This document shows, one piece after another, positions 1-64,000 of a stretch of 64,000 nucleotides of DNA. The stretch is from positions 19,361-83,360 of the forward strand of contig JAFGYB010000057.1 of NCBI GenBank assembly GCA_016936355.1, written 5' to 3'. The notes under the pieces are model-generated. The model was not told where the DNA came from and made no database searches. It saw only the letters and a program-made list of their open reading frames with translations. Origin of the DNA: Bacteroidales bacterium (GTDB taxonomy: Bacteria; Bacteroidota; Bacteroidia; Bacteroidales; F082). A program made the position numbers and the translations under genes. Positions within the stretch are counted from its first letter, which is position 1. Each line of letters opens with the position of its first letter.

Positions 1-51
1 ACCTGAATAATCCTTCAAAAAACTGGATCTCAGAGGCATAAACAGGACGTT

Positions 52-657
52 CTATTCGGCAACAGATACAGGAGTAAGGGCATGAATCAAATACATGCGA
101 TTGTTGTTCAGGTCAAGACATTTATACCGGGTTCGGCGTTTTTCCAGTACTCTGAATTTTCGTTTTTCCTGTACCAGAAAAACTGTTCCTATCTCCAGTT
201 CTTCCAATAAGATTTCAGAATGAACCTCATCATATTTTTTTAATACACGGGCCAGTTTCAGGTCCACCTGTCCGGATGCCTTGATGTTCTTCATGTGGTT
301 TTTCATGGCCTTTTCCACATCATCAGGGAAGTTTCCTTTTCCGAAAAAGGGTTCCATCAAACCGCGGAAATTATTTTTCCATTCCTCCCCGTGCGGTTGC
401 TTCATGTTTCCGTATTTTTCATAAGTGATCAGATGCGCCACTTCGTGAATAAAGGTCAGGAAAAAAGCATAGGGATTCAAATTGTGGTTCACCGAAATCC
501 GATGATAGGGCAGTTTTCCGGGGGGACGGTAATCACCCAGTTTGGTACGACGTTCCCTGCTGATGCGCAAATGAATTCCTTTCTCCCTGATGAGCTGCAT
601 CGCAGGTTCCACCAATGAATCGGGCAGATATTTCGACAAAATTTTACTGTCTTCCAT
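52..657 (-). CDS. SprT-like zinc metalloprotease domain protein
   Basis: 201 aa ORF with HExxH-type motif FIHEVAHLITYEKYG followed by HGEEWK, typical of SprT-like proteins. Confidence 0.85.
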   Translation of the reverse strand: MEDSKILSKYLPDSLVEPAMQLIREKGIHLRISRERRTKLGDYRPPGKLPYHRISVNHNLNPYAFFLTFIHEVAHLITYEKYGNMKQPHGEEWKNNFRGLMEPFFGKGNFPDDVEKAMKNHMKNIKASGQVDLKLARVLKKYDEVHSEILLEELEIGTVFLVQEKRKFRVLEKRRTRYKCLDLNNNRMYLIHALTPVSVAE

Positions 658-671
658 TGTTACAACAGACC

Positions 672-1346
672 TTATTTGTTCCTGGACTGCAGGACGATCT
701 GAGCATAGCCCAGGTCACCGGCTCGGGTAATCTTAATGTTGTCCTCATTGCCTTCCACAATTCGCATCTGTGTCCCCGTACTTTCCAACACAGAAGCATC
801 GTCGGTAAACTGTTCGCGATAGATTTGCATATACGCTTTCTTGATCAGTTGCGACTGAAAAACCTGGGGTGTTTGAACCACGCGGTACTGTGTACGGTCC
901 ACAGGCAAACTCAAGGCTTTTTCCACTTTCCGGATCGGGTCTTTCAATGGGATCACCGGAATGGCATTGCCATGAATCTTGGCTGTACGGAAGCAATTCA
1001 TAATGGTGTGTTCATCCACCAACGGACGCACTGCATCATGGATAAGCACCATGGTTTTTTCGGGAACCCGGGCCAGTGCATTTTTCACCGAATGAAACCG
1101 GGTCGGCCCTCCTTCTACCAGCTCATGGGGGACGTTAAAATCGAACTCAAAACACAAGTGCTTCCAGCGACCAATCTCCAACTCGGGAAGCACCAGCAGA
1201 AATTTAGCTTTTCCGTAAAACATCGAAAAAGCGTCAAAAGTATGCATGACAACCGGTTTCCTGTCTATCAAATGAAACGACTTAGGTTCTTCGTTTTCCT
1301 TCCTCAATCCCTGACTATCAGCCACTATTACAATGTATACCTCCAC
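672..1346 (-). CDS. ispD: 2-C-methyl-D-erythritol 4-phosphate cytidylyltransferase (divergent N-terminal loop)
   Basis: PKSF, VLIHDAVRPLV, QTPQVF, TDDASVLE, VEGNEDNIKITRAGDL match IspD motifs; the N-terminal glycine-rich loop is atypical. Confidence 0.85.
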   Translation of the reverse strand: MEVYIVIVADSQGLRKENEEPKSFHLIDRKPVVMHTFDAFSMFYGKAKFLLVLPELEIGRWKHLCFEFDFNVPHELVEGGPTRFHSVKNALARVPEKTMVLIHDAVRPLVDEHTIMNCFRTAKIHGNAIPVIPLKDPIRKVEKALSLPVDRTQYRVVQTPQVFQSQLIKKAYMQIYREQFTDDASVLESTGTQMRIVEGNEDNIKITRAGDLGYAQIVLQSRNK

Positions 1347-1427
1347 ACTTTCTGATTTTCTACAATATTAAATGAAATTTTTTCTCCTGTGGACGGAACC
1401 CGGAGGAAATCCCCAAAACTTACAAAC

Positions 1428-1460
1428 AAAAAAAGATTGCCTTAAAAGACAATCTTTTTT
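1428..1460 (-). terminator. Rho-independent terminator downstream of queA
   Basis: AAAAGATTG / CAATCTTTT stem with T-run on the minus strand, just past the queA stop. Confidence 0.65.
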
Positions 1461-1480
1461 CCTGAGTTTTTAATTTATCT

Positions 1481-2530
1481 TTACAAAATCAGCATAGCAT
1501 CGCCGTACGTAAAGAAGTTGTATTTTTCTTTCACAGCCGTTTCGTACACCTCTCTGGCAAAATCGTATCCAATATAGGCATACACCATCATCAGCATGGG
1601 GGAATAAGGCAAATGAAAGTTGGTAATCAACGCATTGGCCGTTTTAAATTCATAGGGTGGGAAAATGAATTTATTGGTCCAGCCTGAATAGGGTTTGATC
1701 TTTCCGGTAATGGATACAGCTGTTTCCAGTGCCTTCAGACTGGTCGTTCCCACAGCCACTACTTTGTGTTTATCGTCCCATGCACGGTTGACCAGATTGG
1801 CACTTTTGGGCAAAATGAACATCTCCTCCGAATCCATTTTATGCTTGGTCAGGTCTTCCACTTCGATGGTTCTGAAATTCCCCAAACCTGTGTGCAAGGT
1901 GATTTCCGCAAAATTCACACCCAGAATCTCAAGCCTTTTCATCATTTCACGAGAAAAATGCAGTCCGGCAGTTGGTGCGGCTACAGCTCCTTCGTGTTTG
2001 GCATAAATCGTCTGAAAACGTTCTTCATCTTCCGGCTCAACCTGCCGTCCATGAATTTTCGGCAACGGGGTTTCACCCATTTCCTGTAGTGTTTTCTTGA
2101 ATTCTTCATAAGGCCCGTCAAACAGAAAACGCAGGGTACGACCCCGTGAAGTGGTATTGTCAATTACTTCTGCAACCAGGGTTTCATCCTCTCCGAAATA
2201 CAGCTTATTTCCGATCCTGATCTTTCGGGCCGGATCCACCAAAACATCCCACAACCGACTGTTTTTGTCCAGTTCGCGCAACAGAAATACTTCAATTTTA
2301 GCCCCCGTTTTTTCCTTTTCACCGTACAAACGGGCCGGAAAAACCTTCGTATTGTTGATCACAAAAACATCACCATCGTCAAAATAATCCAAAATATCCC
2401 GAAACTCTTTGTGTTCGATGGTCTGATTGGCACGGTTAACAACCATCATACGCCCGGCATCTCGCTCCTCAGGAGGATATTTTGCAATTAATTCTTTGGG
2501 AAGGTTAAAATTGAATTGAGATAATTTCAT
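1481..2530 (-). CDS. queA: S-adenosylmethionine:tRNA ribosyltransferase-isomerase
   Basis: [31 protein letters not shown]...[13 protein letters not shown]...LHTGLGTF-like motif; full-length QueA. Confidence 0.95.
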
Positions 2531-2647
2531 GGTTTACAGAAATTTATTTTTGAATGTGTTCGCTTTTCTCTTTACTGAAAAAGCTTGCAAAGGTACGGAT
2601 TTTTATGCTGTTTGTCAAGTTTTTATGTGTGGAGATACATCAGCCCA

Positions 2648-3367
2648 TTAGTTCAAACCGGATTCTTCTGTGTTTCCTGTTTCCAGCATGATTTGCTTTT
2701 TGAAGTCCTCCAGAGACCAGGCATCCGATAGTTTGTAATCTCCGATCTGTGTCCTTTTCAGCGCTTTCAGATGAGCTCCATTGTTCAGTTGTTCTCCGAA
2801 ATCACGCACCAGCGATCGGATATACGTACCCTTGCTGCACTGAACATAAAAGGCAACTTCGGGAGCATCAAACGATAAAATATCAAAAGAATGAATCCGG
2901 ACTTTTCGTGGTTTTAATTCCACTTCCTTGTCTTTGCGCACCAGGTTGTAGGCGCGTTCTCCCTTAATTTTTATGGCTGAGTACAGGGGCGGTATCTGAT
3001 CAATCTCACCCACAAATTTCGATGCCGTTTCCTTCATTTGTGGCAACTCAATTCCTGAAATATCAAATGTTTTATCGACTTCCGTTTCACTGTCAAAGGA
3101 AGGGGTCGTTGCCCCCAGTTGCAGCACGCCTTCATAGACCTTGTCCATTCCCTGATAAGCATCAATTTCTTTGGTCTTTTTCCCTGTACAAAGGATCAAC
3201 AAACCGGTAGCCATGGGGTCCAGAGTTCCGGCATGACCTACTTTCAGTTTTTTGATGCCGTACATTCTGCGGATAAAAACCCGGACAAAATTCACCACAT
3301 CAAAAGAGGTCCACTCCAATGGTTTATCAATCAGTAATACTTCTCCTTCCTGGAAATGAAAAGGCAT
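2648..3367 (-). CDS. truB: tRNA pseudouridine(55) synthase
   Basis: KPLEWTSFDVVN...KVGHAGTLDPMATGLLILCTGKKTK, YSAIKIKGERAYNLVRKD. Confidence 0.95.
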   Translation of the reverse strand: MPFHFQEGEVLLIDKPLEWTSFDVVNFVRVFIRRMYGIKKLKVGHAGTLDPMATGLLILCTGKKTKEIDAYQGMDKVYEGVLQLGATTPSFDSETEVDKTFDISGIELPQMKETASKFVGEIDQIPPLYSAIKIKGERAYNLVRKDKEVELKPRKVRIHSFDILSFDAPEVAFYVQCSKGTYIRSLVRDFGEQLNNGAHLKALKRTQIGDYKLSDAWSLEDFKKQIMLETGNTEESGLN

Positions 3368-4146
3368 CAGGATATCGTTAAGTTAACACCCAAAAAATAC
3401 AAAGCAAGGATAATAACCCCTACAATAATCCGGTAATATCCAAACATTTTGAATCCGTGACGGGTCAGATAGTTAATAAAGGATTTAATGGCAAACAAAG
3501 CCACGATAAAGGCCACCACATTGCCAAAGACCAATAGTCCAATGTCGTCGGTACTGATGGCTTTGTAGTTTTTCATCAGCTCGTATCCGGAGGCTGCAAA
3601 CATGGTGGGAACCGCCAGGAAAAAGGAAAACTCGGCAGCAGTTTTTCGTGTCAGCTTTTGGGTCATCCCACCAATAATAGTGGCCGCCGAACGGGAAACG
3701 CCCGGTACCATGGCGATGACCTGAAAAAACCCAATCGTCAGTGCCTTTTTATAAGTCACTTCCTGGTTTTTGCTGGGATTCTGGAACCATTTGTCCACAA
3801 AGACCAGGACAATTCCCCCCAGAATCAACATAACGGCAACCACATACACACTCTGAAGCAACTCTTCGATGTATTTGTTGAGCAACAGTCCGAAAAAAGC
3901 AGCGGGCAGAAAAGCCACAAACAATTTAAAGTAAAAATTCCAGGTCTGAAAAAAGCGCTTCCAGTACAAAACCACCACCGATAAAATAGCGCCAAACTGA
4001 ATATTAACAATAAAAGCCTGATGAAATGGGGTGTTTTTCATGCCCATGATTCCTTCGGTCAGGATCATGTGTCCCGTGGAAGAAACCGGCAAAAATTCGG
4101 TAAGTCCTTCCACGATGGAAAGAATCAGTGCGTGTAACCAGGTCAT
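3367..4146 (-). CDS. uppP: Undecaprenyl-diphosphate phosphatase (BacA/UppP)
   Basis: [20 protein letters not shown] and [14 protein letters not shown] motifs, multi-TM. Confidence 0.95.
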
Positions 4147-4155
4147 AAAGAATTG

Positions 4156-4425
4156 TTATTTGTTTTCTTTAGGTAATTTCATGATGGCATAAATCTCCAG
4201 GCCATAACCGGCCAACACCAGGATGGGGGCCAAGGTTAAACGTTGAAAATCGAAGATGGAGGGACTGAATTTTACAATATCGTCCGACCCTCCGCCAATC
4301 ATCAGCAAATAACCCAGAGTCAGGAGACCCAGGCCAATGAACATGTAAATGTAATTTTCACGACGAAACACCCAGTTTATTTCTGATGGTTTAGCGGGTT
4401 TATGCTGTTGTTTTTGATTTGCCAT
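4156..4425 (-). CDS. DUF3098-like small membrane protein
   Basis: 89 aa, two TM segments, FRRENYIYMFIGLGLLTLGYLLMIGGGSDD; adjacent to uppP/truB/queA. Confidence 0.75.
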   Translation of the reverse strand: MANQKQQHKPAKPSEINWVFRRENYIYMFIGLGLLTLGYLLMIGGGSDDIVKFSPSIFDFQRLTLAPILVLAGYGLEIYAIMKLPKENK

Positions 4426-4689
4426 GTTTTAATTTTTTGTCAAAAATAAATGAAATTTAATTAGAAACACCCATCGCCAAAAATGCAACAACAGACCGGA
4501 GCAAAACAAGTAAGAAATACAAACCTCATACAATCTGCACTTTAAGCCTTGCTGTATTCAATCAGGCAGGAAATTGTTCAGATAGCGACTTTTCTAAAAT
4601 TTCTTAAAAGTTCACAAAATATTTCGTAGGTTTGAATCAACAGATTAACTGAATATTGAACCGAATCATTACAAACCGAAATTCCCTTA

Positions 4690-5724
4690 ATGAAAATATC
4701 AGGCATCTTCTCCCGCAACAAAGGTTCCAGAACTAAATCAAAAAACAACGAATCTGATCGACCCGTCACCTGTTCAAACTGCGGAACACATTACTCGGGC
4801 AACTTCTGTCCCCATTGCGGTCAGTCCAGTAAGGATTTCAACCGTCCCTTCCGAATCCTGATCTATGATTTTATGGGATCGATGTTCGCCTTTGATGCCC
4901 GGTTTTTCAAAACCATGAAAGCTGTCATTGCTGCGCCCGGTCGGTTTTCAGCCAATTACATTGAAGGAAAGCGCATGTCGTATATGCCCCCTTTACAATT
5001 TTATGTATTTATCAGTTTTGTTTTCTTTCTGCTGCTGAACATTAAAACCGGTTCCTTTATTTCTGAAGCCACCAACAAACTCTCCGAAATACAAGCCGAT
5101 TCCACACTGGTAGATTCGGCAAAAACAGCACAACAAATCAAAGAGTTGACTTACACGCTAAAGAACGAACCCGATTCGCTTGAGAAAAAAATAACCAAAC
5201 ACCAAAAGAACAAGACCTCTGCCATCAACAGCATCAAACTCCTGCAAAAAACACTCATCAAACAATCCAAGAATCCCAACAATACTCCCTACAAGAAAAG
5301 GATACTCCAAAATGCCATCCGGCTGATGGATTACCCGGAAATGTTTGTCTCCAAAACGCTGCGCTACCTTTCCTGGTCCATGTTCTTACTGATGCCCGTT
5401 TTTGCCTTCTGGTTGTGGGCCTTTTTCCACAAAACAAGAAAATTTTTTCTGGGTCACCTGATTTTTTCACTGGAATCCCTTTCGGCCACTTTCCTCATTT
5501 TTTCCGTTATGCTGGCCGTGAAGCTGATCTTCCCCCACAAAACCATAGCCCCTGAAAACTACCTTTTCTGGCTCGTCCCACTGTATATCTGGCTGGGACT
5601 GAAAAAATTCTACCATCGTTCTGCCTGGAATACCACCTACAAATTCATCCTGCTTTCTTTCATCTATTTCTTCACAACAATGATTACTGCCTCCGTTGTA
5701 TTTATCCTTTCCATCTACATTTAG
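4690..5724 (+). CDS. DUF3667-like zinc-ribbon membrane protein
   Basis: CSNCGTHYSGNFCPHCGQ zinc ribbon followed by FRILIYDFMGSMFAFDARFFKT and C-terminal TM helices. Confidence 0.75.
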   Translation: MKISGIFSRNKGSRTKSKNNESDRPVTCSNCGTHYSGNFCPHCGQSSKDFNRPFRILIYDFMGSMFAFDARFFKTMKAVIAAPGRFSANYIEGKRMSYMPPLQFYVFISFVFFLLLNIKTGSFISEATNKLSEIQADSTLVDSAKTAQQIKELTYTLKNEPDSLEKKITKHQKNKTSAINSIKLLQKTLIKQSKNPNNTPYKKRILQNAIRLMDYPEMFVSKTLRYLSWSMFLLMPVFAFWLWAFFHKTRKFFLGHLIFSLESLSATFLIFSVMLAVKLIFPHKTIAPENYLFWLVPLYIWLGLKKFYHRSAWNTTYKFILLSFIYFFTTMITASVVFILSIYI

Positions 5725-5792
5725 ATGAAGTATTGATAAGCCTTCCATCGCTTCTTTTTTAGAAGCCCTCTTTTATTTTTTTAGACAAAAGG

Positions 5793-5821
5793 TTGACTGT
5801 ATCAAATATTTTATAATTTTG
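5793..5821 (+). promoter_or_regulatory. Bacteroidetes-type promoter upstream of TetR/efflux operon
   Basis: TTG (5793-5795), 18-nt gap, then TAATTTTG (TAnnTTTG) at 5814-5821. Confidence 0.5.
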
Positions 5822-5830
5822 TCCACACAT

Positions 5831-5848
5831 TTAAACCAAATGGTTAAA
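5831..5848. promoter_or_regulatory. Candidate TetR operator (imperfect palindrome TTAAACCAAATGGTTAAA)
   Basis: Near-perfect inverted repeat between the promoter -7 element and the TetR start codon. Confidence 0.45.
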
Positions 5849-5852
5849 CTTA

Positions 5853-6482
5853 ATGGATAATACCGAAAGTACTTCCAACACAGAACAACAAATCCTTGAG
5901 GCGGCGCAGGAAGTCTTTATCGAGAAAGGAAAAGACGGAGCCCGCATGCAGGAGATAGCCGACCGGGCAGGAATCAATAAGGCATTGCTGCATTATTACT
6001 TCCGCTCGAAGGATAAACTCTTCCTAACCATTTTTAAAACGATCATTCATAAACTACTGAAACAGGTGGATCAATACATGGATACCGATGATATTTTTGA
6101 GTTTATCGAAAAAGTAGTCCATTCCTATATTGCCGTATTGAGCAAAAACCATTATTTGCCCAGTTTTATCCTGAACGAGATCAACCGAAACCACGAAGGA
6201 ATTTTGCAAATCATTAAAACTTCGGACCTAGACAAATCCAAGCTGGAAAAGATGGTCGAGAAAAACATCGCCGAAGGAAAAATCATTCCCATTTCCCTGG
6301 AACAACTCATTGTTGACATACTGGCCCTGTGTATTTTCCCCATTGCCGCCAAACCAATCATTTTGGGTTATTTATTTCAGGGGGACAAAAAAGCACATGC
6401 CGAATTTATGGATCAACGCGCCGAACACATCATTCATCTGATGAAACTGGCATTGACTCCCCAAAACAATTTCCAATCATGA
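5853..6482 (+). CDS. TetR/AcrR family transcriptional regulator
   Basis: N-terminal HTH: ILEAAQEVFIEKGKDGARMQEIADRAGINKALLHYYFRSKDKLF. Confidence 0.93.
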   Translation: MDNTESTSNTEQQILEAAQEVFIEKGKDGARMQEIADRAGINKALLHYYFRSKDKLFLTIFKTIIHKLLKQVDQYMDTDDIFEFIEKVVHSYIAVLSKNHYLPSFILNEINRNHEGILQIIKTSDLDKSKLEKMVEKNIAEGKIIPISLEQLIVDILALCIFPIAAKPIILGYLFQGDKKAHAEFMDQRAEHIIHLMKLALTPQNNFQS

Positions 6483-7762
6483 AACACATGAAAAAACAAA
6501 TACTGCTGTTTGGATTACTGATTTGGATGCTCCCGCTCGGAGCTCAAAACCTGCGGCCTGTCAGCCTGAATGAATGCCTGCAAAAAGCAGTGGAGAACTA
6601 TCCCGACAGGAAACAACTGGCAAACAACCAGAAAGAGTTTGAACTCAACACCCAAAATCTGGATGCCAATTACCTGCCTTCACTCAACCTGAACGGACAG
6701 GCTTCATACCAGTCGGAGGTGACCCACATCAGCCTTTCGTTGCCCGGTGTTTCTATTCCGTCGGTCAGCAAGGATCAGTATAAAATCAATCTCAACCTGG
6801 AGCAACTGATCTGGGATGGCGGAGCCACCAAGGCACAAAAACAACTGGCCCAAAGCAATTACAAAATTGCCGATCAGCAGGTTCAGGTTTCACTCTACCA
6901 ACTGAAAAACAGTGTATCTGTCTCCTATTTTCAGGTACTCTTTCTGAAGGAAAACCTGAAGGCTCTGTATGTGATGCGCGACGATCTGAAAGCCCGCATC
7001 AAGGACGCGCGAACCGCAGTCGACAACGGGGCCCTGCTTCTGTCCGATTTGCAGACGTTGCAGGTGAGCGAAAAACAGGCCGAACAACTCATCACAGAAA
7101 AAGAAGCCGACATCAACGCCACGCTGGCAGCCCTTTCCGAACTGACCGGAATCAAACTTGCTTCAGCAAAACAAATCACAGCCCCCGACCTGTCACTAAA
7201 TAGTAATTTCCCTTTCGATAATCAGCGGCCCGAATACAAACTGCTGGAAGCCAGACAAAACAAAATTGAAGCCATGACCAAACTCACTTCGGTTCAGCGC
7301 CGACCCATATTGAAACTTTTCGGGCAGGCAGGATACGGCCGTCCGGGATACAACATGCTGAACGACAAATTCAGCGACTATTACATTGGCGGCGTCCAGC
7401 TGTACTGGAAGATCTGGGACTGGAGCAAAACCAAACACGAAAAACAAATCCTGACCTTACAAAACAACAACCTGGAGGCCAGCAAAGAAACGTTCACCCG
7501 GAATCTGCAGGCCGAATACCGGCAACAACTCATTCAAATTGAAAAATTCAAAGAGCTGATTCAATCCGATAAAGAAATTGTAACGCTTCAGAATCAGGTC
7601 ATGAAAACTGCTGAAAACAAGTTCAAAAACGGCACACTGACCACCACTGATTATCTGATCGAATTAAACAAAAAAGTAAAAGCAGTGCTGAATCTGGAAG
7701 CCCACAAAACCCAGCTGCTTTTCAGTCAATACCAATACCTCATGGCCATGGGGTCCATTTAA
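6479..7762 (+). CDS. TolC family outer membrane efflux protein
   Basis: Start trimmed from the ORF track to ATG 6479 (ATGA overlap with tetR); signal peptide, coiled-coil rich, TolC-like repeats. Confidence 0.88.
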   Translation: MKHMKKQILLFGLLIWMLPLGAQNLRPVSLNECLQKAVENYPDRKQLANNQKEFELNTQNLDANYLPSLNLNGQASYQSEVTHISLSLPGVSIPSVSKDQYKINLNLEQLIWDGGATKAQKQLAQSNYKIADQQVQVSLYQLKNSVSVSYFQVLFLKENLKALYVMRDDLKARIKDARTAVDNGALLLSDLQTLQVSEKQAEQLITEKEADINATLAALSELTGIKLASAKQITAPDLSLNSNFPFDNQRPEYKLLEARQNKIEAMTKLTSVQRRPILKLFGQAGYGRPGYNMLNDKFSDYYIGGVQLYWKIWDWSKTKHEKQILTLQNNNLEASKETFTRNLQAEYRQQLIQIEKFKELIQSDKEIVTLQNQVMKTAENKFKNGTLTTTDYLIELNKKVKAVLNLEAHKTQLLFSQYQYLMAMGSI

Positions 7763-7780
7763 ACCGAAACACACGAAAAC

Positions 7781-8677
7781 ATGAAAAAATATTTTTATCT
7801 GGCACTGATTTCACTGGTGGCTGTTTCCTGCAACAACGAACAGCCCAAAGCCGACGGATTCGGGAATTTCGACACCCACAATGCCGCCATTATTTCGGCA
7901 CAGACAGCGGGCAACATCCTGCAGTTTAGTGTGCAGGAAGGGATGCAACTCAGCAAAGGACAGGTGGTCGGACTAATTGATACCACCGACCTGCATCTGA
8001 AAAAAGAAGTACTCGTCAACCAGCGGACGGCCGTATCCAGTCAGCTCACCAACATCGGGGCCGCCATAGCCGTGCAGAAACAGCAACTGGAGATCAACCA
8101 GGTGAACCTGGAACGCACCCGGAAACTATACGAAGCCAAAGCAGCAACCCAGAAACAATGGGACGACATTTCAGGACTGGTGGCACTGAACAAGAAACAG
8201 ATCACAGCTACGGAAAGTCAGCGAACCCAGATTCTGGCACAGATCCAAACCATCGATGCACAAATTGCTGAAATTGAACATCAGATGGATAAATGTGTCA
8301 TCAAGAATCCCGTGGCCGGAACCGTACTGGTGAAATATGCCGAAACAGGCGAACTAGCTGCCCCGGGGAAACCATTGTATCAGATCGCCGACCTGAAATG
8401 GATGGAACTGAAAGCGTTCATCAGCGGCAGCCAGCTCGGGCTCATCAAACCCGGTCAAAAAGTAAAAGTATATTACGATAAAAATAAAACCATGGATGCT
8501 GATACAGAAGGCACGGTTTTATGGATATCTTCCACAGCAGAGTTTACACCGAAGACCATTCAAACCAAAGAGGAACGGGTAAACCTGGTGTATGCAGTTA
8601 AAATTCGAGTAAACAACGAAAACGGTGCGCTAAAGATCGGTATGCCGGGATCGTTTCGCTTCATAAACAGTCGTTAG
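7781..8677 (+). CDS. HlyD family membrane-fusion/periplasmic adaptor lipoprotein
   Basis: Lipobox VAVSCNN; biotinyl-lipoyl-like halves and VIKNPVAGTVLVKYAETGELAAPGKPLYQIADL. Confidence 0.88.
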   Translation: MKKYFYLALISLVAVSCNNEQPKADGFGNFDTHNAAIISAQTAGNILQFSVQEGMQLSKGQVVGLIDTTDLHLKKEVLVNQRTAVSSQLTNIGAAIAVQKQQLEINQVNLERTRKLYEAKAATQKQWDDISGLVALNKKQITATESQRTQILAQIQTIDAQIAEIEHQMDKCVIKNPVAGTVLVKYAETGELAAPGKPLYQIADLKWMELKAFISGSQLGLIKPGQKVKVYYDKNKTMDADTEGTVLWISSTAEFTPKTIQTKEERVNLVYAVKIRVNNENGALKIGMPGSFRFINSR

Positions 8678-8793
8678 TGCTTTCATGTTTGTTTTGAATC
8701 AAAAATTCTTTATTTTTATGCGGTTAATCTTTCACAAATACAAAAGACCTAACAACATTGAGTTTTTGATTATTCACTTAAAAATTTAAAAAC

Positions 8794-9258
8794 ATGAAAT
8801 TGACAAGTTTTGCAACTTTATTCGTCGCCTTAATGATCATGCCTTTGTTTTCACTGCAAGCACAGGATGTCAAAGCGAGTGATATTCTCGGCGTTTGGTT
8901 AACCCAGGACAAAGATTCCCATGTAGAAATTTACAAACAGGGGGATCGGTATTTTGGGAAAATCATTTGGTTGGAGACACCCATCGACAGTGTAACGGGA
9001 AAACCCAAAGTGGATGATGAAAATCCGGACCCGGCCTTGCAAAACCGCCCCATCATGGGACTGAATCTGTTGAAAAACTTTGTGTTTGACGACGATGAAT
9101 GGAATGATGGGAAAATTTATGATCCGAAATCAGGAAAAACCTATAGTTGCTATATAGAATTTCCGAATTCCAAGGACCTGAACCGCATCAAAATAAGGGG
9201 ATACATTGGCATCAGCTTATTGGGAAGGACCGTTTACTGGACGCGGGTACAGAAATAA
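8794..9258 (+). CDS. DUF2147-like secreted protein
   Basis: Signal peptide; ILGVWLTQDKDSHVEIYKQGDRYFGKIIWLE ... DGKIYDPKSGKTYSCYIE ... IRGYIGISLLGRTVYWTRV. Confidence 0.8.
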   Translation: MKLTSFATLFVALMIMPLFSLQAQDVKASDILGVWLTQDKDSHVEIYKQGDRYFGKIIWLETPIDSVTGKPKVDDENPDPALQNRPIMGLNLLKNFVFDDDEWNDGKIYDPKSGKTYSCYIEFPNSKDLNRIKIRGYIGISLLGRTVYWTRVQK

Positions 9259-9275
9259 ACACTCTGCGCTACGGT

Positions 9276-9297
9276 AACCGGCTTCCGGTTTTCTTTT
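9276..9297 (+). terminator. Putative terminator after DUF2147 gene
   Basis: AACCGG CTT CCGGTT hairpin followed by TTCTTTT. Confidence 0.5.
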
Positions 9298-9349
9298 CGT
9301 TGTTTACTGCACATTGATTCACGTCCGCTTAGCGGAGTAAAAAGACTGT

Positions 9350-10276
9350 ATGTCACTGGCAGTAAAAATAAAGAACGTATCGAAAAGCTATCCGAACGCG
9401 GAAGCTCTGAAAAGTATCACTCTGGACATCGGACCCAACGAACTGTTTGGCTTCATTGGTCCCGATGGTGCCGGAAAAACAACCCTCTTCCGGATCCTCA
9501 CCAGCCTCATCCTTCCCGACAAGGGAACAGGAAGCATTGGAAATTTTGATATTGTAAAGGACTACCGAAAAATCCGAAAGGAAGTGGGCTATATGCCCGG
9601 CCGGTTTTCGCTTTATGGTGACCTGACCGTGGAAGAAAATCTGCAGTTTTACGCCCGTCTGTTTAACACTTCCATTAAGGAAAATTACGACCTCATCGAG
9701 GATGTATACAAACAGATTGAGCCGTTTAAAAAACGCAGGGCTGCCGATCTGTCGGGAGGGATGAAACAAAAACTGGCCCTCTCCTGCGCCCTCATCCACA
9801 AACCGCAACTCATCATCCTCGACGAACCCACCACAGGCGTGGACGCCATTTCCAGGAAAGAATTCTGGGCTTTATTGAAATCCATGCAACAGAAAGGCAT
9901 CACCATTCTGGTATCCACACCGTATATGGACGAAGCCGCCTTGTGCGACCGGGTGGCCCTGATGCAGGAAGGAAATATTCTGACCATCGATCGGCCCGGC
10001 CAGATTGTTCAGGACTTTTCAGGAAAAATTCTGGGCATCAAAACCAACCAGATGCATGCATTACTGAACGATCTGCTGCAAATGGAGCAACCGGAACGGG
10101 TCTATCGTTTTGGGGCTTTTGTCCACCTGGTTACCCACGACAACCCCGACGCATGTGCAAAGAAAGTAAGGAGTCATCTGGAAGCAAAAGGACATCAAAA
10201 TATAATGATACAGGAGCAACCGGCTTCCATCGAGGACTGCTTCCTGGCCTTAATGCACAAACCCGAAACACCATGA
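9350..10276 (+). CDS. ABC transporter ATP-binding protein (drug-efflux ABC-2 type)
   Basis: Walker A GPDGAGKTT, signature LSGGMKQKLAL, Walker B LIILDEPTTGVD. Confidence 0.93.
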   Translation: MSLAVKIKNVSKSYPNAEALKSITLDIGPNELFGFIGPDGAGKTTLFRILTSLILPDKGTGSIGNFDIVKDYRKIRKEVGYMPGRFSLYGDLTVEENLQFYARLFNTSIKENYDLIEDVYKQIEPFKKRRAADLSGGMKQKLALSCALIHKPQLIILDEPTTGVDAISRKEFWALLKSMQQKGITILVSTPYMDEAALCDRVALMQEGNILTIDRPGQIVQDFSGKILGIKTNQMHALLNDLLQMEQPERVYRFGAFVHLVTHDNPDACAKKVRSHLEAKGHQNIMIQEQPASIEDCFLALMHKPETP

Positions 10277-11004
10277 GCGAAAAGATTATTGAGGTAAAAG
10301 ACCTGGTGAAAAAGTTCGGAAACTTTGTCGCCAACGACCGTCTGACATTCGATGTGTACCGGGGCGAAATCTTCGGTTTCCTTGGAGCCAACGGTGCCGG
10401 GAAAACGACAGCCATCAAAATACTGACCGGCCTGTCGCGGCCTACTTCAGGGCAGGTACAGGTAGCCGGCATCAACGTCAGTAAATATCCCGAAAGGGTA
10501 AAAAAGAAAATCGGCTATATGAATCAGTCGTTTTCGTTGTACAACGACATGTCCGTGCGGGAAAACTTCCGGTTTTACGGCGGAATTTACGGCCTCAGCA
10601 AAGCCGAGATCAAAGAACGGACACAGTACTATCTGCACAAACTGGACATGGAGCGGTACGGCGATCAGCTGCTGAAAAGTATTCCGCTGGGCTGGAAACA
10701 AAAACTGGCCTTTTCGGTAGCCAATCTGCACAACCCGGGTGTCATTTTTCTGGACGAACCCACCGGGGGTGTGGACCCCATCACCCGTCGCCAGTTCTGG
10801 GAACTGATTTACGAAGCCGCTGACCGGGGAACCACCGTGTTTGTAACCACTCATTACATGGACGAAGCGGAATACTGCGAACGCGTGGCTATTTTGTCCG
10901 AGGGAAAGCTGAAAGCACTGGATACACCGGCCCTTATGAAACAGGAGTTTGGCGTGACCAATATGAACGACGTATTTCTGAAACTGGCCCGGAATGTTGA
11001 ATAA
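10273..11004 (+). CDS. ABC transporter ATP-binding protein
   Basis: Trimmed from ORF 9943-11004 to ATG 10273 (ATGA overlap); GANGAGKTT, VIFLDEPTGGVDPITRR. Confidence 0.92.
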   Translation: MSEKIIEVKDLVKKFGNFVANDRLTFDVYRGEIFGFLGANGAGKTTAIKILTGLSRPTSGQVQVAGINVSKYPERVKKKIGYMNQSFSLYNDMSVRENFRFYGGIYGLSKAEIKERTQYYLHKLDMERYGDQLLKSIPLGWKQKLAFSVANLHNPGVIFLDEPTGGVDPITRRQFWELIYEAADRGTTVFVTTHYMDEAEYCERVAILSEGKLKALDTPALMKQEFGVTNMNDVFLKLARNVE

Positions 11005-11019
11005 ATTGAAAGCAATACT

Positions 11020-12120
11020 ATGTGGACATTCATAAAAAAAGAGTTTTTTCACATCTTCCGCGATTACCGGTCGATGGTCGTATTGTTCGGCATTCCGTTG
11101 ATTCAGGTGCTGTTGTTTGGTTTTGCCATCACCAACGATGTGAATAATGCCAAAATTGCGCTGCTCGACCATTCCAAAGATCCCGTCACCCGGGAGATTA
11201 CCCACAAGTTGTTGTCGTCTCATTATTTTCTGTTGAGTCGTTACCTGAACAGTGAAGACGAAATCAAACCGGCTTTTAAAAAAGGGGAAATCAAGGAAGT
11301 GGTGGTGTTTGAACCGCATTTTGCCCAGAAACTCGAAACCGAAGGCAAAGCCCGCATCCAGCTCATCATCGACGCTACCAATCCCAATACGGCCAGCATC
11401 CTGAACGGATACACGACGGGGATCATCAATTCGTACACCCTGGACAAAATGAAAAAGGAGCATCGGCTTCCGGCCGAGGTGAACGTGCAAACCGCGATGA
11501 TGTACAACCCGGAACTGAAAAGTGCTTTCATGTTTGTTCCGGGCATCATGACCGTGATTTTAATGCTGGTTTCTGCCATGATGACTTCCATCTCCATCAC
11601 CAAAGAAAAAGAACTGGGCACCATGGAAGCCCTGTTGGTTTCTCCCGTCAAACCCTCGGTAATCATTCTCGGGAAAGTAACGCCCTATGTGGTCCTTTCC
11701 TCCATCATTTTCGCCATCATTGTATTGCTTTCCAGGTTCGTATTCGGGATGCCTATCGAAGGAAGTATCGGGCTGCTGGTAGCCGAAAGTCTGTTGTTTC
11801 TCGTTATGGCCTTATCGCTGGGAATCTTAATTTCCACCGTCAGCAAATCGCAACAACAGGCCATGCTGCTTTCCATGTTCGTTTTGATGATGCCGACCAT
11901 TTTGTTGTCGGGATTCATCTTCCCCATCGAAAATATGCCGCTGGTGCTGCAATACCTTAGCGACATCATGCCGGGGAAATGGTTCATCATTATCATCAAA
12001 AACATCATGCTGAAAGGAAACGGCTTCCTGTACATCTGGAAAGAAACGCTGATCATTTTTTCCATGACCCTTTTCTTTTTGATGGTCAGCATCAAGAAAT
12101 TCAATGTCCGACTGGAATAA
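11020..12120 (+). CDS. ABC-2 type transporter permease
   Basis: KKEFFHIFRDYRSMVVLFGIPLIQVLLFG; KEKELGTMEALLVSPV; C-terminal TM bundle. Confidence 0.92.
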   Translation: MWTFIKKEFFHIFRDYRSMVVLFGIPLIQVLLFGFAITNDVNNAKIALLDHSKDPVTREITHKLLSSHYFLLSRYLNSEDEIKPAFKKGEIKEVVVFEPHFAQKLETEGKARIQLIIDATNPNTASILNGYTTGIINSYTLDKMKKEHRLPAEVNVQTAMMYNPELKSAFMFVPGIMTVILMLVSAMMTSISITKEKELGTMEALLVSPVKPSVIILGKVTPYVVLSSIIFAIIVLLSRFVFGMPIEGSIGLLVAESLLFLVMALSLGILISTVSKSQQQAMLLSMFVLMMPTILLSGFIFPIENMPLVLQYLSDIMPGKWFIIIIKNIMLKGNGFLYIWKETLIIFSMTLFFLMVSIKKFNVRLE

Positions 12121-12129
12121 TCACGCACC

Positions 12130-13242
12130 ATGAGAAGAATACGCTATATATTACAAAAGGAATTCATCCAGGTCTTTCGCGACAAGGCTTTGTTGCCCAT
12201 CATCATCATCATCCCCATTGTGCAGTTGGTGGTGTTGTCCTACACAGCCACCTATGAAATCAAAAACATCCGTCTGGTGGTGGTGGATCAGGATCACACT
12301 CCCACTTCCAGGGAACTCATCCGCCAGTTTTCAGGTTCTCCTTATTACCATCTGAAAGGGAACTTCGATAATTACACCGAAGCCCTGGATTACATGCAAA
12401 AGGGAAAAACAGATCAGATCCTGGTGGTGGAACCCCATTTTGAGAAGAACCTGAAAACCATCAAAAAAAGTTCTGTACAACTGATCACCAACGCCATCAA
12501 CGGCAGTGCGGCAGGGGTCATGCAAAGCTATGCTGTTTCCATCATCAATAATTTTCACAACAACATACTAATCAAGGAACATCCGTTACAGGCCAAAGGG
12601 CTGCCCATTCAAACCGACACGCTGTACTGGTACAATCCCGAGCTGAACTATTTCACTTTTATGGTACCGGGGATCCTGGTACTGCTGGTCACCATTATCG
12701 GGTTGTTTTTATCGTCTATGAACGTGGTGAAAGAAAAGGAACTGGGGACCATCACCCAGCTGAATGTGACGCCCATCAGCAAGTTTGAATTTATTGCGGG
12801 CAAACTGATCCCTTTCTGGATCATTGCCATGGCCGATCTGGTGGTAGGCCTACTGCTGGCGCGGTTCTGGTTTGGAATACACATTGTGGGCAATCCGCTG
12901 TTGTTGTTGTTTGTAGCAGGTGTTTACCTGGTGCTGATCCTTTCGCTGGGACTGTTCATTTCCACGCTGGCGCAAACCATGCAGCAGTCCATGTTTATTT
13001 CCTGGTTTTTCCTGGTGATCTTCATCCTGATGAGTGGATTGTTTACGCCCATCGAAAGCATGCCCGTCTGGGCCCAGCAAATTGATCTGGTCAATCCCAT
13101 TGCTTATTTCATCAAGATCAACCGGATGATCATGCTGAAAGGATCGGTTTTCTCCGACATCAAATCCGACTTCTTTATCCTGTCAGGCTATGCCGCTGCC
13201 ATGGTGGTGTTTTCTACTTTGAGGTACAGGAAAACAAGCTAA
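12130..13242 (+). CDS. ABC-2 type transporter permease
   Basis: LQKEFIQVFRDKALLPIIIIIPIVQLVVLSY; KEKELGTITQLNVTPI; paralogous to the preceding gene. Confidence 0.92.
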   Translation: MRRIRYILQKEFIQVFRDKALLPIIIIIPIVQLVVLSYTATYEIKNIRLVVVDQDHTPTSRELIRQFSGSPYYHLKGNFDNYTEALDYMQKGKTDQILVVEPHFEKNLKTIKKSSVQLITNAINGSAAGVMQSYAVSIINNFHNNILIKEHPLQAKGLPIQTDTLYWYNPELNYFTFMVPGILVLLVTIIGLFLSSMNVVKEKELGTITQLNVTPISKFEFIAGKLIPFWIIAMADLVVGLLLARFWFGIHIVGNPLLLLFVAGVYLVLILSLGLFISTLAQTMQQSMFISWFFLVIFILMSGLFTPIESMPVWAQQIDLVNPIAYFIKINRMIMLKGSVFSDIKSDFFILSGYAAAMVVFSTLRYRKTS

Positions 13243-13245
13243 GAA

Positions 13246-14142
13246 TTAGCGAGTGTATTTTTCTAAGGTAAGTCTGAAGGCTACATATAATTCCCTGTCT
13301 AAATGGAATTCTTTTACGTTAAGTTTCTTCCAATGATCTTCGAATTTGGTTTTAATATAAGTTTGGGAACTAAACTTTTTTGAATTTACATCTGTACAAA
13401 CAATTCTCATACTTGATGGTGAATCAACTAATACTTTTCCATTTCTATCTACTTCCCCAACTTTTTCAATACAGATGAAAACACCTTCTTTGGAGAAATA
13501 AATATCTTCTTTTGATAAATCAAGTAAGATCTTTTTTTTATCACCTTTTTTTATATACAAAGTTATTGGGGTTTCTATCAGTGGTTTATCCGGTAGATTA
13601 TTCTTGTTTGAAAAAATATGAATTTTTATTACAGTTAAAAAAGGGGGGGTTGTTTCTACTGATTTTTCTGGAAATAAATGTATCGGTATTTGTATGAATT
13701 TAATCTTGGCATCACTTATTTCATCAGAAGGTTTCAGTAATGTAGCAATCTGATATACTGCTGATAGAGACCAAAACATTCCTTTTCTTTTTAACCCGAC
13801 TTCTACTATCTCAGGTTTTGCATCAGAAATTGTTATTTCATTTAGTTTAGTTGAAATAGGGTTTAAATATACTGTATCGACAAATTTACTTAACCTAATC
13901 CTTTTCGTTTGATATCCCAAACATCTGATTTCAACAGAATCAGCTGGATTACCCTCAAATTTAAACCTTCCATATTCATCACACACAGTTCCTGAAAACC
14001 TATTCGAACTCACTGTAGCAAATGATATGGGTTTCTTGGAGATTGTATCTATTACAATGTGGTTTTGCGAAGAAACTCGCAAACTAAAAGTTATCAGAAA
14101 AAATATACAAAGTAAAATTCCTCTATCAATTTTATGGAGCAT
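13246..14142 (-). CDS. Secreted carboxypeptidase-regulatory-like (CarboxypepD_reg) domain protein
   Basis: Trimmed start at MLHKIDRG; signal peptide; VIDTISKKPISFATVSSNRFSGTVCDEYGRFKFEG. Confidence 0.6.
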   Translation of the reverse strand: MLHKIDRGILLCIFFLITFSLRVSSQNHIVIDTISKKPISFATVSSNRFSGTVCDEYGRFKFEGNPADSVEIRCLGYQTKRIRLSKFVDTVYLNPISTKLNEITISDAKPEIVEVGLKRKGMFWSLSAVYQIATLLKPSDEISDAKIKFIQIPIHLFPEKSVETTPPFLTVIKIHIFSNKNNLPDKPLIETPITLYIKKGDKKKILLDLSKEDIYFSKEGVFICIEKVGEVDRNGKVLVDSPSSMRIVCTDVNSKKFSSQTYIKTKFEDHWKKLNVKEFHLDRELYVAFRLTLEKYTR

Positions 14143-14153
14143 AAAAACCACAT

Positions 14154-14903
14154 TTAATTTTCGGCACTGGCCCAGAAAGCCAGTTTCCCGTCCGGTTTCA
14201 CACCGCGGATTTCCATGGGATTGTCTGTCCCCTTTTCGAGGGTGATTTTTTCGCCCAGCCGGCATTCGCGGATGTAATGAAAGGAGATGAAGCTGACCTT
14301 GTTGGTTCCGCTCACTTCATACAGAGCATCCGAAAACCAGTCGAAATACTTACCGGCATTCACATGTCCGTTCATGTCCATATCGGTATAGCGTACCTTC
14401 TGGCTGAACAGTTCTTCAAACGGATGACTGTTGTCCGGCATGGGAAACGGACGGGTCAGAAATTCACTATCCGGTGGTGGCTGATACAGGTCTTTTAAAC
14501 TGTTTACCGGTTGTGGTCTCCGCGTTTTCAGGTTGATGACCGACCATTCCGAAGTAGCCCGGCACAGCACCCGGTCCTGTTCATCCTTTACTTCAAATTC
14601 ACGGAATGCCGTCAGTGTTTTCACGCGACTGGGCCAGGTATACACTTTGATTTTTTCTTTCCAGGCCGGCAGCCTTTCGACCTGCACATTGAGACGCAGC
14701 AGAACCCACGAGAGGTCTTCCTTGCTGGTGTTCGTAAACCCAAAACCCAGATGCTCGGCGTGGTCCACCGCCACTTTCAGCAGGTTTTTGATCAGATCGG
14801 TCAGTTTGATATGATTGTCGAGGCTGACGGTTTCCCAGTCCACCTCAAAAGTCTCCTCCCAGACGGCTTTCTTTTCTTCCATTGTTTGTTTTTTCGCTTC
14901 CAT
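14154..14903 (-). CDS. Acyl-ACP thioesterase-like protein
   Basis: Trimmed to MEAKKQTMEEKK; double hot-dog fold sequence, FEVDWETVSLDNHIKLTDLIKNLLKVAVDHAEHLGFG, YTDMDMNGHVNAGKYFDWFSDAL. Confidence 0.82.
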   Translation of the reverse strand: MEAKKQTMEEKKAVWEETFEVDWETVSLDNHIKLTDLIKNLLKVAVDHAEHLGFGFTNTSKEDLSWVLLRLNVQVERLPAWKEKIKVYTWPSRVKTLTAFREFEVKDEQDRVLCRATSEWSVINLKTRRPQPVNSLKDLYQPPPDSEFLTRPFPMPDNSHPFEELFSQKVRYTDMDMNGHVNAGKYFDWFSDALYEVSGTNKVSFISFHYIRECRLGEKITLEKGTDNPMEIRGVKPDGKLAFWASAEN

Positions 14904-15748
14904 CAATAATTTCCCGTTAAGGCTTTTACTTCGGTCAGAACCCGGTCCGTTTTTTGTTTGTTGAATCCCAGGCTTTGCAAGACTTCTTTGTGACCGGGCA
15001 AATCGCGGCACAACACGATTCCCTTGTCCAGTAAATGTTGTTTTTCCATTTTGTTCAACCGGCTCAGGCTGGTCACCGGATGATATCCCAGCTTATCAAT
15101 CCAGTCTTTCAGGCTGTTGCCCCTGGGATAATCCCACGACATCAACGGCATGCCGACACATTCAGCATACTGCATCGCATCGTCCGAGAACCGGGTATTG
15201 GTGACCACCATGCCCTTGAACTGCAATCCTTCGTTTTCGCGGAGCTCACCCCAGGCTTTGGAAACATCCTGAAACCGGGAATGGATGTACAGGGCCACTT
15301 TCACATCGCTTTTCAGCGACACATCACTGTGGTATTTGCATTCCACCATGATCTGCTCGGTTTCGTTGCGGGCAATCACATCCACTTCGTGCTGCACACA
15401 GGCCCCCTGAACAACCACTCCTACCTGTGTTCGGTACCCTTTGCCTTCGAAAAGCTTACCCACAAATTTCTCAAACGGATACCCTGTGGGACCCAGTTCC
15501 ATCATGGCCTTTTTCAGGCGGTAACGGCCGGCACTGTGGTGCGACTTTTTTTTCAGACTGCGGTACGCTTCCTGATAGATCTTGTGGGTACTGATGCCGT
15601 CGTACAACATCTTGTGTACCTGACGAAGCGCTGATTCAATTTCCAGCGGTTTGGCCCCGGAACTTTTCAAAGCCCGGATGAGTTTTTCTTCGTCGAACAA
15701 AACCCGGTCGCCGTTTCTTTTCTTTACGTAAATGGTCCCGTTTTGCAT
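14903..15748 (-). CDS. ATP-cone domain fused to Mrr-like restriction endonuclease domain
   Basis: N-term VKKRNGDRVLFDEEKLIRALKSSGA (ATP-cone); C-term EVDVIARNETEQIMVECKYH (PD-(D/E)XK core) and RFSDDAMQYAE. Confidence 0.75.
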   Translation of the reverse strand: MQNGTIYVKKRNGDRVLFDEEKLIRALKSSGAKPLEIESALRQVHKMLYDGISTHKIYQEAYRSLKKKSHHSAGRYRLKKAMMELGPTGYPFEKFVGKLFEGKGYRTQVGVVVQGACVQHEVDVIARNETEQIMVECKYHSDVSLKSDVKVALYIHSRFQDVSKAWGELRENEGLQFKGMVVTNTRFSDDAMQYAECVGMPLMSWDYPRGNSLKDWIDKLGYHPVTSLSRLNKMEKQHLLDKGIVLCRDLPGHKEVLQSLGFNKQKTDRVLTEVKALTGNY

Positions 15749-15904
15749 GATGTTTTCGTTTGGTTAAAAATACAAATTTCTGGTGTCCCGTAAGGGAAAG
15801 GAAAAACCAAAACATTGGTAAAAAATCTTAATTTTGCCGGACATTAATGGCAATTCCCCTTTATTTAAAGAGGAAAATGCCGTTTAAAAAGGGAAACAAT
15901 ACCT

Positions 15905-17812
15905 ATGATCGATATCAAAGAATTCCTGGATCAGGACCAGAAAAAAGACCTGTTGCGTTTGCTCACTGCCGGCTCGGTAGACGATGGAAAGTCCACGCTC
16001 ATCGGGCGACTGCTGTTCGACAGCAAGAAACTGTACGAAGATCAGCTGTCGGCACTGAAACAGGACAGCAAGCGCATGGGCCATGCCGGTGAAGAAATTG
16101 ACTACGCGCTGCTGCTCGACGGCTTGAAAGCCGAACGCGAACAGGGCATCACCATCGATGTGGCTTACCGGTATTTTTCCACGGCCAAAAGGAAGTTCAT
16201 CATTGCCGACACACCCGGACACGAACAATATACCCGCAACATGATCACCGGTGGTTCCACCGCCAACCTGGCCATTTTGCTGGCAGACGCCCGCAAAGGC
16301 GTCATCACCCAAACCAAACGACATACGTTTCTGGCCTCGCTGCTGGGCATCAAACACGTGGTGCTGGCGGTGAACAAAATGGACCTGGTGGATTATAAAA
16401 AAGAAGTCTACGACCAGATTGTTGCCGATTATAAAAGCTTCATCACCCAGCTGGATGTGCCGGATGTAACCTTCATTCCCCTGTCGGCATTGAAGGGGGA
16501 AAACGTGGTGGAACCTTCGGATAAAATGCCCTGGTACCACGGCCAAAGCATGCTGGAATTTCTGGAAACCGTGCACATCAGCAGCGACCGGAATTTTGAA
16601 GATTTCCGTTTCCCCGTTCAGTACGTAATCCGTCCCGACCTGCAATACCGCGGTTTTGCCGGGAAAGTGGCTTCGGGCATCATCAAAAAAGGCGATGAAA
16701 TCCGGGTCATGCCTTCGGGTAAAACTTCGAAAGTAAAAACCATCACCACCTATGACGGCGAGCTGGACTATGCCTTCCCGCCGCAAAGTGTCACCCTGAC
16801 CCTGGAAGACGAGATTGATATTTCCCGGGGCAACATGCTGGTGCATCCCGACAATCCCACCCGCGAAGGACGGCATTTTGAGGCCATGCTGGTGTGGATG
16901 GACGAAAAACCCATGAATCCGTTTACCCAGTTCTACATCAAACACAATACCCACGGCACCAAGGCACGCATCGATCAGGTCCGGTATAAAGTGGATGTAA
17001 ACACGCTGGAACATCAGGAAGTGGAACACTTCGAACTGAATGAGATCGGCAGGGTAATCGTCACCACCACCGAACCGCTGTTCTTCGATCCGTACAAGAA
17101 AAACCGGCAAACCGGATCGTTTGTTCTGATCGACCCCATCCAACACAATACGGTAGCCGTGGGCATGATCGTCGACAAACAGGAAAACCGGCTGCACAGC
17201 CGCATCACCGACGACCAGAAGGAACTGATTGCCGGGGGCCGCAGCCTGATCAGTCCCGAAAACAGAGCAAAAATCTTCAACCAGAAAGGCGCTACCATCT
17301 GGATTACCGGACTGCATGGCAGCGGGAAAAACGAACTGGCTTTTCTGCTGGAAAAACAATTGGTGGAAGCCCGTGCCCATGTGGTGGTACTGGACGGGAA
17401 ATCGTTGCGCTCGGGCTTGTCGAAAGAACTGGATTATCATCCTGCTGACCGTGCCGAGCATTTGCGCCGGGTGGCCCACATTGCCCGCATCCTCAACGAC
17501 CAGGGCATTTTGTGTGTCTGCTCCTTCGCCTCCCCCGACGATAACATCCGCCAGCAGGTAGCCGAAATCATCGGCCCCGAACGGTTCCATTTGCTGTACA
17601 TGGATGCCGGTGTGGACTATTGTCGCGAACATGTGGACGACAACCTGTACAAACGCTACGATGCGGGCGAAATGAAATACGTTCCCGGACTGGATATGGA
17701 CTTCGACATTCCCGAACATCCGCAGCTCAAACTGAATCCGCAACACAATGCTCAGAATGTGGAACAGGTGATGCATTATCTGTTGGAAAAGAAAATATTT
17801 CCGGCGGAATAA
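15905..17812 (+). CDS. Sulfate adenylyltransferase subunit 1 (CysN) fused to APS-kinase-like (CysC) domain
   Basis: [39 protein letters not shown] (GTPase intact); C-terminal [19 protein letters not shown] resembles CysC but is degenerate. Confidence 0.88.
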
Positions 17813-18122
17813 CAACCCCTTCGTTTCATTGTTCATCGCTTTGTCGCACCGCCCACATCCTTAAATGAGGCTCCGCGCAATGACACATTTTTTCTTCGTG
17901 CTGATCGAATTTCGCCTGAGGAACGTGAAGGATCTCTGCTTGGAAGCAGACTCCAAGCATCATCCCGATAGCGAATCCTATCTGAAATCCCGGGCTTACA
18001 ATTTTTTTAAACGCAGGAAAAGGACTCTATTGTTAATCCCTAATTAATAATCAATTACGCTTGCCTTTCTACCGTTAATTTGTTACCTTAGCAAAGGAAC
18101 TATATCAACTAATGCCTGAGCT

Positions 18123-18488
18123 ATGAAACACACAATCCAATATGATGAAAAACATCATGCATTGCTTCAAACCATAAACGGGTACTTTACTACTGAAGAA
18201 ACAAGACAATTCAGCCCTTTGTACCAGAAATTGCTGGAAGGAAAACCGAACCGGCACCTTGTGGTTGATTTACGAAATGCGGGGAAAATGGAAAACCGCG
18301 AAACCCGTCAGGAAACCAATAAAACACTCAACGAAGCCAAAATTACCCAGGTAGTCTTTGTGGGTGCCAATGCAGCCCAACGCATGATTGCCAAAGTATT
18401 AATGAAACTGGGGTCATTAAATGCCGAGTCCAATTTTGTAAAAGACATGGACGAAGCTTACCAATGGCTTGAAAAAAGGAGGACCTAA
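18123..18488 (+). CDS. SpoIIAA/STAS-like small protein
   Basis: 121 aa alpha/beta protein with LVVDLRNAGKMENRETRQE and C-terminal DMDEAYQWLEKR; first gene of the stressosome-like cluster. Confidence 0.55.
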   Translation: MKHTIQYDEKHHALLQTINGYFTTEETRQFSPLYQKLLEGKPNRHLVVDLRNAGKMENRETRQETNKTLNEAKITQVVFVGANAAQRMIAKVLMKLGSLNAESNFVKDMDEAYQWLEKRRT

Positions 18489-19174
18489 TGATGAACGACA
18501 CCAAAAAAGATTTAAAAAACCGCATCAATCACATCGAAGATGTATTGGCTTCGGTAGCTGCCGGCGATATGGAAGCACGGATTAACAGTGAAATCGAAGA
18601 CGATTTGAGCGGTATTGAGGCGGCCATCGACCTGCTGATTGAAGATCTTACCGATGAGTTGAAAAAGCGCGAAGTCATGCAAAGAGAAGTGGAGGACAAA
18701 CTGGCCAAAATCCAGGAGCAACAAAAAACCATCTTACAGCAACAACAGGACCTGCTGGAACTTTCAAGTCCGGTATCCAAAGTTTGGGACAATGTACTGA
18801 TCCTGCCGGTCATCGGCACGCTCGACAGCCAGCGCACACAGGTTATGATGGAAAACCTGCTGGAAAAAATAGTAGAAACCGGTTGTACGGTTGCCATCCT
18901 TGACATTACCGGTGTTCCCACGGTGGACACACAGGTAGCCAACCACCTGTTAAAAACCGTTACTTCTGCCCGTTTGCTGGGAGCCGAATGCATCATCTCC
19001 GGCATCAGTCCGGCCATTGCACAAACCATTGTCCACCTGGGCATCGACTTGTCCTCTATTCGTACCAAAGCCACTCTTCAGGATGCCATGATTTTTGCCA
19101 TGAAACAAAACAAACGATCAGAAGATTCCAGACCTCATTCGAGGTTTGCCGATGCTGATGAAAAAAATGAATAA
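18488..19174 (+). CDS. RsbR-like stressosome STAS protein with HAMP-like/coiled-coil N-terminus
   Basis: AILDITGVPTVDTQVANHLLKTVTSARLLGAECIISGISPAIAQTIVHLGIDLSSIRTKATLQDAM closely resembles RsbR; both phospho-Thr contexts (VDT, AQT) present. Confidence 0.88.
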   Translation: MMNDTKKDLKNRINHIEDVLASVAAGDMEARINSEIEDDLSGIEAAIDLLIEDLTDELKKREVMQREVEDKLAKIQEQQKTILQQQQDLLELSSPVSKVWDNVLILPVIGTLDSQRTQVMMENLLEKIVETGCTVAILDITGVPTVDTQVANHLLKTVTSARLLGAECIISGISPAIAQTIVHLGIDLSSIRTKATLQDAMIFAMKQNKRSEDSRPHSRFADADEKNE

Positions 19175-19570
19175 ATGAATACCGACCTACAAGAAAAACG
19201 CATTCCCATCATTAAAATCAGGGATTTTCTCATCGTGTCCATTCAGGTTGACATGCACGACAGGTTGGCCATCAAGTTACAGTCACAAATTTTAGAAGAA
19301 ATTGCAAAAACCGGCGCCAAGGGAGTCCTCATTGACATCTCGGTATTAGAAATGGTAGATTCTTTTATCGGACGCATGCTTTCAGGCATGGCCACCATGG
19401 CTTCCATTATGGACGCAGCCGTCGTGATTGTAGGCATGCAACCAGCTGTTGCCATCACACTCGTTGAGCTGGGACTGGATATGCCCGGAGTGGATACCGC
19501 CCTGAACATGGAAAAAGGAATGGAAATGCTGGAAAAACGAATGCGCGACCAGCAAGTTGAGGACTTCTAA
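19175..19570 (+). CDS. RsbS-like stressosome STAS scaffold protein
   Basis: IDISVLEMVDSFIGRMLSGMATMASIMDAAVVIVGMQPAVAITLVELGLDMPGV, with the DSFIG phospho-Ser context. Confidence 0.9.
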   Translation: MNTDLQEKRIPIIKIRDFLIVSIQVDMHDRLAIKLQSQILEEIAKTGAKGVLIDISVLEMVDSFIGRMLSGMATMASIMDAAVVIVGMQPAVAITLVELGLDMPGVDTALNMEKGMEMLEKRMRDQQVEDF

Positions 19571-20007
19571 TGCCCAAAACCATGTTTGAACAGACAACGG
19601 ATAAAAACTGGTCGTTGCTCGATAAGCAAGTCCTCGAAACCGAATACGACATCGTAAGAATACGGCAATTGATACGTTCTCACGCCAAGGGAATCCAAAT
19701 GGGTATTGTGGACCAAACCCGTATTACTACTGCAGTCAGCGAGCTGTTAAGAAACATGTATAACTATGCCAACGGTGGTGAAGTACAAATAGAAACCGGT
19801 CCCGTTGAAGGGAAGATGGCACTCATCATCACCTGCAGCGACCACGGACCGGGCATTGAAAACCTGGAAATGGCCATGAGCGACGGATACACCACTGGAA
19901 TGGGATTGGGTTACGGACTACCCGGCGCCAAACGGCTGGTGGATAAATTTGAGATAGAAACACAAAAAGACAAGGGAACAACCGTAAGGCTGATAAAATG
20001 GAGATAG
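19570..20007 (+). CDS. RsbT-like serine/threonine kinase (GHKL anti-sigma-factor-kinase type)
   Basis: RITTAVSELLRNMYNYANGGEVQIE (N-box), DHGPGIENLE, TGMGLGYGLPGAKRLVDKFEIET. Confidence 0.9.
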   Translation: MPKTMFEQTTDKNWSLLDKQVLETEYDIVRIRQLIRSHAKGIQMGIVDQTRITTAVSELLRNMYNYANGGEVQIETGPVEGKMALIITCSDHGPGIENLEMAMSDGYTTGMGLGYGLPGAKRLVDKFEIETQKDKGTTVRLIKWR

Positions 20008-21059
20008 TAAGAAATCACATACTCAACCTGCCCATCGACAATGAATCCGACGTGGGAAACTGTCGCCGAAAAGGAGTGGCTATCGCCAAAGAAATGGGCT
20101 TTAATGAGGTGAAATCAAGCGAAATCGCCATTGTGATTTCCGAACTGGCCACCAACGTATTGCAACATGGCGGAGGCAGGGGCAAAATGTTGATCTGCCA
20201 GATCGAGGATCACGAAAAACAAAAAGCCCTGGAAATCTGGTGTTACGACACAGGAAATGGCATTTCAAACATTGAAAAATCCATTCAGGACGGCATCACC
20301 GAAAAAAAATCGCTGGGTCTTGGGCTGGGCTCCATCAGACGCCTTTCCGATGAAATGGAAATCAACCCCGACATACCACTTCTTTTAAAGGAAACCCTCG
20401 GGGCTGAGATTTTCAAATACAACCATTCGATCCGCACTTTAAAAAAATTCCCCGGTAAAAAATGGGTGGGTACCAACAGGTCGCTCATTGTTGGAGCATC
20501 CTCCAGGTGTCATTATGGTGAAACCATCAACGGGGATGCCTTTCTGTTCAGTCACCTGAGTGCCACCCGCACCCTTGCCGCCGTCATCGACGGGCTGGGA
20601 CATGGGAAGGAAGCCCACCTGGCTTCGGATCTCATCCGGGAAAAGATTCTTTCAAGCCCCGATCTGTCACCCGACAAACTCATCAGCCACATTCACACTT
20701 CAGTGCGTGGTACCCGGGGGGCGGTGATGGGCCTTGCCAGCATCAATACTGAAACCAACAAGCTTTCTTTCTCGGGAATAGGCAATATCGAAAGTTTTAT
20801 TGTGACCAGACAAGGGAAAAAAACATTATTGTCTTTTGCCGGAATTATCGGACACAACATCCGTACCCCCAGAATATTTGAATGTGATTTTGAACCGGGA
20901 GATGTTCTTTGCATGTATTCCGATGGCATTACCACCAGGTGGAGAACGGAAGACATCGACTGGAACGCGTCCCCGCAAAAAAATGCCGAACTGATAACAA
21001 ACAAATACGCACGGCCCAATGACGACGCTACCATTCTTATCGTCCGCTACGCTCAATAA
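19998..21059 (+). CDS. RsbX-like SpoIIE/PP2C phosphatase with N-terminal RsbT-like GHKL domain
   Basis: N-term [16 protein letters not shown] ... [13 protein letters not shown]-term [40 protein letters not shown]. Confidence 0.88.
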
Positions 21060-23298
21060 AGCAGGCGAGGTACAAGTGCTCCTGGAAGCAGACGTGGTAA
21101 GGGTGCGCAACATTGCCACCATGCTCTCACAGGAGCTGCAATTCGACAGAACCACCTGCATTCGTATTGGGACCGCCGTCTCGGAACTGAGCCGAAACAT
21201 GATTGAACATGCCCACGGAGGGAGCATCACTTTTTACATTACAGAAAGAAAAGCGAAATCGGACGGTATTGTTATCGTTTTTGCCGACAAGGGAAAAGGA
21301 ATTGAAAACCTCGAAGAAATTCAATCGGGAAAGTTTAAGTCAAAAATGGGGATGGGCGTAGGCCTGGCAGGCTCCCAGCGGTTGATGGACGACTTTCACA
21401 TTGAGTCGGTCAATGGAAAAGGCACTACCATTACCATTGCAAAATGGTTGCCTCCGTTCACTTCACCCCTTTCTGCCGAAAAGATCGCTACCATGCAACA
21501 GGTATTTGCCAAAATTATAAGCCGCGGCGATGCCAGTATGGTCGAAACCATCAACGAGCAGAACAACGAACTCCTGTTTATCCTGAAAGAACTTCAGGAG
21601 CGAAACAACGAAATCGAAATGATCAATCAGGAACTGGAGGAAACCAACCGGGGCATCGTAGCCCTGAATGCAGAACTGGAAGACAAAGCCGAAGCCATCG
21701 AAAAAGCAAAGATTGAAGCAGAAAAAGCCAACAAAGCCAAAAGTGAATTTCTTGCCAACATGAGCCACGAAATTCGCACGCCCATGAATGGGATCAATGG
21801 TATGCTGGAACTGGTAATGACTTCGGACCTCACAGAAGAACAAACACAGTTTCTCACCATGGCCAGCGAAAGTGCCGATATTTTACTGAGTCTGCTGAAT
21901 GATATCCTCGATTTCTCTAAAATTGAAGCCGGACAGCTGGAACTGGAAGAAGTCGATTTTCAGATTCGGAATGTCATAGAAGGTGTTTCTGATGTCGTCA
22001 TTCAGAAAATTGAAGACAAGGGGCTTGAACTGAACCTGTTCATCGAAAGTACCATACCCAAATTTGTCATCGGTGACCCGGTACGGTTACGACAAGTCAT
22101 CATCAACCTGGTGGGGAACGCCATCAAATTCACCAGGGACGGGGAGATCAATATTTCCGTTCAGGATCACTCCGGTTCCGCACCGGAAAACCACCCACTC
22201 CCCGGCAATCAAATCGAGATATTGTTTACCGTCGAAGATACGGGCATAGGGATTGCCGAAGAAAAACAAAAAGCCATCTTCGAAAGCTTTTCACAGGCCG
22301 ACACCTCCACCACACGCAAATACGGCGGTACCGGACTGGGACTTACCATCAGCAAAAACCTGGCGCACCTGATGCAAGGCGACCTGTGGGTTAAAAGCCA
22401 ACCCGATCAGGGCAGTACTTTTTATTTCACTGCCCGGTTTTTGAAGTCCGAACGAGCCAAAGAAGACGCATTACAAATACCCGATAAAATCCACAAACTT
22501 CATGTACTCATACTGGATGACAACAAAACAAACCGCATGATCCTGAACAAGATGGTACAAAACTTTGGTTTTAGTACCGATGTCTTTGAAGTCCCCGATG
22601 AGGCAATCAAGGCATTTCTTGCAGCAAAAAAGGATGCGTACGACCTGATTATTTCAGACTATCAGATGCCCGGGATGAGCGGTCTCAATGTGATAGAAGC
22701 CATCAGAGAAAAATCCGATGTGCCGACATTGATTCTGACGTCCGTCGGATTGTGGAGCAACAGAAAAACATTAGGCCAACTGAAAAACACTGAATTCCTG
22801 ACAAAACCCGTAAAACAATCTGTATTGTACCATGCCATCCTGAAAATTATGGGCGTATCCGATGGTTCCGTTCAAAAGGAAAAAACACAACTCCTCGAAT
22901 CCATCCTCGAACGATTACAGTCGTTGTCAGGGGAAACAAGGGTACTGCTGGCGGAAGACAACATCATCAACCAACGGGTTGCAGCGGCAGTCATTACCAA
23001 AATCGGACTTCAACTGGATATTGCGGGCGATGGCACCGAAGTCCTCGAAGCATTGCAAGAAAGAGAATACGACATCGTGCTGATGGATGTTCAGATGCCC
23101 ATTTTGGACGGCTTGATGACCACAAAGAAGATTCGTGAAAATCCAAAAATGAAACACCTGCCCATTATTGCCATGACTGCCAACGCCATGAAGGGCGACC
23201 GGGAGCGGTGCCTCGAAGCAGGAATGAACGACTATATGTCCAAACCCATTAAGTTGGAAACCCTGATTGGCATTCTCGAGAAATGGCTCATTAAATAG
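21019..23298 (+). CDS. Hybrid histidine kinase: RsbT-like GHKL + coiled coil + HisKA + HATPase_c + REC + REC
   Basis: N-term [48 protein letters not shown] (His at 21766-21768); second HATPase [15 protein letters not shown]1 [18 protein letters not shown]2 [15 protein letters not shown]. Confidence 0.92.
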
Positions 23299-23307
23299 CT
23301 GCAAAAA

Positions 23308-24774
23308 TCAATCAAACTTCCAGGTACTGCCTTCCTTGGTATCCTTGATCTGGATGTTCAGTTTGGCCAGTTCGTCCCTGATCTTATCGGCCGTAGCGTA
23401 ATCCTTGTTGTTTTTGGCATCCTGCCGCATCTTCAGCAGCGTTTCCATCAGGTAGTCGATCAGCTGATTGTTGTCCTGTTGCTGATCGTCTTTCAACCCC
23501 AGGATATCGAACAAATAAGTCCCGAAGAATTTTTTGGTGTATTCGATGTCGGCTGCCGTCAGTTTTTCCTTGCCGTCGTTCACCAGGTTTAGCATCCGGG
23601 CCAGGTCGAACAAATTGGCAATGGCGATTGGGGTATTCAGGTCGTCGTTCATGGCTTCGTCGCACAGCTTTTCCACGGCTTTCACGTCCACGGTCGAAAC
23701 CTCCGAAGCGGTTAACTTATCCAGCAAATGCCAGGCATCAAACAGCTTGCTCATGCCCTTTTCAGCGGCCTGCAGCGCTTCGGTAGAGAAATCCAGCGTA
23801 CTGCGGTAGTGGGCCTGAAGGATAAAGAAGCGGATGACCATGGGCGGATACGCGCGATCCAGCGCGTCGTGTACACCGGTGAAAAACTCGTTCAGTGTGA
23901 TGAAGTTGTTCAGCGACTTGCCCATCTTCTGTCCGTTGATGGTGATCATGTTGTTGTGCATCCAGTATTTCACCGGATCGTGACCGGTAGCCGCGTTGGA
24001 CTGGGCAATTTCCGATTCGTGATGCGGAAACAGCAGGTCCATTCCGCCACCGTGGATATCAAATTCTTCGCCCAGGTATTTGGCGCCCATGGCCGAGCAT
24101 TCGAGGTGCCAGCCCGGATAACCTTCGCTCCAGGGTGAAGGCCAGTGCATCAGATGGGTGGGATCGGCCTTTTTCCACAGGGCAAAATCGTAGGGATTCT
24201 TTTTCTCATCCTGACCAGCCAGTTCGCGGGTGTTTTTCAGCAGTTCTTCAATGCGGCGGCCGGAAAGTTTTCCGTAGTTGTATTCTTTGTTGTATTTCTC
24301 CACATCGAAATACAGCGACCCTTCCGATTCGTAAGCATAACCGCTTTCGATGATCTTTTTGATGAGCTCGATCTGTTCAATGATGTGACCCGATGCCGTG
24401 GGTTCAATGCTGGGGGGCAGCGTATTCAGCTGCTCCATGTTCTGGTGGTAGCGGTCGGTGAAATACTTTACCACTTCCATGGGTTCCAGCGCTTCCAGCT
24501 GGGCTTTCTTCTGCACCTTGTCTTCGCCTTCGTCGGCGTCGCCCACCAAATGGCCCACATCGGTGATGTTGCGCACATAGCGCACCTTGTAGCCCAGGTG
24601 TTTCAGGTAACGAAACAGAATGTCAAAGGTAATGGCCGGCCGGGCGTGACCGAGATGGGCATCGCCATACACGGTTGGTCCACACACATAAAGGCCCACA
24701 TGCGGCGGATTGATGGGTTCGAAGACTTCCTTTTTCCGACTGAGCGTGTTGTATATGACCAGCTTGTGTTCCAT
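23308..24774 (-). CDS. cysS: Cysteinyl-tRNA synthetase
   Basis: [62 protein letters not shown] (KMSKS variant). Start at internal MEHKL assumed. Confidence 0.95.
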
Positions 24775-24819
24775 GTCCTGAAAATTAAAATGCAAAATTA
24801 ATCAAAAGTTCATCAAATG

Positions 24820-24864
24820 CCTAAAGTACTTAGCATGCCTTGAGTACTTAAAGTGAAGTATTGA
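24820..24864. repeat. Degenerate 9-bp-period tandem repeat
   Basis: CCTAAAGTA CTTAGCATG CCTTGAGTA CTTAAAGTG AAGTATTGA. Confidence 0.5.
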
Positions 24865-24899
24865 TTTTCTTTCGGACAGACACCTGAACGGACGGACGT

Positions 24900-25253
24900 T
24901 TATTCTTCGCTGTTCACCCGTTCGTCGATAAACTTACTGATCTCTTCCAGCTTGTCCATGGGCAGGGCATTGAGCGAGCGGGTGATGTCAATGACCTTGC
25001 TTTCGGTTCGTATAAGCCGGTTCAGGGGATGGTCTTTGTCGTTCTGGTCGTCCGGCTTCCACTCCATTACATCGTTGGGCGTACAGCGAAGCAGCAGACA
25101 AACTCTTTCCAGGGCTTCCAGCCGGATGTGTTTCACTTCATTTTTCCTCATCCTCGTGGCCAGGTGGGTTCCTATTCCCGAATGGATCAGAAAGGAGTAC
25201 GGGCGTTCTATACCCCGGGCTTTAAACATGCGATCAAAATTGTAGCGTAACAT
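24900..25253 (-). CDS. Cro/C1-type helix-turn-helix protein
   Basis: HLATRMRKNEVKHIRLEALERVCLLLRCTPNDVMEW resembles XRE HTH. Confidence 0.75.
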   Translation of the reverse strand: MLRYNFDRMFKARGIERPYSFLIHSGIGTHLATRMRKNEVKHIRLEALERVCLLLRCTPNDVMEWKPDDQNDKDHPLNRLIRTESKVIDITRSLNALPMDKLEEISKFIDERVNSEE

Positions 25254-25500
25254 GATATGTGTATTAAAGGGTTGAGTTAAAGGTACAAAAAATTATCCGC
25301 TTGGGCAAAGGCTTCCTTTTGTAGCCACTAACCTTTAGTTTTTCCGGACTTTGATGTTGTGTACTTAAAATTAAATGTTCTGTTAATGAATTATCCCGCA
25401 GAAAAACAGCTTATTCGTGCGCTTATTTTCAAAATACCTGTTTTTATCATCAATTTTTGTGTCATTTTATTGGTTTTTTCAGTTGTGTGTGTCTTATTTT

Positions 25501-25640
25501 CGGGGGGTGTTCTATTCTTCTCGGGGGGTGTTCTATTTTCCTCGGTGGGTGTTCTATTCTTTTCGGTTGGTATTCTATTCTCTTGTGCCGAGTTTCCGTT
25601 CTGTTGTGCTGAACTTCCATTATTCTGTGCCGATTTTCGG
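25501..25640. repeat. 21-bp tandem repeat, four clear plus two to three degenerate copies
   Basis: CGGGGGGTGTTCTATTCTTCT / CGGGGGGTGTTCTATTTTCCT / CGGTGGGTGTTCTATTCTTTT / CGGTTGGTATTCTATTCTCTT then GTGCCGAGTTTCCGTTCTGTT / GTGCTGAACTTCCATTATTCT / GTGCCGATTTTCGG. Confidence 0.85.
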
Positions 25641-25745
25641 TTCCGGAAACTACATTCTTAAAAAAACCAAACAGAAAAAGCAACTTACCGGGACAACCAA
25701 TAACTTTGGCGGATCGTTGTCGTTCCTTTTTTAAAGCAAATTCAA

Positions 25746-26300
25746 ATGATTACTTCAAAGAGCATAGTTTTAAAGATATTTTTTAGTCTGCTGGTCCTGC
25801 TGTTTGCCATCCGGCCTGTTCAGGCGCAGCAAAAGATACAAGCCGGTGTGGAACTGGATGCGCTGCCTTACCTCACCGGGGGCTACTTCGGCGCCGTTTG
25901 GGCGGGAAAGGGGCACATGCGTGCCCGGTTGCTTTATGCCAAGGTACACATGCCGAAATTCATGGTTCCTGCCGGATTTTCGGGAAACACGGTCCGTTCG
26001 GTGGCCCTGATGGCCGACTATTTTCTGAAAAAGAAACTGACCGGTTTCTGGCTGGGCAGCGGCGTTGTTTACTGGGACGGAACCCTGAGGGCCAACGAGC
26101 AAACAGCCTCGTACCACACGTACCTGCTCAACGGCAGTATGGGCTATGCGGTGAATCTTTCGAAGAGATTTTACCTCAGTCCGTGGGCCGGACTCAGTTT
26201 CCGCTTGGGCGGAGATCAGAACATCCGTACAGGCGGGGAAACCTATCGTGCTCCTTTTTTGAATCCCGAATTGTCGCTTAAGTTTGGGTACCGGTTTTAA
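25746..26300 (+). CDS. Putative outer-membrane beta-barrel-like secreted protein
   Basis: Signal peptide ending VQAQQ; alternating hydrophobic strands; C-terminal NPELSLKFGYRF; upstream TAACTTTG promoter-like element at 25701. Confidence 0.6.
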   Translation: MITSKSIVLKIFFSLLVLLFAIRPVQAQQKIQAGVELDALPYLTGGYFGAVWAGKGHMRARLLYAKVHMPKFMVPAGFSGNTVRSVALMADYFLKKKLTGFWLGSGVVYWDGTLRANEQTASYHTYLLNGSMGYAVNLSKRFYLSPWAGLSFRLGGDQNIRTGGETYRAPFLNPELSLKFGYRF

Positions 26301-26364
26301 TGAACCGGTGACGAGGTGAGCACCAGCTATTGTAAAGGATCGATCGATTCATGCAGCCGCTCAC

Positions 26365-26382
26365 GTCCCGATTCATCGGGAC
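26365..26382. repeat. Short palindrome GTCCCGATTCATCGGGAC
   Basis: Related GGG/CCC-flanked palindromes also at 26450-26467, about 26827-26844 and about 28507-28524. Confidence 0.6.
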
Positions 26383-26666
26383 TCAGAGTTGAACTGTTTT
26401 TAACATTCATTTCTTATCGACCTCCAACCACGCCGTCCCTATCGCGAGGCTCCCAATTCATCGGGAGACGAAGCGATCTCTTTTCCAACACAGATTGCCG
26501 CGTCGGCGTTTCAGGCTTTACCGCTTTTGGGTCACCGACCAAAGCAATCCCCTCCCGGGAGGGGCAGGCCGCAGGCCGGGGTGGGTTTTTGGATGTAAGT
26601 GCCTGTAAACAAGAACCCGGTACCCGGCGCCCCTTGGGGCGTTGCCCCAAACCCCAATTCCTTTTT

Positions 26667-26750
26667 TGTCATCTTGATCTGCCAAGGGCGGAGAAAGATC
26701 TCATCCTTAAAGCAGATCCTTCACTCCATTGCATTCCGTTCAGGATGACA
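26667..26750. repeat. REP/MITE-like imperfect hairpin element
   Basis: TGTCATCTTGA (26667-26677) pairs with TCAGGATGACA (26740-26750); internal AGATC / GATC complementarity. Confidence 0.55.
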
Positions 26751-26812
26751 GGCTTTTTGGGTACTAAAAAATGCACCATTGCGATGAGCCTCTTTTCTTT
26801 GTATTTTTAATG

Positions 26813-26865
26813 CAGGCTCATAAGCCATCCCGATGAATCGGGACTACTCATAGCCTAAACCGTTA
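26813..26865. repeat. Direct repeat copy A bracketing the accessory segment
   Basis: CAGGCTCATAAGCCATCCCGATGAATCGGGACTACTCATAGCCTAAACCGTTA; about 48 of 53 nt match copy B. Confidence 0.8.
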
Positions 26866-26898
26866 ATGCCAAGCTAAAAAAATTATAACAAAATATAG

Positions 26899-27852
26899 AT
26901 GACCAATCCAATTGATAATATATTACCAAGGGATACAGAAGATGGAGTATCAAAGATTCTACATAGTTTTTCTGAAACCATTGATGAATTTGTAAATTTT
27001 GGCACTCACGTTTTGAAATGGCATGTCGATATTAAAAGAGGCGGAGATGAACAGATGCCATTAATAATGTTTCTTAGGGAGTTACTTGAAAAAGCAGATT
27101 CTATTTCCATATTAGTCAAAAACTCATCAATTGACCCTGCAAAAACAATCTTGAGAAGTTTGTTTGAACTACACCTCTATATTTCATATTTACTCGAGAG
27201 TCATTTTCAAGACAGGTCGATGGCATTTTTGGTTTGGAATGCAAAAAATATAATTAAAACAAATAACGCTTTCTTAAAAGGAAATCAAGAATACAAAAAC
27301 CTAAAAAGACAGGTTGAGAACGACAATTCATTTCTTGATATCAATGACCTTGACCGTCTGCCGTCAGCTACGCCAATCATTGATAATCAAGAAGCTCTGT
27401 TGCAACGACCAGAATATAAAAAAGCATTAACAGAATACGAAAAAACAAAAAAGCGTTTTGGTAATCCGAAATGGTATAGTCTTTTTAATGGTCCTCAAAG
27501 TATTCAAGGCTTAGCAATTCATTTGAAAATGTCATCTTTCTATGAGTTAGTTTACCGGAATTGGTCTGGAAGTGTTCATAGCACAGATATTATTAATGGG
27601 AAAATAGTAAAAAGTCAGAATGCAAATGAGGTTTCAGATAAAATTTCTGCTGACATAATACAAATAAGATTACCCAAGGATGCGCAAAGTGTTTCAGCAT
27701 TTACTTTAGTTTTAATGATAAAGACATACAGTACACTAATTAATACTAAAATTCCAGACAAAAAAGTAGAATATACAAAGTGGTATTTAAGCGTTCGAAA
27801 TAGAATGTCCAAAGTGACAAGTAAAGAACAATTAATAAAAATTGAGTATTAA
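26899..27852 (+). CDS. DUF5677-like protein
   Basis: LVKNSSIDPAKTILRSLFELHLYISYLLE...; helical; AT-rich compared with the flanks. Confidence 0.6.
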   Translation: MTNPIDNILPRDTEDGVSKILHSFSETIDEFVNFGTHVLKWHVDIKRGGDEQMPLIMFLRELLEKADSISILVKNSSIDPAKTILRSLFELHLYISYLLESHFQDRSMAFLVWNAKNIIKTNNAFLKGNQEYKNLKRQVENDNSFLDINDLDRLPSATPIIDNQEALLQRPEYKKALTEYEKTKKRFGNPKWYSLFNGPQSIQGLAIHLKMSSFYELVYRNWSGSVHSTDIINGKIVKSQNANEVSDKISADIIQIRLPKDAQSVSAFTLVLMIKTYSTLINTKIPDKKVEYTKWYLSVRNRMSKVTSKEQLIKIEY

Positions 27853-28049
27853 AAATTAAAAGCCAAGCGTTAACAAATTGCAAATTGCATCCCAGCTTTC
27901 GTCCTCGTTTCAGCCTGCGGCGGACAAGTGTAACTTGTAACATAGCCTTCCAAGTGGCCCTGCGGAACACTTGAAAGAGCGGGGTTTTCGAAAGAACTGA
28001 AAAATGAGCAAGAAAATAATAACTTTGGAATTTTAGAGAATTAATTGGA

Positions 28050-28457
28050 ATGAAAAACTATTATTACATATTCTGGTCAGATGCGATTCAGAGAATTAGA
28101 AAATTTCATCCACAAAAAAAGAACTGGAAATTATCAATATACATTTTAAATTCTTGGATTCATGCTCTGAACTTTTTTATAATAGCCCTTTGGTTAAAAT
28201 ATTTTCATTTGCTGAAAATCAAATTACCAGAAATAAAGATATTTCCTGGAGAGACCATAAATGAATTTATATCATTTGCATTGGTTTTTGTAATCCCTTT
28301 TTTAATTTTAAATTACTTTCTTATTTTCTACAAAGACAGGTATAAGAAGATTATTGAAAAATATTATATTGAAGGAGGGAATTATGCTTTTCCGTATACA
28401 TTAACAATTGTATTGGGTGCTTTTATCTCAGCAATTTTATATAGCATTTTGATATGA
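28050..28457 (+). CDS. Hypothetical small membrane protein
   Basis: 135 aa with three apparent hydrophobic segments, AT-rich. Confidence 0.5.
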   Translation: MKNYYYIFWSDAIQRIRKFHPQKKNWKLSIYILNSWIHALNFFIIALWLKYFHLLKIKLPEIKIFPGETINEFISFALVFVIPFLILNYFLIFYKDRYKKIIEKYYIEGGNYAFPYTLTIVLGAFISAILYSILI

Positions 28458-28492
28458 ATGTTTTAAATGAAGAAGAAAAACTGGCTACAACA

Positions 28493-28545
28493 CAGGCTCA
28501 TAACCAATCCCGATAAATCGGGACTGCTCATAGCCTAAACCGTTA
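28493..28545. repeat. Direct repeat copy B bracketing the accessory segment
   Basis: CAGGCTCATAACCAATCCCGATAAATCGGGACTGCTCATAGCCTAAACCGTTA, exactly 1680 nt from copy A. Confidence 0.8.
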
Positions 28546-28571
28546 TCGAGTATGACGAAAAACCAAACCGT

Positions 28572-30176
28572 ATGAAAGGACTAATTTTTATTTCAATGCT
28601 GCTGTCTGCTCTTACTGTTTCTGCACAGCAACCTGATCGCTCCAATCGATACTTGGCAGACTTCGATTATCTTATGGAAAATTTAATTGCTACACATCCT
28701 GACCCCTTCACTGCTTTCGGTGGTACGATCGGTTTTTATCAGGAAAAACAGAAAACAAGAGAGGAAATTAAAAGCATCCATTCCAATGATCAATTTGTGT
28801 TGGTGTTAAACAAATTCCTGTCGAAACTAGAGGATGGACATACCTTTATCAATCTGCCAAAAACATCGAAAAATGATACGTTCAAACACCTTCCGGTAAG
28901 ATTGAAGGTTGCCTCTGACCAATTGTTTATTCAGAACACAAATGAAGCGTTCAAATCAACCATAGGGAAACCCATAGTAGCAATTAACGATATACCAATA
29001 GATTCTGTTCTTGCTTCGGTAAAACTTTATTATCCAACCGAAAATATTTCAGGAAGCTACTTCTATCTTATCTACCTCCTCAGAAACAAGAATTCTTGTA
29101 ATAAATTTTTTGGGGATAGCAGTAATTATGTGACTTTTACTTTGAAGGATCAGGCTGAAAATTATCGCGTCAAGTTCCCTTATGAGGAAAAAACAGAATG
29201 GTTGGAACCAAAGTCTACAGTCCGGTTACCTCATGAAAATGGCTGGATTAACTGGGCAATAATTGGTCCAGAGAATAAAATAGCCTACTTCCAATGGAAT
29301 AGCATCGTGAGTAGGGAATATTTACAGCAATTAAACAGGGATAATCCTCAGAACATGGAAGGCAGCCTGAAATGGATTTACAGCGGTGCACTGAAAAAAC
29401 AAAGAACGGGTGATGTTATAAAGGATATCGCGCAGGTACCTGCCCTATACGAGCAGTTTTACCTCCTGCTGAAAGAAATGCAGGACAAGGGTTCAGAATA
29501 CCTGATTATTGATTTGAGGAACAATTCAGGAGGCATGACTCCCTTAACCAAATCGTTACTTTATACCTTGTATGGCGACAAATACATAAATTTCGATTTC
29601 GATGCAACCTATTCCATAAAACTCTCACCGCTTTTTTTGAAAAAGTTTGGAATAACCATGGAACAGTATAACAAAGGAAACAATACCGATTTGGTCACAG
29701 GCGACTTTAACACCTACCCTTTTGGCAACCTTCAGGGAGATTCCTATGCGAACAAAGTTTCACAAGTAGCAAATGGCTATCGGGGATTCGGTGGGGAGTT
29801 TATTAAAAAAGCACTTGAATTAAAAATGCACCCGCAAATAATTGTTCTTACTTCCATCAACACTTTTAGTGCAGCTTATCATTTTGCCTATTTTCTCAAG
29901 AAGTTAGGGAAGGCAACGATAGTTGGTGTTGCACCAAGACAAGCTGGCAATTCTTTTATGCAAGGCACCCAAATTGTATTGCCCAATACACATATCACTG
30001 GTAGCATTTCAAACTCCATTCAGATTCTGTTTAAAAAAGACAAACAAACCGGGAAGTTATTGCACCCTGACTTTGAAATGGACTGGAATGAGTTTAAAAA
30101 ATTTAACTTTGACAAGGAATCGGAAGTGTTGAAATCCATAGAACTAATTGAGAATAAAAAAATAAACACTCGCTAA
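28572..30176 (+). CDS. S41 family peptidase-like protein
   Basis: Signal peptide; GHTFINLPKTS; YLIIDLRNNSGGMTPLTKSLLYTLY; NTFSAAYHFAYFLKKLGKATIVG (nucleophile-region-like). Confidence 0.78.
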   Translation: MKGLIFISMLLSALTVSAQQPDRSNRYLADFDYLMENLIATHPDPFTAFGGTIGFYQEKQKTREEIKSIHSNDQFVLVLNKFLSKLEDGHTFINLPKTSKNDTFKHLPVRLKVASDQLFIQNTNEAFKSTIGKPIVAINDIPIDSVLASVKLYYPTENISGSYFYLIYLLRNKNSCNKFFGDSSNYVTFTLKDQAENYRVKFPYEEKTEWLEPKSTVRLPHENGWINWAIIGPENKIAYFQWNSIVSREYLQQLNRDNPQNMEGSLKWIYSGALKKQRTGDVIKDIAQVPALYEQFYLLLKEMQDKGSEYLIIDLRNNSGGMTPLTKSLLYTLYGDKYINFDFDATYSIKLSPLFLKKFGITMEQYNKGNNTDLVTGDFNTYPFGNLQGDSYANKVSQVANGYRGFGGEFIKKALELKMHPQIIVLTSINTFSAAYHFAYFLKKLGKATIVGVAPRQAGNSFMQGTQIVLPNTHITGSISNSIQILFKKDKQTGKLLHPDFEMDWNEFKKFNFDKESEVLKSIELIENKKINTR

Positions 30177-30288
30177 CCTGATTGCCGAATACGATATGAC
30201 CCGTGGAAAATCCGCAGGCACATCCGTCAACATCAGCAGCAATATCTTTACCCCAGGAGCGGGCATTGGGGGGCTCTTCTTTAAATAG
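30166..30288 (+). pseudogene. Possible C-terminal remnant of a truncated gene
   Basis: Open frame without start codon context: TLANLIAEYDMTRGKSAGTSVNISSNIFTPGAGIGGLFFK*, a protein-like tail between two intact genes. Confidence 0.35.
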
Positions 30289-30331
30289 AAGAATTTTATA
30301 CTTTTGGAGGGCACAAGTAAAACTTAATTTT

Positions 30332-30964
30332 ATGAAAAAACTGGCCCTTCTTTTTTTCTTTTTGTTTGCGCTTGGATCTGTTTTTGCCCAGCAAAAAGCG
30401 GTGACCGAAACCGGTGATGAGGTTGTTTTGTACAGCGACGGAACCTGGAAGTACGTAAACCAAAGCAGTGCCCGGGACACCCTCATTCCGGTGAATCACC
30501 ACAAGTTTAAAAAAGACAAAGCGAACACTTTTTTGTTAAAAAGCAAGGTGGTGGACGTGGGTTTTTGGGTGAACCCCAAATTGTGGTCCTTCAAAAAAGG
30601 GGATGCGAACGAAAGTGCCGAATATAAATTCCAGTACAAACTAGGCGATCTGTACGGTATGGTCATCACCGAACAAATACAGGTACCGTTGAAATCGTTC
30701 AAGTCCATTGCCCTGGAAAACGGAAGAAAGGCTGCTCCCGATTTAAAGGTGGTGGATCAGCAGTACCGAACCGTTAACGGTCACAAAGTTTTATTTCTCC
30801 AGATGGACGGCACCATTCAGGGGATCAAATTTTCGTACTATGGTTATTACTATTCGGATAAAACCGGATCGGTACAGTTTATTACCTACACTGCACAACA
30901 AACCATGGACCAATACAAAAAAGTATGCGACGATCTGTTAAACGGTTTAGTTGTGCTGAACTGA
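30332..30964 (+). CDS. Hypothetical secreted protein
   Basis: Start trimmed to MKKLALLFFFLFALGSVFAQ signal peptide; ETGDEVVLYSDGTWKYV. Confidence 0.65.
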   Translation: MKKLALLFFFLFALGSVFAQQKAVTETGDEVVLYSDGTWKYVNQSSARDTLIPVNHHKFKKDKANTFLLKSKVVDVGFWVNPKLWSFKKGDANESAEYKFQYKLGDLYGMVITEQIQVPLKSFKSIALENGRKAAPDLKVVDQQYRTVNGHKVLFLQMDGTIQGIKFSYYGYYYSDKTGSVQFITYTAQQTMDQYKKVCDDLLNGLVVLN

Positions 30965-31028
30965 TTGGGGTCGTTGTCGGATATTCGCGGGGCTAACACC
31001 CGGCATAATCCAGTAAAAACAAAGCATT

Positions 31029-31643
31029 ATGATTGACTATCTGACGTATTCGTTAACCGTATTTACCGGTTTTTTTGCCATCATGAATCCCATTGCCAAC
31101 ACGCCCATTTTTTTGGGACTGGTGGAGGATGCCGACGAGCAAACCAAGAAAAAAGTCGCCAAAACAGCCACCCTTACCGCCTTCATCATCGTGGCGGCTT
31201 TTGTGGTGCTGGGCAAATACATTTTCGAGGTGTTCAGTATTACCATTCCAGCCTTTAAGATCACCGGGGGTATTCTGATCTTTTATGTGGGTTTCGAGAT
31301 GCTGATGTCGAAAAAATCAAAGGTGCACGATCCCGAAAACAAGCAAAACACCAACGACATTGCCATCTCCCCGCTGGCCATTCCCATCCTGGCCGGCCCG
31401 GGCACCATCGTTACGGCCATGAATTTCGTGTCCAATGCAAATTATTTGCAATTCGGCATTGTACTGACTATATTTGCGCTGATGATCGTGCTCACCTATG
31501 TGGCGTTCCGGTTGAGCGAATCGATTGTGAAAAAAATCGGGGAAAACCTCATTGCCGTCATCGGTAAAATCATGGGGTTGCTGCTGGCCATCATCGGGAC
31601 CGGCATGGTGATTGCCGGCATTAAGCTGTCGTTTCATTTATAA
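31029..31643 (+). CDS. MarC family integral membrane protein
   Basis: FFAIMNPIANTPIFLGL and LAIPILAGPGTIVTAMNF motifs, six TM. Confidence 0.93.
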   Translation: MIDYLTYSLTVFTGFFAIMNPIANTPIFLGLVEDADEQTKKKVAKTATLTAFIIVAAFVVLGKYIFEVFSITIPAFKITGGILIFYVGFEMLMSKKSKVHDPENKQNTNDIAISPLAIPILAGPGTIVTAMNFVSNANYLQFGIVLTIFALMIVLTYVAFRLSESIVKKIGENLIAVIGKIMGLLLAIIGTGMVIAGIKLSFHL

Positions 31644-31872
31644 AAAAGCAACACCGGTCTCCTTACCGCCGAAAACATCGAACCTGTTTAAACCGGATAA
31701 TTTTTTCCGCTTTTTTCCTGATCGAAAAAGAATTATTTATTTTTGAAACCGGAAAAGGTCCGTAACCCATTACCAGTAACTCTGATAACTGTGAATAGTT
31801 GATTTGACAGTCAATTGATTGTTTCTATTCTTTAAGTGGTTGTATGAATTGCTGAGCATAAAAAATAGCTGA

Positions 31873-32505
31873 ATGAAAAGGGCAACGCTGCCGGTATTAA
31901 CACTTTTACTCTTTGTTTTGGGCAGTTGCCGTTTCGATCACAGCCCGAAGACAAGAATCATTCAGTACGGACCTGCCAACGGTGTGGACACTTATATTCA
32001 AAACAGCCTTCGCTACCACGACTGGACCTGGGGAAAACAACCGGTTTTGGTTTCCATGATCTGGACCGATGATGTAAACGGTTCCATTCAAAACAATTCC
32101 CGGATTTTAATTGACTTTCCCGAACTCAGGCAAATGCCCCACCAACTGATCGACTCCCTGAAACTGACCCTTTACAGGGTAAAAGACTATGCTTACATCC
32201 TGGGCGGACAATACGGAAACAATGCCAACAAAGTCTGCTGCATCACAGAAAACTGGGATCAAAATACGGCGAACTGGGACAACCAACCCGCTGTGGACAG
32301 CAGCTTTTCTCTGACTGTTCCCCGGAACAACCAGTATGATTCGGTGGTCATCGACCTCACCCGGCTGCTTCCCGGACTGCTCCAGTATGGACACGGCATC
32401 ATGATTCGCCAGCAAAACAGAATGCCCTGGAGCTCGGCCGTGTATGGTTCCAGCAACAACCCCGATCCAGCCAACCGGCCCAAACTAACAGTTTACTACC
32501 GGTAA
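31873..32505 (+). CDS. DNRLRE-like domain lipoprotein
   Basis: Lipobox LGSCRFD; ITENWDQNTANWDNQPAVDS and C-terminal NRPKLTVYYR. Confidence 0.7.
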   Translation: MKRATLPVLTLLLFVLGSCRFDHSPKTRIIQYGPANGVDTYIQNSLRYHDWTWGKQPVLVSMIWTDDVNGSIQNNSRILIDFPELRQMPHQLIDSLKLTLYRVKDYAYILGGQYGNNANKVCCITENWDQNTANWDNQPAVDSSFSLTVPRNNQYDSVVIDLTRLLPGLLQYGHGIMIRQQNRMPWSSAVYGSSNNPDPANRPKLTVYYR

Positions 32506-32671
32506 TCTGCTCCCCGGAAAGCCTTCTGAAAGCCCCGATTCTTTGAATGTTATAGAACGTTAAATAACTTTAAAAGAATTCCATGTCCCTTTCGTATTCT
32601 TTAACTTTGTCCGTCATTTATCAAAATCTTTTGAAAAATATTTGTTTTCAGTAACTTAAAATTTTTACACT

Positions 32672-35600
32672 ATGGTAAATCGTTATAAAATGGTTGCCCT
32701 GGTTCTGCTATTGTTTACAGGCATTGCAGGCATACAGGCAGCCAATACCAACGATGGAAGCGATCACTTACTGTGTCGTTTCCCAACGCTGCACAACAAC
32801 ACCATTGTTTTTGAAGCAGCCGGCAATTTATGGACCGTCAGCCGCACAGGCGGTGTAGCTTCCCGTTTGACCAACGACCCGGGCTACGACATGATGCCCC
32901 GCTTTTCACCCGACGGAAAAACCATTGCTTTTACCGGTCACTTTGAAGGCAATGTGGATGTGTACACCATTCCCGCCGAAGGAGGCAAAGCCACCCGTCT
33001 GACCTATCATTCGGATGTGGTGAAAAAAGCCCCCACCCGCTGGGGACCCGATAACATGGTCGTTACCTGGACTCCCGACGGAAAAGACATTATCTTCCTT
33101 TCCAGAAGAAACACCTGGAACTCCTGGTTTGGACAATTGTATGAAATAAATAAAGCAGGCGGACTGCCTGCCCAGCTTCCGTTGCCCAAAGGCGGCGTAG
33201 TTTCCTACAGCCCCGACGGCAGTAAAATTGCCTACAACCGTATCTTCAGAAACTTCCGTACCTGGAAACGCTACAAAGGCGGACTGGCACAGGACATCTG
33301 GATTTACGACCTGAAGAGCCACAAAATCGAACAAATGACCCACTGGAAAGGGACCGATACCTATCCCATGTGGTACAAAAACACCATTTATTTTGCCTCG
33401 GACCGAGGTCCCAACCAACGGCTGAACCTCTGGGCCTACGATCTGAACACGAAAAAATTCCGCCAGATCACCCACTTCAAAGACTACGATGTGGACTGGC
33501 CGAGCCTGGGCAACAACGGCATTGTGTTCCAGAACGGCGGATCGCTGTATGTACTGGATCTGCCTACAGAACAGCTGCACAAACTATCGGTTACCGTTCC
33601 CGACGACGGTACTTACACCCGCCCCCGCTGGGTGAATGCCTCCAAAATGATCCGCAGTTTCGACCTGTCGCCCAACGGAAAACGCGCTTTGTTCGGTGCC
33701 CGCGGTGACCTGTTTACCGTTCCGGCCAAACACGGTCCCACCCGCGACCTGACCCAGACTTCCAATGCCCAGGAACAATATCCGGCCTGGTCGCCCAACG
33801 GGAAATGGATCGCCTACCAAACCGATGCCAGTGGGGCAAACAACCTGGCCATCCGTCCTTCCGACGGCGAAAACAGCCAGACGTATGTCACTGACTTCAA
33901 ATCGGGATATTTCTACAACCCGCTTTGGTCGCCAGAAAGCAAGATGCTGGCCTTTTCCGATAACAACCATGTGTTGTGGTATGTGAACATCGACACTAAA
34001 AAACCCGTACGCATTGATCAGGACCCTGTGAATCCCATTCTGGACTACAGCTGGTCGCCCGACGGAGAGTGGATTGCCTATTCCAAAACCAATAAGAGCG
34101 GAATTCAGCAAATTTATTTCTATTCGCTGAAAGAAAAGAAAAGCTATAAAATCAGTACGGGTATGTATTCCGACTGGAATCCGGTATTCGGACCCAATGG
34201 AAAATACTTCTACTTTGTGTCGTCACGCCACGAAAATCCCACCTTCAGTGAAACGGAATTCAACATTGCCACACTGAAAATGAGCGGCATTTATGTGGCT
34301 ACGTTACAAAAGGATGAAAAATCTCCCTTTGCACCGGTTTCCGACGAGGGCATGACTACCGCCAACAAACCGGGAAAATCAGATGCAAAATCCGAGAAAC
34401 CGGCTGAACTGAAAATGGACCTCAACGGGTTGATGCAACGCGTCGTACCCTTGCCATTGCCTTCCAACGACTACGGCAACCTCCAGGTTCGCGGCAACCG
34501 CGTTTATTACGGAACGGCTCCCCTGCAAATGATCGAAGGCCCCTTGCCGGGTAGCGGCACTTCTTCGGTCCGGGTATTTGATATGGGAACCAAAAAAGGT
34601 TCCACCCTCGTTCCCGACGGTGTGGGCAATTTCACGGTCAGTGCCGACGGAAGTACGATCCTGTATACCCGAAAAGGTCATTTCTTCCTGATTCCTTCCC
34701 ATTCTGAACACGGTTCAGGCAATGAAGCACTGAATACCTCGGCCATGACGATGCAAATTTATCCCCATTCGGAATGGGATGAAATGTATCATCAGTCCTG
34801 GCGCTTGTTCCGCGACTTTTTCTACAACACCCAAATGAACGGCGTGAACTGGGAAGAAGTAGGCAAGAAATACGCCAAACTGCTGCCCCAAATGGGTACC
34901 CGTGAAGATTTGAACTACCTCATCGGTGAAATGATCGGCGAACTGGACAATTCACATTGTTATGTATGGGGCGGCGACGACGATTACAGAGGTTCCGACA
35001 ATCCCGTGGGTGTACTGGGTGTCGACTTTGGTCTGGATCATGCCAGCGGCCTGTACTATTTCAAGAAAATTTATTCGGGCGATAATTCCCGTTCGGGCTA
35101 CGCTTCACCCATGACCCAACCCGGTATCAACGTAAGCAACGGCGACTATCTGCTGGCTGTGAATGGTCATTCGCTGAAAGCCCCCATGAACCCGTACAGT
35201 CTGTTTGTCAACACCGTGGGCAAACAAACCACACTGACCGTGGCCGACAATGCCCAGGGCAAGAACAAACGAAATGTAACCGTGAAACCGATTGATAATT
35301 CACTGAACCTGCGTCTGAACTCCTGGATCAAGGAAAAACGCGATTATGTGAACAAAAAATCCGACGGAAAGATCGGCTACATCTACCTGTCCGATATGGA
35401 AGCCGTGGGTATGGATCAGTTCATTCATCAGTTCTATCCGCAAATCAGTAAAGAAGGATTGATCATCGACGACCGGTTTAACGGCGGCGGATTTATCGAC
35501 CAGATCGTGCTGGAACGACTGCGCCGCATCCTGATCGGAATGAGTACCAACCGGGTTCACGCTGAAATGCGCTACCCCGAACAGGTGCTGAACGGCTATA

Positions 35601-35998
35601 AAGCCACGCTGATCAACCACTATTCCGCATCCGACGGCGACATGTTCCCGTTCTATTTCAGGAAATACGGGCTGGGACCGTTGATCGGAACCCGCACCTG
35701 GGGTGGTGTTCGTGGGTATAACCGCGTTTGGACACTGATCGACGGCGGCAACCTGGTGGTTTCACAGAACAGTATCTACGGTCTCGATTCCCATTGGGCC
35801 ATCGAAAACCACGGGGTAACTCCGGACATCCGGGTGGACAACCTCCCCGGTGAAGTGATGGCTGGTAAAGATCCGCAACTCGAAACCGCCATTGAGCACA
35901 TCATGAAACAAATCAAAGAACACCCGCTGCAACTGCCCAAACCTCCGGCCGAAATTCCGGCCTATCCTACGGGCAATGATGCCGGTGGAACAAAATAA
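32672..35998 (+). CDS. Tricorn protease homolog (beta-propeller + PDZ + S41 peptidase)
   Basis: WD40/TolB-like repeats (SPDGKTIAFTGHFEGNVDVYTIP), PDZ-like region, GLIIDDRFNGGGFIDQIVLERL, HYSASDGDMFPFYFRKYGLGPLIGTRTWGG. Confidence 0.93.
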   Translation: MVNRYKMVALVLLLFTGIAGIQAANTNDGSDHLLCRFPTLHNNTIVFEAAGNLWTVSRTGGVASRLTNDPGYDMMPRFSPDGKTIAFTGHFEGNVDVYTIPAEGGKATRLTYHSDVVKKAPTRWGPDNMVVTWTPDGKDIIFLSRRNTWNSWFGQLYEINKAGGLPAQLPLPKGGVVSYSPDGSKIAYNRIFRNFRTWKRYKGGLAQDIWIYDLKSHKIEQMTHWKGTDTYPMWYKNTIYFASDRGPNQRLNLWAYDLNTKKFRQITHFKDYDVDWPSLGNNGIVFQNGGSLYVLDLPTEQLHKLSVTVPDDGTYTRPRWVNASKMIRSFDLSPNGKRALFGARGDLFTVPAKHGPTRDLTQTSNAQEQYPAWSPNGKWIAYQTDASGANNLAIRPSDGENSQTYVTDFKSGYFYNPLWSPESKMLAFSDNNHVLWYVNIDTKKPVRIDQDPVNPILDYSWSPDGEWIAYSKTNKSGIQQIYFYSLKEKKSYKISTGMYSDWNPVFGPNGKYFYFVSSRHENPTFSETEFNIATLKMSGIYVATLQKDEKSPFAPVSDEGMTTANKPGKSDAKSEKPAELKMDLNGLMQRVVPLPLPSNDYGNLQVRGNRVYYGTAPLQMIEGPLPGSGTSSVRVFDMGTKKGSTLVPDGVGNFTVSADGSTILYTRKGHFFLIPSHSEHGSGNEALNTSAMTMQIYPHSEWDEMYHQSWRLFRDFFYNTQMNGVNWEEVGKKYAKLLPQMGTREDLNYLIGEMIGELDNSHCYVWGGDDDYRGSDNPVGVLGVDFGLDHASGLYYFKKIYSGDNSRSGYASPMTQPGINVSNGDYLLAVNGHSLKAPMNPYSLFVNTVGKQTTLTVADNAQGKNKRNVTVKPIDNSLNLRLNSWIKEKRDYVNKKSDGKIGYIYLSDMEAVGMDQFIHQFYPQISKEGLIIDDRFNGGGFIDQIVLERLRRILIGMSTNRVHAEMRYPEQVLNGYKATLINHYSASDGDMFPFYFRKYGLGPLIGTRTWGGVRGYNRVWTLIDGGNLVVSQNSIYGLDSHWAIENHGVTPDIRVDNLPGEVMAGKDPQLETAIEHIMKQIKEHPLQLPKPPAEIPAYPTGNDAGGTK

Positions 35999-36017
35999 GT
36001 AGGTTGTAAATTTTTGG

Positions 36018-36050
36018 AAAGAGGGAGCCCTGATTCAGGGTTCCCTCTTT
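36018..36050 (+). terminator. Rho-independent terminator
   Basis: AAAGAGGGAGCCCTGATTCAGGGTTCCCTCTTT followed by ATTTTATT. Confidence 0.8.
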
Positions 36051-36112
36051 ATTTTATTGGCTCTTTTTCAAAACTTATTTACTGTATTTTTGCAGTTCAA
36101 ACCTCATCCAAT

Positions 36113-36373
36113 ATGCTAAAAAAACTGTGGTACAACCCCATTACCCGGAAAGTCATCGGTATTTTGTTCTTTGTCTATGCGCTTTATTTTATCGTCCGCA
36201 TTGTGCTGATGTATATCGACAGCGCCCACGCAACCGGCGATAACGCGTACCAGTTTGGATGGATCGAAAGTTATCTGCTGACTCCCGCTATTGCGGGAGT
36301 GATGGGTTATTTGTTTTATCATTCCGGAATCCGTATACAGAAGTCTAGGAACCAGACAGGGCAAAACGATTGA
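36113..36373 (+). CDS. Hypothetical small membrane protein
   Basis: Trimmed to MLKKLWYNPITRKVIGILFFVYALYFIV; two hydrophobic segments; ATGA-like overlap with next ORF. Confidence 0.6.
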   Translation: MLKKLWYNPITRKVIGILFFVYALYFIVRIVLMYIDSAHATGDNAYQFGWIESYLLTPAIAGVMGYLFYHSGIRIQKSRNQTGQND

Positions 36374-36714
36374 ACATGCAAACCATTCAGTGGAACGATT
36401 TTGAAAAGGTAGAGCTCCGGGTGGGAAAAATTGTCCGTGCCGAAGTATTTACCGAAGCCCGGAAACCGGCCTATATCCTGCATGTGGATTTTGGTCCCGA
36501 GTTCGGGATTAAAAAATCCAGTGCACAGATCACCGAACACTATGATGTGGAAACCTTACCCGGCATGCTGGTGGTCGGGGTACTGAACTTTCCCAGCAAG
36601 CAAATCGGCCCCATTCAATCGGAATGCCTCATCACCGGTTTTGCGGATGAAAACGGGCACGTTGTTCTGAGTGTCCCCGATAAGGATGTGCCGTTGGGCA
36701 GCAAACTCTTTTAA
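36370..36714 (+). CDS. csaA: tRNA-binding domain protein, CsaA-like chaperone
   Basis: DFEKVELRVGKIVRAEVFTEARKPAYILHVDFGPEFGIKKSSAQITEHY...VVGVLNFPSKQIGPIQSE. Confidence 0.9.
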   Translation: MNMQTIQWNDFEKVELRVGKIVRAEVFTEARKPAYILHVDFGPEFGIKKSSAQITEHYDVETLPGMLVVGVLNFPSKQIGPIQSECLITGFADENGHVVLSVPDKDVPLGSKLF

Positions 36715-36811
36715 CGTTTTTAACGATACTTTCCCCCACCTGAATCGGGTTATTCACTGTTAGTCAATTAACTTTTCTCTTTCTTTTTTAAGAGTAAAAT
36801 ATTGGTGATCT

Positions 36812-38029
36812 TTGCAAAAAACGAACGCTTTGCCGAAAAAAAGGAAGTTTTTTGTGTTGGCTCTTTCGGCTTTTGCCGTGATGCTCGGGATGGGTATTAT
36901 TGCGCCTTTGATGCCGCTGTACGCTGAAAACCTGGGAGCCTCGGGGATCTGGCTGGGCATCATCTTTGCTTCCTATTCGGTTTCCCGACTGTTGTTTGTT
37001 CCCATCATCGGGAAGATGTCCGACAGCAAAGGCCGAAAAAACATCATCGCCATCGGGCTGTTTTTGTACTCGCTGTTTTCCCTGGCTTACGTTTTTGCCT
37101 ACAATGAATTCACGCTATCCCTCGCCCGGTTTTTACAAGGCTTTGCTTCCGCCATGACTTTACCCATCATCATGGCTGTTATAGGCGACATCTCGCCCAA
37201 AGGAAAAGAAGGCCGCTACATGGGCTATTTTAATGTGTCCCGGTTTTTCGGCATGGGACTCGGCCCCATGCTGGGGGGCGGACTGAACGATGTATACGGC
37301 ATCAATTCGGGATTTTATGTACTTTCCGGATTGACCGCTCTGACCTTTGTTTTTGTGCTGCTGTTTCTGAAAGAGGAACCCTCTCCCATCCAAAAGCAAA
37401 AACAGGTGGTGAAACAGTCCTACAAAAAAATATGGAGCATAAAGATCATGCGGGGTCTGCTGATCTTCCGGTTTGTTTCGGCCATGGGCAGGGGCTCCAT
37501 ACTTTCGTTTCTGGCTATTTACGCCTTTTCATTCGGTATTACCGCTTTCCAGGTCGGAGTCATCCTGATGGCCAATATTGTGTTTTTATCCTTCCTGCAA
37601 ATTCCGTTTGGAAAGATGGCCGACAAAGTTTCCAAAATGAAAATGATTATGATCGGCGGCGCTGTTACCATTGTCAGTTTGCTGTTTATGCCGTCAACGG
37701 GAAATTTTTACTGGCTGTTGTTGCTGAACATTCTTTGGGGGACCGGCCGGGCTATGAGTATACCGGCTACTTCTGCCATCAACACCATTGAAGGAAGAAA
37801 GTTCGGGATGGGTTCGGCGATGGGATTGTTCATGAGTGCCCTGTACGCTGGGATGATCATTGCTCCGCTGATTTCGGGCGTTTTGATGGAAACGATCGGA
37901 ATTAAATACGTATTCTATTTCTCAGGCCTGGCCACCTTTGCAGGGGTTGTTATTTTTTATTCCTATGCCCGGGGGATTGACCTGAAAACCAAACAGGAAG
38001 GTGAAAGGACGGTATTACCCAATGACTAA
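36812..38029 (+). CDS. Major facilitator superfamily transporter
   Basis: 12-TM; GRKNIIAIGLFLYSLFSLAYVFAYNEFTLSLARFLQGFASAM; start codon (TTG in the track) uncertain. Confidence 0.88.
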   Translation: MQKTNALPKKRKFFVLALSAFAVMLGMGIIAPLMPLYAENLGASGIWLGIIFASYSVSRLLFVPIIGKMSDSKGRKNIIAIGLFLYSLFSLAYVFAYNEFTLSLARFLQGFASAMTLPIIMAVIGDISPKGKEGRYMGYFNVSRFFGMGLGPMLGGGLNDVYGINSGFYVLSGLTALTFVFVLLFLKEEPSPIQKQKQVVKQSYKKIWSIKIMRGLLIFRFVSAMGRGSILSFLAIYAFSFGITAFQVGVILMANIVFLSFLQIPFGKMADKVSKMKMIMIGGAVTIVSLLFMPSTGNFYWLLLLNILWGTGRAMSIPATSAINTIEGRKFGMGSAMGLFMSALYAGMIIAPLISGVLMETIGIKYVFYFSGLATFAGVVIFYSYARGIDLKTKQEGERTVLPND

Positions 38030-38125
38030 AAAGAAGTGACTGAAGGGAACGAACCTTTCCGTGTGCAGGCTGGAGGGCAGAGTTAAAGGTAAAACGCTAC
38101 CTCAGATAATTATTAATACGCTTGA

Positions 38126-38785
38126 CTATGTGTTGATAAACATACTCCGATCAACTTCGGAGAAATCTTTGATCACCGGATGATTCCACTTGGTGAACTC
38201 TTTGTTTGTAGAGTTCACAATGATGATGTTACCTGCTTTCATGTTTTCGGCCGCCTGGATCCCTGGTTCCGAATCTTCAAAAATCAATACCTCTTCAGGT
38301 TTGAGCCCCAACACGCGCAAGGCTCTTATAAAAGCTTCAGGATTCGGCTTGCTTTTAATCGTCCCGTCGCTGTAGATGACCTTCGACATATCAAAATACC
38401 TGCCCAGCTCCAGATATTTAAAATAGAAGGCAACATTATGGAGATCAGAACCCGTGGCGATCGTAAAAGGGATCTTGTTTTTCTTCAGAAATTCGAACAG
38501 GCTGATGCTTCCGTCAGCGAGTTGCAGCTTTTGCTTCAGACATAATTCCTGATAGATATTTTCCTTTTCGATACTGAATTTTGTGATCTCCTCGCGAGAC
38601 AACTTACCGGGTAAAATACGGTCCAAAACATATTCATTGTTCCTGCCGATGATAATATCTTCTTTTTCACTTTCATCCATGGGGATCTCATACTTTTCAA
38701 GAAAGAGATCCCAGGCCTGGTAATGCAATTCCGTATCCCAGTATAAAGTACCGTTAAAGTCGAAAATGACGCCTTTCATTTTCAT
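38126..38785 (-). CDS. HAD-superfamily hydrolase (beta-phosphoglucomutase-like)
   Basis: GVIFDFNGTLYWDTELH, TIATGSD, KPNPEAFIRALRVLGLKPEEVLIFEDSEPGIQAAENMKAG. Confidence 0.88.
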   Translation of the reverse strand: MKMKGVIFDFNGTLYWDTELHYQAWDLFLEKYEIPMDESEKEDIIIGRNNEYVLDRILPGKLSREEITKFSIEKENIYQELCLKQKLQLADGSISLFEFLKKNKIPFTIATGSDLHNVAFYFKYLELGRYFDMSKVIYSDGTIKSKPNPEAFIRALRVLGLKPEEVLIFEDSEPGIQAAENMKAGNIIIVNSTNKEFTKWNHPVIKDFSEVDRSMFINT

Positions 38786-38816
38786 GAAACTGAATTAACT
38801 ATGAAGTAAATTGCGG

Positions 38817-41621
38817 CTATCCCACCACGATGTTGACAATTCGTTTGGGAACCACAATGACCTTTCGAACCGATTTTCCTTCCAGCCAACGCTGAGCTTC
38901 ATCAGCGGCCAAAGCCGCTTTTTCCACTTCTGCCGGAGCAGCATCAGCAGGCATGGATAGTTTAAAACGGACTTTTCCGTTGAAGGAAACCGGATATTCG
39001 AAGTTGTCTTCTTTCAGGTATTTTTCATCGAATTCCGGGAAATTCACCTGACTCACACTGCCTTCGTGGCCCAGTTTCGACCACAGTTCTTCCGCCATGT
39101 GCGGGGCATAAGGTTCCAGCAAAACAGCCAGTGGTTCCAGAATTTCACGCTTGCGACATTTCAGCTCGGAAAGCTCGTTCACACAGATCATATAATTACT
39201 GACACCGGTGTTGAAAGAAAACCGTTCGATGTCGTCGCGGATCTTTTTCACCGTCTTGTGCAATACTTTCAGCTCAGCTTCCGAAGCTCTATCATCGGTA
39301 ACCAACAACTGGTCGTTTTCATCAAAATAAAGACGCCACAGTTTTTTCAGGAACCGGAATACCCCTTCGATGCCCTGGGTATCCCAGGGTTTGTGCTGAT
39401 CGATGGGACCCAGGAACATTTCGTACAAACGCAGTGTATCAGCACCGTATCGTTCGATCAGATCATCCGGGTTCTGCACATTGTGCTTCGATTTCGACAT
39501 CTTTTCCACTTCATGACCACAGATGTATTTTCCGTCTTCCAGAATGAATTCAGCATTCTTGTAGTCGGGCATCCAGTTTTTAAACGCTTCCGTATCCAGT
39601 ACGTCGTTTTCCACCAGGTTGATGTCCACATGCAGGGCCTGAGTATCGTATTGTTTTCTCAAACCATAAGAAACATATTGGTTGGTTCCCTGAACACGAT
39701 ATACAAAGCTGGAACGTCCCTGGATTTTGCCCTGGTTGATGAGTTTTTTGAACGGTTCTTCCTCGCAAACCAATCCCAGATCATACAGAAACTTATTCCA
39801 GAACCTCGAATAGATCAAATGGCCTGCGGCATGTTCATCGCCTCCAATGTACAAGTCCACATTGCGCCAGTACTGATTGGCTTCTTTGGAGAAATATTCC
39901 TTTTCGTTGCGGGGATCCATATACCGCAAATAATAACCGCTGGAACCGGCAAATCCGGGCATGGTATTAGTCTCCAGCGGATAGCCGTCTTTGGTGGTCC
40001 AGTTTTGGGCGCGGGCCAGTGGCGGCGCTCCGGTTTCGGTGGGTAAATATTTGTCCACTTCGGGCAATTCCAACGGCAGTTCTTCTTCCTTCAAAGGTTG
40101 CGGCATACCGTCTTTGTAATAGATGGGGAACGGTTCGCCCCAATAGCGCTGGCGACTGAAAATGGCATCGCGCAGACGGTAGTTTATTTTTCCGGTTCCC
40201 ACACCCATCGCTTCCAGCTTTTGGATGGTAGCCGAGATGGCTTCCTTCACCTTCATTCCATTGATGAAACCGGAGTTGATGATGATACCCTCTTTGGAAT
40301 CATAGGATTCTTCCCAGGTAGCTGGATCGGAAGGTTCTTCCCCCTCTTCGATCACCACCTGAATAATGGGCAAATTAAAATGACGGGCAAAGGCAAAGTC
40401 GCGACTGTCGTGGGCCGGTACGGCCATAATGGCTCCGGTACCGTAACCTGCCAGCACATAATCGGCTACCCAGATGGGCACTTGCTGATTGTTCAGCGGG
40501 TTGATGGCATAAGCACCGGTGAACACGCCGGTTACTTTTTTCACCTCGGTCATCCGTTCCCTTTCGGAACGGTTTTTGGCCCACTGAACGTATTCACCTA
40601 CTTTTTCCTTTTGTTCCGGAATCGTGATGGAATCCACCAATTCGTGTTCGGGCGCCAGCACCATAAAGGTGGCACCAAACAACGTATCGGGACGGGTGGT
40701 AAAGACTTCAATGCCTTCGGCCTGTTTTTCCGATCCGTCCGGTTTGGCCAACTGAAAATGCAAGGCGGCCCCTTCGCTTCGGCCGATCCAGTTGCGTTGC
40801 ATTTCTTTCAGCGAATCGGGCCAGTCGACCTTTTCCAGTCCGTCCAGCAATCGCTGGGCATAGGCTGTAATCCGCAGCGACCACTGTTTCATGAGTTTGC
40901 GTTCCACCGGATGGCCGCCCCGTTCGGATAAACCGTCTTTCACCTCGTCGTTGGCCAGTACAGTTCCCAGTGCAGGGCACCAGTTTACCAGGGTTTCAGA
41001 AAGATAGGCCAGCCGGTAATTCATGAGGATTTCCTGTTGTTCTGTATCCGATTTGCTTTTCCACTCATCAGCAGAAAATACCGGTGTTTCATCACACACA
41101 GCCTCCACCTTTTGGTTGCCTTCTTCTTCAAAAATTTTCTTTAAATCTGCAATGGGCTCAGCCTTATCTGACTTCCTGTTGTACCAGGATTCAAACAGTT
41201 GAATAAACGTCCACTGGGTCCATTTGTAATATTCAGGATCGGAGGTACGGACTTCGCGGTCCCAGTCAAAGGAAAAGCCAATCTGATCCAGTTGCTGACG
41301 GTAGCGTTGAATGTTTTTGTTCGTAGTGATTTCGGGATGAGTTCCCGTTTGAATGGCATATTGCTCGGCAGGAAGGCCATAAGCATCATAGCCCATGGGA
41401 TGCAATACATTGAATCCAAGATGGCGTTTGTAACGGGCCACAATATCGGAAGCAATGTAACCCAGCGGGTGCCCTACGTGCAATCCGGCTCCCGAAGGAT
41501 AGGGGAACATGTCCAGCACATAAAACTTGGGCTTTTCGGAATGGTTCTCTGCTTTAAACGTCTTGTGCTTGCTCCAGTACTGCTGCCATTTCTTCTCAAT
41601 ATCCTGATGATTGTATGCCAT
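38817..41621 (-). CDS. leuS: Leucyl-tRNA synthetase
   Basis: [23 protein letters not shown] (HIGH), [14 protein letters not shown] (KMSKS), editing domain. Confidence 0.96.
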
Positions 41622-41777
41622 AATTTTTTTCCGTCTTTACTCTTGTGTAAATTGATTTTCAGAGATCAGAACACCCTGATCACTTGATAATTCTTCAGCC
41701 TGCGAAATTAGTAAAAGAAAATGTTTCTCAGCCTTAGTGGCGGCATCAATGTGTCAATAAGCAGTACAAAATCTGTT

Positions 41778-43202
41778 TTATGATTCTTTCATCAGGAAAT
41801 CATGGACCTGTTCGGCCACTTCTCTTCCGGCCTGAATGGCATGGACCACCAGGCTGGCTCCGCGTTCCACATCGCCGGCAGCGAAGACTTTTTCCACAGA
41901 AGTTTGTCTTTGTCCGTTCACCTGAACGTTTCCCCGTGAAGTGTAGCCCACGCCCAGTTCGTTGAGCAGTCCGTCCTGAACTGGATGCACAAAACCCATG
42001 GCCAGTAAGACCAGGTCAGCCTGAATGATCTTTGGTTTTCCTGTTTCTTTCATATGCCACTGACCGTTATCCTGTTTGGTCCATTCCACGGCAACTACTT
42101 CCATCTGTTTCACCTTTCCGTTTTCACCCGTGAATTTTTTGGTCAGTAAACTCCACTTCCGTGTACAGCCTTCCTGGTGTGAACTGGAAGTACGCAAAAC
42201 CTGAGGCCAGTAAGGCCATGGATTGTCGGAATTTCTCTTTTCAGGTGGCTTGGGAAGAATTTCAATTTGGGTAATATGCTCAGCACCCTGACGCACGGAA
42301 GTACCCACACAGTCGGAACCGGTATCGCCACCGCCGATAACCACTACCTGTTTTCCTTTGGCGCTGATGATTTCTTTTTCGGGAATATCCTGACCCGCCA
42401 CCCGTTTGTTGCTTTGGATCAAGAAGTCAAGGGCAAAATGAACTCCATCCAGTTCCCGTCCTTCCACGGAAAGGTCGCGGGGTTTTTCGGAACCTGTGGC
42501 CAGGACAACCGCATCATATTCCTTCAGCAATTGTGCTCCCGAAATATCTTTTCCCACCAGCATATTGGTTTTAAAAACGATGCCTTCTTTCCTGAACAGA
42601 TTAGTTCTTCTGTCGATGATGCTTTTATTCAGCTTGAAATCAGGAATCCCGTAGCGCAGCAGTCCGCCGATGTGGTCATTTTTCTCAAAGACATGCACTG
42701 TATGGCCCACCTGATTGAGTAAATCAGCTGCCGAGAGTCCGGCCGGTCCCGAACCGATAACGGCTACCTTCTTAGAAGTTCTGCTTTGGGGAATGCGTGC
42801 GTTGACGATTCCCGAAGCAAATGCATTTTCGACGGTGGCACATTCATTTTCACGGATGGTCACGGGAGTTTCTTCAATATTCAGCACACACGATTTCTCA
42901 CAGGGCGCCGGGCAAACGCGACCGGTAATTTCCGGGAAACTATTGGTAGCATGCAAAATAGAATAAGCTTCTGCCGTTTCGCCACGATACAGCGCATCCT
43001 GCCATTCGGGAATCACACTGCCCACCGGGCAGGCCCAGTGGCAAAACGGTATGCCGCAATCCATGCAACGGGAGGCCTGTAACTTCCTGTCTTCGGCATT
43101 GAGGGTTTGTTCCACTTCGCCGAAATCGTAGATCCGTTCGTACAACGGACGGTATCCGCTTTCTTTTCTTTTTATTTTGATAAATCCTGTGGGGTCTCCC
43201 AT
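41778..43202 (-). CDS. gltD: Glutamate synthase small subunit
   Basis: CMDCGIPFCHWACPVGSVIPEWQ; VAVIGSGPAGLSAADLLNQVGH; VVVIGGGDTGSDCVGTSVRQGA. Confidence 0.95.
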   Translation of the reverse strand: MGDPTGFIKIKRKESGYRPLYERIYDFGEVEQTLNAEDRKLQASRCMDCGIPFCHWACPVGSVIPEWQDALYRGETAEAYSILHATNSFPEITGRVCPAPCEKSCVLNIEETPVTIRENECATVENAFASGIVNARIPQSRTSKKVAVIGSGPAGLSAADLLNQVGHTVHVFEKNDHIGGLLRYGIPDFKLNKSIIDRRTNLFRKEGIVFKTNMLVGKDISGAQLLKEYDAVVLATGSEKPRDLSVEGRELDGVHFALDFLIQSNKRVAGQDIPEKEIISAKGKQVVVIGGGDTGSDCVGTSVRQGAEHITQIEILPKPPEKRNSDNPWPYWPQVLRTSSSHQEGCTRKWSLLTKKFTGENGKVKQMEVVAVEWTKQDNGQWHMKETGKPKIIQADLVLLAMGFVHPVQDGLLNELGVGYTSRGNVQVNGQRQTSVEKVFAAGDVERGASLVVHAIQAGREVAEQVHDFLMKES

Positions 43203-43234
43203 TTTCTTCTTTTTTTTTGAGGTGAAACAAATTT

Positions 43235-46200
43235 TTATTCGTGAAGGGCAGGCGAATCCTCCGTGCTTTTCAGTTTCTTTTCCAGCTCTTTCAGCTTCCT
43301 TTCCTGTTGCACTTTCCGGTATTCAAAGGGAATGACCTTCACAAACCGGGGCAGGTATTCTTCCCAACGGGTAAGAATTTTGGTGGCCAGCAAACTCTGG
43401 GTGTTCAGCCAGTGTTTGTGAATCAGTTGTTGCAGTTCGTTGATATCGGCCCGGTCTTCTACCGGAACCAGATCCACCAAGCCTCTGTTACAGAAATAAT
43501 CGAAATCTCCTGCTTCATCCAGCACATAAGCGATTCCCCCACTCATGCCGGCAGCAAAATTCCTTCCTATTTTCCCCAAAACAACCACTGTTCCTCCGGT
43601 CATGTATTCACAACCGTGGTCACCGACACCTTCCACCACCGCCGTTAGCCCTGAATTCCTGACACAGAACCGCTCCCCGGCAATGCCGTGGATATAAGCT
43701 TCCCCACTGGTGGCACCGTAAAAAGTGGAATTCCCGATGATGATGTTTTCTTCCGGCTTAAACGGGGAGTTTTTTGGCGGTACCACAATAATCTTCCCTC
43801 CCGACTGGCCTTTTCCGATGTAGTCGTTGGCATCGCCTTCCAGACGGAACGTCACACCGCGGGCAAGAAAAGCACCGAAACTCTGTCCGGCACTGCCCAC
43901 AAACGTGGCATGAACGGTATCTTCAGGGAGTCCTTTTTCTCCGTATCGTTTGGAAATTTCGCCTGACAACAGGGCGCCCACCGTTCGGTCCTTATTGGTG
44001 ATCGGTTGAAATATCCAGACTTTCTCTTTGGCCTGCAGTGCTTTTTCCCCTTTTTCCACCAGCATCTGATCCAGGTGTTCCTTTGCTGGATGTTCGTCCC
44101 CGTTGGGGGTGTACCGCAAGGGAATCTGTTTATCATCTGCTGGTTTAAACAGCAGGGCCGAAAAATCCAGGTTCTTCATTTTCCATCCCAGCACACTGCG
44201 GTTTTCTTCCAGAAGTTCGGTCCTGCCTACCACATCGTCTAAGGAGGTGAAACCCATTTCGGCCAGAATTTCCCTGACTTCTTCAGCCAGGAAACGAAGG
44301 AACGTAATGACGTTCTCCGGTTTTCCCTTGAAGCGGTGACGCAGTTCCTTATTCTGTGTGGCAATACCCGCCGGACAGGTATTCATATGACATTTGCGCA
44401 TCATGACGCAGCCCAGACTGATGAGCGCGGAAGTGGCAAAACCGAATTCTTCGGCGCCGAGACAGGCCATTTTCACCACATCATACCCGTTTTTCAGTTG
44501 TCCGTCGGTTTGGATTTTTACCCGGCCTCTCAGGTTGTTTTTCACCAGTGTTTGTTGTGCTTCAGCCACTCCCAGTTCCACCGGCATGCCTGCATGTTTG
44601 ATGGAACTGGCCGGACTGGCACCCGTGCCGCCTTCACCACCGGAAATAATGATCAGGTCGGCGCGGGCCTTGGCTACACCAGCGGCAATGGTGCCCACAC
44701 CCACTTCCGAAACCAGTTTCACGGAAATTCTAGCGCCCGGATGGGCGATTTTCAGGTCATATATCAGCTGGGCCAGATCTTCGATGGAATAAATATCGTG
44801 GTGGGGTGGTGGTGAAATCAACGTGATACCCGGCGTGGATTTTCGTGTTTTGGCAATCACATTGTTTACTTTAAAACCGGGCAGCTGCCCCCCTTCGCCG
44901 GGCTTGGCCCCCTGGGCAATTTTGATTTGGATTTCTTTGGCATGGACCAGGTAATTGCTGGTTACCCCGAACCGGCCGGAAGCCACCTGTTTGATGGCAC
45001 TCTGTTTTGAGGAATCAAATCGTTTGGCATCTTCTCCTCCTTCACCGGTATTGCTTCTACCGCCAATGCTGTTCATGGCCCTGGCCAGGGCTTCGTGCGC
45101 TTCTTTGCTGATGGAACCAAACGACATGGCACCCGTAACAAAACGACGCATGATGTTTTCTGCAGGTTCCACCTGATCGATAGAAATTGGATTTCGTTTC
45201 AAAGTAAAACAGCCCCGGATGAAATTCGGCCGGCTGTTGTACTGTTCCACCGATGCACTGTATTCTTTGTATTTTTTATAATCATGGGCATGAGAAGCCC
45301 ATTGCAACAGCGCCACCGATTCAGGATTCCAGGCATGATGTTCCCTGTTTTTACGCCAGGCATATACACCGGTACTTCCGTTTTTCCCCGGAAACAGTAC
45401 TTTCTCCGAAAAAACGTTTCGGTGAAAACGGGCATATTCCTGATACACCTCTTCCATTCCGATCCCTCCCAAAGGCGAAGCTGTTCCCGTGAAATGCTTT
45501 CCTATTAGCTCTTTACTGACGCCCAGTGCTTCAAAAATCTGAGCGCCATGATAACTGCGGAGAGTGGATATTCCCATTTTTGAAAAAATCTTCAGGAGTC
45601 CTTTATTCACCGCTTTGATATAATGCTCTCGGGCTTCACCGTATGGAAGACTGATCTTCTTGTCTTTGGTCAGCCGGTCGATGGAAGCAAAAGCCAGATA
45701 AGGATTGATGATGCTGGCGCCATAACCGATCAGTAAAGCAAAATGATTCACTTCCCGGGCTTCTCCCGTTTCCACGATGATCCCCACCTGCACGCGTTTC
45801 TTCTTGCGAATGAGGTGGTGGTGGACGGCACTCACAGAAAGCAAGGCGGGGAAGGGAGCCAGATCAGCGTTCATATTCCTGTCGCTGAGGATGATGAAAT
45901 TTTTCTTGTCGTCCACCGCTTTTTCAGCTTGCTCCAGCATGTTTTGAAAGGCCTTATTAAAACCTTCGAAACCATCCTTAACAGGAAATAGCATGGGAAT
46001 AATTTCGTGGCTGAACATTTCATCTTTCAGGTCCTTGATTTTTCCCAGATCGGTATTGGTAATGATGGGCTCACGAAATTTGATCAGCTTACAGTGGTCG
46101 GGCGTTTCTGAAAGGATATTGGAATTCAGCGAACCGATGTAATTGGTCAGTGACATCACCAGTCCTTCCCTGATGGGATCAATCGGCGGATTGGTAACCT

Positions 46201-47755
46201 GAGCAAAAAGCTGTTTGAAATAATTAAACAATCGCTGGGGTTGTTCGGAGAAAACAGCCGGTGGTGTGTCATTGCCCATGGAGCTGACCGGTTCGTTTCC
46301 GGTTTGAGCCATGGAACGAATCAGCCATTCGCGGTCTTCCTTTGAATAGGAAAACACTTTGGCAAAGGTTTCGTAATCCTCCATGGCCGATGGAACCCGT
46401 TGTTTTACCCTGATGTCTTTCATCATCAACCGGTTTTCCTTCAGCCACATCCCGTAAGGATTGCGGTGACTGAGCTGGTCCTTTACCTCCTTGTCGGGAA
46501 TAATGATGCCCAACTGAATATCCACGAGCAACAGTTTTCCGGGACGCAGGCGGCCTTTCTCTTTTACCTTCTCTGCCGGAATATCCAGCACGCCCACTTC
46601 CGAACTCATCACGATCAGATCGTCGTGGGTAATGACATAACGGGAAGGACGAAGTCCGTTGCGATCGAGCGTTCCACCAATGTAACGACCATCAGAAAAA
46701 ATCATGGATGCCGGTCCGTCCCAGGGTTCCATCAAAGTACTGTGGTATTCGTAAAACGCTTTCAGGCTTTGAGGTATGGGATTTTTTTCGTTAAACGATT
46801 CCGGAATCATCATACACAGGGCATGAGGAATAGTTCGCCCGGTCTGATGAAAAAATTCCAGTGCATTGTCGAACGAAGCTGAATCGGATTTTTCTTTCTG
46901 CAACACGGGCAGCACTTTTTGCAAATCATCACCAAACACGTCGGATTCTAACAAACTTTCCCGGGTATGCATCCAGAGCCTGTTTCCCTTAATTGTATTG
47001 ATCTCTCCGTTGTGGGCAATCATGCGAAATGGCTGAGCCAGATCCCAGCTGGGAAAAGTATTGGTGCTGAACCGGGAATGTACCAGACTGAACGACGAGG
47101 TAAACTTCGGATGTTGCAAGTCAATATAATATTCCCGAAGCTGATGCGGCGTAAACATCCCTTTGTATACCATAGTTCGGGAAGATAAACTGGGGTGATA
47201 ATAAAAGTCTTTCTGTGTTAATTGCGATGATGCAACCGCTTTTTCAGCCCGCTTCCGGATGATGTACAGTTTCTGTTCCAGCTGATCCTGCTCTAAATTC
47301 CCGGTAATAAACACCTGCTTGATGCGTGGCTCAGCGACTTGAGCCAGGTCACCCAATACATCCGAATGTACCGGAACATCACGAATAGATAGCATGTGTA
47401 ATTCTTCTTCTGCTGTGATCGAGGTTAAAATGGAAACACATTTTTCGGCTTCTGCTGCCAAAGGGGGTAAAAAAAGCAGACCGGTACCGTACCGGCCCGG
47501 ATCAGGAAGATCGAGCTTCAATACCTTCTGAAAATATTCATGGGCAATTCCCACCATGATTCCGGCACCATCACCGCTGGCATCATCAGCTCCTTTGGCA
47601 CCCCGGTGGTCCATATTGCGCAATACTTCAAATCCTTTTTCCACCATGTCGTGGGATGCATGCCCTTTGATATGGGCGACAAAACCAATTCCGCAATTGT
47701 CGTGTTCATTTTCCGGGTTGTACAGGCCCCGGATTTGTTGATCGGGTTCATCCAT
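43235..47755 (-). CDS. gltB: Glutamate synthase large subunit
   Basis: NCGIGFVAHIKGHASHDMVEKG; HSRFSTNTFPSW; GEGGEDAKRF; GGEGGTGASPASSIKHAGMPVELG; GXXGXG beta-helix C-terminus. Confidence 0.96.
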   Translation of the reverse strand: MDEPDQQIRGLYNPENEHDNCGIGFVAHIKGHASHDMVEKGFEVLRNMDHRGAKGADDASGDGAGIMVGIAHEYFQKVLKLDLPDPGRYGTGLLFLPPLAAEAEKCVSILTSITAEEELHMLSIRDVPVHSDVLGDLAQVAEPRIKQVFITGNLEQDQLEQKLYIIRKRAEKAVASSQLTQKDFYYHPSLSSRTMVYKGMFTPHQLREYYIDLQHPKFTSSFSLVHSRFSTNTFPSWDLAQPFRMIAHNGEINTIKGNRLWMHTRESLLESDVFGDDLQKVLPVLQKEKSDSASFDNALEFFHQTGRTIPHALCMMIPESFNEKNPIPQSLKAFYEYHSTLMEPWDGPASMIFSDGRYIGGTLDRNGLRPSRYVITHDDLIVMSSEVGVLDIPAEKVKEKGRLRPGKLLLVDIQLGIIIPDKEVKDQLSHRNPYGMWLKENRLMMKDIRVKQRVPSAMEDYETFAKVFSYSKEDREWLIRSMAQTGNEPVSSMGNDTPPAVFSEQPQRLFNYFKQLFAQVTNPPIDPIREGLVMSLTNYIGSLNSNILSETPDHCKLIKFREPIITNTDLGKIKDLKDEMFSHEIIPMLFPVKDGFEGFNKAFQNMLEQAEKAVDDKKNFIILSDRNMNADLAPFPALLSVSAVHHHLIRKKKRVQVGIIVETGEAREVNHFALLIGYGASIINPYLAFASIDRLTKDKKISLPYGEAREHYIKAVNKGLLKIFSKMGISTLRSYHGAQIFEALGVSKELIGKHFTGTASPLGGIGMEEVYQEYARFHRNVFSEKVLFPGKNGSTGVYAWRKNREHHAWNPESVALLQWASHAHDYKKYKEYSASVEQYNSRPNFIRGCFTLKRNPISIDQVEPAENIMRRFVTGAMSFGSISKEAHEALARAMNSIGGRSNTGEGGEDAKRFDSSKQSAIKQVASGRFGVTSNYLVHAKEIQIKIAQGAKPGEGGQLPGFKVNNVIAKTRKSTPGITLISPPPHHDIYSIEDLAQLIYDLKIAHPGARISVKLVSEVGVGTIAAGVAKARADLIIISGGEGGTGASPASSIKHAGMPVELGVAEAQQTLVKNNLRGRVKIQTDGQLKNGYDVVKMACLGAEEFGFATSALISLGCVMMRKCHMNTCPAGIATQNKELRHRFKGKPENVITFLRFLAEEVREILAEMGFTSLDDVVGRTELLEENRSVLGWKMKNLDFSALLFKPADDKQIPLRYTPNGDEHPAKEHLDQMLVEKGEKALQAKEKVWIFQPITNKDRTVGALLSGEISKRYGEKGLPEDTVHATFVGSAGQSFGAFLARGVTFRLEGDANDYIGKGQSGGKIIVVPPKNSPFKPEENIIIGNSTFYGATSGEAYIHGIAGERFCVRNSGLTAVVEGVGDHGCEYMTGGTVVVLGKIGRNFAAGMSGGIAYVLDEAGDFDYFCNRGLVDLVPVEDRADINELQQLIHKHWLNTQSLLATKILTRWEEYLPRFVKVIPFEYRKVQQERKLKELEKKLKSTEDSPALHE

Positions 47756-48195
47756 TGATATCTCCTTAAATTAATTCTTGACTATTTTGTTCAGGAAAAG
47801 AGAAGACAATGCATCAGTCCGTTATGTTGGGATGTAAGAATGCATCACGACAATGGAAATATGATGACGTGTCTTTAGTTTCCTGCGTACTGCTGTTTCG
47901 AGATGATGCTGTAATTTCCCGGGTTTGGCAATTTCAAATGTAACGAAAACGAAGTGCCTTTGTCAAAAAACTCCATCGCAAGAAAATTGTTGTAAAATTT
48001 TATCTATCTGATTTCAAGGTCTTTGAAAAACTCACAAAGAAATTCAATTCCATCCTCTCAAAAAAGGGTGCAAACGATTTATTTAAGTATTCAATCGGCT
48101 TCAAACCAGAAAAATAATGATTAACATAGTTTAAAGATAAATTTGAGGAGTCGTTCTGGCAGAAGTTCTATTTTTGAAATTCAAATACGCAGCAT

Positions 48196-49419
48196 ATGTC
48201 ACATTCCAAAGAAATCATCTTACTGAATATCTCAGGAGAAGACAAACCGGGGCTCACGGCATCACTTACGGAAGTGCTCAACCAGTATGATGTAAACATT
48301 CTGGATATGGGGCAGTCGGTCATTCACAAAGACCTTGGATTGGGCATCTTGTTTGAGGTACCCAAAAAATCAGGGGCTTCCAGCATCTTGAAAGACTTGC
48401 TGTTCAAGGCTTACGAGATGCGCAGTCACATTAAGTTTACCCCCATTCCGCTGGAAGAATATGAAGACTGGGTATCGGAACAGGGAAAAGAACGGTATCT
48501 GATTACTTTGCTGGCTCACAAACTCACGGCACTGCATTTATCAAAAGTGTCGCGATTGATTGCGGATCAAAACCTGAACATCGATACCATTCTGCGTTTG
48601 TCCGGAAGAAAATCGTTGATGGGAAACAACAAGGTGACCAATTCAGTGGTGGAATTTACTGTTCGGGGAACACCGGTGAATCTGAATGCCATGAAACAAG
48701 CGATCATGCAGATTGCTTCGGAAACCAATATTGACATTGCTTTTCAGGAAGACAATATTTTCAGAAGAAGTCGCCGGTTGGTTTGTTTTGATATGGATTC
48801 CACCCTCATCCGAACGGAGGTCATTGATGAACTGGCTCATCGTGCCGGTGTGGGTGACCAGGTAAAAGCCATTACCGAAAGAGCCATGCGTGGTGAACTG
48901 GATTTTAAAGAAAGTTTCATTGAACGGATTGCTTTATTGAAGGGACTTGATGAGTCAGTGATGAAAGAAATTGCCGAAAATCTGCCGATTACTGAAGGAG
49001 CGGAACGACTGTTGAAAACCCTGAAACAATATGGATACAAAACGGCAATCTTATCCGGAGGATTTACCTATTTCGGCAATTACCTGAAAGCCCGTTTGGG
49101 TATTGACTATGTGTTTGCCAACGAACTGGAAATTAAGGACGGCGTAGTAACAGGGCGGCACATCAACGAAATTGTGGACGGGAAACGCAAAGCTGAATTA
49201 TTGGAATTACTCGCTTTTAAAGAAGAGATTCATCTGGAACAGGTCATCGCTGTGGGCGATGGAGCCAACGACCTGCCAATGCTGGAGAAAGCCGGACTGG
49301 GGATCGCTTTTCATGCCAAACCCAAAGTAAAGGCCTCGGCTCAGCATGCTATTTCATCCACCGGACTGGATACTATTTTGTACCTGCTGGGATTTCGCGA
49401 CAGGGAAATTAGAGAATAA
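48196..49419 (+). CDS. serB: Phosphoserine phosphatase with two N-terminal ACT domains
   Basis: ACT: LNISGEDKPGLTASLTEVLNQYDVNILDMGQ; HAD: VCFDMDSTLIRTEVIDELA, VGDGANDLPMLEKAGLGIAFHAKP. Confidence 0.93.
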   Translation: MSHSKEIILLNISGEDKPGLTASLTEVLNQYDVNILDMGQSVIHKDLGLGILFEVPKKSGASSILKDLLFKAYEMRSHIKFTPIPLEEYEDWVSEQGKERYLITLLAHKLTALHLSKVSRLIADQNLNIDTILRLSGRKSLMGNNKVTNSVVEFTVRGTPVNLNAMKQAIMQIASETNIDIAFQEDNIFRRSRRLVCFDMDSTLIRTEVIDELAHRAGVGDQVKAITERAMRGELDFKESFIERIALLKGLDESVMKEIAENLPITEGAERLLKTLKQYGYKTAILSGGFTYFGNYLKARLGIDYVFANELEIKDGVVTGRHINEIVDGKRKAELLELLAFKEEIHLEQVIAVGDGANDLPMLEKAGLGIAFHAKPKVKASAQHAISSTGLDTILYLLGFRDREIRE

Positions 49420-49428
49420 ATTTTGACC

Positions 49429-49803
49429 TTATCCTGATATCCATTCCAGGGCCTCTTTGAGGTCATCGAAGGGAAAGGATTGAAATCCTTCATCTTTCTC
49501 ATGAACCAAGATGGCAATGACTGTATTTCTGGGGCTATCAGAGATCACAGCAATTCGGGCATCTTTAAAAGTCGAAGGATATTTTTTATAAAAGTCAGAA
49601 ATCGCAGAATGTTCGGTAGACTTCACTTTCAGTATTGCTTTCCGGTAATCAATGATATATTTTTTGGTGTGTTCCGGTATCAGGTTTTGTTCAATAGCAG
49701 CTTCCCATGAGGACTCAATATCCTCCACGGTAATTTCACCGAAATACGATTTATACATGATCCCCGACTCAGCATCGTAGTAATAGCTGTAATTTCCCAC
49801 CAT
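49429..49803 (-). CDS. SpoIIAA/STAS-like hypothetical protein
   Basis: YYDAESGIMYKSYFGEITVEDIESSW...KKYIIDYRKA...LKEALEWISG; same layout as the 18123-18488 protein. Confidence 0.45.
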   Translation of the reverse strand: MVGNYSYYYDAESGIMYKSYFGEITVEDIESSWEAAIEQNLIPEHTKKYIIDYRKAILKVKSTEHSAISDFYKKYPSTFKDARIAVISDSPRNTVIAILVHEKDEGFQSFPFDDLKEALEWISG

Positions 49804-49885
49804 AGAAAGAATAAAACCAATGAAACATCCCTTTTCCAAGTGTAAAAATAGTTAAAAACCACCTATTTTTACCGTTAACCAGTAC

Positions 49886-50431
49886 TTATTTTGCAGTGGA
49901 AATGAATTTCTCATCGCCTTCGATGTGAATTATTTCTCCGAAATACATTCGATGGATATTTTTTGGCTCATGAACGGCCCTTACAGTTGGATCAAGAAAA
50001 TGATCGGGTAGAAAGTCATTCCAATACGTTTTGCGGCATTCGATAGCCAGCTCCGCCTCCTGAAAGACAGGGGAACCAATGATTCGGGCTGCACAGGGAT
50101 GCAACCGGGTTTGGGCAATTTTGTCTTCATCACGACCCGACACTTTACCCAAATATGACAGGTCTTTATGAAATTCTTTGGGAAAAGCCGTGAGGGTAAA
50201 ATCGGGATATTGATTCATAAAATCAAACGTATAGCGTGACGGCCGCACCACCACCATGGCAAAAGGTTTGTTCCACATCATCCCCAATGAACCCCAAGCC
50301 ACCGTCATGGTATTGAAATGACCGGTATTAAAATCTCCGGATGTCAGCAACAGCCATTGATTTTTCCATAAATTATGGATCTGTACGTTCAACGAAACCG
50401 GATCAATTTCAATTGATTTTCGCAACGACAT
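49886..50431 (-). CDS. Flavin reductase-like (FMN-binding) protein
   Basis: WLLLTSGDFNTGHFNTMTVAWGSLGMMWNKPFAMVVVRPSRYTFDFMNQYPDFTLTAFP. Confidence 0.85.
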   Translation of the reverse strand: MSLRKSIEIDPVSLNVQIHNLWKNQWLLLTSGDFNTGHFNTMTVAWGSLGMMWNKPFAMVVVRPSRYTFDFMNQYPDFTLTAFPKEFHKDLSYLGKVSGRDEDKIAQTRLHPCAARIIGSPVFQEAELAIECRKTYWNDFLPDHFLDPTVRAVHEPKNIHRMYFGEIIHIEGDEKFISTAK

Positions 50432-50436
50432 GATTG

Positions 50437-50781
50437 TTAAATTGTGATCATTTTCGCATCCGATCTCAGCAATTCGGTCAAAGGAGTTCCCCAGTATTTC
50501 AGTTCAATATGATCTTTTTCAAAAATACCGGATACCGATAAATTATCGGCACAGGCTTTGCAGGCTGTCAAATGCACTCCGGCAGCGGCAAGTTCTTTAA
50601 GCTTTTGCTGCACTTCGGGGTTTGTTCCAACCAGTTCCGCTGAAGCGCCCCAGATAATAAGGGTGATTTCGCTCCACCACTGTCTTTTCATACCGTTGAG
50701 TGTGTACATGTATACCATTTCATCAAAAGTGGCTTTTTCGCTACTGGTCCACAACACGTATAAATGATCTTTTGTATCCAT
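50437..50781 (-). CDS. DsrE family protein
   Basis: LYVLWTSSEKATFDEMVYMYTLN...LIIWGASAELVGTNPEVQQKLKELAAAGVHLTACKACADNLSV. Confidence 0.75.
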   Translation of the reverse strand: MDTKDHLYVLWTSSEKATFDEMVYMYTLNGMKRQWWSEITLIIWGASAELVGTNPEVQQKLKELAAAGVHLTACKACADNLSVSGIFEKDHIELKYWGTPLTELLRSDAKMITI

Positions 50782-50785
50782 AATT

Positions 50786-51385
50786 TTATTGTTTTACAGC
50801 TATCACCTGGATCACCGCTCCTTTGCCGAAATGCAGTTTTCCTTCGTGCACTTCCCTTACAGTTTCGAGCAGGTGTACAAAGTGAAGCCCTGATAATTCT
50901 TTTTTCAATGCCTCCACCGTCACCAGCATATCTTTTGATTTGGGTCCACCGGTTTGATATTTTAATTGGTCCTGTGTATAGGATTCGGCCAGCAACACGC
51001 CTCCTTTCTTCAGTGCCTGAATTATTTTTTTATGCACTTTGGCCCTCAAATCAAAGGACAAATGGCAGAAAATGGAAACGATGCCGTCCCATTGTTCAAT
51101 ACCCAGATCAAAATCATTCAAATCAGCAACAATAGTCTCCAGCCCGACTCCCTCCTGTTGTGCCAGCTGCCGGGCTTTTTCCATCCCCACGGATGATGAA
51201 TCCATGGCCGTTACTGCATAGCCCTGCTGTTTGGCCAGGAAAACCGCATTCCTGCCTTCTCCTTCAGCCAGAAACAACACCTTTCCATTGGGGAGGTTTG
51301 AAAAGTTCTGTTTTAAAAAATCGTTGGGTTCTGTTCCGTAAACGAATTCTTGCTGATCGTATCGTTGATCCCAAATGTTTTGCAT
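50786..51385 (-). CDS. Class I SAM-dependent methyltransferase
   Basis: WDQRYDQQEFVYGTEPNDFLKQ; GKVLFLAEGEGRNAVFLAKQGYAVTAMDSS-like SAM site. Confidence 0.9.
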   Translation of the reverse strand: MQNIWDQRYDQQEFVYGTEPNDFLKQNFSNLPNGKVLFLAEGEGRNAVFLAKQQGYAVTAMDSSSVGMEKARQLAQQEGVGLETIVADLNDFDLGIEQWDGIVSIFCHLSFDLRAKVHKKIIQALKKGGVLLAESYTQDQLKYQTGGPKSKDMLVTVEALKKELSGLHFVHLLETVREVHEGKLHFGKGAVIQVIAVKQ

Positions 51386-51397
51386 GGTTTTGTTGTT

Positions 51398-52549
51398 CTA
51401 ATCAAAATTAAGATGAATGTTCAGTATTTCCGGTCGGCTCACGGTACGAACCGGAGGTCCCCAGCCACCTACGCCCGAGGAAACATAAATATGAGTATCG
51501 CCTTTTTTCAGGTATCCCCGGCTTAGCTCAAAGATCTGTTTCGTGATGAAGTTAAAGGGCCAGATCTGCCCGTGGTGTGTATGACCCGAAAGCTGGAGAT
51601 CTACCCCCTGTTGCCGGGCTTCTTCCAGATGGTACGGTTGATGATCCAGTAAAATTACCGGCTTATCTCTTGGCACCTCTGCCAAGAGGCTTGCCAGATC
51701 TTTTCTGCCGTTCCCCATTCGGTTCTTGGTTCGGTCTTCTCTTCCGGCCACGTAAAAACTGTGGTCAACCTCAACTACCGTATCATTCAACATCTGTACC
51801 CCGTGTTCTGAAAGAAATTTCTTGGCATTGTTCACTCCCCCGATGTATTCATGGTTTCCGGTAACAGCGTACACCCCGTATTTGGCCTTCAGCGTTTTCA
51901 AAACAGAACCCATATGGCTGTTCACCACCGGCCCAATATCCTCGTCAATGATGTCGCCGGGAATGAGAATAACATCCGGCTGTAAGGCATTGGCAGTTTG
52001 TACGATTCTATTTAAATGCCGTTCTCCCATCACGGTGCCCAGGTGTACATCCGAGAAAGCAACCACATGCAACGACTTCAGTTTCCCTGCCTTTTTATGC
52101 ACCGCCAAATTGATGTTCCTCACCTTGATGAATCGGGTGTTTATAAACCCGCCCAGGACCAGTAAAAAAGTTACTGAACTGATTGCAACGGCCAGGGTTT
52201 GCTTTGTTTTTAAGGGATGATGATGTATGAATGCCGGAAGGAAACCAAACCACCGATCCAGCAAACCGACCAGGTCCACCACCAATAACATGAGTAAAAG
52301 ATAAACCACTATGGCCATCCACACAGCACCAACCCAGATGAGAATGGTTGAAACGGGGCTCATGAATGCCCGCTCCAAAAACCGACCGGCAATAAATGCT
52401 GCTGCCAGGACGATTACTCCCCAGATCCAGACTGTACGCCAGGGACTTTGTGCAGGGATCACCGAAAGTCCTTTGGAGATAATGTAATAATTCACTGCCG
52501 AATACAGTGAAATGACAAGGGAAAAAAAGATGAGGAATCCGTATTTCAT
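51398..52549 (-). CDS. Metallophosphoesterase with N-terminal TM helices
   Basis: FSDVHLGTVMGERHLNRIV, IPGDIIDEDIGP, GNHEYIGG, LSGHTHHGQIWPF. Confidence 0.92.
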   Translation of the reverse strand: MKYGFLIFFSLVISLYSAVNYYIISKGLSVIPAQSPWRTVWIWGVIVLAAAFIAGRFLERAFMSPVSTILIWVGAVWMAIVVYLLLMLLVVDLVGLLDRWFGFLPAFIHHHPLKTKQTLAVAISSVTFLLVLGGFINTRFIKVRNINLAVHKKAGKLKSLHVVAFSDVHLGTVMGERHLNRIVQTANALQPDVILIPGDIIDEDIGPVVNSHMGSVLKTLKAKYGVYAVTGNHEYIGGVNNAKKFLSEHGVQMLNDTVVEVDHSFYVAGREDRTKNRMGNGRKDLASLLAEVPRDKPVILLDHQPYHLEEARQQGVDLQLSGHTHHGQIWPFNFITKQIFELSRGYLKKGDTHIYVSSGVGGWGPPVRTVSRPEILNIHLNFD

Positions 52550-52832
52550 GTTTATTAATCCGTTAAAAAGTACTTTCCTGGGGTTAACAAGTAAATTTTC
52601 TTAGTATACGCTACAAAAATTCCCCCAACTTTAAAGTTTGAACACAAAAATAAGATTCTTTCTGATTACCTAATCCGAGTCTACAGTCGCTGAATACAAT
52701 TGATTCAAATCCAAGAATACGAAACCTCTTTTACATCCAGCGGTAGCAGGGATAAACCTGCAATGTTATTTTTTCATAAAAACTACTATATTTGTGAGTA
52801 CGAGAAAATTGTTAACTAAAAATAAATTTCAA

Positions 52833-53360
52833 ATGAAGAGCTTACAACTTTCAGCATTCTTTGTTTTGCTTTTTCTTGGATTTCAGGTTAGTGCACAGAA
52901 TTATGTCGACCTGAAGCTGGGAGAATCGAAACAAGCCGACAACATTAAGGCTAATTTTAATGGAGCAATAAAAAAGTCAAAAAAAGGAGAGGATTACTAC
53001 CGGGTTACCGTAACGATCACCAACGAGGGGATGGGTTGGCATACTATCTTCGACAAGGCCATGGAAACTTATGTGAAGTCGGACAAATCAGTTATTGTTC
53101 ACGTGAATTTCACAAATGCAACCGGACGAGGGTTGTCGGCTACCACAGGGAAAATTTATGGCAACCCCATTTATGTTGATGTCCCTATCAGGGTCAAAAA
53201 GTGTCCCCCTCCAAAAGACAAAAAAGAAGATCCGTACAACCATTTTTTGAGAAGGTATGTGGTGGGAGTACAGTTTGAAAACGGGGCGTCGTTGGTGCAC
53301 AGTTTCAACATTCGCGTAAATGAAGGTGTCACACCCCAGGTTCGGGTGATGTTGCAATAA
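52833..53360 (+). CDS. Hypothetical secreted protein
   Basis: Trimmed to MKSLQLSAFFVLLFLGFQVSAQ signal peptide; no recognised domain. Confidence 0.55.
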   Translation: MKSLQLSAFFVLLFLGFQVSAQNYVDLKLGESKQADNIKANFNGAIKKSKKGEDYYRVTVTITNEGMGWHTIFDKAMETYVKSDKSVIVHVNFTNATGRGLSATTGKIYGNPIYVDVPIRVKKCPPPKDKKEDPYNHFLRRYVVGVQFENGASLVHSFNIRVNEGVTPQVRVMLQ

Positions 53361-53472
53361 GCCCTTCTTTATAACTTCTTTAAATTACTGGTATCGGTGT
53401 TTTTGGAGGATTAAAAGGTCATCGGGAATTGATATTTTTCCTTACTTTAGTCCTGATTAAACCCGCTAACCT

Positions 53473-55251
53473 ATGAAATTACACTTATCTCTACCCGCAT
53501 TATTTCTTTTGCTGGTTTCTTTTTCAGCTTGTAACAATCAACAAGCTGATTCTTCCATTACAATCCAGGAGCTCAAGAAGCATGAATATTTCCTGGCATC
53601 TGACTCACTCAAAGGTCGCTATCCCGGTACACCGGAAATGGATGTGGCGGCAAACTACATCCGGAAGTCCTTTCAACAGGCCGGCCTCATCCTGATGGGA
53701 AAGGACGGGTATGAACCGTTCCAGGTGGTCACCGATATTCACGAAGGAAAAAACAATGCCTTTTCCCTCGACGGGAAAGAGCTGATCCTGAATAAGGATT
53801 ATACGCCCCTTTCATTTTCAGCATCCAAATCGCTGGATGCCCCTGTGGTGTTTGCCGGATACGGTTTCGACATCAGTGAAGATTCGCTGCAATGGAACGA
53901 CTACAAAGGACTGGACGTAAAAGGGAAATGGGTATTGGTATTGCGGGGCGACCCCGACCCGGATAACCTGAACAGTCCGTTTGCCCGGTACAGCCGCGAC
54001 CGCGACAAGGCCATGGCTGCCATGGACCACGGGGCTGCCGGACTGCTGCTGGTTTCGGGAAAAGAATTCGACAAGAAAGACAAGCTGGAAGGCCTGCGGA
54101 AAATAGAATTTTCAGCCGGAATCCCCGTGTTTCAGATTACCCGGAAAGTTGCCGACGGGATGTTCTCAACAGGATCCGTTGCAACACTCGAAACAAAAAT
54201 AAAACGCACAAACAAACCTGTCGGAATGGATTTACAGGCCACAGTGAATGCCACGGCATCCATTGTCACCGACAAAAAAACCACAAGAAATGTCCTGGCC
54301 ATTTTAAAAGGAAATGATCCCACACTGCAGGACGAATACATTGTTATTGGAGCCCATTACGATCATCTGGGCATGGGCGGTCCCAATACGGGTAGCCGGC
54401 GTCCCGATACCCTGGCTGTACACTACGGTGCCGATGACAATGCTTCCGGAACATCGTTGCTCCTGGAACTGGCCGGCAAACTGGCTACCGAACAAAAGCA
54501 CCTGAAACGTAGTATTGTGTTTGTGGCTTTCAGTGCAGAAGAAATGGGACTGCTGGGCAGCAAACATTTTGTGAAAGACAGTTTGATCGATTTGCAAAAA
54601 GTAGACGCCATGATCAACCTGGATATGATCGGACGAATGAACAAGGACCGGAAACTGGAAATCGGCGGCACCGGAACCACGCCTATTGCCGATTCGCTGC
54701 TCAAAGCGCTGCCGCTGGCCGACAGCCTGAAGCTCGTGCTGTCACCGGAAGGCTATGGTCCCTCCGATCACGCTTCTTTTTACGCACATGATATTCCTGT
54801 TTTTTTCTTCTCAACAGGAACTCATCTGGACTACCACACTCCGGCGGATACGCCAGATAAGATCAATTATAAGGGCTTGAAACTGATTGGTGACTACGTA
54901 AACGAACTGGTCCTGGCCATAGCCAACAGGCCGGAAGCACTGCAGTTTACCAAGGCCGGCCCAAAAGAAGGATCGGGTTTCAAACGCAGAGGATTTAAAG
55001 TCACTTTGGGCATCATGCCTGATTATGCAGGTCAATACAAAAACGGTCTGCGTGTCGATTTGGTGATTCCCGGTAGACCGGCTGCGGCAGCGGGCATGAA
55101 AAACGGGGATATCATCATCGGAATGAACGGAAAACCGGTGAAGAATATTTACGACTATATGTACCGATTGGTGAAATTACACACCGGCGACCGGGTAAAT
55201 GTGGAAGTGCTTCGCGGTGACGAAAAAAAGATTCTCATTGTACAACTCTAA
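53473..55251 (+). CDS. M28 family metallopeptidase with PA and PDZ domains
   Basis: Lipobox FSACNNQ; IVIGAHYDHLGMGG, HYGADDNASGTSLLLELA, FVAFSAEEMGLLGSKHF; C-terminal PDZ GRPAAAAGMKNGDIIIGMNGKPV. Confidence 0.92.
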   Translation: MKLHLSLPALFLLLVSFSACNNQQADSSITIQELKKHEYFLASDSLKGRYPGTPEMDVAANYIRKSFQQAGLILMGKDGYEPFQVVTDIHEGKNNAFSLDGKELILNKDYTPLSFSASKSLDAPVVFAGYGFDISEDSLQWNDYKGLDVKGKWVLVLRGDPDPDNLNSPFARYSRDRDKAMAAMDHGAAGLLLVSGKEFDKKDKLEGLRKIEFSAGIPVFQITRKVADGMFSTGSVATLETKIKRTNKPVGMDLQATVNATASIVTDKKTTRNVLAILKGNDPTLQDEYIVIGAHYDHLGMGGPNTGSRRPDTLAVHYGADDNASGTSLLLELAGKLATEQKHLKRSIVFVAFSAEEMGLLGSKHFVKDSLIDLQKVDAMINLDMIGRMNKDRKLEIGGTGTTPIADSLLKALPLADSLKLVLSPEGYGPSDHASFYAHDIPVFFFSTGTHLDYHTPADTPDKINYKGLKLIGDYVNELVLAIANRPEALQFTKAGPKEGSGFKRRGFKVTLGIMPDYAGQYKNGLRVDLVIPGRPAAAAGMKNGDIIIGMNGKPVKNIYDYMYRLVKLHTGDRVNVEVLRGDEKKILIVQL

Positions 55252-55264
55252 AAAACCAACCATT

Positions 55265-56137
55265 ATGAAAAACTGGATCATCTGGATTCTGGCCATTTTT
55301 TTGACTTTAGGTGCTGCCTATTATCAGAGGAAAACCGGACCTACCTATCCTATGCATGTAAAAACAGAACTTTCGGGTCAAAAGATATCATTTACTTTAC
55401 CGCGATCGCACACAAATGAAACAGATTGTCCGGTAGATGTAACCATTCTCAATCCAACCATTTCAGGAAAAATTGTATACCGTATTTTTCCTGTTGCGAA
55501 AAAATGGGATACCGTTCCGATGCAACGAGAAGGCAATTTACTCACGGCTTCGCTCCCAGCTCAACCTGCTGCGGGTAAACTGGCTTATCGAATTATCTTG
55601 TCCGAAAACAATCAGAATATTTCCTTACCGGTGAAAGAACCGGTGGTAATCCGGTTCAAGGGAAGCGTTCCTGCTTTTATCCTGATCCCTCATATTATTT
55701 TTATGTTTTTTGCCATGTTGCTTTCCATGGTTGCGGGACTCATGGCTTTGTGGAAAAAGCCGCATTTCAGAATTTATGCAAGTATTACGCTGCTCTTGCT
55801 CATCATTGGAGGTGGTATTTTAGGCCCCATCGTACAAAAATATGCGTTTGGCGACCTTTGGACCGGCATACCCTTTGGATGGGATCTCACCGACAACAAA
55901 ACATTGATCGCTCTGATCTTTTGGATAGCCGCCGTTTTGTTCAATATGAAAAAGAAAAGGTATGCCTGGGTAGTGATTGCTGCTGTCGTTCTGCTGCTGG
56001 TTTATTCTATTCCGCACAGTATGTTTGGATCAGAATATAACTATGAAACTGGAAAAGTGGTTCAGGGCCTAATTGTGCCTTTTTTCTGGATGGGGATAAG
56101 AAGAGACAGGAAAATGAACTCTGGCAAACAATATTAA
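55265..56137 (+). CDS. Hypothetical membrane protein
   Basis: Trimmed to MKNWIIWILAIFLTLGAAYYQ; extracytoplasmic domain plus about four C-terminal TM helices. Confidence 0.6.
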   Translation: MKNWIIWILAIFLTLGAAYYQRKTGPTYPMHVKTELSGQKISFTLPRSHTNETDCPVDVTILNPTISGKIVYRIFPVAKKWDTVPMQREGNLLTASLPAQPAAGKLAYRIILSENNQNISLPVKEPVVIRFKGSVPAFILIPHIIFMFFAMLLSMVAGLMALWKKPHFRIYASITLLLLIIGGGILGPIVQKYAFGDLWTGIPFGWDLTDNKTLIALIFWIAAVLFNMKKKRYAWVVIAAVVLLLVYSIPHSMFGSEYNYETGKVVQGLIVPFFWMGIRRDRKMNSGKQY

Positions 56138-56691
56138 AATTTGTATTTTGGTAAAGGTTCGTCCACCAACAGCTTTACCATTAAATCAAATTTTCGCGAA
56201 TATTCTTCTGTAATCTTATTGGAATCATTATCCGTAACTAGCCTGCGTACGGCAGGAATACAATAGGGAAGTGTCCAGGCACGAAGTGCTTTGGCTACAG
56301 ATTCCATAGCATTAATTCCCTGCATGGCTTGCCCCCCATCAGCCCAACAAACCAATCCTACCACTTTGTTGGTTAAATAAGGTTCGGATTCTTTGGCACT
56401 GAGTTCCATCCAGTCAAGGGCATTTTTCATGGCCCCTGTCATACTTCCATGATAAAGGGGTGTGAACCATATATGAACATCCGCTTCGCGGAAAATCTTA
56501 TTCATTTCCACTGCAGCATGCGGAACATTTTTGCTTTCCACATCCAAAATCGGGATGTCGCTATCAGCCATATTGAAAACAGTAACCCGAACATTTTTCT
56601 GTTCTAGGATGCTCTTGAAATAGGTTATAATACGGTGTGATATGCTGGATGCATTTCTTTCGAAAGAGCCGTTAAATAGAAGTATATTCAT
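56134..56691 (-). CDS. NADPH-dependent FMN reductase / flavodoxin-like oxidoreductase
   Basis: Trimmed to MNILLFNGSFERNASSISHRI; VWFTPLYHGSMTGAMKNALDW. Confidence 0.85.
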   Translation of the reverse strand: MNILLFNGSFERNASSISHRIITYFKSILEQKNVRVTVFNMADSDIPILDVESKNVPHAAVEMNKIFREADVHIWFTPLYHGSMTGAMKNALDWMELSAKESEPYLTNKVVGLVCWADGGQAMQGINAMESVAKALRAWTLPYCIPAVRRLVTDNDSNKITEEYSRKFDLMVKLLVDEPLPKYKF

Positions 56692-56831
56692 CGTAAAGTC
56701 TGGTTTTCCACTTTTAAATAGTAAGAGGCACACATCCATGCATTCCATAGGCCCGGAATTTTTTGGGAAATAGCAGTCAAAAGGATGGAAGGCATAGTTG
56801 ATTCCCGCAGGACCGAGAATCATAGATACAA

Positions 56832-56875
56832 AGAACCGGCTTCGCCCGGAAATCGGGAAATTCGAAACCGGTTCT
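56832..56875 (-). terminator. Putative terminator downstream of superoxide dismutase
   Basis: AGAACCGG ... CCGGTTCT stem with nested CCCG/CGGG, followed by TTTG on minus strand. Confidence 0.5.
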
Positions 56876-56886
56876 CTTTGATTATT

Positions 56887-57501
56887 TTATTTTAACGCAG
56901 CAGCGTAATTTTTTTCGACGGCTTTCCAGTCTAATACATTCCAGAAAGCATTGATGTAATCAGGCCTTCTGTTCTGATATTTCAGGTAGTAAGCATGTTC
57001 CCAAACATCCAGACCTAAAATAGGGGTTCCTTTACCTGTGGGGTTCAGATCCATCACGGGGTTGTCCTGATTGGGAGTAGAGCACACTTCAATACCTCCG
57101 TTGGCATCTACATAAAGCCAAGCCCAGCCTGACCCGAAACGGGTAGCAGCCGCTTTATTGAATTCGGCACGGAACGCTTCCAGATCACCCCATTTGGCAT
57201 CAATGGCAGCTTTCAAAGCGCCTGAAGGAGCCTGTTCAGGAGTTGCTGATAACAGTTCCCAGAAAAGTCCGTGGTTAAAGTGACCTCCGGCATTGTTGCG
57301 TACGGCAGCACTGTACTGACTTACATTCTGCAGCAAATCCAATAACGATTTATCGGCTGCTTCGGTGTCTTTAACGGCATTGTTCAGGTTGTTTACATAA
57401 CCCTGATGGTGTTTGGTGTAGTGAATTTCCATGGTACGGGCATCGATGTATTCATCAAATGCATTGTAATCGTACGGTAGAGGATTGATTTGAAATGACA
57501 T
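56887..57501 (-). CDS. sod: Fe/Mn superoxide dismutase
   Basis: LPYDYNAFDEYIDARTMEIHYTKHHQGYVNNLN; HFNHGLFWELL; GSGWAWLY; LGLDVWEHAYYLKYQNRRPDYINAFWNVLDW. Confidence 0.96.
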   Translation of the reverse strand: MSFQINPLPYDYNAFDEYIDARTMEIHYTKHHQGYVNNLNNAVKDTEAADKSLLDLLQNVSQYSAAVRNNAGGHFNHGLFWELLSATPEQAPSGALKAAIDAKWGDLEAFRAEFNKAAATRFGSGWAWLYVDANGGIEVCSTPNQDNPVMDLNPTGKGTPILGLDVWEHAYYLKYQNRRPDYINAFWNVLDWKAVEKNYAAALK

Positions 57502-57563
57502 AGTTGTATTTTATTTATGGTTAAACATTCAATTTAATCACTTTTTAAATGATTTTTTAGTAT

Positions 57564-58268
57564 TTGACTACAAAATTACTACTTTTGTACAATAAAACAA
57601 GTTTTTACTTGGAAAAATATTTAAATAAATATAAAATCATATTAAACAGCACGCCGGAGCGGATCCTTGTTTACCTGAAAATGCACGGTCCGCAAACGGC
57701 AGCTCTGTTGGCTAAGGAGTTTAAAATAACAACCGAAGGAGCCCGTTTGCATTTGAAAAAACTCATCGATTCTGACTTGGTTAGTTCGGAGAAACAGTCC
57801 AACGGAGTGGGTCGGCCCATGGTGTATTACAGCATATCAGAAAAAGGTACGGACCTGTTCCCCAACACACACGGTGACCTTACGGTACAACTGATTAATT
57901 CAGTCAAAACCATTTTGGGTCAGAAAGCACTGGACAAATTAATAGATGCAAGGGAACAAGCGGCCATGGAGCGCTATGAAAAAGCATTGAAAGGGGTGAA
58001 CTTCATCGAGGAAAAACTGGAAATACTGGCTCGTATCCGTTCAGAAGAAGGTTATATGGCTGAATGGAAAAAAGAGGATGGTGATTATTTATTGATCGAA
58101 AATCATTGTCCGATTTGTGCTGCGGCCAAACAATGTCAGGGATTTTGTAAGGCAGAATTGCACACTTTTCAAAAAGCATTGGGAAACAATGTGCGTGTTG
58201 AGCGGTTGGATCACATTGTACAAGGAGCCCGAAGGTGTTGTTACAAGATCAAGAATATGAAGTCCTAA
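57564..58268 (+). CDS. SufR/ArsR-like winged-helix regulator with C-terminal cysteine cluster
   Basis: HTH: GPQTAALLAKEFKITTEGARLHLKKLIDSDLVSSEKQSNGVGRPMVYYSISEKG; Cys motif NHCPICAAAKQCQGFCKAEL...ARRCCY; exact start uncertain. Confidence 0.82.
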   Translation: MTTKLLLLYNKTSFYLEKYLNKYKIILNSTPERILVYLKMHGPQTAALLAKEFKITTEGARLHLKKLIDSDLVSSEKQSNGVGRPMVYYSISEKGTDLFPNTHGDLTVQLINSVKTILGQKALDKLIDAREQAAMERYEKALKGVNFIEEKLEILARIRSEEGYMAEWKKEDGDYLLIENHCPICAAAKQCQGFCKAELHTFQKALGNNVRVERLDHIVQGARRCCYKIKNMKS

Positions 58269-58347
58269 CGAGCATCTATACTGACAATACAAACAAAAAA
58301 AGGGGACACGAAAATTATGCCCCCCTTCAATTAGGTAAAAGAAGTAC

Positions 58348-58824
58348 TTATTGTTTCAGCTTAAAATAAATTTTATAGCGTTCAGACCTGTTGTCCTGTT
58401 TGCTTCCCACCAGGTAAAAATTAACCACCTCCAGATTCTTATACACATTCTTCCACATAATATAAGCTGATGAATCCATCTGGGTGTGCTTTTTATAAGG
58501 AAGACCAAACTTGCTAATCGTCGAATCTGCAAAAGGAAAGTCTGGTTTATGAACAATGACTTCAATCAATTTATTATGGGCAAAACGGAATTCCGCTGAG
58601 TCCAGTTGATCATACATCTGAATATAACGGGGCTTCCCGATAATCAACCTGAAAAAGGAAGTATCGGGTTTTTCTCCCATTTTTTTGATGACTGTTTCCG
58701 GGCTATCCGCATGATTCAGGATAGATGCATTAAACAATACGGCCCCGTTTTGACGGGTTTGACAAGCTGACAAAAAGATTAGGATAAGGATCGATCCGAT
58801 GAGGAAAGTAGCTTTTGAGCTCAT
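58348..58824 (-). CDS. Hypothetical lipoprotein
   Basis: Trimmed to MSSKATFLIGSILILIFLSACQTRQNG (lipobox). Confidence 0.6.
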   Translation of the reverse strand: MSSKATFLIGSILILIFLSACQTRQNGAVLFNASILNHADSPETVIKKMGEKPDTSFFRLIIGKPRYIQMYDQLDSAEFRFAHNKLIEVIVHKPDFPFADSTISKFGLPYKKHTQMDSSAYIMWKNVYKNLEVVNFYLVGSKQDNRSERYKIYFKLKQ

Positions 58825-58828
58825 GCTG

Positions 58829-61633
58829 CTAATTGATTTTATAGGTGAGAGAAAATGAATAGGTACGACCGTTTTGATACTTTGTGGTGTAATACACTCT
58901 GTTGGCCAGATCAATCTGTTCTTTGTGCGCTGCATTCAAGAGGTTGGTCGCTTTAAACCGGACATAAAACCGCTTTGAAATATTTCTTTTGATCGTGAAA
59001 TTCAGATCCGGCATGGGTTGCAGATAGATGGAAGGCAAGTCAATCTGATATACCACCAGTCTTTTTCCTGAAACATTAAAACTTAAAGCCGACTCCCAGT
59101 TGTCGTCCGCGTAGGTCAACATAGCATTCAAACTATAGGGCGCCTGATTGTACATTGGCCGTGTGGATTTGGGATTGCTGTTCCATGCTTTGATGGCTTC
59201 CAGTTCTTCAGGAGTAACCTTAACATAAGCATATACATAACTAAAGTTGGTCGAAAGTTTAAAGTTTTTCAGCACAGGAAACCAGTCGCCAAGATTCTTA
59301 CGCAATTCCACTTCCGCACCGTAAAGGCTGGACCGTGCTACGTTTTTATACTGGAACTGGCTGGCAGAACCACCGGCACGGGGCAGCTGGGCATTTTCAA
59401 TCGGATTGATAAAATCTTTGTAGAAAAGGCTGAAAGAGATGTACTCTCCGGGAGCCGGATATTTTTCCCAACGGAGATCCAAATTATTGATCAACGTTCT
59501 TTTCAGTTTGGGATTCCCGTTTTGGATATAACCTCCAAAAAAATCATAGGTAGCCAACGGAGAAAACTCGCGAAAGGAAGGTCGCGCCAACGTCCTGGTT
59601 GCCGAAAATCTCAGATTGGTTTTCTCGTTGATATGATAGATCAAGGCCAGTGCAGGCAGAAAGTCATTTGTCTGGATATTTCCGACGGAATCATTTTGGG
59701 CCTTCAGATGAAGATGGGTCTTTTCAAACCGAACCCCAGCAATTAATTTCACGTTTTCGCTGAGTGAAGTTTCAATCATGGCATAAGAAGCATACAATCT
59801 TTCAAAAGCATCATAATTGTTTGGATCAATGTTTATCAGCATCAAAAAGTTTTTCAATACACCATCCACATAACCCAGGTTCTGATCTTCAAAAAACACC
59901 TGAACATTGCCGTCAAAATTGGAATTCTGAATATAATACTGATAGATACTTTCGTGGAAAACCCGCTTTTTGTAAGTAAACAATCCTCCGAATTTCAATT
60001 TTGTGTCTTTCGGAAGCGGAAGGGTAAAGTCCACTTTGGCATTTTCATTTATTTCAGATAGGTGTCGAAAAAAGCGCGAAGGGCGGTCTTGGTTTCCCAG
60101 ATAAAACAACGAATCCCCCTGATTATTGATGATAAACGTATTTCTGATCATCCTTAAATCCGGTTGATCAATGGTTGAGGAGGTGAAAGAATTCATCCAT
60201 TTGATGTTCAGGTTGTGTAACCCTTTCACCAGGTGTTCACCCCTTAACTGACCATTGACAAACGAGCGTTGCATGTAATTGATTACCCGGTTCTGTACGT
60301 GTGTGGATGAATCCGGGTTGGCATCCAGCAAATAGCCAACCAAATAGCGGGCCTCACTGGTTCCGTCCTGATTCCCCATCACACTCAATCCAATTTTATT
60401 GTATTTATTGATTTTATAGGAGGAGTTAAACAGGGCACCAATCAAAACATTATTCGACGATTTTGTTTCTCTGGAAGTAGTCAATATATCGTTGTTCAGT
60501 GTCTGCTGCCCCTGACTGATTCCTTCATAGACGTTCTCAATGCCGTTGTCGTAAAACTTAAAACTCCGATTGTACGTTAAACCAACAACAAATCCCAGGG
60601 GTCTCTTAAACAAATCCACCTGATTTCCCACTGAAAAGCTCATGTCGTGATTAAAGAAAGGAGCTTGTTTCCCGGGGTTAAACTGTGAATTGGTAAAAGC
60701 CCGGCTTACTTCCGTGATGGCGGTTTTATTCAAATAAGGATCCGGAAAATCAGCGGAATTATACTTAGCTATTTCAGCAGGTAATGCCCTAAAACCATTG
60801 TCAAATCCCAGGAAATCGGTGGGACTTCCTTTGGCGTGCAGAAATTCGGAATTAAACGTTGCCTGATCGTTGTACCCAAGCCCGGCTGAAATCTTCAATT
60901 GAAATTTATCCGGAAAGTCGTTGGTGGTAATGTCCACCAAACCTCCGGCAAAATCACCCTGCAAATCAGGAGAAAAAGTTTTGTACACTTTGATGTTATC
61001 TATCAAATTGGAGGGAAAAATGTCGAGCTGAACCGCATTTTTATTCGGGTCCAGACTGGGAACCTCCGATCCGTTTAACGTTGTTTTGCTGTAGCGATCT
61101 CCCAATCCTCTGACATATACATATTTTCCACCGGAAACGGTCACGCCGGTTACTCTTTTCAAAGCGCTGGCAGCATCACTGGCGCCGACTTTTCCGAATT
61201 GGTCGGAGGAAAGGGCATCAAAAAGCTTTGCTGATTTTTTTTGCATGGTCAAAACAGCTGCTTCGTTATTTCGGAGTGCTTTCGCCGTCACCACCACTTC
61301 GTTCAATTTCAAATTTGCCGGAACGAGCCTCACATTAAGTACGGCAGTTTTGTTGTTTTTGATGGTTACCCCCTGTATTAAAACAGTCTGATAAGAAACA
61401 TAACTCACACGAATGTTATACACGCCCGGCGTCAGATTGAGGGATGCCACACCATCCAGGTCAGTAGTCGTTCCCTGTGTTGTTCCGTCCACAACAACAG
61501 TGGCCCCAACCAGTGTTTCACCATTTTTATCATCTACCACAACAGCCTTTACTGAAGGGGGCTGAATATCTTCACTCCTGCCCTGCAGGATTGCAAGCAC
61601 CATAATCAGAGACAGCAAAATTCGTTTCATCAT
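58829..61633 (-). CDS. TonB-dependent receptor with carboxypeptidase-regulatory N-terminal domain
   Basis: KAVVVDDKNGETLVGATVVVDGTTQGTTTDLDGVASLNL; plug LFDALSSDQFGKVGASDAASALKRVTGVTVSGGKYVYVRGLGDRYSKTTLNGSEVPSLDP; C-terminal TM strand. Confidence 0.94.
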   Translation of the reverse strand: MMKRILLSLIMVLAILQGRSEDIQPPSVKAVVVDDKNGETLVGATVVVDGTTQGTTTDLDGVASLNLTPGVYNIRVSYVSYQTVLIQGVTIKNNKTAVLNVRLVPANLKLNEVVVTAKALRNNEAAVLTMQKKSAKLFDALSSDQFGKVGASDAASALKRVTGVTVSGGKYVYVRGLGDRYSKTTLNGSEVPSLDPNKNAVQLDIFPSNLIDNIKVYKTFSPDLQGDFAGGLVDITTNDFPDKFQLKISAGLGYNDQATFNSEFLHAKGSPTDFLGFDNGFRALPAEIAKYNSADFPDPYLNKTAITEVSRAFTNSQFNPGKQAPFFNHDMSFSVGNQVDLFKRPLGFVVGLTYNRSFKFYDNGIENVYEGISQGQQTLNNDILTTSRETKSSNNVLIGALFNSSYKINKYNKIGLSVMGNQDGTSEARYLVGYLLDANPDSSTHVQNRVINYMQRSFVNGQLRGEHLVKGLHNLNIKWMNSFTSSTIDQPDLRMIRNTFIINNQGDSLFYLGNQDRPSRFFRHLSEINENAKVDFTLPLPKDTKLKFGGLFTYKKRVFHESIYQYYIQNSNFDGNVQVFFEDQNLGYVDGVLKNFLMLINIDPNNYDAFERLYASYAMIETSLSENVKLIAGVRFEKTHLHLKAQNDSVGNIQTNDFLPALALIYHINEKTNLRFSATRTLARPSFREFSPLATYDFFGGYIQNGNPKLKRTLINNLDLRWEKYPAPGEYISFSLFYKDFINPIENAQLPRAGGSASQFQYKNVARSSLYGAEVELRKNLGDWFPVLKNFKLSTNFSYVYAYVKVTPEELEAIKAWNSNPKSTRPMYNQAPYSLNAMLTYADDNWESALSFNVSGKRLVVYQIDLPSIYLQPMPDLNFTIKRNISKRFYVRFKATNLLNAAHKEQIDLANRVYYTTKYQNGRTYSFSLTYKIN

Positions 61634-61650
61634 AATTCAATAAATAGGGA

Positions 61651-61681
61651 AAAGAGGATGGTGAAAATTTCCATCCTCTTT
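61651..61681 (-). terminator. Intergenic hairpin between the lipoprotein gene and the TonB receptor gene
   Basis: AAAGAGGATGG ... CCATCCTCTTT inverted repeat with T-run on the minus strand. Confidence 0.65.
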
Positions 61682-61704
61682 AAAATTATTTTCGCTTTTG
61701 ATAC

Positions 61705-63453
61705 TTATTTGATCGTCGCCCAAGTCAGTGACCAGTTGGCAAAAAACGGAGTCCCATTCGGATCGACGGCCCCTTTATATCCTTTGTCTTCCAGGCCAAA
61801 AGTGGTCAAACCGGTAGCGAGATTGGCAGACACTTCGGTAGCTGAAGGAGTAAACTTAGCGGTTCCCGAACCAAAACCGGGATCAACGATAATGTTGTGT
61901 GCCATCAGATATTGTTCAACAGCCCACTCTTTTGCCGCATCAGCTTCATCACTCAAAACAAACATAGAGGCAAATCCGGTTGAATCATTGGAGGTTGCGC
62001 CGTTTGTATAGATAATGTTGTTTTCAATTTTCAGGTTGCCATATCCCCCTTCGGATACAGGAAGCCACTGATCGTAACAACTGGCTGATTTATTGTCGAC
62101 AGAATTAATCTTGTCTGTTCTTCTTTCCATGTCAATGGGACCATCAAATCCGTAGAAGATGGAGTTATAAAAACTTCCGGCCCAACCATCGCGCATATAA
62201 AATGTTTGTTTGCTCAAGGCATCCAGATTGGTATTGGCTCCTTCGTTGTACAAGGTAATATTGGCCATTTTAGCTGTAGCAAAAGGTTTTTCCGGTTCAT
62301 TGGCACCCACACCGCCATCGTCTTCCGATCCGCGGGGGTCGCTACTTTTGTTATAGGCTGCTTTTTTCCACACGAGGGCATTCTGGATTGTACCATGGAA
62401 ACCTTCATCTTCATCCAGACCATCGTCACCGGCATAGGTAATCACAATATTGGTCAGCTTTGGAGCCCCTCCGAAGAATTCAATACCGTCATCAAAGTTG
62501 GCAAAAACTTCAACATGATCGATTGTGGTGGCTGATCCAACGGCTCCCAAGGAAATACCGTTGATTTCATTGTCAGCACCAATCACACTGCCGCCGTGGC
62601 GAACCGATACATATTTGATAACGCCTGAATTATCGTTATCATCAGGTGTGGTACCGCCACCGTACAAACCTCGAGTTTCGGTTTCGGGTATTCCTTCGAT
62701 GGATTTTTCACCTCCTTCAGCGTTGTTGTTAGTCGAAGCTTTACCGAGAATAATCAGACCACCCCAGGTTTGAACAGCATCTTCAGGTACAGAACCGTTT
62801 AAGTCGTCAGCCAGGCCGGTCATAATAATAGGTGCATCTGCAGTACCTTCGGCCATGATTTTAGCACCACGGGCTACAATCAAAGCAGAGGCACCGGCTC
62901 CCTGTCCGGGTTGACCTTTAATTACAGTACCGGGTTGAATGGTCAATATCTGGCCAGCGTTTACGAAGATAAACCCACGCAAAACATAAATAGTGTCACT
63001 GCTCCAGGTTACACTACCTACACCATCAGCACTGGCATAAACATCTTTAATGGGTTTAGTAGGCAACGCTGATTTCTTGATGGCAGCGGTTACATTGTTG
63101 CTTTTTTGATTGTTGTCTGATACGGTCAAAGTAACGGAAGCAGAACCAGAATTGTCATCAGCAGTAAAAGTAACAACAATGGTTCCCGTAGTTGCACCGG
63201 CAGCAGGTTGTGATTTAACGGTTGAGGAGCCGCCCACGGCAACTGCAGAAGCACTTGAAAATCCTCCCGGAGCACTTACTGAAAAGATCATGTCGATTGC
63301 ATTTGAAACCTGCACTTCGTTGCTTGCCGGTGCAGTAACAACGGGTGCATTGGGTGTAGTCGTTTCGGTTTTAGTACAAGATGTAGTAAAAACCGCCAAT
63401 CCCAGCATTAAAGCCAGAAAGGTTAAAACAGGAAATGGGAACGTTTTTTTCAT
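61705..63453 (-). CDS. Secreted lipoprotein with beta-helix-like repeats
   Basis: Lipobox VFTTSCTKTE; GTVIKGQPGQGAGASALIVARGAKIMAEGTADAPIIMTG, WGGLIILGKAS, VEVFANFDDGIEFFGG. Confidence 0.75.
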   Translation of the reverse strand: MKKTFPFPVLTFLALMLGLAVFTTSCTKTETTTPNAPVVTAPASNEVQVSNAIDMIFSVSAPGGFSSASAVAVGGSSTVKSQPAAGATTGTIVVTFTADDNSGSASVTLTVSDNNQKSNNVTAAIKKSALPTKPIKDVYASADGVGSVTWSSDTIYVLRGFIFVNAGQILTIQPGTVIKGQPGQGAGASALIVARGAKIMAEGTADAPIIMTGLADDLNGSVPEDAVQTWGGLIILGKASTNNNAEGGEKSIEGIPETETRGLYGGGTTPDDNDNSGVIKYVSVRHGGSVIGADNEINGISLGAVGSATTIDHVEVFANFDDGIEFFGGAPKLTNIVITYAGDDGLDEDEGFHGTIQNALVWKKAAYNKSSDPRGSEDDGGVGANEPEKPFATAKMANITLYNEGANTNLDALSKQTFYMRDGWAGSFYNSIFYGFDGPIDMERRTDKINSVDNKSASCYDQWLPVSEGGYGNLKIENNIIYTNGATSNDSTGFASMFVLSDEADAAKEWAVEQYLMAHNIIVDPGFGSGTAKFTPSATEVSANLATGLTTFGLEDKGYKGAVDPNGTPFFANWSLTWATIK

Positions 63454-63882
63454 GGTAATAAATGATGTTAAGAATTATTAGATTTTATTATACTTTTTTA
63501 AATATTTTTAACGCAAAAGTATATTCAGCAGATTAAGTAAAGATTAATTACGGTTTATTGAATCGTTAATAAACCCGGGCTAAATACCGATATTTAGTAC
63601 TGATTTACTGCAATTTAAACACTTCGAAAACGCACCTATACCAACATTGATGCCAGATTCGGGACCCTTGTATAAAGGAACCGGTTCAGTTAATCTATTT
63701 TTAACCTATTTTTTCTATGGGATAATAGTGAGACGTGTGTAATTTATTTGGGTGGGTTTTCTCCTTATTATGATGCACTGTTTGCAAATGGAATAACATG
63801 CAATGAACCTGGCAGCCACACTATGCAATTAATAAGGAAATCATGAAATGATTTCAGTTCCTGAAGAGAACCATAAGCGGCA

Positions 63883-63917
63883 CCAACAAAAAAGCCCTGC
63901 ACAGTGTGCAAGGCTTT
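63883..63917 (-). terminator. Rho-independent terminator downstream of tRNA-Pro
   Basis: AAAGCCYTGCAC AGT GTGCAAGGCTTT hairpin (one mismatch) followed by T-run on minus strand. Confidence 0.75.
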
Positions 63918-63919
63918 GT

Positions 63920-63993
63920 CGGGGTGAGAGGATTCGAACCTCCGGCCTCGTCGTCCCGAACGACGCGCGCTAACCGGGCTGCGCTACACCCCG
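63920..63993 (-). tRNA. tRNA-Pro (anticodon CGG)
   Basis: 74 nt, acceptor stem CGGGGTG/CACCCCG, anticodon stem CGTCG/CGACG with loop TTCGGGA, GGTTCGAATCC T-arm. Confidence 0.93.
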
Positions 63994-64000
63994 AGAAATG

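Follow-up and report, generated by a model that had tools for sequence, protein, structure and literature searches.

Organization and conservation of a six-gene operon

The window analyzed is a 64,000-nt stretch from Bacteroidales bacterium (F082; GenBank assembly GCA_016936355.1, contig JAFGYB010000057.1, positions 19,361-83,360 of the forward strand). Between positions 18123 and 23298 it contains six same-strand genes (g1 to g6) encoding a SpoIIAA-like protein, RsbR, RsbS, RsbT, a GHKL-PP2C phosphatase of the RsbX type, and a hybrid histidine kinase. The features of the locus are as follows.

18082..18095, + strand: candidate -7 promoter element of the Bacteroidota type, TACCTTAG (consensus TANNTTTG), approximately 39 nt upstream of g1
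18123..18488, + strand: g1, SpoIIAA-like protein (PF11964), 121 aa (Pfam 6.5e-7, over the cut-off)
18488..19174, + strand: g2, RsbR-like protein with a short HAMP-like/coiled-coil N-terminus and a STAS domain (Pfam 3.2e-16)
19175..19570, + strand: g3, RsbS-like STAS protein with Ser63 in a DSF motif (Pfam STAS 1.1e-8)
19570..20007, + strand: g4, free RsbT-like switch kinase, 145 aa (HATPase_c/HATPase_c_2 1.4e-12; RsbT alignments)
19998..21059, + strand: g5, RsbX-type phosphatase with an N-terminal GHKL and a PP2C domain of the SpoIIE family (HATPase_c_2 3.1e-10, SpoIIE 5.4e-15)
21019..23298, + strand: g6, hybrid histidine kinase with RsbT-like domain, long helix, HisKA, HATPase and two receivers (Pfam and motif positions)
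21019..21462, + strand: RsbT-like GHKL domain of g6, aa 1-148 (HATPase_c_2 2.2e-13; N-box, G1 and G2 intact)
21475..21720, + strand: helical linker of g6, aa 153-234, leading to HisKA (continuous helix in the AF2 model)

Genes g1/g2 and g3/g4 overlap by 1 nt each, g2 and g3 abut, g4/g5 (T/X) overlap by 10 nt, and g5/g6 (X/K) by 41 nt. An ORF check found all six frames and their junctions where a previous sequence-only reading had placed them, and Pfam and PDB matches bore out its assignment of RsbR-, RsbS- and RsbT-like proteins, an RsbX-type phosphatase and a hybrid kinase. As that reading had also stated, the module class, RsbRST-X feeding two-component proteins, is already known (PMC9237108).

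The exact six-gene order was present in 14 genomes of at least five families. All 14 shared the 10-nt T/X overlap, while the X/K overlap was exactly 41 nt in 11, 38 nt in two, and had an uncertain start in one. The recurrence of gene order and overlaps across these genomes argues that the operon layout is not due to chance. Homologs consistently lacking the kinase, named in the earlier reading as evidence against the module, were looked for; the kinase was kept in ten of ten genomes of the family and in four of four further genomes of the order (those with a high-scoring RsbT). A scan for sigma-70 promoters gave no excess over shuffled sequences, and a Bacteroidota-type -7 motif was sought instead. 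A TANNTTWG motif lies approximately 39-58 nt upstream of the first gene in 10 of the 14 cassettes, and the -7 element upstream of g1 is a putative promoter. A near-identity plasmid search with the whole module gave no useful match.

The RsbR, RsbS, RsbT, and phosphatase components

The predicted RsbR (g2) has a variable N-terminal region and a C-terminal STAS domain with two candidate phospho-Thr positions, Thr148 and Thr180, which align with the invariant RsbR threonines and are also invariant in comparison with a Bacillaceae RsbR. Its N-terminus is HAMP-like/coiled coil and not globin; a HAMP domain proper was not assigned, as matches were sub-threshold (best 0.0022, in homologs). The predicted RsbS (g3) is a single STAS protein with a candidate phospho-Ser in the DSF motif, of which D62-S63-F64 are invariant in the alignment. 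Its matches to RsbS in the PDB ranged from 5.5e-31 to 1.1e-11, with chains from solved stressosomes at the top (6jhk, 5.5e-31; 2vy9, 6.2e-29; 6qcm, 5.5e-28).

g4, whose gene adjoins that of RsbS, is an RsbT-like switch kinase with one GHKL domain and fell in the RsbT group of the tree. Directly 3' of it, g5 encodes a PP2C feedback phosphatase, as in minimal RSTX modules of the Vibrio type; it is not a single-domain PP2C protein of the RsbX kind because of its extra N-terminal HATPase_c_2 domain. The GHKL domains of such phosphatases formed a separate clade (support 99/96 in the careful tree).

The first gene product, g1

The sequence-only reading had noted an extra STAS-like first gene. This gene is indeed a conserved part of the cassette, being present in 14/14 cassettes with the g6 type of kinase and missing from every other RSTX locus examined, but its product is SpoIIAA-like (PF11964, matched by 12 of 13 homologs) rather than a canonical STAS domain. 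In g1, Asn58 occupies the position of the phospho-Ser58 of SpoIIAA, in a register taken from a weak alignment to 1th8_B (E 0.049), and among relatives this position varies between Ser and Asn. No paralog of g1 was found in the genome, and its AF2 model was unusable (pLDDT 44). The product of g1 probably serves as an accessory ligand or regulator of the SpoIIAA type.

An RsbT-like domain at the N-terminus of the hybrid kinase

The Pfam order in g6 is HATPase_c_2, HisKA, HATPase_c and two receivers, with phosphorelay residues at H250 (HisKA), D547 (receiver 1) and D690 (receiver 2). The earlier description of g6 as a hybrid kinase was thus correct, but it overlooked the RsbT-like N-terminal domain that is apparent from Pfam, alignment and AF2. 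Residues 1-148 share 42% identity with the RsbT of the same operon (g4; 6e-23) and were modeled by AF2 as a GHKL fold (pLDDT 86) with SpoIIAB as best PDB folds (1th8, 1l0o, 1tid). Pfam detected no RsbU_N domain (PF08673) at this N-terminus; the same model was seen in six of six tested kinases of the RsbU_N design, in one of them just under the cut-off. The operon thus encodes three RsbT-type domains, one free, one tethered to the phosphatase, and one tethered to the kinase.

The kinase-tethered domain is akin to RsbT rather than to the phosphatase domains. An RsbT-type N-box arginine is present in 22/22 kinase domains and 34/37 free RsbT proteins versus 0/25 phosphatase GHKL domains, and in the tree RsbT and kinase domains stood apart from the phosphatase GHKL domains (SH-aLRT 95). 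A single origin of the kinase-tethered domains is possible: they formed a clade in a quick tree (88) that was absent from the careful tree, but a single origin was not rejected (p-AU 0.47).

RsbT-tagged kinases also occur in Deinococcus, with one operon in Deinococcus radiodurans (L078) whose tagged kinase is DR_RS15590, in Alphaproteobacteria and in Paraburkholderia; g1 is missing from the operons of these other phyla. A QN-x-EL-type linker motif is conserved and aligned in kinases of three phyla, including those with degenerate tags. The latter were found at seven Bacteroidota loci of the class to which the window belongs, where the tag has RsbT helices 1-2 without ATP motifs and the gene order is retained; hhalign gave 3.5e-9 and 8.3e-8. 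Among the loci sampled, which are not phylogenetically independent, RsbT-type tags accompany GHKL-PP2C phosphatases in 30/32, and single-domain RsbX accompanies other kinases, with RsbU_N in five of seven. At two loci (L074, L127) a GHKL-PP2C phosphatase is present and the kinase has no tag, showing that the tag is not obligatory. No kinase among the loci sampled carried both RsbU_N and an RsbT tag.

Output functions encoded in the genome

The operon contains no partner response regulator, and inspection of the long ORFs of the window revealed no sigma factor, diguanylate cyclase or RsbU, both as previously claimed. RsbU, RsbV/RsbW and a sigma factor, which make up a SigB-type output, are not encoded in the operon, and GGDEF and RsbU_N gave no match in the genome. 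The earlier argument for output via the hybrid kinase, based on such absences, was incomplete; the conclusion itself is likely, and the positive sign for it is the RsbT-like domain of g6. The genome encodes one free-standing HPt protein, unlinked to the operon, and yielded 67 receiver matches; a relay from the g6 receivers through this HPt protein is possible.

Comparison with known systems

The operon shares with the Bacillus subtilis/Listeria stressosome a STAS core with conserved Ser/Thr sites, an RsbT-type switch kinase and a PP2C reset phosphatase. In RsbRST systems RsbR and RsbS assemble into a megadalton particle, as g2 and g3 may do here. Unlike these systems, the operon lacks RsbU, RsbV, RsbW and SigB, its likely output is a histidine kinase with an RsbT-like domain, its RsbX has an extra GHKL domain, and its RsbR has no globin domain. 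The RSTX and D1-D2 modules of Vibrio vulnificus and V. brasiliensis resemble it in having a minimal RSTX followed by a hybrid histidine kinase without SigB, but there RsbR is a heme-globin protein, RsbX has only one domain, and the HPt-bearing D1 is of the PAS type (PMC9237108, PMC4976288, PMC10014275). The D1-type homolog examined (L124) gave no significant match to an RsbT-like or RsbU_N domain; its N-terminus resembles a hidden RsbT domain by eye, but this is not claimed, as hhalign was not significant (E 0.075, score 16.7 versus a shuffle maximum of 18.2).

RsbU_N-tagged kinases and diguanylate cyclases of RST operons (Moorella; Proteobacteria) likewise link an N-terminal adaptor via a coiled coil to the output, but their adaptor is the RsbT-binding helical RsbU_N domain, whereas here it is an RsbT-like domain (PMC12143880, PMC9237108). 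The RsbK-RsbY system of Bacillus cereus also employs a hybrid histidine kinase with a signaling helix in a SigB-type stress pathway; however, RsbK there takes the place of the stressosome and signals to SigB without RsbRST (PMC3999984, PMC4574943).

Proposed mechanism and alternatives

We propose, at about even chances, that g6 uses its own RsbT domain to dock on the RsbR/RsbS core and is switched when the core is phosphorylated, feeding a phosphorelay. RsbR and RsbS would form a STAS core that under stress is phosphorylated by RsbT and reset by the GHKL-PP2C protein. The RsbT-like domain of g6 would dock on this core, competing for it with free RsbT and, perhaps, the GHKL domain of the phosphatase. 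Phosphorylation of the core would alter this docking, and the resulting change along the long helix would switch HisKA, from which phosphate may pass via the two receivers and the unlinked HPt protein to a regulator. Control through a linker has a precedent in free RsbT, which activates RsbU via the coiled-coil linker of the latter (PMC12143880). The conserved phosphosite equivalents in RsbR and RsbS count in favor of this model, as do the kinship of the kinase tag to RsbT, the conserved linker motif, the recurrence of the cassette and of its overlaps, and the lack of RsbU_N and GGDEF matches in the genome. The loss of ATP motifs from tags that keep their N-terminal helices fits with docking and suggests a docking role for these degenerate tags.

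The intact ATP motifs of the g6 tag suggest more than passive docking. Its residues E56, N60, D90, G92, G94, G113 and G115 are conserved in 22/22 full-length kinase tags, and its predicted fold matches SpoIIAB, itself a STAS kinase. The domain might accordingly act as a second STAS kinase on RsbS, RsbR or g1, in which case g6 would combine Ser/Thr- and His-kinase activity and exert feedback on the core rather than merely dock there; we consider this unlikely, as a dedicated RsbT is always present and the activity appears dispensable at the seven loci where the motifs are lost and the gene order is kept.

SpoIIAB-type GHKL proteins dimerize, and the N-terminal domain of g6 could provide just a pseudo-dimer surface for free RsbT released from the core, which would bind the kinase as it does RsbU. 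Binding of released RsbT to its target is how B. subtilis works, and it has also been suggested for RsbU_N kinases (PMC9237108, PMC12143880), but RsbU_N is absent from g6 and from the genome, and the two tags were not seen together on a kinase. In a published test VvRsbT and VvD1 gave no positive interaction, though VvD1 is a different kinase type (PMC9237108). We rate this alternative slightly lower still. Improbable is a side switch apart from the RsbR/RsbS core with g1, which has Asn at the phosphosite in this genome, as permanent ligand of the g6 domain: the restriction of g1, among the loci examined, to cassettes with this kinase type and its Ser/Asn alternation would fit, but RsbT-tagged kinases of other phyla do without g1, and both the SpoIIAA alignment and the g1 model are poor.

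Implications for stressosome output

The operon class tentatively represents, at a little under even chances, a third and apparently undescribed wiring of stressosome output (the review that first described RsbRST output modules may already mention RsbT-fused kinases), in which the kinase has its own RsbT-like domain and three RsbT paralogs compete for one STAS core. It would span Bacteroidota, Deinococcota and Pseudomonadota, with the tag a catalytically dead docking module in some lineages. The degenerate tags offer a natural experiment that parts docking from catalysis, and the D. radiodurans operon brings a tractable organism into the class. Most downstream kinases in the Vibrio study had no RsbU_N, and binding of RsbT to D1 was not seen there (PMC9237108). 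For the route from SigB-less stressosomes to their output, the RsbT-domain kinase provides a concrete, testable answer for the whole operon class, and it suggests how stressosomes may signal onward without a sigma factor.

The operon and its stressosome core

The six open reading frames and their overlaps (window 18123-23298), as claimed in the sequence-only reading, were confirmed exactly. Pfam analysis assigned the following domains to the gene products:

g1, SpoIIAA-like (PF11964, over the cut-off)
g2 (RsbR, R), STAS
g3 (RsbS, S), STAS
g4 (free RsbT, T), HATPase
g5 (RsbX-type phosphatase, X), HATPase and SpoIIE/PP2C
g6 (hybrid histidine kinase, K), HATPase_c_2, HisKA, HATPase and two receivers

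RsbS chains in solved stressosome structures were matches of g3. S63, the Ser in the DSF motif of RsbS, and the two RsbR threonines T148 and T180 show no variation across the aligned sets, which include Mesobacillus. Elsewhere, at 25359-25734 of the window, a GGVLFFS-like peptide recurs in short ORFs; this is probably a degenerate DNA tandem repeat.

An RsbT-like domain at the N-terminus of the kinase

The first 148 residues of g6, overlooked in the sequence-only reading, form an RsbT-like GHKL domain with intact ATP-binding motifs. A whole-genome search with g4 identified three places only, all inside the operon: besides g4 itself, the N-terminus of g6 (42%, 6e-23) and that of g5 (34%, 5.6e-10). 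RsbT and such kinase tags formed one group in an 85-domain tree (SH-aLRT 95), separate from the phosphatase GHKL domains, the clade of which had a support of 99/96 in a second tree. The N-box Arg was found in 34 of 37 RsbT proteins, all 22 kinase tags and none of 25 phosphatase domains. AlphaFold2 (nine sequences) predicted for g6 a GHKL fold followed by a single unbroken helix (residues 153-234) into HisKA at a pLDDT of 86; the closest solved folds to the predicted domain were SpoIIAB complexed with SpoIIAA or sigma-F (1th8, 1l0o, 1tid).

Conservation and spread of the cassette

A high-scoring RsbT was present in 10 of 173 genomes of the window's family, all ten with all three RsbT-type domains. 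The kinase is of the hybrid type with ~760 residues in nine of them, with a reading frame broken in two in one (G589), and a 460-residue variant in the tenth (G030). A survey at the level of the taxonomic order (393 genomes) revealed four further complete cases; by reading of the loci, the order g1-R-S-T-X-K is identical in 14 genomes (window, L034 from a Draconibacterium MAG, L038 and L110-L120). Kinase loss among homologues, named beforehand as evidence against the module, was not seen, the kinase being present in all 14 cassettes. The T/X overlap is always 10 nt; that of X/K is 41 nt in 11 cassettes and 38 nt in two, and in the remaining one the start is uncertain. Ten of the 14 have a TANNTTWG motif ~39-58 nt upstream of g1. 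The cassette is patchy, because it was absent from all 11 other genomes surveyed of the window's genus, a distribution that we read as frequent loss or transfer.

The g1 gene was kept in 14/14 cassettes, and no paralogue was found in the genome. A weak alignment to SpoIIAA places Asn58 at the phospho-Ser position (Ser or Asn among relatives), and a phospho-switch role for g1 is therefore unlikely in this organism.

Upstream of g1, four cassettes (L110, L111, L112, L116) carry additional kinase genes, comprising a large hybrid kinase (1416-1687 aa) in three and also, in the same set, a 387-aa receiver-kinase (partial in L112); these are possibly the missing relay partners. In L113 (8296-10575), the cassette kinase appears as two ORFs (320 + 434 aa) split inside the HisKA/ATPase part, which is a frameshift or assembly error.

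Two wiring designs

In a wider Bacteroidota set (396 genomes) and plasmid-collection records, loci fell into two kinds by phosphatase, GHKL-PP2C versus PP2C alone. As a description and not a test, because loci are not independent samples, an RsbT-type tag was found on the next kinase in 30 of 32 GHKL-PP2C loci (exceptions, L074 and L127), whereas it was found in none of seven PP2C-alone loci. Five of these seven kinases carried RsbU_N (four by direct Pfam test, one of these four just below the cut-off; L086 via near-identity to L085), a design described previously (PMC12143880, PMC9237108).

Full-length tags (23) occur in Bacteroidota, Deinococcus, Sphingomonas, Salipiger, Alloyangia, Phaeobacter and Paraburkholderia. 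The seven degenerate ones (L082, L083, L087, L129-L132) retain helices 1-2 up to the N-box, with the G1/G2 motifs gone; hhalign supported kinship for two (3.5e-9, 8.3e-8). The retained helices are presumably partner-binding, and their retention without ATP binding is consistent with docking. The tagged kinases are of several types, HisKA or HisKA_2/HWE, some with receivers and some without, and have a QN-x-EL-like linker motif in common.

In Deinococcus radiodurans MP1 (L078 5391-10473, DR_RS15570-15595), a full R-S-T-X operon includes an RsbT-tagged hybrid kinase, after which comes a receiver-kinase. On a Deinococcus psychrotolerans plasmid (L070 1-2927), an RsbT-tagged histidine kinase gene overlaps a receiver-diguanylate cyclase gene, a case of this tag on a kinase whose output may be c-di-GMP. 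The D1-type kinase of Vibrio sp. THAF191d (L124 6960-10133) has ~125 residues without assigned domain before PAS; they resemble RsbT by eye, the similarity is not significant, and a decayed RsbT tag is not claimed for them.

Proposed mechanism and output

The sequences show the architecture, the motifs, the kinship of the domains and the conservation of the cassette; we infer the docking, the sign of the switch, the relay partner and the output. In the reading that we favour, the hybrid kinase would dock onto the STAS core via its own RsbT-like domain, phosphorylation of the core would be the switch, and the long helix would transmit the signal. The predicted phosphorelay residues of g6 are H250, D547 and D690, and HPt is absent from it. 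Genome-wide, HPt occurs once as a free-standing protein (L121 6230-6577) and once within a CheA-like protein; receivers gave 67 matches, and GGDEF and RsbU_N none. Relay via the orphan HPt is thus a plausible candidate route.

RsbR-RsbS-RsbT-RsbX modules with two-component outputs are already known, which bears out the earlier view that the module class is not new. An RsbT-like domain on an output kinase was not found described in the running text of the open-access papers searched; the Figure 3 legend of PMC9237108 has HATPase_c among its domains. With moderate confidence, the RsbT-tagged output kinase is a design so far unrecognised, and Deinococcus radiodurans, with its L078 operon, offers a tractable host for testing it.
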